In this document: in pieces, positions 1 to 46,028 of the stretch
How positions within the stretch are numbered: the stretch's first letter is position 1
How the letters are laid out: each line of letters begins with the position of its first letter
NCBI RefSeq assembly: GCF_014202895.1
Contig: NZ_JACHHV010000012.1
Span: 1-46,028, forward strand
From: Lactovum miscens
GTDB lineage: Bacteria; Bacillota; Bacilli; Lactobacillales; Streptococcaceae
DNA: 46,028 nt
Direction of reading: 5' to 3'
The notes under the pieces: generated by a model
Database searches by the model: none
The model's input: only the letters and a program-made list of their open reading frames with translations
Told to the model about the DNA's origin: nothing
Made by a program: the position numbers and the translations under genes

Positions 1-94
1 CCTTTTCTACTTGTCTTCTTTCAAATTCAAGTATAAGAAATTCAGGTGTTTTTTTCTTGCTTCAGGTGGCTAAACTAATTTTACAATTTGCCAT
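1..94. repeat. Left copy of ~93-bp inverted repeat bracketing the window
   Basis: The reverse complement of this segment matches 45933-46025 at roughly 85-90% identity, including a perfect 33-bp core (41-73 here, 45954-45986 there). Inside the core the octamer TTCAGGTG occurs twice at 41 and 61, a 20-bp period. Homology stops sharply at 94 on the inner side and runs to the window edge, so the full repeat may extend outside. No coding sequence is visible in it. Its identity is unknown; it could be the end of a mobile element or an intergenic repeat family. Confidence 0.8.
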
Positions 95-545
95 CTTAAA
101 AAAAACTCAATTTTTTAAATAATAAAGTAGGGTGAAAAATATAATTTGCATTTCTTTCTTCTATTGTGTTAATCAATTCGATTAAAGTATAAAACAAAAA
201 TAAAAAATATCAATCAAATTTTGCAATTTGCCTTCGATAAATAAACTTGTTCGGTCAAAAAATTAAAGGGTATGAACAAAATATATATTCAGAAACCACA
301 AAAATAGATTAGTGTTTTCAATAATTTCTTCAGCAGAAATAAATTTAGGTCTTGACAAAAGAATTAGGGAACACTTAGGCCGGAATTGTTAGGTTTTTTT
401 TAAGGAGAATACTTAATCATATTCACAAGGTTTAAACTAGGAAAACTTCTTGAGAATTACACAAATAATTGAACGTTAATAAAAAAACATACAAAATCAT
501 TTATTGGAACAGTTACAGATAAACGTGCTTTAAGTTCATTTAACT
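95..545. other. Gene-free AT-rich stretch upstream of tex
   Basis: No open frame of useful length, RNA gene or clear terminator is seen. An SD-like AAGGAG near 401-406 is followed by no start codon, and a TTGACA near 353 has no good -10 partner. These could be relics of a decayed gene, but no family can be recognised. Confidence 0.5.
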
Positions 546-574
546 TTAAGTATGACAATTTGATAGGGTATAAT
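546..574 (+). promoter_or_regulatory. Predicted tex promoter
   Basis: A perfect TATAAT lies at 569-574, 21 nt before the tex ATG; the -35 (TTAAGT, 546-551, 17-bp spacer) is weak. The box falls inside the reading frame that would begin at the TTG at 560, which argues against that upstream start. Confidence 0.5.
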
Positions 575-595
575 AGAAGAATAGATAGGAGTTTC

Positions 596-2728
596 ATGGA
601 AAACTATACAAAAATTGCTGAAAAATTGAATATCTCTCAAAAGCAAGTAAAAACGATTTTAGATTTGACCGCTGAAGGAAATACAGTGCCTTTTATTGCC
701 CGTTATCGTAAGGACATGACTGGTAGTTTAGATGAGGTACAGATTAAGGCAATCATTGATGAGAATGGTTTGATGACCAAGTTAGCTGACAGGAAAAAAT
801 CAGTCTTAGCTAAGATTACAGAACTCGGAAAACTAACAGATGCTTTAGAAGCTTCGATTCAAGCAGCTGAAAAGCTCTCTGAAGTAGAAGATCTTTATCT
901 CCCATACAAGGAAAAGAGGCGCACTAAAGGAACAATTGCGAGAGAAGCAGGACTTTTTGATCTTTCACAAATGATGGTAAAAAATCAAGTCGATATTCAG
1001 GCGGAGGCATTAAAATTCTTATCAGAGTCATTTCCAACGGTAGATAAAGCCATCCAAGGAGCTATTGATATCCTGTCTGAAATGATTGCAGAAGCAGCGC
1101 CTTTAAGAAACTGGGTGCTTTCAGAAATTAAGCGTAATAGTACTATGACGTCGACACTTAAGAAAACAGCGGTTGATGAAAAACAAATTTTTAAGATTTA
1201 TTATGAATTTTCGGAAAAAGTTTCTGAGTTGCCAAATTACCGCGTGCTTGCATTAAACCGAGGAGAGAAATTAGGAATTTTAGCTGTAAAATTTGAGAAT
1301 GATGACGAAAAGATAAATCGATTTTTTGAATCAAGGTTTTCTGCTCAAGGAAATCCTTATATGATGGCAGCCATCAAGGATGCAACGAAGAAGAAAATCA
1401 TCCCAGCCATGGAGCGCATCGTGCGTTCTGAGTTGAATGAAAAGGCTGAAGCATCTGCAATTGAAGCATTTGGTCAAAATCTGAAAAATCTTTTATTGGT
1501 AGCTCCTCTCAAGGGTTACACAGTTTTAGGTTTTGATCCGGGCTTTAAGAATGGCTGTAAGCTTGCAGTGGTCGATGCAACTGGGAAGTTTCTGGATGCC
1601 ACAGTGATCTATCCGACAAAACCTGCCTCAGCTTCACGAATTGAAGCATCAAAAAAAGAGTTAGTAGCTCTCATTAAGAAATATCATGTTGACATGATTG
1701 CGATTGGTAATGGGACTGCAAGCCGAGAGTCTGAAGCTTTTGTTGCCGAAGTAATTAAGGAAAATAAACTTGATAAGACTTTTTATGTGATTGTCTCAGA
1801 GGCTGGTGCTTCCGTTTACTCTGCAAGTGAAATTGCACGTGAAGAGTTTCCTGATCTTTCGATTGAGAAGCGATCAGCTGTCTCAATTGCTCGTCGTATA
1901 CAAGATCCACTTGCTGAACTAGTAAAGATAGAACCTCAAGCGATTGGGGTAGGACAGTATCAGCATGACGTGTCTGAGAAAAAGTTGGAAGAAAATCTTG
2001 ACTTCGTCGTTGAAACTGTGGTCAATCAAGTTGGAGTTAATGTAAATACAGCAAGTCCGTCACTTTTGAGCCATGTTGCAGGTTTGAATGGAACATTAGC
2101 CCAAAATATTGTGGCTTACCGAGATGAAAATGGTGCATTGAAATCTCGTGCGCAGCTAAAAAAGGTTCCTCGACTTGGAGAAAAAGCATTTGAGCAGGCG
2201 GCAGGTTTTCTACATGTTCCAGAAGGAGAAAATTTCTTAGATAATACTGGTGTTCACCCTGAATCCTATTCAGCTGTTAAGAGAATCTTTGACTTACTTC
2301 AGATTGATGAAGGAAAACTTGAGCAACTTAAGTCAGTTGATATAAAGGAGCTCGCTACAAAACTTGAAGTTGGTCCCGAAAGTTTAAAAGACATCATCGA
2401 AGACCTACTGAAGCCTGGTCGAGATTTGCGGGATAGTTTTGATGCACCAGTTCTACGTCAGGATGTTTTAGACATAAAAGACCTATTTATTGGACAAAAA
2501 TTAGAAGGCGCAGTGCGAAATGTGGTCGACTTTGGCGCCTTTGTAGACATCGGTCTTCATGATGATGGTTTGGTACATATTTCAGACCTCTCAAAAAACT
2601 TTGTTAAAAATCCACATGAGGTGATTGCCGTGGGTCAGATTGTGACAGTTTGGGTTAAATTAATAGATAAAGAGCGTGGAAAAATCAATCTAACGATGAT
2701 AGAGCCAAGAAGTTCAGAAAGAAAATAA
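596..2728 (+). CDS. tex: Tex/YhgF-type S1 RNA-binding transcription accessory protein
   Basis: The 710-aa product has the Tex layout: helical N-terminal region, a YqgF/RuvX-like RNase-fold domain (the VLGFDPGFKNGCK segment near residue 320), helix-hairpin-helix region, and a C-terminal S1 domain (GAVRNVVDFGAFVDIGLHDD, about 640-710). Tex is a cytoplasmic nucleic-acid-binding factor linked to transcription and RNA handling. The frame opens at a TTG at 560, but that codon lies within the promoter; the ATG at 596 has an AGGAG at 587-591 and fits homologues starting ME(N/K). It stands alone upstream of the EPS promoter. Confidence 0.95.
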   Translation: MENYTKIAEKLNISQKQVKTILDLTAEGNTVPFIARYRKDMTGSLDEVQIKAIIDENGLMTKLADRKKSVLAKITELGKLTDALEASIQAAEKLSEVEDLYLPYKEKRRTKGTIAREAGLFDLSQMMVKNQVDIQAEALKFLSESFPTVDKAIQGAIDILSEMIAEAAPLRNWVLSEIKRNSTMTSTLKKTAVDEKQIFKIYYEFSEKVSELPNYRVLALNRGEKLGILAVKFENDDEKINRFFESRFSAQGNPYMMAAIKDATKKKIIPAMERIVRSELNEKAEASAIEAFGQNLKNLLLVAPLKGYTVLGFDPGFKNGCKLAVVDATGKFLDATVIYPTKPASASRIEASKKELVALIKKYHVDMIAIGNGTASRESEAFVAEVIKENKLDKTFYVIVSEAGASVYSASEIAREEFPDLSIEKRSAVSIARRIQDPLAELVKIEPQAIGVGQYQHDVSEKKLEENLDFVVETVVNQVGVNVNTASPSLLSHVAGLNGTLAQNIVAYRDENGALKSRAQLKKVPRLGEKAFEQAAGFLHVPEGENFLDNTGVHPESYSAVKRIFDLLQIDEGKLEQLKSVDIKELATKLEVGPESLKDIIEDLLKPGRDLRDSFDAPVLRQDVLDIKDLFIGQKLEGAVRNVVDFGAFVDIGLHDDGLVHISDLSKNFVKNPHEVIAVGQIVTVWVKLIDKERGKINLTMIEPRSSERK

Positions 2729-2732
2729 GTTC

Positions 2733-2765
2733 AAAATTAGAGAAGTGCAATGGAGCACAATTTTT
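2733..2765 (+). terminator. Possible tex terminator
   Basis: AAAATT and GTGC (2733-2748) can pair with GCAC and AATTTT (2755-2764), with a one-sided bulge, followed by a short T run. It lies 5 nt after the tex stop. The bulge makes it a weak hairpin. Confidence 0.4.
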
Positions 2766-2810
2766 AGAATTTAAAGGAGTAGTTTTAATAATGAAAGTTC
2801 AAAAAGATTG

Positions 2811-2839
2811 TTGACACATTTATAAAAAAAGTATAAAAT
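2811..2839 (+). promoter_or_regulatory. EPS operon promoter
   Basis: A perfect TTGACA (2811-2816) is followed after 17 bp by TAAAAT (2834-2839), a good sigma-A promoter. It lies about 95 bp upstream of epsX. Genes from here to 16419 are tightly packed on the same strand, so this is the likely promoter for the whole EPS block. No EpsR-type regulator gene is present next to it. Confidence 0.75.
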
Positions 2840-2935
2840 CTGAAAACTTTGAAAAAATCTGAATATTGAATTAAAAACATAAAAAGACCTTTTGAATTGT
2901 GAGCAAATCATTAAAGAATGTGTTATCCTATAAAT

Positions 2936-3727
2936 ATGTTTAAAAAAATTGTAACGGTTTTCGTTGTAATATTGGGGCTAATTGTCTTGTCTTATGGCTA
3001 TTTTCACTATCAATCCAAACTAAAGAGTGTAAGTGAAAATAACATAACAAAAAGTGCAATAAAAGGTTCTGTTTTGAACAGTCAGATGGTAAGTTCATCT
3101 TCCAGCACTGCAATTAGTAACATTTCGAAGTTGGATAAAAATCTTCCAACCACCGTGCAAGAGGGACTCAAAAAGGCAGCAGCTGAAAATAAACCATTTG
3201 TTTTGACTATTTTTGTAAAATCGAATTCAACGCTTACAGATACTTTGAAAAAATCGATTTTGTCAGCTTATGGGGATGGTAGCTGGACAATTAATGTGAT
3301 TAATTATAATCAAGAAACTTCAGCTGACCTTGTAAATAGTTCTCTTCTTAGTCAGGTGGGTCAAACTCGGCCAGATTTGATTTTGTATGAAGCTCCATTA
3401 TTCAATGATAATTTGAATAATATTATAGATGGCTCAATCCAAAATGAAGAAAGTATCTTGTCAACGTTGTCTAAGACAGGAGCAACATTGATGGTTGAAC
3501 CTTCAGCACCTATCTATAATGGTATTGTCTATCCAACGCAGGAAACAAGTTTAAAGCAAGCTGTTACAGGAAAGTATAATTACGTTGATACTTGGTCTAC
3601 CTTTCCCGCTGGTAATAGTGTAGAGATGAAAAATCTCACGGTTAACGATGGTAGCTTTTATACTTTAAATGATGCCGGAAATAAAGTATGGTTAGATTAT
3701 CTTAATCAGCTTTTTATATCAAAATAA
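2936..3727 (+). CDS. epsX: EpsX-like membrane-anchored SGNH-type protein
   Basis: The product is 263 aa from this start. A short basic N-terminus (MFKKIV) precedes one hydrophobic segment (about residues 5-22), then a Ser-rich linker and an extracellular domain resembling lactococcal EpsX, with the YEAPLFNDN and PSAPIYNG segments. EpsX is the first structural gene of lactococcal eps operons; its biochemical role is not established, though the fold resembles SGNH/GDSL hydrolases. The frame is open from an ATG at 2918, adding MCYPIN; neither start has a strong SD, and the later start gives the more usual signal-anchor. The next gene begins 60 nt downstream. Confidence 0.8.
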   Translation: MFKKIVTVFVVILGLIVLSYGYFHYQSKLKSVSENNITKSAIKGSVLNSQMVSSSSSTAISNISKLDKNLPTTVQEGLKKAAAENKPFVLTIFVKSNSTLTDTLKKSILSAYGDGSWTINVINYNQETSADLVNSSLLSQVGQTRPDLILYEAPLFNDNLNNIIDGSIQNEESILSTLSKTGATLMVEPSAPIYNGIVYPTQETSLKQAVTGKYNYVDTWSTFPAGNSVEMKNLTVNDGSFYTLNDAGNKVWLDYLNQLFISK

Positions 3728-3787
3728 GAATAAAATTTGCCTAAGAATAAAATTTATGAATTAATAGAGAACAATATTGGAGGAAAT

Positions 3788-4543
3788 ATGCAAGAGCAAA
3801 CAGTGGCAACGATTGATTTAAGAGGAATGCTTGGAATATTCCGCAAACGAATTGGCTCCATCATTTTGATAATCTTCATTGTGACCGTCCTTGGTTCAGT
3901 TTATACATTTTTCATTGCAACACCAAAATATACTGCAACAACACAGCTTGTTGTCAAGTTGCCTTCATCCGATAATTCAGTAGCTTATGCGGGACAAGTT
4001 ACAGGTAACATTCAGATGGCAAATACCATTAATCAAGTCATTACGAGTCCTGCAATTCTTGATAAAGTAAATACTAACCTTAATCTTGGTTCAAATGTGA
4101 ATTTAACCAACAATATAAGCGCAACAAACACAACAAATTCTCAAGTAATTACGATCAATGTGACATACAGCAATCCATACACGGCTCAAAAAATTGCAAA
4201 TGAAACTGCTAAAGTCTTTAGCGATAATGCCCAATCAATATTAAATGTTACGAACGTGAGTGTGCTAGCAAGTGCCACAGTCAACACCTCACCAGTCAGT
4301 CCTAAACCGAAATTTTATATTTCGATTTCAGTTATAGTCGGGCTGATCATTGGACTTGGTTTTGCTTTACTCACTGAGGCCTTGAACAACAAGGTCAGAA
4401 CAGAAGAAGATATTATCGCTTTAGGATTTAACAGTTTAGGTTCAACGCCGTATGTGGATTCAAAAGATCTTCGGGTCGGTTATGAAGTAGGGACTTTACA
4501 TAAAGAAGTTAAGACTGAAGTTACTTTGAGAAGAAAACACTAA
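3788..4543 (+). CDS. epsA: Wzz-type chain-length regulator / tyrosine-kinase modulator
   Basis: This 251-aa membrane protein has two transmembrane segments (about 22-46 and 178-200) flanking an extracellular domain, with the proline-rich motif (SPVSPKPKFY) before the second, as in the Wzz/CpsC/EpsA family. In Gram-positive EPS systems this protein activates the cytoplasmic tyrosine kinase encoded next door and helps set polymer length. An open frame starts at a TTG at 3737, but the ATG at 3788 has a GGAGG at 3779-3783. It is followed at 13 bp by epsB, so the two form a split BY-kinase. Confidence 0.92.
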   Translation: MQEQTVATIDLRGMLGIFRKRIGSIILIIFIVTVLGSVYTFFIATPKYTATTQLVVKLPSSDNSVAYAGQVTGNIQMANTINQVITSPAILDKVNTNLNLGSNVNLTNNISATNTTNSQVITINVTYSNPYTAQKIANETAKVFSDNAQSILNVTNVSVLASATVNTSPVSPKPKFYISISVIVGLIIGLGFALLTEALNNKVRTEEDIIALGFNSLGSTPYVDSKDLRVGYEVGTLHKEVKTEVTLRRKH

Positions 4544-4556
4544 GAGAGGGGGAAAG

Positions 4557-5252
4557 ATGGCAAAGAGAAGCAAACAAATCAACACGAATCGTGAATTGAT
4601 CACAAGTGTGAACCCAAAGTCTCCAATCTCAGAGCAGTATCGTACCATTCGTACGAATATTGAGTTTATGATGAGTGATCGGAATCTCAAAGCGATAATG
4701 ATTACATCACCTGAAGCAGAAGTTGGTAAGTCAACGACCATTTCAAATCTTGCGGTTACCTTCGCACAACAAGGAAAAAAAGTCCTTCTGATTGATGCAG
4801 ATCTTCGTAAACCGTCAGCATATATTACTTTCCATGTTGAAAATCGTGTGGGGTTGACGAACGTTTTAACAAGACAAGTGGACATTAATTCCGCTTTGCA
4901 GGGAACACGAATCAATGAAAATCTAACGATCTTAACCTCAGGCCCTATTCCCCCCAATCCTTCAGAGCTTCTTGGCTCGGAAGCTTTTCGTCTACTTATT
5001 GAAAATGTATCTCGCAGCTTTGATGTGGTTCTGGTTGATGCACCACCAATTCTTGCAGTTACTGATGCTCAGATCTTGAGCCGAATTACAGATGGTGTAA
5101 TGCTTGTTGCGCGAGCAAACCAAACCAAAAAGGAAGAATTGGTTAAGGCTAAAAAATTACTTGACCAAGTTCAAGCAAATGTTTTGGGCGTGGTTCTACA
5201 TGGTGTAGACTCAAAAGAAAACGCCTACTATTACTATTATGGAGCCGAATAA
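4557..5252 (+). CDS. epsB: Bacterial tyrosine kinase, CpsD/EpsB family
   Basis: The 231-aa cytoplasmic ATPase has Walker A SPEAEVGKST (51-60), Walker A' LLIDADLRKP (77-86) and Walker B VVLVDAPP (157-164). Its C-terminus carries a run of five tyrosines (224-228), the usual autophosphorylation cluster of BY-kinases. It works with EpsA, and its phosphorylation is reversed by EpsC. All catalytic motifs look intact. The SD (GAGGGGG) lies just upstream of the ATG. Confidence 0.95.
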   Translation: MAKRSKQINTNRELITSVNPKSPISEQYRTIRTNIEFMMSDRNLKAIMITSPEAEVGKSTTISNLAVTFAQQGKKVLLIDADLRKPSAYITFHVENRVGLTNVLTRQVDINSALQGTRINENLTILTSGPIPPNPSELLGSEAFRLLIENVSRSFDVVLVDAPPILAVTDAQILSRITDGVMLVARANQTKKEELVKAKKLLDQVQANVLGVVLHGVDSKENAYYYYYGAE

Positions 5253-5262
5253 AGGATAAAAA

Positions 5263-6027
5263 ATGATAGATATTCACTGTCATATATTGCCGGGAATTGA
5301 TGATGGAGCAAAAACATTGGAGGACACTCTAACGATGCTGAAAGTTGCTATTGAGGAAGGAATCACTGTCATCACGGCAACTCCTCACCATAATCCTGAG
5401 TATAAAAATGAACGGCCACTGATCTTGCAGAAAGTACAAGAAGTTGAACAGATTATTGAGGAGAATAATCTTCCAATTCAAGTTCTTCCTGGGCAAGAAG
5501 TAAGGGCATATGGTGAAGTGATCGCAGACTTTAAGGATAACAAGCTTTTGACGGCAGCAGATAATTCGCGGTTTGTGTTGATTGAATTTCCAAGTGATCA
5601 TGTACCAGGTTATGCAAGTCAACTCTTCTACCAAATGCAGTCAAATGGGTTCCAACCCATACTTGTACATCCAGAGCGTAATTCAGAGATTATTGAAAAT
5701 CCAAATATCCTCTATGATCTAGTTAACAAAGGCGCGTTAAGCCAGATAACAGCGTCTAGTGTGACAGGACATTTTGGAAGAAAGATCCAAAAGTTAACCT
5801 ATCAAATCGTCGAAAATAATCTAGCTCACTTTATCGCCTCTGATGCCCACAATGTGACATCACGAAGCTTTAAAATGAAAGAAGCATTAAAAATTATAGG
5901 GGACGAATTCGGTTTTGAATTATCAGAATATTATAAAAATAATTCTAAGCAGGTTATTATTGATGGACAAATCTACCCAGACAAGCCATCAAAAATTAAA
6001 AACAAAAAAATTTTAGGACTATTTTAA
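5263..6027 (+). CDS. epsC: PHP-family protein-tyrosine phosphatase (CpsB/EpsC)
   Basis: The 254-aa product begins with the metal-binding signature MIDIHCHILPGIDDGA (H5, H7), followed by ATPHHNPEY near residue 40, LVHPERN and IASDAHN, the histidine/aspartate set of the PHP metal-dependent phosphatases. In EPS systems this enzyme dephosphorylates the EpsB tyrosine cluster. It begins 10 nt after epsB within the same operon. No motif is missing. Confidence 0.95.
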   Translation: MIDIHCHILPGIDDGAKTLEDTLTMLKVAIEEGITVITATPHHNPEYKNERPLILQKVQEVEQIIEENNLPIQVLPGQEVRAYGEVIADFKDNKLLTAADNSRFVLIEFPSDHVPGYASQLFYQMQSNGFQPILVHPERNSEIIENPNILYDLVNKGALSQITASSVTGHFGRKIQKLTYQIVENNLAHFIASDAHNVTSRSFKMKEALKIIGDEFGFELSEYYKNNSKQVIIDGQIYPDKPSKIKNKKILGLF

Positions 6028-6049
6028 AATGTAAATTTGGAGAGTATGC

Positions 6050-6766
6050 ATGGAAGAAGGCAATAGTTTATTTTTAATGGATAAACATCATCATAGGGAG
6101 TATGATGAAATACTAATTAAAAAAGGGTTAGTGGATCTAAAAAAATGGTCTATGACTGAGCTTTTCATCAAACGATTCTTGGATATTTTTGGAGGAATTG
6201 TTGGTACTTTAATTTGTATTATTGTTGCACTTATTTTGATAATTCCATATATAACTAGTAATGAAAAAGATAAGGGACCTATATTTTTTAAACAAAAGCG
6301 CAGGGGAGTACATGGAGAAATTTTTTATATCTTAAAATTTCGGACTATGATTGTGGATGCTGATACTTATCTAGAAAACCATCCAAAAGTGAAGCAAAAG
6401 TATCATGAGAACGGAAATAAATTGTTGGATGATCCCAGAATTACAAGGCTAGGTCAATTTATAAGGCAATACTCGATTGATGAACTTCCTCAATTTATTA
6501 ATGTACTAAAAGGGGACATGGCACTAGTTGGTCCAAGACCAATTTTACTCTTTGAAGCAAAAGAGTATGCCGAAAAACTTCCCTATTTACTCATGTGTAG
6601 GCCCGGTATTACAGGATTTTGGACTACTCACGGAAGAAGCAAGGTACTTTTTCCAGAGAGAGCAGATTTAGAACTACAATATCTCAAATATCATAGTACT
6701 ACCAAGGATATAAAACTTCTCGCAATTACTATTTGTCAAATTTTTAAAGGAACGGATGCGTACTAA
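6050..6766 (+). CDS. epsD: Undecaprenyl-phosphate glycosyl-1-phosphate transferase (priming enzyme)
   Basis: The 238-aa product is a short bacterial sugar transferase: one hydrophobic segment (about 47-67), then the catalytic domain with KFRTM (96-100), DELPQ (144-148), GPRP (161-164) and RPGITG (184-189). It transfers the first sugar-1-phosphate to undecaprenyl phosphate at the inner face of the membrane. The first sugar cannot be read from sequence; lactococcal EpsD adds glucose. The gene marks the end of the conserved block, and base composition becomes clearly more AT-rich from here. Confidence 0.93.
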   Translation: MEEGNSLFLMDKHHHREYDEILIKKGLVDLKKWSMTELFIKRFLDIFGGIVGTLICIIVALILIIPYITSNEKDKGPIFFKQKRRGVHGEIFYILKFRTMIVDADTYLENHPKVKQKYHENGNKLLDDPRITRLGQFIRQYSIDELPQFINVLKGDMALVGPRPILLFEAKEYAEKLPYLLMCRPGITGFWTTHGRSKVLFPERADLELQYLKYHSTTKDIKLLAITICQIFKGTDAY

Positions 6767-6775
6767 TAAAAGAAC

Positions 6776-7912
6776 ATGAAAAATAAAAAAATGAAGCTCT
6801 TGTTAATTAGTCAAAGTGGAAGAGGCGGTCTAAGAAAGCATTTATGTGACATATTAACGAATATAGATTACAGTAATTTTGATATATGGATTGCATACAA
6901 TGACTTTGAAGTTGATGATAAATTTAGAGATACAATAAATAAATTAGGTGAAAAAGTGAAACCTATTTTGATTGAGGAATTTGTTAGAGAGATCAATTTA
7001 AAAAAAGATTTTCAAACTTATCTAAAAATAAGTGGGCTTATTAAAAAAATCGAACCAGACATAGTACATTGTCATAGTTCAAAAGCTGGAGTAATTGGAA
7101 GAATTGCTGCTAAAATCAACCATGTGCCAAAAATTTTTTATACGGCACATGGCTATGCTTTTTTATCACCGGAGTTTTCAAATAAAAAGAAAAAGCTATT
7201 TGTATTTATCGAACGTTTTTTAAGTAAATATGCAACAACCAAAAATATTAATACTTCTTACGGTGAAAAAGAAGCAGCTCTGAAAGAAAAAATTGACATA
7301 TCTTCAAAGTTTGATGTCATTTATAATGGACTAGAAGTTATAAAGTATCCTTTAAAAAAAGATATCAGAAGATTGTTACGAATTCCTCTAGACAATTTTC
7401 TCTTTGGTACAATGGCTCGTATGGATTTTCCTAAAAATCCAGAATTATTTTTCTCAATTGCAAATAAGGTTGTTAAAATTGATTCCAATATTCATTTTCT
7501 ATGGATTGGAGATGGCGAATATAAATCAAAAATTAATAAGTATATTTTAGACAATAATTTGAGTTCTAATGTCCATTTAATGGATTACCAAGAAAACACA
7601 GATATCTTGGTAAAGGGGTTTGATGCTTTTTTATCAACGTCCAATGGAGAGAGTTTTGGTTATTCAGTAGTAGAAGCACAAAGAGCAGGGGTTCCTTTAT
7701 TATTAACAGATGTGATGGGGCATCAAGAAATGATCTTAGAAAATATTAATGGAAGACTTTTTTCGAAGGAAAGTATTTTGAATAATATTTCTGAGGTCTT
7801 TAATTTCATTGAGTGGGCAAAATATATGGATAGATCGAAAATAACAGATTCTTTTTCAGGGCGATTTTCAATTGAAAAAATGATTGATCAAATAACTAAG
7901 GAGTATGAATGA
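6776..7912 (+). CDS. Family 4-type glycosyltransferase
   Basis: This 378-aa product has the GT-B fold hallmarks: an N-terminal acceptor domain with HCHSSKAG (98-105) and a C-terminal nucleotide-sugar domain with the EX7E motif (E292 to E300 in ESFGYSVVE). It resembles EpsD/CpsF-like EPS glycosyltransferases and probably adds the second or a later sugar on the cytoplasmic face. No donor can be assigned. It overlaps the next gene by 4 nt, implying coupled translation. Confidence 0.88.
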
Positions 7913-8409
7913 AAAAGCAAGTTTTAAGTTATACCAGTAATTTACTTCTTTGTCGCACAGATAGGAAACGATATTTTAAATATTTGAACATACTAAATAA
8001 TGAAAGTTCGAAAAGACACCTTTTCAATATTTACAGACTTTTTTGGATTAAGAGACAAGATTCTAGAAATAATTGTTCTTTTGGGGCAAATATAGGTAAA
8101 GGAGCTACATTTGAAGAAAAACCTCATTTTCCACATGGATTTAATGGAATTATTATTCATCCTAATGTTAAAGGTGGGAAGAATATTACTATATTACATC
8201 AGGTAACAATTGGAGAAAGTTTTAGTAACAATGAAGGATGTCCAATATTAAAGTCCGATATTTTTATTGGGGCAGGGGCCAAAATTTTGGGTAATATAGT
8301 AATTGGTAATCATGTTAAAATAGGTGCAAATGCTGTTGTGACTAAAAATGTTCCGGACCATTGTACAGTGATTGGTTATAATAAACAACTAACTGGAAAA
8401 AAATTATGA
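7909..8409 (+). CDS. Serine acetyltransferase-like LbH acyltransferase
   Basis: The 166-aa product has a helical N-terminus and hexapeptide repeats from about residue 60 ([52 protein letters not shown]). The IIIHPNV and LHQVTIG segments match the CysE/EPS acetyltransferase group. Here it most likely O-acetylates an EPS sugar rather than serine; that is inference from context. Its start overlaps the stop of the preceding glycosyltransferase (ATGA). Confidence 0.85.
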
Positions 8410-8423
8410 AAGTCTAGTATCTA

Positions 8424-9485
8424 ATGTTAATTTATTTTATTTTACCTACTATTATGCTTATAGTTTATCTGATAACTAAGCCTTATCAGCTAAGGGCATT
8501 ATTTATAATTATTTCATTTGGTATGATGGGGTTAGTAGGGGCTTTAAGGGCAAGTAGTGTAGGTGTAGATACAGGAACTTATGAATTTCTTTTTACATAT
8601 TTTACAGGTGATCCTACAACTGCAAGGCACTATCCAACTTATGACTATTTAAGTCGATTTGTTCAACTCTTTTCATCCAATCCGCATGCAATTACAGTGG
8701 TAGTTTCTACTTTGACAGCTATCTTATTCGCAATATTTTTAATTAGAGTTAAGGAAGTTAACGCATTGTTTGCTGTCTTTCTGTATCAGGCATTCCTACT
8801 TTTTGGGACAAGCATGAATTCATCAAGACAATTTCTGGCAATTAGTTTAGTAGCAAACGCAGCAATATTTTTATTTAAAAAAAAGTGGATTTATTTTATA
8901 GTTCTTGTTATAGTGGCAATTGGGGTTCATTCAACAGCGGTTGTTTCATTAGTCTTAATTCCAATTTATTTTTTAAAGTGGAGTAAAAAAACAATGATTT
9001 CTTTTCTAGGTATTATTTCTATTATATTCCCGATTAAAAATTTCATGTTAGTTCAATTTATGAAAATTTTCCCAGATTATGCCATTTATGATGGCCGTGG
9101 CGGCCTGAGTGCTAACACACAGGGAGCTGGGGGCTCAGCCCTATTTAATTTATTTATTTTTGTTGTTTACTTTGGAATAATTTACTTTCTTTTACAAAGA
9201 GAAACAGCATTCACAAAATTTGAAAGTAATATTATATATAGTTATGGAATTTATGCTTATCTTGATTTAATTTTATCTAATCTAGTTATTTTGCAACGGA
9301 TCTTCATGTATTTCTCATTAATGGGAATTATTGCAATTCCTCTTTTATTTAGAAAATTGTCCGAAAATGTTGACAGAAGGACATATTATTTTATAAATTC
9401 AGTATTTATCCTTTTTATGATATTTTATCTATATATTCAACTTGAACATGACTATATTGGAATTGTACCTTATTTATTTTTTTAG
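8424..9485 (+). CDS. Wzy-type polysaccharide polymerase, EpsG family
   Basis: This 353-aa product is almost entirely hydrophobic, with about ten predicted membrane helices. Near residue 42 it has RASSVGVDTGTYEF and near 128 the MNSSRQFLAIS segment, both typical of the EpsG/Wzy family. It would polymerise lipid-linked repeat units outside the membrane. It is the only polymerase candidate in the locus, so it complements the single Wzx at 14977. No SD is obvious before the ATG. Confidence 0.88.
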   Translation: MLIYFILPTIMLIVYLITKPYQLRALFIIISFGMMGLVGALRASSVGVDTGTYEFLFTYFTGDPTTARHYPTYDYLSRFVQLFSSNPHAITVVVSTLTAILFAIFLIRVKEVNALFAVFLYQAFLLFGTSMNSSRQFLAISLVANAAIFLFKKKWIYFIVLVIVAIGVHSTAVVSLVLIPIYFLKWSKKTMISFLGIISIIFPIKNFMLVQFMKIFPDYAIYDGRGGLSANTQGAGGSALFNLFIFVVYFGIIYFLLQRETAFTKFESNIIYSYGIYAYLDLILSNLVILQRIFMYFSLMGIIAIPLLFRKLSENVDRRTYYFINSVFILFMIFYLYIQLEHDYIGIVPYLFF

Positions 9486-9496
9486 GAGAAGCAAAG

Positions 9497-10399
9497 ATGA
9501 AGAAGATAGTTGTTATTATGTCTGCATATAATGGTGAAAAATATATTCGTGAACAAATCGATAGTATTTTGAATCAAGATTATACAAATTTTTACATAAG
9601 CATCCGAGATGATGGCTCCTTGGATAAAACAAATAAAATTTTGAATGAGTATAAATCAAACAATGCTCAGATTAAAGTTGAATTTGGGGAAAATCAAGGA
9701 TATAGTAAAAGTTTTTTTGATTTATTGAAAAAAGAAGAAGCTGACTACTACGCTTTAGCAGATCAAGATGACATTTGGTTAGCTAATAAATTAAGTACAG
9801 CTATTTCTGATATACAAAATCATGAAAGAGATAATTTACCATTATTATGGTTCTCAAATTTAGATTTATATGATGGAGAAATGAATTATATAGGTACACC
9901 AAATCCTGATAAACGTAACTATGATCTAGCAAGTTCTCTTTTTACTTGTATTGGTCCAGGCATGTCTTATGTTATAAATAGGGAAGCTCGAGATAGAATA
10001 ATAAATTATTCTACTGATACAATTCACGAGCATGATTTTTGGATATCACGTGTAGTGGAGGCTACAGGAAAGGTAATTTACAATCCAAAATCCTTCATAA
10101 AGTATCGAAGACATAAAAGTAATGCTTCCCAATACTCTAAAAGCACAAGTGAACGTATTAAACTTGGGTTAAAAAGGTTAATCACTTCAGATGTTTATAA
10201 GAATACAAAGGAAGAAAATATACTTTTAGAAGAGCGTTATAGATACCAGATGAACGAGAAAAATTTAAAAATTCTTTCAATGTATAATGATCATAGTTTA
10301 AAAGGGCGCTTAAAGAAAGTACTAACTAAAGATAGATTAAAAGATAATTTGAGAAATGAAATTATATTCCGTCTTATATTGTTATTAAATATTCTATAA
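9497..10399 (+). CDS. Family 2 (rhamnosyltransferase-like) glycosyltransferase
   Basis: The 300-aa product has a GT-A fold: VIMSAYNGEKYI (6-17), RDDGS (37-41) and the metal-binding LADQDDIWL (87-95). The QDDIW form and the HEHDFWISRV segment are characteristic of the RfbF-like rhamnosyl/glycosyltransferase group, so dTDP-rhamnose is a plausible donor, though not proven. The start has an AGGAGAAG at 9484-9491. It lies 11 nt after the polymerase gene. Confidence 0.9.
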   Translation: MKKIVVIMSAYNGEKYIREQIDSILNQDYTNFYISIRDDGSLDKTNKILNEYKSNNAQIKVEFGENQGYSKSFFDLLKKEEADYYALADQDDIWLANKLSTAISDIQNHERDNLPLLWFSNLDLYDGEMNYIGTPNPDKRNYDLASSLFTCIGPGMSYVINREARDRIINYSTDTIHEHDFWISRVVEATGKVIYNPKSFIKYRRHKSNASQYSKSTSERIKLGLKRLITSDVYKNTKEENILLEERYRYQMNEKNLKILSMYNDHSLKGRLKKVLTKDRLKDNLRNEIIFRLILLLNIL

Positions 10400-10410
10400 A
10401 TGAGGTAACT

Positions 10411-11094
10411 ATGCAAAGAATCAAAGAACTTATTAAAATGACCGGAAATCCTACAATATTTTTTTTTAGTATTATTAAATCTTTTTATTGGAATTTTAGG
10501 ATTTTTGGTTTAAAGAGAGCTTTATCAACACCAATTTTGTTTCATTACAGAACAAAAATAAAAGTTCCTAAAGGAAGCATAAAGGTATTTTATGGTAAGA
10601 GAGTATACTATGGATTTGATGGATCTGCTTGGATCTCGCGTGTTCCACAGACTAGCCTAGTCATTACAAGTGGGATTCTCGAATTTAAAGGTAAGGCTTT
10701 GATTGGACAATCACCCAATATTAGAATTGATAGTGGTGGAAAAGTCATATTCGGGGATGGTATTTTTATAAATAAGAATTTTAGATTAAAAATTGTTTCT
10801 GAGTTTTATTTAGGAAATAATGCTTTAATTGCCTCTAATATAAGTATTCGTGATGATGATGGACATGAAATTAATGGTAAACAAGAAGTTATGCCTATAA
10901 AAATTGATGAACATTGCTGGATTGGAGATGATGTTTTGATTTTAAAAGGGACTAAGTTGGGAAAAGGTTGTGTAGTAGGTGCTAGAAGTGTAGTTACACA
11001 ATCAATTTCTAGAAGTTTTCTTCCAACTTATGATGTAATAGGCGGTAACCCAGCAAAAATTATAAAAGAAATTGCATGCTGGAAAGCATGGTAA
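10411..11094 (+). CDS. LbH acyltransferase (WcaF/maltose acetyltransferase type)
   Basis: This 227-aa product has a long non-repetitive N-terminus (about 90 residues) followed by hexapeptide coils, then [19 protein letters not shown] and [11 protein letters not shown] near the C-terminus, the usual ending of sugar O-acetyltransferases. A second EPS-modifying acyltransferase is the likely role. The target sugar is unknown. Confidence 0.85.
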
Positions 11095-11117
11095 AAGGGA
11101 AACGGGAGAAATATATA

Positions 11118-11807
11118 ATGAAGCAAATGAATTTTGGAATAGTTTATAAATGTAAACGAAGAATTCAGGTTTTTTTTTTGAATCGTAAAGGTAATAGAGT
11201 TGACTACTCTGTCACAACTTTTAGCCAATGTCACTATGAGGGAGCGGTTTCTATTTTTTATAATTGTTATATTTCAAGTTCAGATATAGGATATGGTAGT
11301 TTAATTAATCATCATTGTCAATTATCAAAAACAAAAATTGGCAGATATTCTTGTTTAGCACCTTATTGCAATACGATGCTAACAAATCATCCGGTAACTG
11401 AGTCAGTTGCAACAAGTTCAATATTCTATAGCGATACACATTCAAAAATTATTGATTACAATCCACAAAGTAATTTCAAATCTGAAAAATTTACTGATAA
11501 CTTAGGAAAATATACTGTTGAAATTGGAAATGATTGCTGGTTAGGATTGGGCGTAAAGATTTTAAACTCCATCAAAATTGGAGATGGGGCAGTAATTGCT
11601 GCTGGAGCAGTTGTTACAAAAGATGTTCCACCGTATGCAATTGTCGGAGGAGTGCCAGCCAAAATTATTAAATATAGATTTACAGAAGATTTAATTGAGA
11701 AATTATTAAAAATAAAGTGGTGGGATTGGGATATTAACACTATCAAGGAGCGCGCTAAAGAGTTCGATGATATTTATAACTTTGTAGATACCTATTACAA
11801 GAATTGA
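11118..11807 (+). CDS. LbH acyltransferase (Vat/CatB-like)
   Basis: The product is 229 aa from this start. Hexapeptide repeats run from about residue 50, and [38 protein letters not shown] and [10 protein letters not shown] are diagnostic of the Vat/CatB-like clade. An in-frame ATG at 11076 overlaps the preceding gene, but the ATG at 11118 has a GGGAG at 11104-11108. It is the third acyltransferase of the cluster and is not a recent duplicate of its neighbour at protein level. Confidence 0.85.
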
Positions 11808-11813
11808 GAAAAA

Positions 11814-12548
11814 ATGGATAAATTGAAAAAGATTATTTACACTTGTATCACAGGAGAATATGATACCCCTGAAGAACATTATTATGTGGATCCAAATTTT
11901 CGGTATATTTGTTATACTGACAAAAAGGTTTTACCCCAAAAAAGTATATGGGAATTCCGTCCTTTGAAATATTCTTCTGCTGATAATGTTCGAAATGCTA
12001 GATGGCACAAACTTTATCCTCATAAATTGTTTCCCCAATATGAGGAGAGTCTATGGATAGATGGAAATATAAATATTACCTCGAAAGAATTTTTTGAAAA
12101 AATGTATTACTTAAGGGGGAGTGAGTTTATTGCAACAGTAAAACATGAGCGTGCAAAAACGTTATCAGATGAAGTTCATGAATGTATTATTCAAAAAAAA
12201 GATAGTAAAAGTACAATCTGTGCACAACATCAATTAATTAAATCTAGTGGATTTGACGGAAATTATGATGGTCAACGATTCTTTGAGACAAATGTTATTC
12301 TCCGTCGTCATTGTGATATGAGAAGTCAAAAATTGGCAGATGATTGGTGGTATTGGATTAAGAATTATAGTTATCGTGATCAACTAAGCTTTACTTTTGT
12401 ACTTTGGAACAATCAGTTTATTGTTCAAGATCTTTTTGAAGATTATCTTCGTTATGCTAACTTTATTAAAATAACAAATCACGGTAATACTCCTAAATTA
12501 CTTGAGAGAAAAGTAGCCGGACTTAAAAGAAAACTTAAAATTTACTAA
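11814..12548 (+). CDS. DUF616-type glycosyltransferase
   Basis: The 244-aa product matches the DUF616 (TOD1/MUCI70-like) family: IIYTCITGEYDTP near the N-terminus, FRYICYTD (29-36), NARWHKLYPHKLF (61-73), and the donor-site-like ESLWIDGN (78-85). These proteins are predicted GT-A enzymes, and few have been tested biochemically. Its place between an acyltransferase and a GT92-like gene in an EPS operon supports a sugar-transfer role. The donor and acceptor are unknown. Confidence 0.8.
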   Translation: MDKLKKIIYTCITGEYDTPEEHYYVDPNFRYICYTDKKVLPQKSIWEFRPLKYSSADNVRNARWHKLYPHKLFPQYEESLWIDGNINITSKEFFEKMYYLRGSEFIATVKHERAKTLSDEVHECIIQKKDSKSTICAQHQLIKSSGFDGNYDGQRFFETNVILRRHCDMRSQKLADDWWYWIKNYSYRDQLSFTFVLWNNQFIVQDLFEDYLRYANFIKITNHGNTPKLLERKVAGLKRKLKIY

Positions 12549-12617
12549 ATTAAGGGACATGTTAGTAGTAAAAAATTATAAATATATTGAAATTTATTTA
12601 TATTGTAAGGAATGTTT

Positions 12618-13544
12618 ATGAATTCAGAAAAGAATTTTTATCTCAAAACAAAAAATCGAGCAGTAAATTTATTTAGAAATATTCAAAATTTTAATTTGAG
12701 AAGATATTTCTATTATTCAAAAACAAAAAATAAGAAGGATTTTAAATATTATTTGTCTGCAGCCATTATTATCAAAAATGAAGCAGATTATGTTGCTGAA
12801 TGGATTGAATACCATCTACTGGTGGGCTTTGATCATTTTTATATTTATGATAATGGCAGTGATGATGATATTCAAAAAGTATTAGCTCCTTACGTAGCGG
12901 AAAATATAATTGAATACATTAATTACCCAGGTGAAGGAATGCAACTTTCAATGATAAATGATGCAATCAGGCGTTCATCATCTGAAACATTTTGGCTTGC
13001 AATCAATGATATTGATGAGTTTTTTGTCCCTAAAACTTCCAACACAGTATCAGTTTTCTTAAAAGAGTTTGAATCATTTCCAGCTGTAGAAGTTAACTGG
13101 TTAGTTTATGGCAGTAGTGGCCAATTTAAAAAAAATAAGGGACTTGTAATTGAACGATTTAATAAACATTCAAGTCCATCAGAGTATTTTTCTAATCATT
13201 TTGTTAAACTTATATATAATCCTAGAGCAACCAGTTATGGTGATGTCCATCGGGGATTTTATTGGAACCTAAAACTTGCTGTAAATACAGACAAAGAAAA
13301 AACAAGACTCACTGCACTACAACGTCAAGGAAAATTTGATAAGCTTGTCATAAATCATTATTATACTAAAAGTTTTGAGGAGTATCAAAATAAAATGGGA
13401 AAACCACAGGTTGATGGTACAGCACCACTTCACAATATGAAAAGTTGGGAAAATGATGATGAAAAATCAAAGATTGAAGATAATATCATGGGCAAATATA
13501 TAATGGAAGTACGTAAAAATATCTTTAACAGATTTAAAGAGTAA
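12618..13544 (+). CDS. Glycosyltransferase family 92-like protein
   Basis: The product is 308 aa from this ATG, which has AAGGA at 12607-12611; an ATG 6 nt upstream is too close to that SD. Motifs are AAIIIKNEADYVAEWIEYH, FYIYDNGSDDD and INDIDEFFVP (the DxD-like metal site), then VEVNWLVYGSSG and HRGFYWN, the GT92/DUF23 pattern. Family members include galactosyltransferases, so galactose transfer is a guess only. A 63-nt gap with no visible terminator separates it from the DUF616 gene. Confidence 0.85.
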   Translation: MNSEKNFYLKTKNRAVNLFRNIQNFNLRRYFYYSKTKNKKDFKYYLSAAIIIKNEADYVAEWIEYHLLVGFDHFYIYDNGSDDDIQKVLAPYVAENIIEYINYPGEGMQLSMINDAIRRSSSETFWLAINDIDEFFVPKTSNTVSVFLKEFESFPAVEVNWLVYGSSGQFKKNKGLVIERFNKHSSPSEYFSNHFVKLIYNPRATSYGDVHRGFYWNLKLAVNTDKEKTRLTALQRQGKFDKLVINHYYTKSFEEYQNKMGKPQVDGTAPLHNMKSWENDDEKSKIEDNIMGKYIMEVRKNIFNRFKE

Positions 13545-13582
13545 TCAAGATAAATTTTTGTATTAATCAACTAGTTAGTTCG

Positions 13583-14063
13583 ATGATTAAAAATTTTCGT
13601 ATTAAACTAGCTGAGAAAGGTGCAAATAAAAATATTATCTTTTTACAAATCAATTTGAAAGCAATTTTGAAATACAGAGGTGGTGGAATTTACGTAAAAA
13701 ATATATAAAAGCAACAGGTTATTATAAAAAAATCTTTATCATTGTCTTACTGGATTTGATGTAAAAAATGTAGCTTATATGGAAATTGGTTATCCAGAAG
13801 TCGTAGAAATTGAGCAACTACCAAACTTTAGACATGGGTCTCATGTGATTCATATATCATCAATAAGCAGTATTGGTTATAATGTTACGATTTTTCAACA
13901 AGTAATAATTGGTGGGGTATCTGCCGGTAAACGTATCAAGATAGGTGCAAATTCAGTTGTAACGAAAGATGTTACCACAGATTCTACTATTGTTGGGTTT
14001 AATCGGATTATCTATCATGAAAATTTTATAAAATTTGATAACGAAAAGATAAAAATATGTTAA
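13583..14063 (+). pseudogene. Frameshifted LbH (CysE-like) acetyltransferase
   Basis: The 3' part is open from the ATG at 13779 (94 aa) and carries hexapeptide repeats and VIHISSISSIGYNVTIFQQV, aligning to the middle and end of the 166-aa protein at 7909. Upstream, the same protein seems to continue in two other frames: MIKNFRIKLAEKGANKNI from 13583, RWWNLRKKYIKATGYYKK from about 13678, then YHCLTGFDVKNVAYMEIG in the frame of the ATG. Two frameshifts therefore probably broke a longer gene. The 94-aa ORF may still be translated but lacks the N-terminal helical domain. Confidence 0.65.
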
Positions 14064-14980
14064 ATTTTTTATATACAAATATGGGAAATAATATGCGAAA
14101 TTTTATGCGCTTGGTTTTTAAAATGACAAGGTTTTTAGTGGTTCATAAATCGTACCCAGATGTGATGACTGCTGATGAGACTATAGATTTTATCATAAAA
14201 AACCATTGTTCTGTTTCAAGGTTTGGTGATGGGGAACTTTCCTATTTGGTTGGAAATCGCAATCCTACTTTTCAGCCATGGAGTAAAAAACTTGCAAATG
14301 AATTGAAAAATCTATCAAAATATAATGACAGTAATGAAAAAATTTTGGTTTGTATTCCAGATATATTTGATGATGCACGTTTGGATAGATTAACAGATAA
14401 TATTAAAAGTTTTTGGATAATAAATAGGAAGAAGTACGCCTTTTATTGGAAAAACTTTTCTAAAAGTCATCAATATGGAGACTCACTGTTTTCACGTTTT
14501 TACACTATATTGAAAAACAAAGGGGAGGCAAAAATTTTTATTTCAAAAGTTAAAAATATTTGGAATAAAAAAAACGTACTGATTATTGAAGGAGAACTGT
14601 CTAGGTTAGGTGTAGGAAATGATCTTTTTGAAAATGCTTTAAAAGTTAGAAGGATTCTTGCTCCTTCTGTTAATGCTTATTCAAAAATTGATCAAATTGA
14701 GGAATACGTTACTTCTAAAATATCACGTAAGGATTTAATTCTTTTGGCATTGGGACCCACAGCAACAGTCTTAAGTATACGTCTATCAAATCTTGGTTAT
14801 CAAGCTATTGATATTGGACATTTAGATATTGAGTACGAATGGTTAAAAATTCAGGCAGATAAAAGAGTTCCAATAGAAGGGAAATTTGTTTATGAGGCCG
14901 GTGATATGGATAAAAAAAGGATAATATCATCTCCGAAAAATGAACAGTATCAAAATGAAATACTCGTTAAAATATTATGA
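14057..14980 (+). CDS. GT-D fold glycosyltransferase (SP_1767/DUF1792 type)
   Basis: The 307-aa product contains SVSRFGDGELSYLVG (52-66), the DxE metal-binding hallmark (D58, E60) of the GT-D fold defined by pneumococcal DUF1792 proteins, plus a C-terminal LLALGPTATVLSIRLSNLGY segment. Characterised relatives transfer glucose from UDP-glucose. The start is uncertain: ATGs at 14057, 14081 and 14093 are all possible and none has a strong SD. It overlaps the broken acetyltransferase by 7 nt and the flippase by 4 nt. Confidence 0.85.
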   Translation: MLNFLYTNMGNNMRNFMRLVFKMTRFLVVHKSYPDVMTADETIDFIIKNHCSVSRFGDGELSYLVGNRNPTFQPWSKKLANELKNLSKYNDSNEKILVCIPDIFDDARLDRLTDNIKSFWIINRKKYAFYWKNFSKSHQYGDSLFSRFYTILKNKGEAKIFISKVKNIWNKKNVLIIEGELSRLGVGNDLFENALKVRRILAPSVNAYSKIDQIEEYVTSKISRKDLILLALGPTATVLSIRLSNLGYQAIDIGHLDIEYEWLKIQADKRVPIEGKFVYEAGDMDKKRIISSPKNEQYQNEILVKIL

Positions 14981-16419
14981 AAATATTAAAAAATTTCTTG
15001 TACTCTAGTGGCAATCAGATTTTGATAATGTTAATCCCTATTGTTACTGCTCCATATATCACACGAACACTTGGTACTACAGCGGTAGGAATAAATGCTT
15101 TCACTAGTTCAATAATTTCCTATTTTTTATTAATGGCTGCACTAGGAACGGGGGCTTTTGGATCAAGAGAAGTCGCATATGTGCAGAATGATAAAATAGC
15201 TAGAAGTAAAATTTTTTGGGAGATTAATTTTGTACAAGCAGTGACAACTCTAGTGTCTTTGATTATTTTTGTTACTTTTAATTTGTTTTATGGACAGTAT
15301 ACTTTTTTCTTTTACTTACAAGGAATTAATGTTTTTGCTGTATTGTTTGATGTAAGTTGGTATTTTTCTGGACGTGAAAACTTTAAGCTTATTATGGTGA
15401 GAAATATTACTGTTCGCATCACATTTGCATTAATGATTTTTATGTTTATAAAAAGTCCTAGAGATCTACCACTTTATATTTTGTTATATGCTTTATCTAA
15501 CTTGATTGGCAACATTTCACTTTGGCCTTACTTAAGACTTGAAATATGTAAGCCAAAATTTAAAAAATTAAGGTTTTGGCGTAATTTAAAACCGTCGTTG
15601 GCATTTTTTACAGTGAGCGCACTGGCTCAGGTATATCAAATATTAAATAAAACTTTAATTGGTTTTTTTGCTTCGACTACTGCAGTTGGTTTTTTCAGTT
15701 TATCTGATCAAATAATTCGTCCATTTTTATGGTTAGTTCAAGCACTTTCTATTGTAATGGTCCCTCATATAGCAAAAAAGTTCGCATCTGGCGATAATAA
15801 AGGGGTAAAAAGCTCTATTTTACGCTCTTTTAATATTGGCTCAGGACTCTCTATTGCATTTTCATTTGGCTTAGCAGCAATTTCAATCAATTTTGCACCA
15901 TTTTTCTTTGGGAATAAATTTGAAAAGGTTGGAATGATTATGTTTATCGAATCATCAATTATCATATTTAGTTATTTTGGTTCGGTTTTTGTGGGTCAAT
16001 ACTTACTTTCCGTTAACAGAATGAGAGAGGCTATGATCAGTTTCGGAATTGGTGCAATAACAAGTATTATATTAGGAATTCCACTAACAATAGCTTGGGG
16101 AGTCACAGGTGGAACTATTGCTACTGTTATAGCTGAACTAGTAGTTGCATTAGTTTCATCCTACTTTGTAAGAAAAGATATTGATTTATTTACCGCCTTT
16201 TTAGGACTCATTAAATATATTTTTGCTGGGTTAGTCATGTTTATAATTGTTTTTTGGATGAATAATCAGTTCGAAATGACGATTGTCCAATTGCTGTTAC
16301 AGATTTTGGTGGGCGCTTTAGTTTATGTTATGGTTAATGCATTGTTGAAGACACAACTTTGGCAATTAAGTGCGGATATTTTTAGTAAATCTATTCGACA
16401 TAAACAAAAAACTAAGTAA
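14977..16419 (+). CDS. Wzx-type polysaccharide flippase
   Basis: This 480-aa protein has 12-14 predicted membrane helices and the family opening LIMLIPIVTAPYITRTLGTT (17-36), plus DVSWYFSGRENFK (124-136), typical of the PST/MOP Wzx family. It would flip the lipid-linked repeat unit to the outer face for Wzy. It is the last gene of the compact EPS operon; a 579-bp spacer follows. Confidence 0.93.
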   Translation: MKILKNFLYSSGNQILIMLIPIVTAPYITRTLGTTAVGINAFTSSIISYFLLMAALGTGAFGSREVAYVQNDKIARSKIFWEINFVQAVTTLVSLIIFVTFNLFYGQYTFFFYLQGINVFAVLFDVSWYFSGRENFKLIMVRNITVRITFALMIFMFIKSPRDLPLYILLYALSNLIGNISLWPYLRLEICKPKFKKLRFWRNLKPSLAFFTVSALAQVYQILNKTLIGFFASTTAVGFFSLSDQIIRPFLWLVQALSIVMVPHIAKKFASGDNKGVKSSILRSFNIGSGLSIAFSFGLAAISINFAPFFFGNKFEKVGMIMFIESSIIIFSYFGSVFVGQYLLSVNRMREAMISFGIGAITSIILGIPLTIAWGVTGGTIATVIAELVVALVSSYFVRKDIDLFTAFLGLIKYIFAGLVMFIIVFWMNNQFEMTIVQLLLQILVGALVYVMVNALLKTQLWQLSADIFSKSIRHKQKTK

Positions 16420-16998
16420 TATTTAAGAATAAAGTTAATAAATAAATCGGCAAATTTATGTCTAGAGTACAAGGGCAAAAATGTTTTTCGATTTATGTTG
16501 CCATAGTAAAAGTAATAATATCGATGAAAAATATTTTTTCGAAAAATATAAAGAGAGTAGTTAGATTTACTGTTCTCGAAAAAATTTTTTATATTGAGTA
16601 TTAATTTAATACCTTATCCTTCTTTAAGATATAAACTTAGAAAATAAATAGGATAAATCATATTTTTAACCAAATCTAAAAACAAGCAAAAAAAATATGA
16701 ATTTGTTATAAGTGAAATTGAGGGTTCTAGAATAGTTAGATATTATTAAATTTATTTTAAAACAAGTTATTAGCTAATTTATTGATAATGCAAGGTAAAA
16801 AATAGGAAGGTGAAAAAATTAACATTCTTTTAGATATAAATTATTATCTTAAAATTTAGTATATAAAAATTAATATAAGAGATTGGATCTTAAATGAATT
16901 ATATCTATGTCAGTCGAACTAAATTTTATTCAAACAAGTTTTTATATTTAAGCTTGGTCCTATCACTTTAAAATGGGAAAGATTTTGGGAGGAAAAAA
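16420..16998 (+). other. 579-bp gene-free spacer between wzx and ugd
   Basis: The stretch is extremely AT-rich and has stop codons in all frames. Only tiny ORFs occur, for example 27 codons from 16481 with a weak SD and 25 codons ending just before ugd. A TAAAAT at 16969-16974 could be a ugd -10 but has no good -35. No transposase relic was recognised. It may be the scar of a lost gene at the 3' edge of the variable EPS block. Confidence 0.5.
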
Positions 16999-18165
16999 GT
17001 GAAAATTGCAGTTGTTGGAACGGGTTATGTTGGCCTGTCAATTTCAGTACTCTTAGCACAACACAATGAAGTTGTTGCTTTGGATATAATTCCGGAAAAG
17101 GTAGCCTCGATTAATTCTAAGCGCTCGCCTATTGTGGATAAAGAAATCGAGGAGTTTTTGGCAAGTAAAGATTTGAATTTAATTGCGACTACTGACACAG
17201 AAATGGCAATCAAAGGAAGTGAGTTTGTGATTGTAGCAACACCTACTAGCTATGACGATTTAAAAAAATACTTTAATACAGATTCTGTGGAAGAGGTGAT
17301 TGAAGAAGTCTTAGAGCTAAGTCCAAAAGCGACAATCATGATCAAGTCTACTATTCCAGTCGGATTTGTGATAAAGATGAGGGAAAAATATGGCGTTGAT
17401 AACATCATCTTTTCACCTGAATTTTTACGAGAAGGAAGAGCATTGTATGATAATCTTTATCCTTCTCGAATTGTGATAGGAGAGCAATCTGAACGTGCCT
17501 CTCAATTTGCAGGGCTTTTGTTAGAAGGTGCAGTCAAAAAAGACGTTCCTGTCCTTTTGACGAATCCTACAGAGGCTGAAGCAATCAAACTTTTCTCAAA
17601 TACATATTTAGCACTACGTGTGGCTTATTTCAATGAACTGGACACTTATGCAGAAATCCGCGGATTGAGCACCAAACAAATTATTGATGGTGTGGGACTT
17701 GATCCTCGTATTGGCACACACTATAATAACCCTTCATTTGGTTATGGAGGCTATTGCTTACCTAAGGACACTAAACAGCTTCTAGCCAATTATCAGGATG
17801 TTCCTGAGAATTTGATTGAGGCTATTGTAGCATCAAATAGTACTCGTAAAGATCATATTGCAGAAGTAATTTTGAAGCGAGAGCCATCTGTTGTTGGCAT
17901 TTATAGGCTGACTATGAAATCAGACTCAGATAATTTCAGATCAAGTTCTATCCAAGGTATAATGAAGCGAATCAAAGCAAAAGGAATCGAAGTAGTAGTT
18001 TACGAGCCAACTTTGAAGGAAGATAATTTCTTTCACTCACGTGTCATCCGTGACCTTGAAGAATTTAAAAAACTTTCCGATGTTATCGTTTCTAATAGAT
18101 TTGCAAAAGAGTTAGCTGATGTTGAAGGTAAGGTCTATACACGGGACTTATTTGGAAGAGACTAG
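16999..18165 (+). CDS. ugd: UDP-glucose 6-dehydrogenase
   Basis: The 388-aa enzyme oxidises UDP-glucose to UDP-glucuronate using NAD+. It shows the N-terminal Rossmann motif GTGYVGL (7-13), [14 protein letters not shown] (139-152), [14 protein letters not shown] (194-207) and the catalytic cysteine C253 in [12 protein letters not shown]. The start is GTG with GGGAGG at 16987-16992. Its position just after the EPS genes suggests it supplies UDP-GlcA or a derivative for the polymer. Base composition is closer to the housekeeping genes than to the glycosyltransferase block. Confidence 0.95.
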
Positions 18166-18236
18166 ATTTTAAAAATATATTTGATTGTATATAAAAGTCA
18201 TTAATATTTGTTTGAAGATGGACCAAAGTTATTTAT

Positions 18237-18272
18237 GAGAATATTAATAACTCAATGGTTAATAATATTCTC
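18237..18272. repeat. Inverted repeat between ugd and the epsL-like gene
   Basis: A 14-bp arm (18237-18250) is repeated inverted at 18259-18272 with one mismatch and an 8-nt loop. It starts 71 nt after the ugd stop and ends 18 bp before the next promoter. Only a three-T run follows, so it is a weak terminator or an operator. Confidence 0.5.
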
Positions 18273-18289
18273 TTTGAAAAAATGTTTTA

Positions 18290-18298
18290 TGGTACAAT
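18290..18298 (+). promoter_or_regulatory. Extended -10 promoter of the epsL-like gene
   Basis: TGG followed by TACAAT (18293-18298) forms an extended -10 element 27 nt before the ATG at 18326. No matching -35 at 17 bp is seen. The gene can therefore be transcribed separately from ugd. Confidence 0.5.
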
Positions 18299-18325
18299 AA
18301 ATTACATAAAAACAGGGAGTGAGAA

Positions 18326-19237
18326 ATGCAACGTAAGAGAAAAAAGAAAAGGCGATCTTTATGGTTGTTTCTCATCATTTTGGTGATTCTTATCATTGGA
18401 ATAGGTACATATTTTGTTAAAAGTTTTTTTGCCCCAGCAAATTCTGTATCCAAAACAATTTTGAGCAAAACTAACAGTCCAACTCAAACGAGTGTTCAAA
18501 ACGGTTATGTGTCCCAAAGCAGTAGTGAAGTTCAAGCAGCTTTAAGTACTGGGTTTGTTGCTGATGCAGGCACTCCTGAGTGGGTAAAGGTTCCTTCTCC
18601 TAAAAAATTAAATAAATTCACGGATCTTTCAAAAAATGGTCTCACGATTTATCGAATCAATAATCCAGAAGTATTGAAGACGACACAGACTCTTGCACAG
18701 ACTCTTGTACGTATGTCTGATATGATTGCTATTTATCCCAACACACTCATAATGAATGCTTCCGCATTCGCTATGGGGACTACAAATGAAGTGGTTGGAC
18801 TTCAAATTAATAATGGGAAGCTTTTAGGTGACTGGCCACCAACAGGAACACAATATGCTTTTGTCATTAATAAAGATGGCTCATGTAAGATTTATGATTC
18901 GGCTACGTCAGCTGACACGATTATTCAAAATGGTGGGATGCAGAGTTATGACTTTGGAGCAGCATTAATCCGTGATGGTCAAGTTGTTCCAAGTGATGGC
19001 TCAGTCAATTGGGAAATTCACGCTTTTATTGCTAATGACAAAGATAATAATCTTTATGTTATTTTAAGTGATACAAATGCTGGTTATAACACAATCATGG
19101 CGGGTGTTAAAGACTTGAACCTAAAGAATATGCTTCTTTTAGATAGCGGTGGATCTAGCCAACTTTCTGTTAATGGTAAGGTAATTGTGGCAAGCCAGGA
19201 TGATCGTGCTGTTCCTGATTTTATTGTGATGAGGTAA
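18326..19237 (+). CDS. epsL: EpsL-like phosphodiester glycosidase family protein
   Basis: The 303-aa product has a basic N-terminus (QRKRKKKRR), one membrane anchor (about 12-32), a linker, and an extracellular NAGPA/phosphodiester glycosidase-type domain (FVINKDGSCKIYD, then NMLLLDSGGSSQLSVNGK near the end). In lactococcal eps clusters EpsL occupies this position before an inverted LytR-type gene; its function is unknown, and trimming or attachment of the polymer are possibilities. SD GGGAG precedes the ATG. Confidence 0.78.
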   Translation: MQRKRKKKRRSLWLFLIILVILIIGIGTYFVKSFFAPANSVSKTILSKTNSPTQTSVQNGYVSQSSSEVQAALSTGFVADAGTPEWVKVPSPKKLNKFTDLSKNGLTIYRINNPEVLKTTQTLAQTLVRMSDMIAIYPNTLIMNASAFAMGTTNEVVGLQINNGKLLGDWPPTGTQYAFVINKDGSCKIYDSATSADTIIQNGGMQSYDFGAALIRDGQVVPSDGSVNWEIHAFIANDKDNNLYVILSDTNAGYNTIMAGVKDLNLKNMLLLDSGGSSQLSVNGKVIVASQDDRAVPDFIVMR

Positions 19238-19290
19238 AAAAGTTACCTGGATAAAATAAGTAATTATACTATATAAAGATATATAAAATA

Positions 19291-19328
19291 AAAAAATGGA
19301 TTGAACATTTAAATTCAATCCATTTTTT
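19291..19328. terminator. Bidirectional terminator closing the EPS locus
   Basis: A perfect 15-bp stem (19291-19305 with 19314-19328) around an 8-nt loop ends in T runs on both strands. It lies between the convergent epsL-like and LCP genes; the right arm touches the LCP stop codon. Confidence 0.9.
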
Positions 19329-20241
19329 ATTTTAAAGTTTTCTCAAACAGTGCTTTGACATTATTAAGCTCATCTGCACTAATCATTTGAATTCCATTTT
19401 GATCAGAAGAATGAAGATTTAGTTTACCAGTATTAGTAAGGGCCTTGTTGTAGTGCAACGCAATTTCTTTAAATTCATTGAAGCTAATATTTGTTTTGAC
19501 TGTGTCCCCAAAAGCATAAAGGATATTTCGATAATAATTAAAGTTTAACTTAAGATTGCTTTTATTTGTTAAGCCCTTAATGTTTTGGTAGAGTGCCATT
19601 GAAACGTTTTGTAATCGTGTAATCATAGCTGCTTGATCGTTTGTGTCAATTTGAGAAAGATAGGCCGTGACTTGATCGGAGGTACTTAGTGTAACAGTAC
19701 CTTGATTAAATTTATAACCATTTGAGACAAACGTTCTAGGATTTTGTATACTCACACCACCTGTAGTTTCGATTAATTCTCCCATTTTATTAACATTTAC
19801 ATTGACAATTTTATTTATTTTCAATCCCAACAATGTTTGAATGCTTTGAAGTAGGCCATTTGTACCTCCAGTTGAGTAAATTGAATTAATTGTGGTTTGA
19901 TCAGGTAGAACATCTGTCACAGGAAAGTTCAGGATGGTTGTTTTCTGAGTTTGATCATTAGTTGAGGAGACCGCAGTAGCATAGACCTGTTTCTGATTGT
20001 TGGTTGTTCCAGTAAGAACCAACAAAGTTGTGAAAGGTTGCTTCTTAGAAAAGTCAACTGCAGTTGTTTTAGAATTGGCACTATAAGCATTATTATAGCC
20101 ATTTTCTACGCTTTTATAAACACCATAAGTGATGCCACCAATGAGAAGGACTAGAAGTACAAGAACACTTAGAAAGATCTTTAGACCTAAATGTCGTTTT
20201 CTGCGATGGCGACGATGATGGTGGCGTTGTTGCTCACTCAT
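19327..20241 (-). CDS. LytR-CpsA-Psr (LCP) family protein
   Basis: The 304-aa membrane protein has a His/Arg-rich cytoplasmic tail (residues 7-17), a membrane helix (about 20-42) and an extracellular LCP-like domain (GLLQSIQTLLGL, NVNVNKMGELIETTGGVSI, then TAYLSQIDTND). LCP enzymes attach polysaccharides to peptidoglycan. Here FPVTD (106-110) stands where the family usually has PRDT, and the RxRQ-type motif is reduced to one Arg (R209). It corresponds to OrfY at the end of lactococcal eps clusters. Its SD GAGGAG lies 6-11 nt before the ATG. Confidence 0.85.
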   Translation of the reverse strand: MSEQQRHHHRRHRRKRHLGLKIFLSVLVLLVLLIGGITYGVYKSVENGYNNAYSANSKTTAVDFSKKQPFTTLLVLTGTTNNQKQVYATAVSSTNDQTQKTTILNFPVTDVLPDQTTINSIYSTGGTNGLLQSIQTLLGLKINKIVNVNVNKMGELIETTGGVSIQNPRTFVSNGYKFNQGTVTLSTSDQVTAYLSQIDTNDQAAMITRLQNVSMALYQNIKGLTNKSNLKLNFNYYRNILYAFGDTVKTNISFNEFKEIALHYNKALTNTGKLNLHSSDQNGIQMISADELNNVKALFEKTLK

Positions 20242-20272
20242 TTATACACTCCTCAAAACTAACATATTTTTT

Positions 20273-20281
20273 ATTATAGCA
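20273..20281 (-). promoter_or_regulatory. Extended -10 promoter of the LCP gene
   Basis: On the minus strand TGC precedes TATAAT (20278 down to 20273), about 31 nt before the LCP start. The -35 region is weak. Confidence 0.6.
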
Positions 20282-20460
20282 TAATATTAGCTCTGTGATA
20301 GGCTCAGTTGAGGATAGATAGTATCAAGGTCGATAAAAGAATAAGCATGAGTTGAGTTTTAAAGCTTAAATAAAATCAAATAATTGTATAAGCAATAAGT
20401 ATTGTCGGGTATATTTTTGTGGAGAAAAGTTCACCTTGGAAATTATAATTTTGAAGCCTG

Positions 20461-20469
20461 TGATATAAT
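20461..20469 (+). promoter_or_regulatory. Extended -10 promoter abutting the HAD gene (leaderless)
   Basis: TGA plus TATAAT (20464-20469) ends only 6 nt before the ATG at 20476. Transcription would start at or next to the A of the start codon. No SD lies upstream. Confidence 0.65.
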
Positions 20470-20475
20470 TATTTT

Positions 20476-21147
20476 ATGAAATTTAAAGCTGTAATTTTTG
20501 ATATGGATGGTGTAATTGTAGATACTGAACGTTTTTTCCACCAAAAACGTTTAGACTATCTTGAAAATATGGGAATCGATACTTCTTCATTTCCTCGATC
20601 ATACTTTGCCGGTGGACGTATGAGAGATATGTGGCCGTTTTTACTTGGTGAGAGATATCATGAAGAGGATGCTGAGACTCTTCAAGCAGATTACACGGCC
20701 TTTAAAGAGTCTACAAATTACTCATATCATGATCTTCTTTTTTCAGATGCGTATGATTTGCTTGATTTTTTAAAAATCGAAAACTATAAAATTGGAATTG
20801 CTTCAAGCTCTGATCATAAGCAAATTCAACGCTGTTTTGATGAAGGCGGGATTGGCAACTATTTTGATGTTGCTTGCTCCGGTGAAGATTTTAAAGAAAC
20901 AAAACCAAACCCAGAAATTTATTTAAAGACGATGGAGATGCTTGGAGTTAGCCCAGAAGAAACTTTGATTATTGAAGATTCAAGTATGGGAATTGAAGCA
21001 GGAAAATCAGCAAAAGCGACCGTATGGGCAATCAGAGATACATTTTTTGGGTTAGATCAGTCTCATGCAGATCGTTTAGTTGAAAGCTTGACTGAAGTAA
21101 AAGAGATACTTAATAGGAGTTCTGGGAAAAGTGCTGACAGATCTTGA
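20476..21147 (+). CDS. HAD-superfamily phosphatase, beta-phosphoglucomutase-like
   Basis: The 223-aa enzyme shows the four HAD motifs: FDMDGVIVDTE (8-18; D9, D11), ASSSDH (about 114-119), KPNPEIY (about 138-144) and IEDSSMGIEAG (about 160-170). The cap is the helical type of the beta-phosphoglucomutase/phosphatase branch; the substrate cannot be named, and a general sugar-phosphate phosphatase is most likely. Its ATG sits directly after the -10 box. The 3' end overlaps the SprT-like gene by 17 nt. Confidence 0.88.
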   Translation: MKFKAVIFDMDGVIVDTERFFHQKRLDYLENMGIDTSSFPRSYFAGGRMRDMWPFLLGERYHEEDAETLQADYTAFKESTNYSYHDLLFSDAYDLLDFLKIENYKIGIASSSDHKQIQRCFDEGGIGNYFDVACSGEDFKETKPNPEIYLKTMEMLGVSPEETLIIEDSSMGIEAGKSAKATVWAIRDTFFGLDQSHADRLVESLTEVKEILNRSSGKSADRS

Positions 21148-21574
21148 GTTAACCCAATATGTTGATCAGCTAAGCCACTTGAAATTTGGCCAGTCTTTCA
21201 GACATAATGCTGTCTGGAACATCCGTTTGCGTACAACGGGTGGTCGTTTTTTTCCAAAAGATGGCCACTTGGACTTTAATCCAAAATTTGCTGATCATGA
21301 GAGCCTAGATAAAATTATTTTGCATGAGCTTTGCCACTATCATCTCTATTATGCCCACGCTGGATATAAACACGAAGATAAAGATTTTAAGATGCTTTTG
21401 AAGAAGGTAGGCGGCTCTCGGCATGCTCCATCTCTTTCATCCAAAAAGATTCATTACCTTTATATGTGTGAGTCCTGCGGTCGCTCATATCCTCGCCAAA
21501 GAAAGATTGACACATTGAAATATCGCTGTGGCAAATGTCGCGGAAAATTAAAAGCTATCAAAAATGCTTCCTGA
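21131..21574 (+). CDS. SprT-like zinc metalloprotein
   Basis: The 147-aa product has the zincin motif HELCH (65-69) followed by a downstream histidine (HEDKDF), and a C-terminal four-cysteine zinc ribbon (C113, C116, C133, C136), the SprT-like layout. Relatives include the DNA-protein crosslink protease Spartan, but bacterial short forms are uncharacterised. The GTG start has AGGAG at about 21115-21119 inside the end of the HAD gene, suggesting translational coupling. Confidence 0.88.
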   Translation: MLTDLELTQYVDQLSHLKFGQSFRHNAVWNIRLRTTGGRFFPKDGHLDFNPKFADHESLDKIILHELCHYHLYYAHAGYKHEDKDFKMLLKKVGGSRHAPSLSSKKIHYLYMCESCGRSYPRQRKIDTLKYRCGKCRGKLKAIKNAS

Positions 21575-21598
21575 TTTCTCAGAAAGCATTTTGTTTTT
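21561..21598 (+). terminator. Terminator of the HAD-sprT operon
   Basis: A 14-bp stem (21561-21574 with 21579-21592, one G-U pair) with a TTTC loop is followed by GTTTTT. The left arm contains the SprT stop codon. Reading from the minus strand, the A-rich arm also gives a T run, so it may serve rnjA too. Confidence 0.85.
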
Positions 21599-21613
21599 CA
21601 ATTATATCTTTAA

Positions 21614-23299
21614 TTATTTATCTGGACTCATGACCATAGGCACCACCAAAGGTTCTCTTTCAGTCTCACGATAGAGGAAAGGACCTAAAGCATCGCGCAT
21701 TGCACGTGCCACGCCAGCTTCATTGATACCTTCTTCATTTAAAGCGGTACGAATGGCATTGAAGAGGACACGTTGCCCGCTTCGAATCAAATCGCCTGAT
21801 TCACGCATATAGATAAACCCACGACTGAGTAAGTCTGGACCCGCAACAATTTTCTTCTTGGCAATGTCTACGTTGGCAACTGCAATCACGATACCATCTT
21901 CAGACAACTCATGACGGTCATGTAAGACCGCATTTCCGATCCCACCAATATCATTACCGTCAACATAAATGTCATCAGCACGGAAGTGATCTGCGAGACG
22001 AGCAGTATCACGTGTTAAAGCAAGGACGTCTCCATTTTCATGGATGAAACAGTTTTCTTTAAGAACACCAGTGTCTTGAGCAAGACCAGCGTGGATCTTC
22101 AACATACGATACTCACCGTGGATTGGCATGAAGAATTTAGGCTTAATCAATCTCAACATGAGCTTTTGTTCTTGTTGACCACCGTGACCGGAAGTATGTA
22201 TGTTGTTCATCTTACCGTAAATAACTTCCGCACCAGCTTCTGCGATCGTATTAATCAATCTATTCACGCCAGAAGTGTTACCAGGAATCGCGTTTGATGA
22301 AAAGACAACTGTATCACCTGTTTGTAGGGTGATATGCCGGTGCATCCCATTTGCAATACGTGACAAAGCAGCCATTGGTTCACCTTGAGAACCTGTACAC
22401 ATAATGACAAGCTTCTCTGAAGGGACTTTACTCACTTCAGAAGGGTCAATAATTGTTCCTGCAGGTGCATGAATATAACCAAGCTCAAGTCCGTTCACAA
22501 TAGATTTTTCCATAGAGCGTCCAAAGACGACAACTTTACGGCCAGTTTTTACAGCGCCATCAATGGCTTGTTGTAAACGGAACATATTTGAGGCAAATGA
22601 TGCGAAAATGATACGGCCTTCAATACGTTCAAAAATGTTAATGATATTGGCACCGACAACCTTTTCAGAATTTGAGAAAATTGGAATTTCTGCATTAGTT
22701 GAATCTGACATGAGAAGAAGGACACCTTCTTCACCAAGTCTTGCCATCTTATGCAAATCAGCTGGCTCACCTACTGGTGTAAAGTCAAACTTAAAGTCAC
22801 CTGTTTCAACAATGACACCTTCTGGTGTGTGAATTGCTACCGCCACTGGTTCTGGAATTGAGTGTGTGGTGCGGAAGAAATCAACCCACATATCACCGCC
22901 AAATTTCAAGACTGAATCGACATTGATTTCGAAAAGTTTGGCATCACGAAGGAGCCCGTGTTCTTCCAATTTACCACGGATTAAAGCAAGAGAAAGTGGA
23001 CCTGCATAAATTGGTAGGTTCACTTGTTTTAAAAGCCAGGGAATTCCACCAATATGATCTTCGTGACCGTGGGTGATTACTACCCCCTTGATTCGATCTT
23101 GGTTCTCAATGATGTAATTGTAATCTGGAATGATATAGTCAATCCCTAAAAGATCATCGCCTGGGAACATAACGCCGGCATCAATGATGATGATTTCATC
23201 CTTGTACTCGACTCCATAACAGTTTTTTCCAATTTCGCCCAGTCCGCCTAAAGCATAGACTGCCACTTCGTTGGATTTAATTTTTAATTTTGTAGGCAT
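21614..23299 (-). CDS. rnjA: Ribonuclease J
   Basis: The 561-aa metallo-beta-lactamase/beta-CASP nuclease carries the zinc motif HGHEDH (77-82), GLGEIGKNCYGVE near residue 20 and the C-terminal RNase J domain. RNase J is a 5'-to-3' exonuclease and endonuclease central to mRNA turnover and rRNA maturation in Firmicutes. It follows rpoY on the minus strand, the order of ykzG-rnjA in Bacillus, but here a terminator-like hairpin separates them. AAAGG lies 5 nt before the ATG. Confidence 0.96.
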   Translation of the reverse strand: MPTKLKIKSNEVAVYALGGLGEIGKNCYGVEYKDEIIIIDAGVMFPGDDLLGIDYIIPDYNYIIENQDRIKGVVITHGHEDHIGGIPWLLKQVNLPIYAGPLSLALIRGKLEEHGLLRDAKLFEINVDSVLKFGGDMWVDFFRTTHSIPEPVAVAIHTPEGVIVETGDFKFDFTPVGEPADLHKMARLGEEGVLLLMSDSTNAEIPIFSNSEKVVGANIINIFERIEGRIIFASFASNMFRLQQAIDGAVKTGRKVVVFGRSMEKSIVNGLELGYIHAPAGTIIDPSEVSKVPSEKLVIMCTGSQGEPMAALSRIANGMHRHITLQTGDTVVFSSNAIPGNTSGVNRLINTIAEAGAEVIYGKMNNIHTSGHGGQQEQKLMLRLIKPKFFMPIHGEYRMLKIHAGLAQDTGVLKENCFIHENGDVLALTRDTARLADHFRADDIYVDGNDIGGIGNAVLHDRHELSEDGIVIAVANVDIAKKKIVAGPDLLSRGFIYMRESGDLIRSGQRVLFNAIRTALNEEGINEAGVARAMRDALGPFLYRETEREPLVVPMVMSPDK

Positions 23300-23312
23300 C
23301 TGGCCCTTTCTA

Positions 23313-23353
23313 TAGTTTTCAATAGAATGCTTGAAAACTAATTTTCTATTGTA
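23313..23353 (-). promoter_or_regulatory. rnjA promoter -10 and 5' leader hairpin
   Basis: On the minus strand TACAAT (23353 down to 23348) could start transcription near 23341, so that the mRNA would begin almost directly with a perfect 10-bp stem (23331-23340 with 23313-23322, 8-nt loop) ahead of the SD. An alternative pairing joins 23320-23327 with 23345-23352. The -35 is weak. Confidence 0.5.
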
Positions 23354-23386
23354 TTTTTATGGTTTTTAATAATTTCATAAAATAAC

Positions 23387-23427
23387 AAAAAACTCTGTCA
23401 TTCCACTAATATAAAGTGATTGACAGA
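23387..23427 (-). terminator. Terminator/attenuator after rpoY
   Basis: On the minus strand, TCTGTCAATCACT (23427 down) pairs with AGTGGAATGACAGA, with minor mismatches, followed by GTTTTTT at 23393-23387. It lies 24 nt after the rpoY stop and 88 nt before rnjA, so rnjA would depend on read-through or its own promoter. Confidence 0.75.
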
Positions 23428-23451
23428 TTCTAATTTATTCAGTTGTTTTGA

Positions 23452-23685
23452 TTACTTAATTTCTGTTAATTTGAATGGTGCATTCTCTTTTTCGTATTCG
23501 AGAGCCCCACCTGTAAGAGCATCCATAAACTCAATACGATAATTTGTTTTTGACATGATTAATTCGCGAAGAAGGATGGTACCTTCAAGTACCTCAGTTG
23601 CATCAACTTCAACATACATGCTATAGGTATTTTCACGGCGGGGTGTTGTATCTTTATTTTCTTGATAAAAAACTTTAAAAATCAT
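23452..23685 (-). CDS. rpoY: RNA polymerase epsilon subunit
   Basis: The 77-aa product begins MIFKVFYQENKDTTPRREN and ends NAPFKLTEIK, matching the YkzG/RpoY epsilon subunit of Firmicute RNA polymerase, a small phage Gp2-like protein bound to the core enzyme. Its length equals the family norm. Location ahead of rnjA is conserved in Firmicutes. An AAGGA lies about 11 nt upstream of the ATG. Confidence 0.93.
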   Translation of the reverse strand: MIFKVFYQENKDTTPRRENTYSMYVEVDATEVLEGTILLRELIMSKTNYRIEFMDALTGGALEYEKENAPFKLTEIK

Positions 23686-23741
23686 CTAATGTTTATTCCT
23701 TTTATTATTTATTTAATTTTCTGCCTTTTGCAATTACTTTC

Positions 23742-23750
23742 ATTTTACCA
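23742..23750 (-). promoter_or_regulatory. Extended -10 promoter of rpoY
   Basis: On the minus strand TGG precedes TAAAAT (23747 down to 23742), 56 nt before the rpoY start. No strong -35 is seen. Confidence 0.5.
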
Positions 23751-24102
23751 TATATCATGAAATATAAAAAGGCTTGAGGTTCCTTCCTTGAGAAGAATTT
23801 AAAAAATTGCTTGTTTTTATGTGGCAAAGAGCTTTTGTGTCTGGCTTAGATGACGATCTTTTTGGTAAACTTATGTAACTTTATTAAAAACTTTTCAGAA
23901 AGAACAAGCTTCATTTATGGAAATTATGCACAGAATGTCAACTCTGAAGAGTGAATCTGTTGGGTTAGCAAATAATCACACATTGTCTTCGTTTTAATTA
24001 TGAAAATGTCCTTGAATTGATTTAGGAGATTTTCTTCACTTCGTAGAGTGCTTAAAACTTTATAGCGTGTTGTTTTACTTGGATTATTTTTGATTCTGAA
24101 TT
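23751..24102. other. Gene-free stretch between rpoY and tsaB
   Basis: Divergent spacer of about 350 bp. It has only micro-ORFs (for example 19 codons from an ATG near 23819 and 23 codons near 23927), none with a convincing SD. No RNA family or hairpin terminator was recognised. Confidence 0.4.
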
Positions 24103-24131
24103 TTGCATTTAGTCCTCTTTTACCCTATAAT
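24103..24131 (+). promoter_or_regulatory. tsaB operon promoter (leaderless)
   Basis: TTGCAT (24103-24108), a 17-bp spacer and TATAAT (24126-24131). The tsaB ATG at 24140 follows after 8 nt, so the first codon is at or within 1-2 nt of the expected transcription start. Confidence 0.7.
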
Positions 24132-24139
24132 AAATAGAT

Positions 24140-24847
24140 ATGAAAGTACTAGCATTTGATACCTCAGCCATTGCTACATCGGTTGCGATTGTTGATGACG
24201 GAAAGTTATTAGCTGAAATTTTACTTAACACCTCTTTGAATCACTCAGTGACATTAATGCCAACGATTGATTTTTTAATGGCTCAGGTTGGTTTAAAGCC
24301 CAAAGATTTGGATCGGATAGCTGTCTCTCAGGGCCCTGGTTCTTATACAGGGTTGCGTATAGCAGTCACGGCAGCAAAGACGCTTGCTTGGACTCTAAAA
24401 ATTGACTTGGTTGGTCTTTCAAGCCTTGAAGCTATTGCGGCTCGAGTTAAAGAAAACACGGTTGTTATTCCATTGATGAATGCCCGTAGAGGAATGGTTT
24501 ATGCAGGTGTTTATCGTTCGGGTCAAAGTTTGATAGAGGATCAACATATTGAGCTGTCTAAATTCTTACCAACTCTTTCTTCATATGATAATCTCATTTT
24601 CACAGGAGATGCAGAAATGTTTGTGGAAGAAATTCATTTAGTCTTTCTAGATGCAAAGATTATTATGGATGCACCAGAGAATCTTCCCTCAGCTTTTGAC
24701 TTGGCAAGAATTGCAAGTCATCGAGAACCAGTCGAAAATATTCATGATTTTAATCCAATTTACCTAAAAAAAGTAGAAGCTGAAGAAAAGTGGGAGGAAG
24801 CAAGTGGGCTTGTGGCAGATGATAAAGACTTGGTTTCACAGGTCTAA
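24140..24847 (+). CDS. tsaB: tRNA t6A biosynthesis protein TsaB
   Basis: The 235-aa protein is a non-catalytic ASKHA-fold partner of TsaD; it shows VLAFDTSAIATSVAI (3-17) and SQGPGSYTGLRIAVTAAK (64-81), family hallmarks. Together with TsaD, TsaE and TsaC it makes threonylcarbamoyl-adenosine at tRNA position 37. It heads an operon with two GNAT genes and tsaD. It overlaps the next gene by 44 nt. Confidence 0.94.
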   Translation: MKVLAFDTSAIATSVAIVDDGKLLAEILLNTSLNHSVTLMPTIDFLMAQVGLKPKDLDRIAVSQGPGSYTGLRIAVTAAKTLAWTLKIDLVGLSSLEAIAARVKENTVVIPLMNARRGMVYAGVYRSGQSLIEDQHIELSKFLPTLSSYDNLIFTGDAEMFVEEIHLVFLDAKIIMDAPENLPSAFDLARIASHREPVENIHDFNPIYLKKVEAEEKWEEASGLVADDKDLVSQV

Positions 24848-25337
24848 AAAATCTTCTGAAGTTTCAGATTTCAAATTTAAAAATGCAAAGACAGTCGATT
24901 TTCGTTTTGCGACAGAGGCTGACATTAAGCAGCTACTTGCTGTGGAACGTGAGGTCTACGAGGAAATACCTTGGACTGCCAGCCATTTCAAGCATGAAAT
25001 AAATGAAAATCGCTATGCTTGCTTTATTGTGGCAGAAGAATCGGGAATAATTCTTGGTTACATTGGCCTTCGTTGGGATAGAAAACATACAGATTTTCAT
25101 ATTTCTAATTTCATTGTGAGGAAGACTGAACAGGGTCAAGGACTTGGTTCAGAGCTTTTTGATAATGCGCTTGAGCTGTCAAAGATTCTTGAGATTTCTA
25201 AAATGTCGCTTGAAGTTGCACTGGAAAATCGTGGAGCTCAGGGATTTTATAGGAAGCGGGGCTTTGAAAGCGAACGAATTCTGTCTCATTACTATTCCGA
25301 TGGAAACGACGCACTGGAAATGCTTAAGGAGATTTAA
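24804..25337 (+). CDS. GNAT-family N-acetyltransferase
   Basis: The 177-aa product has a ~30-residue basic N-terminal extension and then a GNAT fold with the acetyl-CoA loop VRKTEQGQGLGSELF (about 108-122) and the terminal GAQGFYRKRGFESERI block. It resembles RimI, and one of the two adjacent GNATs probably acetylates ribosomal protein S18. The GTG at 24804 has GGGAGG at 24792-24797 and is preferred over the ATG at 24819, which lacks an SD. It abuts the next gene (TAATG). Confidence 0.85.
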   Translation: MGLWQMIKTWFHRSKKSSEVSDFKFKNAKTVDFRFATEADIKQLLAVEREVYEEIPWTASHFKHEINENRYACFIVAEESGIILGYIGLRWDRKHTDFHISNFIVRKTEQGQGLGSELFDNALELSKILEISKMSLEVALENRGAQGFYRKRGFESERILSHYYSDGNDALEMLKEI

Positions 25338-25783
25338 TGAGGATTAAGAATAACCGCTTGGTGGCTAATTGTAATGCTCTTGCAAAAGAAATCTACAATA
25401 TTTTATCCAGCAATTATGAAAAATCTCCATGGACTTTGAAGCAAATTAAAGACGATATGAACCTTCCTAGTAGTCTTTATTTCCTAGCATATGATGATAA
25501 GAAGAACTTGGTTGGCTTTATGGCGACTGTGCAAGTTGTAGATGAGACAGAAATTACGAATATTGCTGTTTCATCTGATTCTCAACGACAAGGAATTGCT
25601 GAAGCCTTATTGAGCCAATTAAATGAACGACAAGGAATTTTATTTCTTGAAGTACGTGAAGGAAACTTTCCAGCTCGAAGGCTTTATCAAAAACTTGGTT
25701 TTGAAGAGTTTAATCGAAGAAAGTCGTATTATTCTAATCCAGTTGAAGATGCCTTACTTATGAAAAAGGAGCAGTTTTTATGA
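25337..25783 (+). CDS. rimI: RimI-like ribosomal-protein N-acetyltransferase
   Basis: The 148-aa GNAT protein shows SPWTLKQI near residue 33, [20 protein letters not shown] (the acetyl-CoA loop) and [20 protein letters not shown], followed by [16 protein letters not shown], the strongest RimI-type ending in this operon. RimI acetylates the N-terminal alanine of S18 and is commonly encoded between tsaB and tsaD. It overlaps tsaD by 4 nt. Confidence 0.87.
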
Positions 25784-26811
25784 AAGATAAATTTGAAAAT
25801 TATATATTAGCCATAGAGTCTTCTTGTGATGAGACTTCAGTGGCTGTTTTAAAAAATGGCCAAGAACTTCTGACAAATGTAATTGCGACACAGATAGCTA
25901 GTCACAAACGTTTTGGGGGAGTAGTGCCTGAAATTGCAAGTCGTCACCATACTGAACAAATTACTTACTGTATTGATGCCGCTTTAGATGAGGCTGGGAT
26001 CCCTCTTGAAGAGTTGTCTGCGGTCGCAGTAACTGAGGGACCGGGTCTAGTAGGAGCTCTTTTGGTTGGTATGACTGCTGCCAAAGCTTTTGCTTGGGCA
26101 CATGAACTTCCGTTAATTGGCGTGAATCATATGGCCGGTCACTTAATGGCTGCCAATTTACCAGATTCAGGCGGCCCGATTGAATATCCAGCTTTATCTC
26201 TCCTTGTTTCTGGAGGACACACAGAACTTGTTTATGTTGCAAAAGAAGGGGAGTACAAGAAAATTGGTGAAACCCGGGATGATGCAGTTGGCGAAGCCTA
26301 TGATAAGGTAGGACGTGTGATGGGGTTGACCTATCCATCAGGTAAGGCCATTGACCAAATGGCTCACGAAGGAAAAGACGTTTATAATTTCCCTAGAGCG
26401 ATGATCAAAGAGCCAGGTTATGAGTTTTCATTTTCAGGGTTAAAATCTGCTTTTATTAATCTCGTTCACAATGCTGAACAAAAAAGCGAGGTTCTGAAAA
26501 AGAGAGATTTAGCAACAAGTTTTCAGGCAGCTGTCCTCGATATCTTATTGGCAAAAACGAAATCTGCTTTGGCAGAGTTCCCAGAGATCAAAACTCTTGT
26601 TGTAGCTGGGGGAGTCGCAGCTAATAAAGGCTTGCGTGAACGCCTTGCCGAAGAAATAACAGATATTAAAGTAATTATCCCACCACTCAGGCTCTGCGGA
26701 GATAATGCTGGGATGATCTCGTCGGCGGCATATGCAGAATATAAAGCTAAGAGTTTTGTAAAATTAGATGAAAATGCTTATCCGAGTATGGCATTTGACA
26801 CAATCAAATAA
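25780..26811 (+). CDS. tsaD: tRNA threonylcarbamoyltransferase TsaD
   Basis: The 343-aa catalytic subunit has [12 protein letters not shown] (12-23), the metal-binding HMAGH (117-121), [10 protein letters not shown] (141-150) and [14 protein letters not shown] near residue 276. It transfers the threonylcarbamoyl group to A37 of ANN-decoding tRNAs. All key residues are present and length is normal. The gene is translationally coupled to rimI (ATGA overlap). Confidence 0.96.
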
Positions 26812-26828
26812 GAATGAGGATTTAGAAT

Positions 26829-27023
26829 ATGAAATTTACTTTTCAAATTGAGAATGGAATGACCTTTACAGAGGAGTTTGATACACCTGCTGACTTTATT
26901 GTAGGGCAGTTGGATGATTATGATGTGCTACCAGATAGTGGAAAAGTTTTAGAACTTGTGGTAAATGGTGAAAAAGTAGACTTTGAGGGGACCGTTCTAG
27001 ATCTCTATAATTTATACGCTTAA
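26829..27023 (+). CDS. DUF4649 small protein
   Basis: The 64-aa acidic protein (FTFQIENGMTFTEEFDTP, ending LDLYNLYA) matches the DUF4649 family found mainly in streptococci and lactococci. Function is unknown. It has an SD (GAGGA) and follows tsaD by 17 nt, so it is probably co-transcribed. Confidence 0.8.
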   Translation: MKFTFQIENGMTFTEEFDTPADFIVGQLDDYDVLPDSGKVLELVVNGEKVDFEGTVLDLYNLYA

Positions 27024-27045
27024 TGATTAATACGAATTAATTTTT

Positions 27046-27576
27046 ATGATTAAAAACTTATTGGTCCAGGGTTACTCAGCTTTTGACTTAGGTATATTTT
27101 CGGATAAAGACCCTAAGTTGAAAATTATTAGAAAAGCCATCGATGAGCGTTTAGAGACTTATCTCAATGACGGACTCGAATGGCTTGTTTTTGGTGGAAA
27201 TCTGGGCTTTGAGTATTGGGTCCTTGAAGAAGCACGAAAATATTCGAAAGATTATGGACTGAAGTGCTCGACGATTTTCCCATTTAAAACGCATGGGCAA
27301 AATTGGAATGAAGCCAATCGTGCCAAGCTTCAAAAATTTAAACAGGTTGATTTTGTAAAATATAGCTTCGATGACTATCAAGACCCTGGGCAATTTCGAG
27401 CTTATGATCAGTTTTTAATTGAAAATACGGATGCCGCATTGGCCTTATACGATTCAGAAAATGAAACAAAACTTCATTTTTTGATTGACATGATGGGGAA
27501 GTGGCCGAATTATTCAATTGATTTCATTACTTTTGAAAATTTACAAAATATTGCAGAAAATGAAAACGGCGATTGA
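27046..27576 (+). CDS. YpsA-like SLOG-fold protein (DUF1273)
   Basis: The 176-aa product matches DUF1273: LVFGGNLGFEYWVLEEA (46-62) is the nucleotide/ligand-binding loop region, with CSTIFPFKTHGQNWNEANR after it. The fold belongs to the SLOG superfamily, proposed to bind nucleotide-derived ligands. YpsA affects cell division in Bacillus and Staphylococcus; the role here is unknown. It ends inside the terminator at 27563. Confidence 0.88.
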   Translation: MIKNLLVQGYSAFDLGIFSDKDPKLKIIRKAIDERLETYLNDGLEWLVFGGNLGFEYWVLEEARKYSKDYGLKCSTIFPFKTHGQNWNEANRAKLQKFKQVDFVKYSFDDYQDPGQFRAYDQFLIENTDAALALYDSENETKLHFLIDMMGKWPNYSIDFITFENLQNIAENENGD

Positions 27577-27597
27577 ATTTAACAATTGCCGTTTTAT
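27563..27597. terminator. Terminator between the ypsA-like and PAP2 genes
   Basis: A 13-bp stem, AAAACGGCGATTG with CAATTGCCGTTTT (one G-U), surrounds a 7-nt loop and ends ATTTT. Flanking A-rich sequence gives a usable T run on the minus strand too, so it can serve both convergent operons. Confidence 0.85.
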
Positions 27598-27608
27598 TTT
27601 GAAATAGA

Positions 27609-28274
27609 TCAACGTGATCTTTTCCTAGATTTTTGTACACTGTACTTATAAAAAGTTGGATAAGATAAGTGAAGAATTGATAAGCCAAAAAGAGCACCAG
27701 CAATTGTATCCGTTGGGTAATGAACGCCTAGATAAACACGGCTTGCCATTACTGTTAAAACAATTACGGAAGCAACAATTCCTAATAGAACTTTCAAAGG
27801 CAGAGATCTTATGTTGGAGACTATTACCAGAAATAATCCACCAATTAATAAGGTAGCTCCAGTGGAATGCCCTGAAGGGAAAGATTTATCAGTTTCTGTT
27901 ATCAGCTGTGTTACAAAAGGACGAGTTCGACCGACGAGATTCTTAATTTCGGTATTTAAGCTGATCCCAACACCACTAGTTGTCAAAAGATAAATGGATG
28001 AAATCCAGCGATTAGCCTTTTTGAAAATAAGGACTAAAATGACAAAGACAAATATCATGACCAATCCTCCATTAGGGCCAAAACCAACGTTGATGTATTT
28101 AGCCAACGTAGTTAAAAGATTAAAATGAAAACTAAAGATAAATTTTTGAATGGTAGTATCATTAATAAAAATATTAACAGGCGCCTTTTGAAATTTTAAA
28201 TGGACCATAATTGCCAACATGGTAAAAAGAACAAGGCAAGTACCACCTAAGCTGTAATGAAACTTTTTATGCAT
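27609..28274 (-). CDS. PAP2-family phosphatase
   Basis: This 221-aa protein has about six membrane helices and the three PAP2 motifs KNLVGRTRP (111-119), PSGHS (133-137) and SRVYLGVHYPTD (178-189). It probably dephosphorylates a lipid phosphate such as undecaprenyl diphosphate or phosphatidylglycerol phosphate at the outer face; the substrate is not readable. It overlaps pepA by 8 nt on the same strand. Confidence 0.92.
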   Translation of the reverse strand: MHKKFHYSLGGTCLVLFTMLAIMVHLKFQKAPVNIFINDTTIQKFIFSFHFNLLTTLAKYINVGFGPNGGLVMIFVFVILVLIFKKANRWISSIYLLTTSGVGISLNTEIKNLVGRTRPFVTQLITETDKSFPSGHSTGATLLIGGLFLVIVSNIRSLPLKVLLGIVASVIVLTVMASRVYLGVHYPTDTIAGALFGLSILHLSYPTFYKYSVQKSRKRSR

Positions 28275-29337
28275 TTAGGTTTATTCCTCCAATTTTTTCT
28301 GAGTTAAGGGAAGTTACAATGACACGTAAATATTTTTGAGCTTGATGGAAATCATCAAGGCTAAAAAGTGTTTGGTGGCTATGAATATATCGTGCACATA
28401 CACCAATTGTAGTTGAAGGTACCCCTTCATTCGCGAGGTGAGCTGCGCCTGCATCCGTGCCACCTTTTGCAATATAGTATTGAGTCTTAATATTTGCCTC
28501 AGTGGCTGTCTCAATTAAGAAATCTTTCATTCCAGGAAGCATGATATGACCAGGGTCAAAGACACGCAGGGTTACACCCGCACCTAATTTGCCGTTGTCA
28601 TCTCCAAAAGTATCAGCGGCAGGTGAACAATCAACCGCAAAGAAGAGATCTGGATAGAACTTTGTCGTCGATACACGAGCACCACGTAAACCAACCTCTT
28701 CCTGGACATTGGCACCAATAATCAATGTTACAGCGAGTTCTTTGCCCTTCAAGTATTCTAAGAGCTCTAAGATTTCTAAACAACCATAACGATTATCCCA
28801 AGCTTTGCTGATGATGTTTTTGCCATTCGCTGTTAAAATAGTTTCTGTTTTTGGAACGATCACGTCACCTTGACGAATACCAAAGCTCTCAGCCTCGGCT
28901 TTATCTGCGAAACCTGCATCAAAGACGATGTCGGAAATATTTGGAAGATTTGGCTGAATTCCATTTCCACGTGTGAGATGTGGTGGAACACCACCAGTGA
29001 TAACAGGAATTTCATTTCCTTCGGACGTGAAAAGACTAAACCGTTGAGCACTGACAACGAGGGGATTCCAACCTCCGAGGTTAACTGCACGGAAGGTCCC
29101 GTCGGCTTTTATTTCAGAAAGCAGGAAACCTACTTCATCCATGTGGCTTGCAATCATTACACGAGGAGCATCCACAACTTTAGATTCTATCGTTGTAAAG
29201 ATACCTCCAAGGCCGTCGTAAAAAGGTTCATAGCCCAAATTGATCATTTTTTTCGCCAAATAGTCACGCATTTTTCCTTCGTGACCACTAGTAGCTTGGA
29301 TTTCAGTAATTTCTTTAATTTTTTCAAAAAGTTTCAT
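28267..29337 (-). CDS. pepA: M42-family glutamyl aminopeptidase
   Basis: The 356-aa metallopeptidase has the co-catalytic metal motifs IASHMDEVGF, SKAWDNRYG, VQEEVGLRGA, AVDCSPAADTFG and YIHSHQT. It closely resembles lactococcal PepA, which removes N-terminal Glu/Asp. Homologues start with M(K/E)LF, hence this start; the frame is open from an ATG at 29364, which has an AAAGG 11 nt upstream, whereas 29337 has no SD. The leader folds into GCAAGC/GCTTGC around the 29364 ATG, so start choice may be structure-dependent. Confidence 0.9.
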   Translation of the reverse strand: MKLFEKIKEITEIQATSGHEGKMRDYLAKKMINLGYEPFYDGLGGIFTTIESKVVDAPRVMIASHMDEVGFLLSEIKADGTFRAVNLGGWNPLVVSAQRFSLFTSEGNEIPVITGGVPPHLTRGNGIQPNLPNISDIVFDAGFADKAEAESFGIRQGDVIVPKTETILTANGKNIISKAWDNRYGCLEILELLEYLKGKELAVTLIIGANVQEEVGLRGARVSTTKFYPDLFFAVDCSPAADTFGDDNGKLGAGVTLRVFDPGHIMLPGMKDFLIETATEANIKTQYYIAKGGTDAGAAHLANEGVPSTTIGVCARYIHSHQTLFSLDDFHQAQKYLRVIVTSLNSEKIGGINLNA

Positions 29338-29401
29338 TATAGATGTGATTTTTCGAGCAAGCATTTGGCTTGCTGCCTTTCTCTGATTACTAATGTCATC
29401 T

Positions 29402-29407
29402 ATTATA
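29402..29407 (-). promoter_or_regulatory. pepA-PAP2 promoter -10
   Basis: A perfect TATAAT on the minus strand (29407 down to 29402), 38 nt before the upstream pepA start codon. The -35 is unclear. Confidence 0.5.
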
Positions 29408-29497
29408 CCTCTATCGAGAAAATATCTCTAATCAAATTATTATTAAAGGACAAATTGTCAGTTTTTTCGTCATTTTTAAGTGTTTCGCTTTAAAATA

Positions 29498-29506
29498 TGA
29501 TAAAAT
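29498..29506 (+). promoter_or_regulatory. Extended -10 promoter abutting the DUF4651 gene (leaderless)
   Basis: TGA plus TAAAAT (29501-29506) ends 6 nt before the ATG at 29513. No SD can fit upstream in such a transcript. Confidence 0.6.
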
Positions 29507-29512
29507 CTAGGC

Positions 29513-29806
29513 ATGAGTAAATTTTGGAAGTTTGGTCTGGGTCTTGCAGTCGGTGCTGCGGCAGGTGCAGGTCTTTATATGGCCTATCAAAAAAATGAAG
29601 ACGACTTGCGCCGTGACTTAGTTGATGCAGTTCGAACACATTTTGATTTAGAAGAAATCGATGTAGTTTGGCTCTTTGATGAACCAATTCGTGAGGGCGT
29701 CTTTGCAGGTGGCTTGAATCTCTCGTCAGGAAAGTCAATTTCTTTTGAGATTGAAGAAAAGTCACAAAAAATTATTAAAGAAGAGAAAGAAGAGATTGTA
29801 GAATGA
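29513..29806 (+). CDS. DUF4651 membrane-anchored small protein
   Basis: The 97-aa product has an N-terminal Gly/Ala-rich hydrophobic segment (FGLGLAVGAAAGAGLYMAY, about 7-25) and an acidic cytoplasmic domain (EIDVVWLFDEPIREGVFAGG). It matches DUF4651, found in streptococci and lactococci ahead of a thioredoxin-like gene. Function is unknown. It overlaps the thioredoxin gene by 4 nt. Confidence 0.8.
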   Translation: MSKFWKFGLGLAVGAAAGAGLYMAYQKNEDDLRRDLVDAVRTHFDLEEIDVVWLFDEPIREGVFAGGLNLSSGKSISFEIEEKSQKIIKEEKEEIVE

Positions 29807-30120
29807 TTTTCCCAGAAAATATAGAGAATCTTGCCACTTTGGTTAATGGCGAAGGTAAAACTGTTTTCTTTTTTAGTGCTGGATGGTGTTCTGATTGTGC
29901 TTTTATCAAGCCAAAGATGCCAGAAATTGAAGCTGAAAATCCAGAGTTTAAATTTGTGGAAGTTGATCGAGATGAATACATTGACGTAGCTCAAGAATGG
30001 GATATTTTTGGAATTCCAAGTTTTGTTGTTTTAGAAAATGGCAAAGAGATTGGTCGTCTTGTTAACAAAGCACGTAAAACTAAAGATGAGGTTAATAGCT
30101 TCCTCTCAGAATTTAAATAA
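29803..30120 (+). CDS. Thioredoxin-like protein (YtpP type)
   Basis: The 105-aa protein has a thioredoxin fold with active site WCSDC (28-32) instead of the canonical WCGPC, and the cis-proline segment FGIPSFVV. The CxxC is intact, so redox activity is likely. In Bacillus the YtpP thioredoxin-like gene also sits next to ytpR, matching this order. Confidence 0.88.
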   Translation: MIFPENIENLATLVNGEGKTVFFFSAGWCSDCAFIKPKMPEIEAENPEFKFVEVDRDEYIDVAQEWDIFGIPSFVVLENGKEIGRLVNKARKTKDEVNSFLSEFK

Positions 30121-30148
30121 ACCAAAATAAATAATTAGAAAAAAACAC

Positions 30149-30763
30149 ATGATTGCATTTTTTAATAAGAATATTGGGAATGTCTTGATGCTCGTCATTG
30201 CAGACAATCAAGGCACAAAAATCGATTACGAGCGTAGGGCTGATATTACACGCATCTTTCGTGAGGATACGGGCGAGACGGTCGCTTGGAACTTCTTTGG
30301 TAAGGAATTTGAAAAGAATGGTGAAATCAAGCTGAGTGAGAAAAAAGTTTGGAAGCTTGAGGACGAGATCGCCGAGGCGGGATTTATGGATACAATTGAA
30401 GGGACGGCGGCTTCGCAATTTAAGGTGGCTGAAATCGTTGAGATGGAAGATCATCCTGATTCAGATCACCTTCATGTTTGTCAAGTGAATGTTGGCAACC
30501 CAGAGCACTTGGTCCAAATCGTTTCGGGAGCTCCTAATACACATGTTGGTTTGAAAACTGTGGCTGCACTCCCAATTTCATTGATGCCTAACGGTACCTT
30601 GATTTTTGAAGGTAGTCTACGAGGTGTAACAAGCTTTGGGATGCTCTGTTCAGCTCGTGAATTAAATTTGCCAAACGCACCACAGGTACGTGGCATTATT
30701 GAATTGTCAGACAATTTAGTAGCAGGTCTTGACTTCAAAGAAAAGGAAATGTGGCATGGCTAA
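30149..30763 (+). CDS. ytpR: YtpR-family tRNA-binding-domain protein
   Basis: The 204-aa product has an N-terminal DUF4479 region (about 1-85) and a C-terminal EMAPII/Arc1p-like tRNA-binding domain (FKVAEIVEMEDHPDSDHLHV, then LCSARELNLP), like the first domain of PheT. It may bind tRNA; no enzymatic function is known. Only a weak SD precedes the ATG. The 3' end overlaps the next gene by 8 nt. Confidence 0.88.
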   Translation: MIAFFNKNIGNVLMLVIADNQGTKIDYERRADITRIFREDTGETVAWNFFGKEFEKNGEIKLSEKKVWKLEDEIAEAGFMDTIEGTAASQFKVAEIVEMEDHPDSDHLHVCQVNVGNPEHLVQIVSGAPNTHVGLKTVAALPISLMPNGTLIFEGSLRGVTSFGMLCSARELNLPNAPQVRGIIELSDNLVAGLDFKEKEMWHG

Positions 30764-31682
30764 GATTTCTGTTATAGTACCTTGCTATAATGAAGAAGAG
30801 AGCCTGCCTTTTTTCTATAATGAAATTGAGAAAATTCGTCCGCAAATTCCAACAGATTTTGAGTACATTTTTGTAAATGATGGTTCAAAAGACGAGACTT
30901 TAAAGATTTTACGTAAACTTAATCTTGAAAATCCCGAATTGGTTCATTATATCAATTTATCAAGGAATTTTGGTAAAGAAGCTGCCATGTATGCAGGGCT
31001 ATCAGAGGCAACCGGAGACTATGTGACATTGATGGATGCAGATTTGCAAGATCCCCCAGAAACCCTGATAGAGATGTATCATATATTGCAAGATCCAGAT
31101 GTAGATTGTGTTGCCGCTCGTCGTTCAGATCGTAAAGGTGAACCCTGGTTACGTAGTTTCTTTAGCCACCTCTTCTATAAGATTATGAATAAGATCTCAG
31201 AAACACCTGTAATTGATGGGGTCCGTGATTTCCGTTTGATGAAACGCCCGATGGCGGATGCAGTGTTGGATTTAGCAGAATACAATCGTTTCTCCAAAGG
31301 TCTCTTCACTTGGGTAGGGTTTAATACAGAATATGTGGCTTATGAGAATCGTGAACGTGTTGCAGGGGATACTCACTGGAATTTCTTCAGGCTTTTAAAA
31401 TATTCAATTGATGGTTTTATTAATTTCTCCGAAGCGCCATTGAATTTAGCAGTTTACTTTGGTTTGTTCGTTGTGTTTGTGGACATTATTGCGGTTATTT
31501 TTGTAATAGGAAGAGCAATTTTCTGGAGGGATCCTGTAAGTGGCTGGGCCTCAACCGTGACAATTATGCTCTTTGCTTTTGGAGTTACACTCTTAATGCT
31601 TGGAATCATTGGTAAGTATATCGCGAAGATTTTTTCTGAAGTCAAAGGCCGTCCAGTTTTTATTATTAAAGAAAAGAAATAA
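30756..31682 (+). CDS. GtrB/CsbB-like undecaprenyl-phosphate glycosyltransferase
   Basis: The 308-aa product has an N-terminal GT2 domain (ISVIVPCYNEEES, FVNDGSKDETL, LMDADLQDPPE) and two C-terminal membrane helices (about 230-255 and 268-290), the GtrB/DPM1-like layout that makes undecaprenyl-phosphate sugars for envelope decoration. A TTG at 30729 opens the frame, but the ATG at 30756 has AAGGAAA upstream. No GtrA flippase or GtrC-type gene is next to it. Confidence 0.9.
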   Translation: MAKISVIVPCYNEEESLPFFYNEIEKIRPQIPTDFEYIFVNDGSKDETLKILRKLNLENPELVHYINLSRNFGKEAAMYAGLSEATGDYVTLMDADLQDPPETLIEMYHILQDPDVDCVAARRSDRKGEPWLRSFFSHLFYKIMNKISETPVIDGVRDFRLMKRPMADAVLDLAEYNRFSKGLFTWVGFNTEYVAYENRERVAGDTHWNFFRLLKYSIDGFINFSEAPLNLAVYFGLFVVFVDIIAVIFVIGRAIFWRDPVSGWASTVTIMLFAFGVTLLMLGIIGKYIAKIFSEVKGRPVFIIKEKK

Positions 31683-31710
31683 GTTCGAAATTTTTATTTT
31701 GAGCTTTTTT
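31681..31710 (+). terminator. Terminator after the gtrB-like gene
   Basis: A 10-bp stem with two G-U pairs (31681-31690 with 31697-31706) and a 6-nt loop ends in TTTT. It starts within the stop codon. Confidence 0.7.
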
Positions 31711-32081
31711 ATTGCTTATGAAAAAATTTTGTTGATGCTAAGAAATGTGTAAAGATTTACAACTGTCAAATTTGAACCTTGTTAAGGTAATTAATATCAA
31801 ATTGTTAGTATATCGAAATAGAAAATCGAAGTTGAAAGATATAAATATTCGGTTTTACTATTTTGGGGAAGATTAATATTATTTCCACATATTTATAATT
31901 GAAAGCCATCATCACAAATAAAGATAAATAATAAAAAATTTTAAAAGGATGATTTTCATACCAAACTTTTCAAATTTGGTATGAAAATCATAGGCTTTAT
32001 ACAAGAAGAATAATAATTTTTATAAAAAACTCTGATCTTTTCAAAAAAATGGCAAATTGGTGATTTTTTCAAGTTTACTTC
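31711..32081 (+). other. Gene-free stretch upstream of groESL
   Basis: About 370 bp of AT-rich sequence without a plausible gene. Its one clear structure is the 17-bp perfect inverted repeat at 31949-31991. An 11-codon ORF begins at the repeat, but its SD-like sequence abuts the ATG, so it is unlikely to be translated. Confidence 0.5.
31949..31991. repeat. Perfect 17-bp inverted repeat with 9-nt loop
   Basis: ATGATTTTCATACCAAA (31949-31965) is exactly reverse-complemented at 31975-31991. No T run follows on the plus strand, so it is not a standard terminator. It lies about 90 bp before the groES -35. It could be an operator, an RNA processing hairpin or a small mobile relic. Confidence 0.8.
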
Positions 32082-32110
32082 TTGACTATTCTTGACCTTT
32101 GAGCTAAAAT
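32082..32110 (+). promoter_or_regulatory. groESL promoter
   Basis: TTGACT (32082-32087), 17-bp spacer, TAAAAT (32105-32110). The expected start of transcription lies just before the CIRCE operator, so HrcA binding there would block it. Confidence 0.8.
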
Positions 32111-32121
32111 AAGAATGTAAG

Positions 32122-32148
32122 TTAGCAGTCTTGATAAAAGAGTGCTAA
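32122..32148 (+). promoter_or_regulatory. CIRCE operator (HrcA site)
   Basis: TTAGCAGTC, nine bases, then GAGTGCTAA. The right arm is perfect against the consensus; the left arm differs at one base (G for C). It sits between the promoter and the groES SD, as expected for HrcA heat-shock control. Confidence 0.93.
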
Positions 32149-32170
32149 TATAAAATATTGGAGGTCCAAA

Positions 32171-32452
32171 ATGTTAAAACCCTTAGCAGATCGCGTCGTT
32201 TTACGTGTTAAAGAAGAGGAAGAAAAAACAGTTGGCGGTATTGTCTTGACAAGTGCTGCCCAAGAAAAGCCTCGTACAGCCGAAGTTGTTGCTGTTGGAG
32301 CTGGCAAACGTAATGAAGAAGGAAACTTAATTCCACTTGAAGTTAAAGTTGGAGATACAGTTATTTTTTCTGAGTATGGTGGCAGCAAAGTTAAAGTTGA
32401 AGGCGAAGAGTTTTTGATCACACATGAATCTGACTTGCTTGCGATTCTCTAA
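32171..32452 (+). CDS. groES: Co-chaperonin GroES
   Basis: The 93-aa subunit begins MLKPLADRVVLRVKEEEEK and has the mobile loop (TVGGIVLTSAAQEKP) and the C-terminal EGEEFLITHESDLLAIL. Seven copies cap the GroEL ring. GGAGG precedes the start. It is followed by groEL at 28 nt in a two-gene heat-shock operon. Confidence 0.97.
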   Translation: MLKPLADRVVLRVKEEEEKTVGGIVLTSAAQEKPRTAEVVAVGAGKRNEEGNLIPLEVKVGDTVIFSEYGGSKVKVEGEEFLITHESDLLAIL

Positions 32453-32462
32453 AATTTAGTAA

Positions 32463-34103
<1,641 letters not shown>

Positions 34104-34121
34104 GTAAACATTATGAATTTG

Positions 34122-34153
34122 AAATCTCGTTCCTAAGGGAATGGGATTTTTTT
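34122..34153 (+). terminator. groESL terminator
   Basis: A 12-bp stem with two G-U pairs (34122-34133 with 34138-34149), TAAG loop, then a T run (34147-34153). Confidence 0.85.
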
Positions 34154-34206
34154 ATAGTAGGAAAAGCCGTTATCGTGGCTTCACCAGGTCGAAATAAGCT
34201 TTTTTT

Positions 34207-34215
34207 TGCTATACT
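34207..34215 (+). promoter_or_regulatory. Extended -10 promoter of metG
   Basis: TGC plus TATACT (34210-34215) about 100 nt before the metG ATG, giving a leader of about 96 nt. The -35 region is poor. Confidence 0.55.
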
Positions 34216-34221
34216 ATAAAG

Positions 34222-34317
34222 TGAGATTTCTCAAATAACAGGTTTCATTTGCCTGAATAGAAGGAGAGGCTTAAATTAAATAGCAACTGCTAATTCGACT
34301 TAAGCTAATTAATCAAA
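34222..34317 (+). promoter_or_regulatory. Structured metG 5' leader with displaced Shine-Dalgarno
   Basis: Three possible stems: TGAG/CTCA (34222-34233), CAGG/CCTG (34239-34255) and GCTTAA/TTAAGC (34269-34274 with 34300-34305, enclosing TAGC/GCTA). The only good SD, AAGGAGAGG (34261-34269), is about 50 nt before the ATG, and the third stem would bring it to within roughly 12 nt. No T-box or S-box core is seen. A stop codon (34306-34308) rules out an upstream in-frame start. Confidence 0.5.
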
Positions 34318-36309
34318 ATGACAGAAAATAAAACTTTTTACATTACAACACCAATCTATTACCCGTCAGGTAAATTGCATCTAGGCTCTACCTATACAAC
34401 AATTGCCTGTGATGTTTTAGCACGTTACAAACGTCTTATGGGCTATGAGACTTTCTATTTAACAGGTCTAGATGAGCATGGCCAAAAGATTCAGAAGAAG
34501 GCTGAAGAAGCTGGCTTGACACCTAAGGAATATCTTGACCCGATGGCTGAAGATGTAAAAAAACTTTGGTCTTTACTTGATATTAGCTATGATAAATTTA
34601 TCCGAACAACCGATCACTATCACGAAGAAGCTGTGCAAAAGATATTTGAACAGTTGCTTGCTCAAGATGATATTTATCTTGGAAAATATGAAGGCTGGTA
34701 TTCTGTTTCAGATGAAGAATTTTTTACTGAAAGCCAACTTGCTGAAGTTTATCGTGATGCTGACGGTAAGATGATCGGCGGTATGGCACCTTCAGGCCAT
34801 GAGGTGGAAAAAGTTGAGGAAGAATCTTACTTCTTCCGTATGGGAAAATATGCTGATTGGCTTTTAGAATATTATGCGGAACACCCAGATTTCATCCAGC
34901 CTGAAATTCGTAAGAATGAAATGATTAATACCTTTATCAAACCTGGTCTTGAGGATTTGGCAGTGTCTCGTACGACATTCACTTGGGGAGTTCCAATCAA
35001 ATCAGATCCTAAACATGTGATTTATGTTTGGCTTGACGCATTGTTCAACTATATAACAGCACTTGGTTACGGGACAGAAGATGATAGTCTTTATCGAAAA
35101 TTTTGGGCTACAAAAGATGACCAACCAAATGCTGTCAATATGGTTGGAAAGGATATCTTGCGTTTTCACACCATTTATTGGCCAATTTTCTTGCATGCCC
35201 TTAATTTGCCGACACCTAAACAGGTCTTTGGTCATGGTTGGTACCAAGTAGATGGACGTAAAATGTCAAAGTCTTTTCATAATGTGATTTATGCAGAGCC
35301 ATTGGTTGAACGCTATGGTCTAGATGCCTACCGTTACTACATCCTTCGTGCAATGCCTTTTGGAAATGATGGAAACTTTACTGCTGAAAGCTATATTGAT
35401 CGTATCAATTTTGATTTAGCCAATGACCTTGGCAATTTGCTGAATCGTACTGTTGCCATGATTAACAAATATAATTCGGGAAAAATTAAAAAAGGCGAAG
35501 CAAGTGAGTTTGATGCAGCATTGAATGAGGTTGTTGACTCAAGTATTAAAAACTATCATGTAGCTATGGATAAGTTTGAGTTTTCAGTGGCCTTGTCTGA
35601 GATTTGGGTTCTGATTTCACGCAGTAATAAATACATTGATGAAACAGTACCATGGGTGTTAGCTAAATCTGAAAATGACGAGTCAAAACTTAACAATGTG
35701 CTGTATCATTTGGCGGCTAATCTTCGAATTGCTGCTGCTCTTTTACAGCCATTTATGCATGAAACCTCAGAGAAAATTTTCAGTCAGCTCGGCTTAGCGG
35801 ACAGCCAAATTTCAATTGAAAATCTTCAAGTTGAAGTTGATTTTGTTAATCCTGTTGTAAAAAAGGGTGAGCCAATTTTTCCTCGTCTTGAACGAGAAGA
35901 AGAAATTGCTGTGGTGAACGGCTTTATTGGCGGTGAAAATGAAGTAGTTAATGAACTTTCAGAGCACAAAGATATCATTCAATTTGACGATTTTGATAAG
36001 GTTGAGATTCGTATTGCAGAAGTTCTAGAAGTTGAAAAAGTTGAAGGTTCTAGTAAATTACTTAAGTTCACTTTAGATGATGGGGAACGCAAGGACCGTT
36101 GCATACTTTCAGGCATCCAGGCCTTCTATCCAAATGAGAAAGAACTTGTTGGTAAGAAACTTCAAATTGTGGCAAACTTAAAACCGCGTAAGATGATGGG
36201 AAAATATGTCTCTGAAGGGTTGATTCTTTCTGCTGAAAGCCCAGATGGTAAGGCACTCCAACTCTGTACAGTGGACGCTTCAACTCCAAATGGATCATTG
36301 ATAGGTTAA
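34318..36309 (+). CDS. metG: Methionyl-tRNA synthetase
   Basis: The 663-aa enzyme has the class I signatures KLHLG (16-20, HIGH-like) and KMSKS (near 313), [15 protein letters not shown], an anticodon-binding domain and a C-terminal EMAPII-like tRNA-binding domain (about 558-663) used for dimerisation. It lacks the four-cysteine zinc knuckle of the E. coli type. Translation initiation is odd, because no SD is adjacent to the ATG. It is followed 5 nt later by the DUF2829 gene. Confidence 0.97.
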
Positions 36310-36313
36310 TTTT

Positions 36314-36559
36314 ATGAAAGTCGAAAAAATAAATTTTGAAACAGCTCTTCCCCTTTTAAAAGCTGGGAAAAAAATTGTAAGAAGTGGTTGGGAAGGTGGT
36401 GAAGATTACATTAAACTCTTTAACCAAATTTTTGATTCCTCGGGTAATCAAATTGAGGTAACCCCTTATTTCCTAATTAAGGTAAAGGGAGAGGGATTCT
36501 CTATGTTCTCACCTACACCTTGTGATGTACTTGCTGAGGATTGGGTTTTGGTAGAATAA
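36314..36559 (+). CDS. DUF2829 (Tad2-like) small protein
   Basis: The 81-aa product shows the DUF2829 pattern: NFETALPLLKAGKKIVRSGW at residues 7-26 and PYFLIKVKGEGFSMFSPTPC followed by DVLAEDWVLVE at the end. Phage Tad2 proteins of this family bind cyclic ADP-ribose isomers and inhibit Thoeris defence; a cellular role for chromosomal copies is not known. It lies 5 nt after metG and overlaps the SDR gene by one base (TAATG), so it is operonic. Whether the ligand pocket is intact cannot be judged here. Confidence 0.75.
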   Translation: MKVEKINFETALPLLKAGKKIVRSGWEGGEDYIKLFNQIFDSSGNQIEVTPYFLIKVKGEGFSMFSPTPCDVLAEDWVLVE

Positions 36560-37269
36560 TGCGATTCTCAGGTCAAAAAGTACTTGTTACAGGTGCAGCT
36601 TCAGGAATTGGAAAGGCCCAGGCTCAAGCCTTCAGAAATGATGGTGCAGAAGTCGTAGCGGTAGATATTCATGAGGCTGATGGGATTGTTAAATGTGATG
36701 TTTCAGATCCTATTCAGGTTAAACAAATGGTAAATTTTGTCGGTGAAATCGATATTCTTTGTAATACAGCTGGAATCTTAGATGGTTATAAAACACTTGA
36801 CACAACGGATTATAGGTTATGGAAAAAAGTTTTAGAAACAAATCTCGATAGTATTTACCTAACTTGTTCAGGATTTTTACCTCAGATGAAAAAGCGAGGA
36901 TCTGGTGTTATCATTAATATGGCTTCTGTTGCGGGACTTGGTACAGGTGGAGGAGGTCTGGTTTATACAACAAGTAAGCATGCCATCGTTGGCTTTACCA
37001 AGCAACTGGCTTCGGATGAAGCGAGACATGGGATCCAAGTTCTTGCAATTGCACCCGGTGCAATTAAAACTCCAATGACCGCATCAGACTTTGATAATGA
37101 TGAAAAGGTAGCGAAAAAAGTTGCTGCGGATATTCCTTCAAAACGTTGGTCGGACCCAGAGGAAGTTGCTGAATTGACGCTTTTTCTTGCCAGCCCAGCA
37201 GCTAAATATATGTCAGGAGCGGTGATTCCAATTGACGGAGGCTGGTCACTTGGTCATATGAATTATTAA
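36559..37269 (+). CDS. Short-chain dehydrogenase/reductase
   Basis: The 236-aa classical SDR has the cofactor motif TGAASGIG (11-18), NTAG (69-72), and the catalytic S123, Y136, K140 (YTTSK). Asp36 after the second strand (VVAVDIHE) suggests NAD(H) preference. It resembles 3-oxoacyl-ACP reductases, but the substrate is unknown; fabG itself normally sits in the fab cluster. The frame opens at a TTG at 36541, but the ATG overlapping the previous stop is preferred. Confidence 0.87.
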   Translation: MRFSGQKVLVTGAASGIGKAQAQAFRNDGAEVVAVDIHEADGIVKCDVSDPIQVKQMVNFVGEIDILCNTAGILDGYKTLDTTDYRLWKKVLETNLDSIYLTCSGFLPQMKKRGSGVIINMASVAGLGTGGGGLVYTTSKHAIVGFTKQLASDEARHGIQVLAIAPGAIKTPMTASDFDNDEKVAKKVAADIPSKRWSDPEEVAELTLFLASPAAKYMSGAVIPIDGGWSLGHMNY

Positions 37270-37372
37270 AATTTAAAAAAAGAGTTCTGGTAGGTTTATC
37301 AGGCTTTTCTTTTTGATTAGATTCTGTTAAACTATACAAGTTAATGTGGGCTAAAGAAGTTCAATATTAATC

Positions 37373-37446
37373 CCTGAGACTTTTACCTTTGCTCAGGCAT
37401 ACTACACTGCGGGTAGATTTCATGTCCTACCACGCATAAAGGAGAA
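37373..37446 (+). promoter_or_regulatory. preQ1-II riboswitch
   Basis: A hairpin CCTGAG/CTCAGG (37373-37397) is followed by CATACTACACTGCGG, an inserted GGTAG/CTACC hairpin, and AAAGGAG (37438-37444) just before the queT ATG. This matches the preQ1-II class, in which ligand binding traps the SD and blocks translation. Its location ahead of a queuosine-precursor transporter agrees. Confidence 0.88.
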
Positions 37447-37449
37447 TTC

Positions 37450-37962
37450 ATGAAAAAAAATATCAAGGTCTTCGATATCGTATCAATTGCGATAGTTGCG
37501 GCACTCTACATTGTCCTCACAGTCGCACCCGGGTTCAATGCCATTAGTTATGGCCCAGTTCAATTCCGTTTTTCAGAAATGTTTAACTTTTTAGCCTTCT
37601 ATAATAAAAAGTACATTATAGCGGTAACGCTTGGATGCATGATCTCAAATTTTATGAGTTTCACGATTGTAGATGTTATTGTAGGTGGACTTTCAACTTT
37701 AATCTTTGTTTGGTTAGGTGTAATCTTATTTGATCGTTTCAAGGACCAATACTTCTTAAATGGTCAGTTAAATAAGGCTTTCGTCTTCTTCGCTATTTTC
37801 TTTGCTTTTACAATGTTTACTATTGCCATTGAACTCGTTTTTGTAGCAGGTGCTCCATTTATCTGGACATGGTTTACACTTTTCATTGGAGAATTTGCAT
37901 CCTTAATTGTGGGTGGTATCATTATTGACAAGTTAAGCAAGCGAATTGACCTGAGTAAATAA
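37450..37962 (+). CDS. queT: Queuosine precursor transporter QueT
   Basis: The 170-aa membrane protein has about five helices and the QueT-family segment YGPVQFRFSEMFNFLAFYN (37-55). It is the S component of an ECF transporter for preQ1 or a related precursor; the shared ECF module is encoded elsewhere. The riboswitch in its leader supports the substrate. SD AAAGGAG is part of the aptamer. Confidence 0.94.
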   Translation: MKKNIKVFDIVSIAIVAALYIVLTVAPGFNAISYGPVQFRFSEMFNFLAFYNKKYIIAVTLGCMISNFMSFTIVDVIVGGLSTLIFVWLGVILFDRFKDQYFLNGQLNKAFVFFAIFFAFTMFTIAIELVFVAGAPFIWTWFTLFIGEFASLIVGGIIIDKLSKRIDLSK

Positions 37963-37988
37963 TTTGAAATGAAGGTAAAACAAGACTG

Positions 37989-38016
37989 AAAACGCTGACA
38001 GCTATCAGTGTTTTTT
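37989..38016 (+). terminator. queT terminator
   Basis: AACGCTGA (37991-37998) pairs with TCAGTGTT (38005-38012, one G-U), 6-nt loop, then TTTTTT. It overlaps the -35 of the next promoter. Confidence 0.8.
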
Positions 38017-38024
38017 GATATAAT
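37995..38024 (+). promoter_or_regulatory. glpK promoter (leaderless, overlapping a terminator)
   Basis: CTGACA (37995-38000), 18-bp spacer and TATAAT (38019-38024) preceded by TGA. The -10 ends 7 nt before the glpK ATG. Confidence 0.65.
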
Positions 38025-38031
38025 CGGAACT

Positions 38032-39522
38032 ATGGAAAAAAAATATATTTTAGCGATTGATCAGGGTACGACCAGTTCACGAGCCATTATCTTTGATAAA
38101 AAAGGCAATAAAATTGCGGTTGCACAAAAAGAGTTTCCTCAGTACTTTCCAAAATCAGGTTGGGTAGAGCATGATGCTAATGAAATCTGGCAGTCTGTTC
38201 AGTCAGTATTAGCAGACCTTTTCATACACTCAGGCGCTCAACCGTCTGAAATTGCAGCGATTGGGATTACCAATCAACGTGAGACAACAGTAGTTTGGAA
38301 TAAAAACACTGGGCTTCCAATTAGTCATGCATTAGTCTGGCAATCTCGTCAGTCCGCAGATATCTGTGATCAGTTAATTGCGGATGGGTATGAGAATTTC
38401 TTCCATAAGAAGACGGGTCTTGTAATCGATGCATATTTTTCCGCGACAAAAATCCGATGGATTTTAGACAATGTCCCAACTGCCCAAGAAATGGCTGAAG
38501 CAGGAGACTTACTTTTTGGAACAATAGATACTTGGTTACTCTGGAAATTAACAAATGGTGAGTCTTTTGCGACTGATGTCACTAATGCCAGTCGAACAAT
38601 GCTTTATAACATTGTTGAAGAGAAATGGGATGAAGAAATTTTACATCTTCTAAATATTCCAGTTAGTATGTTGCCAGAAGTTCGAAAGAATTCTGAGATT
38701 TATGGTTATACAAAGGATTTTCATTTCTTCGGTGAATCTGTTCCTATCGCTAATCTTATGGGGGACCAGCAGGCCGCTTTGGTCGGTCAACAATGCTTTG
38801 AGGAAGGCATGATCAAGAATACCTATGGAACAGGTGCTTTCATTATAATGAATACAGGTGAGAACCCACATTTTTCAGAAAATAAGCTTCTGACAACAAT
38901 CGCTTATAAGCTAGATGATAAGGTGACTTATGCTTTAGAAGGCTCTATTTTTATTGCTGGATCAGTTGTTCAATGGCTGCGTGACGGGGTCAAAATCTTA
39001 ACTCATGCAGACCAATCAGAAGAAATGGCATATAAATCGGATACAGACGATGATATTTATTTGGTCCCTGCATTTACTGGTCTAGGTGCCCCATACTGGA
39101 ATCAAAATGCTCGGGGTGCTATTTTCGGCTTGACACGTGCGACAAATGATAATGATCTGGTAAAGGCAGCTCTTCAAGCAATTTGTTATCAGACAAAAGA
39201 CATACTTGATACAATGACTAATGATACTGGAATTTCAATTCCAAGCCTACGTGTAGATGGTGGAGCAACAGCTAATTCTTACCTAATGCAGTTTCAAGCT
39301 GACGTTCTAAATGTTCCGATTCGTCGACCGGAAAATGCTGAAACAACTGCCTTTGGAACAGCTCTATTAGCAGGATTAGCAATAGGTTTTTGGAAAAATA
39401 AGACAGAGGTTGAACGAATGGATGGCAAGCTTTACCAACCAAATATGGATAAAGAACGCCGAGAAAAACTTTACCAGGGATGGGTGAGAGCCGTTACAGC
39501 AACTCAAACATTTTCAAAGTAG
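38032..39522 (+). CDS. glpK: Glycerol kinase
   Basis: The 496-aa FGGY kinase phosphorylates glycerol to glycerol-3-phosphate. It shows [11 protein letters not shown] (7-17), [12 protein letters not shown] (78-89) and [11 protein letters not shown], and carries the HPr-phosphorylated histidine of Gram-positive enzymes (H231 in DFHFFGE), so PTS-dependent activation is likely. An upstream TTG frame (38008) overlaps the -10 box, so the ATG at 38032 is used. No glpF or glpO/D gene is adjacent. Confidence 0.96.
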
Positions 39523-39779
39523 AAAGTTAATTTTAGACTATTTCTTATTTAGACTGTAATAATTAAAAGAAAGTAGCTTGAAACTCTATAGAAAAATTAA
39601 ATACAAGTTTAAGAATGCTGTTAACATCAAAGTGGTTATGATGACAAAAACAGATAAAGCGAAAGCCCATCTCAACATTGACCTCAGATAGAATCTAAAA
39701 TAAGTTAAAGTATTCTCAACAGGTACACAAGATGGTTTGTCCTACAAGTTCAACAGGATAACTAGATTGAAAGATTTAA

Positions 39780-39844
39780 TTTGAAAACTTTGATGAATAA
39801 AATTGAAAGAAACAACGAAGTTACAAAGTTTTCAAAGCTTTTTT
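39780..39844 (+). terminator. Long-loop terminator-like hairpin
   Basis: A perfect 13-bp stem (39780-39792 with 39824-39836) encloses a 31-nt loop and is followed by GCTTTTTT. The large loop is unusual for an intrinsic terminator. It lies about 260 nt after the glpK stop. Confidence 0.65.
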
Positions 39845-39932
39845 AATAATTTGGAAGAGTAAGGGCTGATAAAAATTCAGACCAAGATTTGAATAATTTA
39901 CTTTGAACTAATATGTGATGATACTTATAGTT

Positions 39933-39961
39933 AAAGCGATTTTTTTAAGACTCGCTTTTTT
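39933..39961 (+). terminator. Terminator ahead of rnc
   Basis: AAAGCGA (39933-39939) pairs with TCGCTTT (39952-39958), 12-nt loop, T run following. It ends 20 nt before the rnc extended -10. Confidence 0.75.
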
Positions 39962-39981
39962 AAAAATTTACTTGGGAATTT

Positions 39982-39990
39982 TGTTATAAT
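39982..39990 (+). promoter_or_regulatory. Extended -10 promoter abutting rnc (leaderless)
   Basis: TGT plus TATAAT (39985-39990) ends 7 nt before the rnc ATG at 39998. The only purine-rich stretch between them (AAGG) is 2 nt from the ATG, too close to act as an SD. Confidence 0.65.
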
Positions 39991-39997
39991 TAAGGCT

Positions 39998-40696
39998 ATG
40001 GGAAAATTAGAATTAAAATTAAAAAACGACTTTAATATCGTTTTTTCCGATTCAAAATTACTTGAAACTGCATTTACGCACACATCTTATGCCAATGAGA
40101 ACCACCTCCCAAAGACTGCAAGCAACGAACGTTTGGAATTTTTGGGAGATGCTGCTCTATCACTGACAATTTCGGAATATCTTTACTTGAAATTTCCAGA
40201 AAAATTAGAAGGTGAACTTTCAAAAATTCGCTCATCATTGGTTCGTACCGAATCTTTATCAAGGTTTTCAAAAAAGTGTCATTTTGATGAATTTATCAAG
40301 CTTGGAAATGGTGAAGAGCAAATGGGCGGACGTTGTCGTGATACAACACTTGAAGACCTTTTCGAAAGCTTTTTAGGCGCTCTTTTGTTAGACCAAGGTT
40401 TTGAAGCAGTTAAAAAATTCCTTAATCTGGTTGTGATTCCTGACTTTGAGGATGGAGACTTTATAGGTGTGACAGATTATAAAACAGCACTTCAGGAACT
40501 CCTTCAAGTTAACGGGGACACTAAGATTGAATACCGTGTCATTGAAGAGACTGGTCCTGATCATAAAAAACAATTTAAAGTAGCCGTTTTTGAAAATGAG
40601 CTCCAACTAGGATCAGGACATGGACATTCGAAGAAGCTTGCAGAACAAGCTGCAGCTCAAGATGCATTCAAAATGGCAATTAGGAGCAAAAGATAA
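39998..40696 (+). CDS. rnc: Ribonuclease III
   Basis: The 232-aa double-strand-specific endonuclease has the signature [13 protein letters not shown] (45-57), the second catalytic region [16 protein letters not shown] (about 116-131) and a C-terminal dsRNA-binding domain (KTALQELLQ to the end). It processes rRNA and structured mRNAs. Coupling to smc (1-nt overlap, TAATG) is common in streptococci. Its own mRNA seems to start at the ATG. Confidence 0.97.
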
Positions 40697-43600
40697 TGTA
40701 CTTGAAGAAACTTGAAATTCATGGCTTCAAGTCTTTTGCTGATCGTACAAAAATTGATTTTGACCATGGCATTACAGCGATAGTGGGTCCTAATGGATCA
40801 GGAAAATCAAATATTACTGAAGCATTAAGATGGGCATTAGGCGAGCAATCTGCTAAATCTTTACGTGGGGCAAAGATGCCAGATGTTATCTTTGCTGGTA
40901 CAGAAAAACGAAAAGCACAAAATTTTGCTGAAGTTACTGCACATTTTGATAATACCGGTCGTTATTTGGACTCTGATAATAAAGAGGTTGTTGTGACCCG
41001 TCGCCTCTATCGAAATGGAGATTCAGAATTTCTAATCAACGGAAAGAAAAAACGTCTTAGGGATATTCATGACATGTTCTTGGATACAGGTCTGGGACGT
41101 GATTCTTTCTCAATTATTTCCCAGGGGCGTATTGAGTCTGTATTCAGTTCGAAACCTGAAGAGCGTCGAGCGATTATTGAAGAAGCGGCTGGTGTCTTAA
41201 AATTTAAGACTCGCAAGGCTGAGACTGAAAGCAAACTTAAAGCAATGCAGGATAATCTGGATCGTCTGGAAGACATTATCTATGAACTATCTGGTCAGTT
41301 GCCAAGTTTGAAGAGCCAACGTGATGTAGCTTTGCAATTTCAGACGCTTGATGCATCCCGTCATAAATTGGCACTTTCACTATTAGTTGCTCATGTTAAA
41401 CAGGCACGAAGCCAGTATGATGATTCATCAACTGAGGTTGAAGAAGTATTGGGCTCGTTAGATGCATTGATTCTCTCTCAAAAAGACTTTGAAGATAAAG
41501 TTCAAAGTTTAAAGTACCAACGTGACCAAGCAGATAAGGAACGAGAGTCCTTACAAAGTCAAGCTCTTTCGCTGACAGAACTAAAATCTGATCTAGAAAA
41601 GCAGATTGAACGCTTTGATAGAGCTGCAGAAGATCAGACTAAGTCTGATCAGGCGAGAGCTGAGCAAATTGAGACATTCAGTCAGGAAAAAACAGAACTT
41701 GAAAAGCGACTTTCAGAGAATCGTGAGGTACTAGAAAATTTACACCATCAAAAATTAATTTTGGATGGGAAAATTAAGGAACTTGAAGAGGATTTAGAAG
41801 CCTTTTCAGAGAGCCCTGAAGCGCAGACGGAGCATCTCCGTGAGAGCTATCTGATTCTGGTTAATAAAGAATCAACTTTATCAAATCAATTAACAAAAAA
41901 TCAGGCTGATGCAGATAATCTTTTGCGCCAACAGGTTGAATCTGACTCTTCAAATAAAGAAAACTTAGAAAAGTTAACTATAATTTCTTCCGACCTTCTG
42001 AGGATTCAAGCAGATTATGAAACTCAAAAATCTGAAATTGATATGATCTTTTCTGATCTTCAAACTAAGAATCAAGCACTTCAAAATGTCCAGTCCCAAA
42101 AATCAGAATCTGAGCTAGCTCAATATAAAGTACTTGAACGTTACAATAAGCAGCGAGCTCAGCTGAATTCACTTGAGAATATTCGAGAAAATCACAGTAA
42201 TCTTTTTGCCGGTGTACGTGCCGTTATGCGTGAAAATCCCAATGGAATCATAGGTGTTGTTGCGGATCTTCTTTCCTTTGATAGCAAGTACGAGCCAGCG
42301 CTAGAAGTCGCTTTGGGTGGTGGTGCGCAAAGTATTGTGACTGAAAATGAGCAGGCGGCGCAGGCAGCCATTCGTTATTTGCGTGAAAGTAAGCAAGGCC
42401 GAGCAACATTCTTGCCACTGACAACAATTAAGTCGCGAGAATTCCGAGATTATTCACGTGTATCAGGTATGCCTGGCTTTATAGACTTGGCCAGTAATTT
42501 GGTTCAATTTGATGAAAAGTTGAGACCAGCAATATCAAGTCTTCTTGGAACAACTATAATAGTTGATAACGGCGATAATGCAACAGTTATTGCCCGTGCT
42601 ATGAATTTCAACGTACGCATTGTCACTCTTGATGGTAGCCTGCTTTCACCAGGTGGGTCATATTCAGGTGGTTCCCGTCAAAATCGAAACAACTCAACTT
42701 TTATTGCTAATGAAATAGAGCAATTGAAGCAAGAGGTTAGCCAACTTGAAAATTTGCTTAAAGAAAAAGAGAAAATCGCTCAAAAATTTGTAGATGCTGA
42801 AAAGAGTTTAACTGCAGAAATTACTCAACTTCATACACAAGGTGAGGAAAAACGCCTACTTGGAAAAGAATCTGAACTTAGAGTAAAGCAGCTTTCACAA
42901 CAAAAGGATGATTTGGAAGAACTGATTTCTCTTTCATCAGGACCAGAAACTGAAGAACTTATCACTCAACTTAAATTGGATAACTTTGAAATTCAAGTTG
43001 AGCTCGATGAGATTGCAAAGAGTAAAGACAAAATTAATTCTGAATTGGATATTGTAAAGTCAAGCTCTGAAGAACGTAATAGTTTAGTCGCTGAAAAATC
43101 GGCATCTTTGACAGATTTCAAAGTAGAAGTTTCAAGAATCAACTCAGAGCTGAATTTTAGCAAGACTGAAAATTCGAGATTTGAATCTTCCTTGGCGAAC
43201 ATAAGTCTACGTCTTGACTCACTTAATCAGGCAGAAACAATTAAAATCGATTCTGCAACGCGGGCCAATTTTCAAAAACAATTGATGGAAGCTAATCAAA
43301 AATTGCAAGATACAAATGTCAAACAAGTTTCATTACGCTTTGCACGTGAAGATTTCAGTGCTCAGATTGAAGATTTAGAAGTTAAAAATTTCTCAGCCCG
43401 GGAAGAGATTCAAATATATCATGATCGGAAAACACGTCTAGAACTTCAAATTGAACAACTTGAGGCTAATCTTAAAGCTGCTCAGATTAGTCTTTCAGAA
43501 GAGTACCAAATTAGTTTTGATGAAGCTGAAAGCCAATCAGAGACGATTGATGATGGAGAGCTTCCGAAAGCAGAGAGAGATCTCCGTGGCGTAGAGCATC

Positions 43601-44208
43601 AAATTCGTAGACTTGGTCCAGTCAATCTTGATTCGATTCAACAATATGCTGAAGTAAGTGACCGTTATGCATTTCTAAACACTCAAAAAGGCGACTTATT
43701 AGAATCTAAAAATCTTTTGATTGGCACAATGACAGAGATGGATGATGAGGTACGTGCTCGATTTAAGTCAACGTACGATGCCGTTCGTGTCAGTTTCAAA
43801 CAAACCTTTTCTCAAATGTTTGGCGGCGGGGAAGCTGATCTTGTTTTAACAAGCGACAACCTTCTTGATGCAGGAATTGATATTTTGGCTCAGCCACCTG
43901 GAAAACGTCTGGGAAGCTTGACTTTGATGTCAGGAGGTGAGAAGGCATTGACTGCACTTGCTCTTCTCTTTGCTATTTTACGTGTCCGCACGGTTCCATT
44001 TGTTGTGCTTGATGAAGTAGAAGCTGCTCTTGATGAAGCCAATGTTAAACGTTTTGGTGACTATATGAATCATTTTGATAACTCTAACCAGTTTATTGTT
44101 GTCACTCATCGTAAAGGGACTATGGCAGCTGCCAAGGGTATGTACGGAGTTACCATGAGTGAAGCAGGTGTCTCAAAGATAGTATCTGTCCGTTTTGAGG
44201 AAAAATAA
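40696..44208 (+). CDS. smc: Chromosome segregation ATPase SMC
   Basis: The 1170-aa protein has the full SMC layout: Walker A GPNGSGKSN (31-39), a long coiled coil, the hinge (about 500-660, with GVVADLLSFDSKYEPALEVA), a second coiled coil, then LSGG-type signature SGGEK (1079-1083) and Walker B FVVLDEVEAAL (D1106). With ScpA and ScpB it organises and helps segregate the chromosome. The length is normal and no motif is missing. Confidence 0.97.
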   Translation: MYLKKLEIHGFKSFADRTKIDFDHGITAIVGPNGSGKSNITEALRWALGEQSAKSLRGAKMPDVIFAGTEKRKAQNFAEVTAHFDNTGRYLDSDNKEVVVTRRLYRNGDSEFLINGKKKRLRDIHDMFLDTGLGRDSFSIISQGRIESVFSSKPEERRAIIEEAAGVLKFKTRKAETESKLKAMQDNLDRLEDIIYELSGQLPSLKSQRDVALQFQTLDASRHKLALSLLVAHVKQARSQYDDSSTEVEEVLGSLDALILSQKDFEDKVQSLKYQRDQADKERESLQSQALSLTELKSDLEKQIERFDRAAEDQTKSDQARAEQIETFSQEKTELEKRLSENREVLENLHHQKLILDGKIKELEEDLEAFSESPEAQTEHLRESYLILVNKESTLSNQLTKNQADADNLLRQQVESDSSNKENLEKLTIISSDLLRIQADYETQKSEIDMIFSDLQTKNQALQNVQSQKSESELAQYKVLERYNKQRAQLNSLENIRENHSNLFAGVRAVMRENPNGIIGVVADLLSFDSKYEPALEVALGGGAQSIVTENEQAAQAAIRYLRESKQGRATFLPLTTIKSREFRDYSRVSGMPGFIDLASNLVQFDEKLRPAISSLLGTTIIVDNGDNATVIARAMNFNVRIVTLDGSLLSPGGSYSGGSRQNRNNSTFIANEIEQLKQEVSQLENLLKEKEKIAQKFVDAEKSLTAEITQLHTQGEEKRLLGKESELRVKQLSQQKDDLEELISLSSGPETEELITQLKLDNFEIQVELDEIAKSKDKINSELDIVKSSSEERNSLVAEKSASLTDFKVEVSRINSELNFSKTENSRFESSLANISLRLDSLNQAETIKIDSATRANFQKQLMEANQKLQDTNVKQVSLRFAREDFSAQIEDLEVKNFSAREEIQIYHDRKTRLELQIEQLEANLKAAQISLSEEYQISFDEAESQSETIDDGELPKAERDLRGVEHQIRRLGPVNLDSIQQYAEVSDRYAFLNTQKGDLLESKNLLIGTMTEMDDEVRARFKSTYDAVRVSFKQTFSQMFGGGEADLVLTSDNLLDAGIDILAQPPGKRLGSLTLMSGGEKALTALALLFAILRVRTVPFVVLDEVEAALDEANVKRFGDYMNHFDNSNQFIVVTHRKGTMAAAKGMYGVTMSEAGVSKIVSVRFEEK

Positions 44209-44224
44209 TTAGAGTCATTACATA

Positions 44225-44255
44225 AAAAATAAGTGAGCTTGCGTCACTTATTTTT
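44225..44255 (+). terminator. rnc-smc terminator
   Basis: A perfect 12-bp stem (44225-44236 with 44244-44255) with a GCTTGCG loop; the right arm ends in TTTTT. Confidence 0.9.
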
Positions 44256-44334
44256 ATAACTATCTTAAGATGGACACAGTTCAGGGTTTCTCAGTACCTT
44301 CGGCCTTTTGGATGAAGCGCAAAACATTGGATTT

Positions 44335-44343
44335 TGTTATAAT
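44335..44343 (+). promoter_or_regulatory. Extended -10 promoter of ffh
   Basis: TGT plus TATAAT (44338-44343), 34 nt before the ffh ATG, with no clear -35. Unlike rnc, this transcript has a short leader. Confidence 0.6.
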
Positions 44344-44377
44344 TGAAAACAAGTATAAAGAAATTGGGTTATTATAA

Positions 44378-45931
44378 ATGGCATTTGAAAATCTAACTGA
44401 ACGTCTTCAAGGCGTTTTCAAAAATTTACGTGGGAAGCGAAAGATCACAGAAAATGATGTTCTTGAAATTACCAAAGAAATTCGTGTCGCTTTGCTTGAG
44501 GCCGATGTTGCTCTTCCCGTCGTAAAGAAATTTATCAGAAATATTCGTGAACGTGCGATAGGTGTAGAAGTTTCTGAGGCTCTAAATCCTGCACAACAAA
44601 TAATTAAAATCGTTAATGAGGAATTAACTGCCATCTTAGGTGGAGGAGAAGCTGAACTTCTTAAATCGCCACATATTCCAACTATCATCATGATGGTTGG
44701 ACTTCAAGGTGCAGGCAAGACAACTTTTGCTGGAAAATTGGCGAAGAAACTCAAAGAGGAGCAAAATGCTAGGCCTTTGATGATTGCTGGTGACGTATAT
44801 CGCCCTGCTGCCATTGATCAGTTGAAGACATTAGGGCAACAGTTAGATGTTCCAGTTTATGATGAAGGAGTTTCGGAAAATCCAGTTAATATCGTGCGTA
44901 ATGGTCTTAAATTTGCTTCAGAGGCTCACAATGACTATGTTCTGATTGATACTGCAGGACGACTTGAGATTGATGATAAGCTCATGAATGAGCTTAAAGA
45001 AATCAAGAAATTGGCTAACCCAACTGAAATTCTTCTCGTTGTTGACGCTATGACTGGTCAAATTGCTGCACAAGTGGCAAAGACGTTTGATGAAATCTTA
45101 GATATTTCGGGTGTAATCATCACCAAACTTGATGGTGATACACGTGGTGGTGCGGCTTTATCGATTCGCGAGATCACAGGTAAACCTATCAAATTTACTG
45201 GTACAGGCGAAAAGTTGACTGACCTTGAAATCTTTTATCCAGATCGCATGTCCAGTCGTATCCTTGGTATGGGCGATATGCTGACACTAATTGAACGAGC
45301 GCAAGCCAATTATGATCAGGAACAACAAGCAGTTTTAGCTGAGAAGATGATGGACAACCGCTTTGACTTTGGTGATTTCATCGACCAGCTTGATCAAGTT
45401 CAATCAATGGGACCTATGGAAGAAATAATGAAGATGATTCCAGGTATGAATGAAATTCCAGGCGCAAGTAACATAAAGGTTGATCCCAAAGACGTTGCTC
45501 GCAAGAAAGCGATGGTCTTATCAATGACTCAAGCTGAGCGTCAGCTTGAGGTAGAACTTTCACCAGCACGTCGTCGTCGCATTGCGGCTGGATCAGGAAA
45601 TAGTTTTATTGAAGTAAATAAATTTATTAAACAATTTAGTCAATCTAAGGATATGATGCAGGCAGTTATGAATGGGGATATGTCTGCCATGATGGGTGCT
45701 ATGGGGCAGCAAAAAGGTCGTGGAAACCAAAAAATGCAGATGCCTGCTGGAATGCCTGACATGTCGGCTTTGCAAGATATGATGGGGGGAATGAATCTCC
45801 CTCAAGGTGCTGGAATGCCTGATATGGGACAGATGTTTGGTGGCGGTCTTAAAGGTAAAGCAACTGAATTTGCTATGAAGCAAGCGATGAAAAGAGCTCA
45901 AAAGAAGATGAGAAAAGGAAAGAAAAAATAA
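44378..45931 (+). CDS. ffh: Signal recognition particle protein Ffh
   Basis: The 517-aa GTPase has an N-terminal helical domain, the G domain with P-loop GLQGAGKT (108-115), DTAGR, TKLDGDTRGGAA, and a Met-rich M domain (about 330-517) whose C-terminus ends in a basic tail (KMRKGKKK). Ffh binds signal peptides and 4.5S/SRP RNA and targets proteins to FtsY and the Sec translocon. The gene often following ylxM in Firmicutes here has its own promoter and no ylxM beside it. The downstream inverted repeat begins 2 nt after the stop. Confidence 0.97.
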   Translation: MAFENLTERLQGVFKNLRGKRKITENDVLEITKEIRVALLEADVALPVVKKFIRNIRERAIGVEVSEALNPAQQIIKIVNEELTAILGGGEAELLKSPHIPTIIMMVGLQGAGKTTFAGKLAKKLKEEQNARPLMIAGDVYRPAAIDQLKTLGQQLDVPVYDEGVSENPVNIVRNGLKFASEAHNDYVLIDTAGRLEIDDKLMNELKEIKKLANPTEILLVVDAMTGQIAAQVAKTFDEILDISGVIITKLDGDTRGGAALSIREITGKPIKFTGTGEKLTDLEIFYPDRMSSRILGMGDMLTLIERAQANYDQEQQAVLAEKMMDNRFDFGDFIDQLDQVQSMGPMEEIMKMIPGMNEIPGASNIKVDPKDVARKKAMVLSMTQAERQLEVELSPARRRRIAAGSGNSFIEVNKFIKQFSQSKDMMQAVMNGDMSAMMGAMGQQKGRGNQKMQMPAGMPDMSALQDMMGGMNLPQGAGMPDMGQMFGGGLKGKATEFAMKQAMKRAQKKMRKGKKK

Positions 45932-45932
45932 T

Positions 45933-46025
45933 ATGGCAAATTGTAAAATTAAGTTAGCCACCTGAAGCAAGAAAAAAACACCTGAAACCTTTATACTTGA
46001 ATTTGGAAAAATAAAGTAGAAAAGG
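45933..46025. repeat. Right copy of the window-bracketing inverted repeat
   Basis: This is the inverted partner of 1-94 (see there), beginning two bases after the ffh stop codon. The perfect 33-bp core is at 45954-45986. It reaches within 3 bases of the window end, so it may continue outside. Confidence 0.8.
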
Positions 46026-46028
46026 ATT

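Follow-up and report, generated by a model that had tools for sequence, protein, structure and literature searches.

The Tad2 fold is best known from phage proteins that counter bacterial immunity (in the tRNA modification literature the name Tad2 denotes a tRNA deaminase), and the locus described here raises the question of what a protein of this fold does when it is encoded by an ordinary inherited bacterial gene. The gene lies in a 46,028 nt stretch of the Lactovum miscens genome (contig NZ_JACHHV010000012.1), referred to below as the window. A preliminary description of this DNA had reported an 81-aa DUF2829 protein in a housekeeping context, its gene overlapping by one base that of an NAD(H)-type short-chain dehydrogenase (SDR), and had offered two readings, a cellular nucleotide-binding protein or a domesticated anti-defence gene. 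A core-gene branch marked by invariant residues of its own, a fixed enzyme partner and a metabolic neighbourhood would imply a cellular function for the Tad2 fold and open the origin of the phage inhibitors to testing. The features concerned are the following.

34318..36309, + strand: metG, a lineage-specific upstream neighbour outside the conserved module (Pfam tRNA-synt_1g)
36314..36559, + strand: Tad2-like (DUF2829) gene of the cellular type (PF11195, AF2 model, Foldseek, Glu30 and Cys70)
36559..37269, + strand: NAD-type short-chain dehydrogenase, the constant downstream partner (NF005118)
37323..37452, + strand: preQ1-II riboswitch before queT (RF01054, 50.6 bits, gathering score 47)
37450..37962, + strand: queT, S component of a preQ1 ECF transporter (PF06177, 120.5 bits)

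Identity and setting of the Tad2-like protein

The open reading frame at 36314–36559 of the forward strand begins with an ATG at 36314, four bases past the metG stop codon, and encodes 81 aa; its own stop codon ends at 36559, the single base that it has in common with the ATG of the SDR gene. The product matched the Pfam family PF11195 ('Tad2-like') with 77.3 bits (cut-off 25; E 1.3e-21), and homology searching thus places it inside DUF2829, as had been proposed; NCBIfam returned no family for it. Among solved proteins the best phmmer match was 9eib_A (E 7.9e-10), and 8v3e_E (E 1e-9), SPO1 Tad2 (8sme_A, E 1.4e-5) and AcrIIA7 (8kbi_A, E 5e-4) were also matched. The Pfam assignments of the neighbours (GroEL, MetG, QueT, RNase III, SMC, two TsaD-family proteins, RNase J and Tex) and the reading-frame coordinates agree with the housekeeping context and the one-base overlap given in the preliminary description.

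The structural comparison with Tad2 that had been recommended bore out the fold. The AlphaFold (AF2) model of the protein has a mean pLDDT of 93.8, and Foldseek gave 24 PDB matches at E≤0.001, every one of them a Tad2 or an AcrIIA7 chain, with ModTad2 (9eib_B) at E 1.1e-6. VIA-align superimposed the model on ModTad2 with Z 11.4 and an rmsd of 3.3 over 76 residues, and on AcrIIA7 8kbi_A with Z 10.8. The next fold after the Tad2s in VIA-align was the virion neck protein of phage 812 (PDB 8qkh_s, Z 6.6), and Sm-like folds scored about Z 3.

Cellular and phage-type sequences

Glu30 and Cys70 are invariant in the cellular rows of our alignment (128/128) and Thr68 is present in 125 of the 128, whereas Asn27 and Lys29 each occur in a single row and Met31 in none. 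The phage-type rows (n=15) show the opposite pattern, with Asn27, Lys29 and Met31 in 14 rows each, Ser68 in all 15, Glu30 in one and Cys70 in none. From these 15 rows we defined a phage loop motif, N-G-K-x-M; where phage Tad2s have this motif the window protein reads E-G-G-E-D, and the long insertion of the phage Tad2s is missing from the cellular proteins. In a tree of 44 rows and 82 columns the cellular and phage rows were split on one branch (88/100), with the exception of the long-branched Kc263 protein; the tree is unrooted, has no outgroup, and is not one from which the direction of gene movement can be told. On alignment and tree, the cellular Tad2-like proteins are a group of their own, apart from the phage Tad2s. 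In three short DUF2829 proteins from viral contigs in IMG/VR (L110–L112) the phage-type GW..KGM loop occurs together with PTQCD, a motif of the cellular branch; these proteins are possible intermediates, and they show that Cys70 alone is no hallmark of the cellular type.

In the model, the loop joining strands 1 and 2 of the sheet consists of residues 24–29, and residues 66–68 lie just before a helix at 69–73. A review (PMC12043709) describes a gcADPR pocket of Tad2 to which one subunit contributes loop b1-b2, loop b3-b4 and strand b4, and the other subunit loop b1-b2, loop b4-a3 and helix a3, and assigns the binding of cyclic dinucleotides to an insertion. Given where the model puts residues 24–29 and 66–68, both changed stretches are predicted to lie beside the gcADPR pocket. 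With changed residues at this place and the long phage insertion absent, a change of ligand is likely, that is, the ligand of the cellular Tad2-like proteins probably differs from that of the phage Tad2s. As N-G-K-x-M has been lost and an invariant Glu and Cys gained, binding of cADPR isomers is not to be assumed.

Distribution

PF11195 was found in 305 of 335 Streptococcaceae genomes (Lactococcus- and Streptococcus-like), almost always in single copy, and in 193 of the 395 genomes of the order to which the window belongs. Within its own genus, four genomes of which were searched, the gene was present in one other genome (G002), where it is followed by sdr and queT and where metG was not found at the locus (L045). 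When a profile built from 26 cellular members (A1) was searched against 398 genomes of the class, 48 of them were positive and the scores had a two-humped distribution, 42 matches having at least 118 bits and eight at most 57 bits; nine high-scoring matches lay outside the order, and all seven of the seven loci fetched had the arrangement tad2like-sdr-queT. Genome G028 holds two DUF2829 matches of equal score (L004; G028:C1:523688 and 933041), in 113-aa frames and of the phage Tad2 type by sequence, which sit alongside further PF11195 copies.

Eleven of 20 loci from IMG/VR (L099–L109) showed 55–62% identity. The reading of these high-identity 'viral' matches as phage homologues was set aside; the SDR gene follows wherever the sequence reaches far enough (L101, L102, L103 and L107). 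A 5.9 kb entry without annotation, OR848486.1 ('Listeria phage LM 4-14-1'; L169), carries tad2like-sdr together with chromosomal-looking neighbours and is probably a mislabelled host fragment. Proteomic tables for Streptococcus suis (PMC8125046) and Enterococcus faecalis (PMC10533825), in the portions accessible, include DUF2829-family proteins with cellular and phage types not distinguished, and members of the family, of whichever type, are therefore made in the cells of these species.

Defence genes

The claim that the window contains no defence gene was upheld by PADLOC, which returned nothing for the Tad2-like/SDR pair and, for 30 further window proteins (32 scanned in all), only matches that were weak or of a generic ATPase kind, the highest-scoring of which, mad3, is the SMC ATPase. 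Nor is the gene borne by a phage or prophage, as its housekeeping region and its occurrence throughout most of the Streptococcaceae indicate. A search for thsA/thsB elsewhere in the genome had also been advised; restricted to the ThsB family, it gave no ThsB-type TIR (ThsB_TIR, PF08937; 0 matches) in the organism's own genome, which is 99% complete.

The SDR partner

The SDR scored 314.5 bits against NF005118 (cut-off 270). Asp36, Ser123, Tyr136 and Lys140 are each conserved across 97% or more of 135 rows, which provides the Ser-Tyr-Lys active site as well as the acidic residue that, when placed after SDR strand 2, signifies NAD preference. The label of NF005118, '3-oxoacyl-ACP reductase', is doubtful for this enzyme because of its constant Tad2-like partner; the nearest solved SDRs are generic.

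Among the collected loci there were 131 distinct cellular-type proteins, seven of them from IMG/VR contigs, and 125 had at least 800 bases of downstream sequence. The same NAD-type SDR gene followed, in the same orientation, in every one of these 125, and within 100 bases in 121. Since the loci had been gathered via the Tad2-like gene, pairing is more fairly judged from a panel of 80 genomes: 32 genomes had both genes, three had PF11195 only, four had the SDR only and 41 had neither (Fisher p 2.6e-14). Two of the three PF11195-only genomes (G018 and G566) have weak matches and the third (G573) has a phage-type form (L190). Beside the SDR genes of two SDR-only genomes (L079 and L080) no trace of a tad2-like gene was found; in another SDR-only genome, G012 (L081), a 30-residue tad2-like remnant directly precedes the SDR gene. 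In G489, a member of the Lactobacillaceae, queT is directly followed by the SDR gene with no Tad2-like gene (L082, 2861–4162); this genome has QueA and gave no match for QueG or QueH.

The SDR thus sometimes occurs alone, whereas no cellular Tad2-like protein was observed in its absence. Such an asymmetry points to the SDR as the enzyme and to the Tad2-like protein as its helper, and we consider it very probable that the two gene products act together.

metG, queT and preQ1 riboswitches

The gene order metG-DUF2829-SDR, the conservation of which the preliminary description had wished to see checked, holds true in the window, and its DUF2829-SDR part is fixed, but metG is not conserved, as only 11 of 129 distinct loci have it in the 400 bases upstream. 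A functional role for the metG context was accordingly rejected; in G018 (L084), moreover, metG is directly followed by queT and the pair is absent.

The neighbour common across families is instead queT, often accompanied by a preQ1 riboswitch, which had not featured in the earlier account. For 79 distinct loci the sequence extended 700 bases or more upstream and 1900 or more downstream; queT adjoins the pair in 49 of these, lying behind it in 41 and in front of it in eight (L062, L064, L065, L067, L086, L198, L199 and L201), and in 30 loci it does neither. Because queT occurs both behind and in front, its linkage to the pair appears to have survived rearrangement. In the panel, 20 of the 36 SDR-positive genomes have queT no more than 432 bases from the SDR gene; 16 have no queT within 1 kb, and these are mostly of Streptococcus-like genera.

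In the window, as in L045 and L060, a preQ1-II riboswitch sits between the SDR gene and queT, and matches below the gathering score occupy the same place in L092, L098, L150, L162 and L160. Elsewhere a single preQ1-I riboswitch heads the unit queT-tad2like-sdr (L062, L065, L067, L086, L201 and, weakly, L199; several Lactobacillaceae). Rfam searches found no preQ1 riboswitch in L198, where queT comes first, none at the gathering score in 12 Streptococcus loci or in the queT-adjacent loci L033, L038, L061 and L068, and none in the queT-adjacent loci L036, L095, L097, L158, L155, L185, L186 and L195. In the window and in other tad2like-sdr-queT loci the riboswitch lies behind the pair and hence need not control it.

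Co-occurrence with queuosine genes

QueA was present in 74, QueT in 73, QueG in 61 and QueH in 21 of the 80 panel genomes. QueA and QueT both occurred in all 36 SDR-positive genomes (p 0.03 and 0.015, respectively), and QueG showed no association with the pair in the panel (p 0.80); such p-values overstate the evidence, because related genomes are not independent. Across the order (395 genomes), PF11195 was found in 190 of 361 QueA-positive as against three of 34 QueA-negative genomes, 14 QueA-negative genomes of this count having been assigned by inference from gaps in the genome numbering; with the window's own family removed the figures are 123 of 291 and two of 33. The three exceptions among the QueA-negative genomes are G566, with its weak PF11195 match, G289, which has PF11195 without QueA, and G588, which gave no QueA match yet holds a full tad2like-sdr-queT unit (L184) in a fragmented assembly of 120 contigs. 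The association with QueA is modest in the panel and is driven by few lineages, and many of the QueA-negative genomes belong to one genus (g18). Many genomes with both QueA and QueT lack the pair, which is therefore not needed for the core queuosine pathway. QueA was found without QueG or QueH in G489, G601, G643, G622 and G594.

Discussion

The window gene is best explained as belonging to a branch of the Tad2 fold that is cellular and inherited vertically, and not as an anti-defence gene. A link of the Tad2-like/SDR pair to queuosine is probable, and to the more specific proposal, that the Tad2-like protein is the ligand-binding helper of an NAD(H)-dependent SDR redox step near queuosine-precursor salvage, we would give an even chance. 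According to this proposal, the Tad2-like protein would be a small ligand-binding protein working in physical partnership with the SDR encoded directly behind it and, by analogy with solved Tad2, might form a tetramer with pockets between subunits. QueT would import preQ1, and the pair would bind and oxidize or reduce a metabolite related to 7-deazaguanine or to a nucleoside, the Tad2-like protein holding or presenting the metabolite and the SDR carrying out the redox step. It is also conceivable, if rather unlikely, that the cellular Tad2-like proteins bind a 7-deazaguanine (preQ1, queuine or the queuosine nucleoside), that they take part in an unrecognized redox step of queuosine-precursor salvage in Bacilli, and that phages acquired their nucleotide-binding fold from a metabolic protein of this kind and reshaped its pocket loop to make sponges for immune signals.

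Several other explanations must be weighed against this proposal. Tentatively, the pair may be a real unit whose substrate is unrelated to queuosine, for example a nucleotide, an NAD-derived by-product or a sugar alcohol, with the closeness of queT reflecting old synteny or shared promoter use. The separation of the pair from queT in Streptococcus-like genera (16/36 genomes) is consistent with such a substrate, as are the breadth of SDR families, the generic character of the nearest solved enzymes and the partly phylogenetic nature of the QueA association; against it, queT lies behind the pair in most lineages but precedes it in others, and several genera have a single preQ1 riboswitch at the head of the three-gene unit. 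The same riboswitch operons could be read differently, with the Tad2-like protein acting as a buffer that binds imported preQ1 and lowers the free concentration sensed by the riboswitch, and with the SDR detoxifying or trimming related compounds. Sequestration is indeed how the fold works in phages, according to the accessible text of PMC12043709, but a buffer would leave unexplained why the SDR can occur alone when no cellular Tad2-like protein was observed to lack its SDR, and we regard this alternative as very improbable. Still less credible is the idea that the pair supplies a missing epoxyqueuosine reduction in lineages with QueA but neither QueG nor QueH. Three SDR-positive Lactobacillaceae (G489, G601 and G643) have this gene complement, but most SDR-positive genomes have QueG or QueH (QueG in 28 of 36), G489 has the SDR without a Tad2-like gene, and G622 and G594 have QueA but neither QueG nor QueH, and no SDR that passes the cut-off. 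As a general role, replacement of QueG or QueH is not supported; the pair does not track QueG.

The remaining explanation is the domesticated phage gene of the preliminary description, the product of which would still sequester cyclic ADP-ribose isomers or cyclic dinucleotides and so restrain the cell's own TIR-type immune signal. In favour of such an origin, fold and family are common to Tad2 and the window protein. The near-universal single copy in the family, the fixed SDR partner, the absence of the N27/K29/M31 loop from the cellular set, the missing long insertion and the lack of a ThsB_TIR match in the genome all weigh against it, and we have rejected it as the leading reading, its probability being very low. 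The other reading put forward there, a cellular protein, fits the single-copy occurrence in 305 of 335 genomes, the separate grouping from phage Tad2s and the SDR partner in 125 of 125 cases. Automatic labels of the type 'Thoeris anti-defence 2-like' on such genes are probably misleading. If the proposed link to queuosine holds, the pair points to a possibly missing step of queuosine salvage in streptococci, enterococci and lactobacilli. Our literature searches found no description of the Tad2-like/SDR pair, and as the main Tad2 papers and the first preQ1-III riboswitch survey lay outside them, the pair may already be in print.

Comparison with known systems

The partner enzyme passes the cut-off of the SDR family NF005118, the name of which is a broad annotation, and our literature searches gave no tested function for it. 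With salvage units consisting of QueT and a preQ1 riboswitch the window has in common both queT and a preQ1-II riboswitch; in the accessible portions of three reports on queT and preQ1 riboswitch regulons (PMC11625349, PMC11130926 and PMC12519234) neither a DUF2829 nor a dehydrogenase partner is mentioned.

Among phage families, PHROGs 1048 and 872 have the DUF2829 domain in common with the window protein (E 2.8e-14 and 2.3e-12, respectively); they are families of unknown function whose profiles, of 211 and 172 positions, include an extra N-terminal part. AcrIIA7, also a DUF2829 protein, has the same fold, but its chains are larger (104–158 aa); it comes from mobile elements and, to our knowledge, has no SDR partner. 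The closest comparison is with phage Tad2 itself (SPO1 gp34.65, ModTad2, SptTad2 and HgmTad2), with which the window protein has the PF11195 domain and the fold in common. It is 25–37% identical to the 14 phage Tad2 rows fetched, and its residues R23, W26, G28, D71, A74 and D76 are common to them. In contrast to phage Tad2, the window gene is chromosomal and paired with an SDR, and its product belongs to a set in which Glu30 and Cys70 are invariant, which is without N-G-K-x-M and which is shorter in the stretch from strand 2 to the PY motif.
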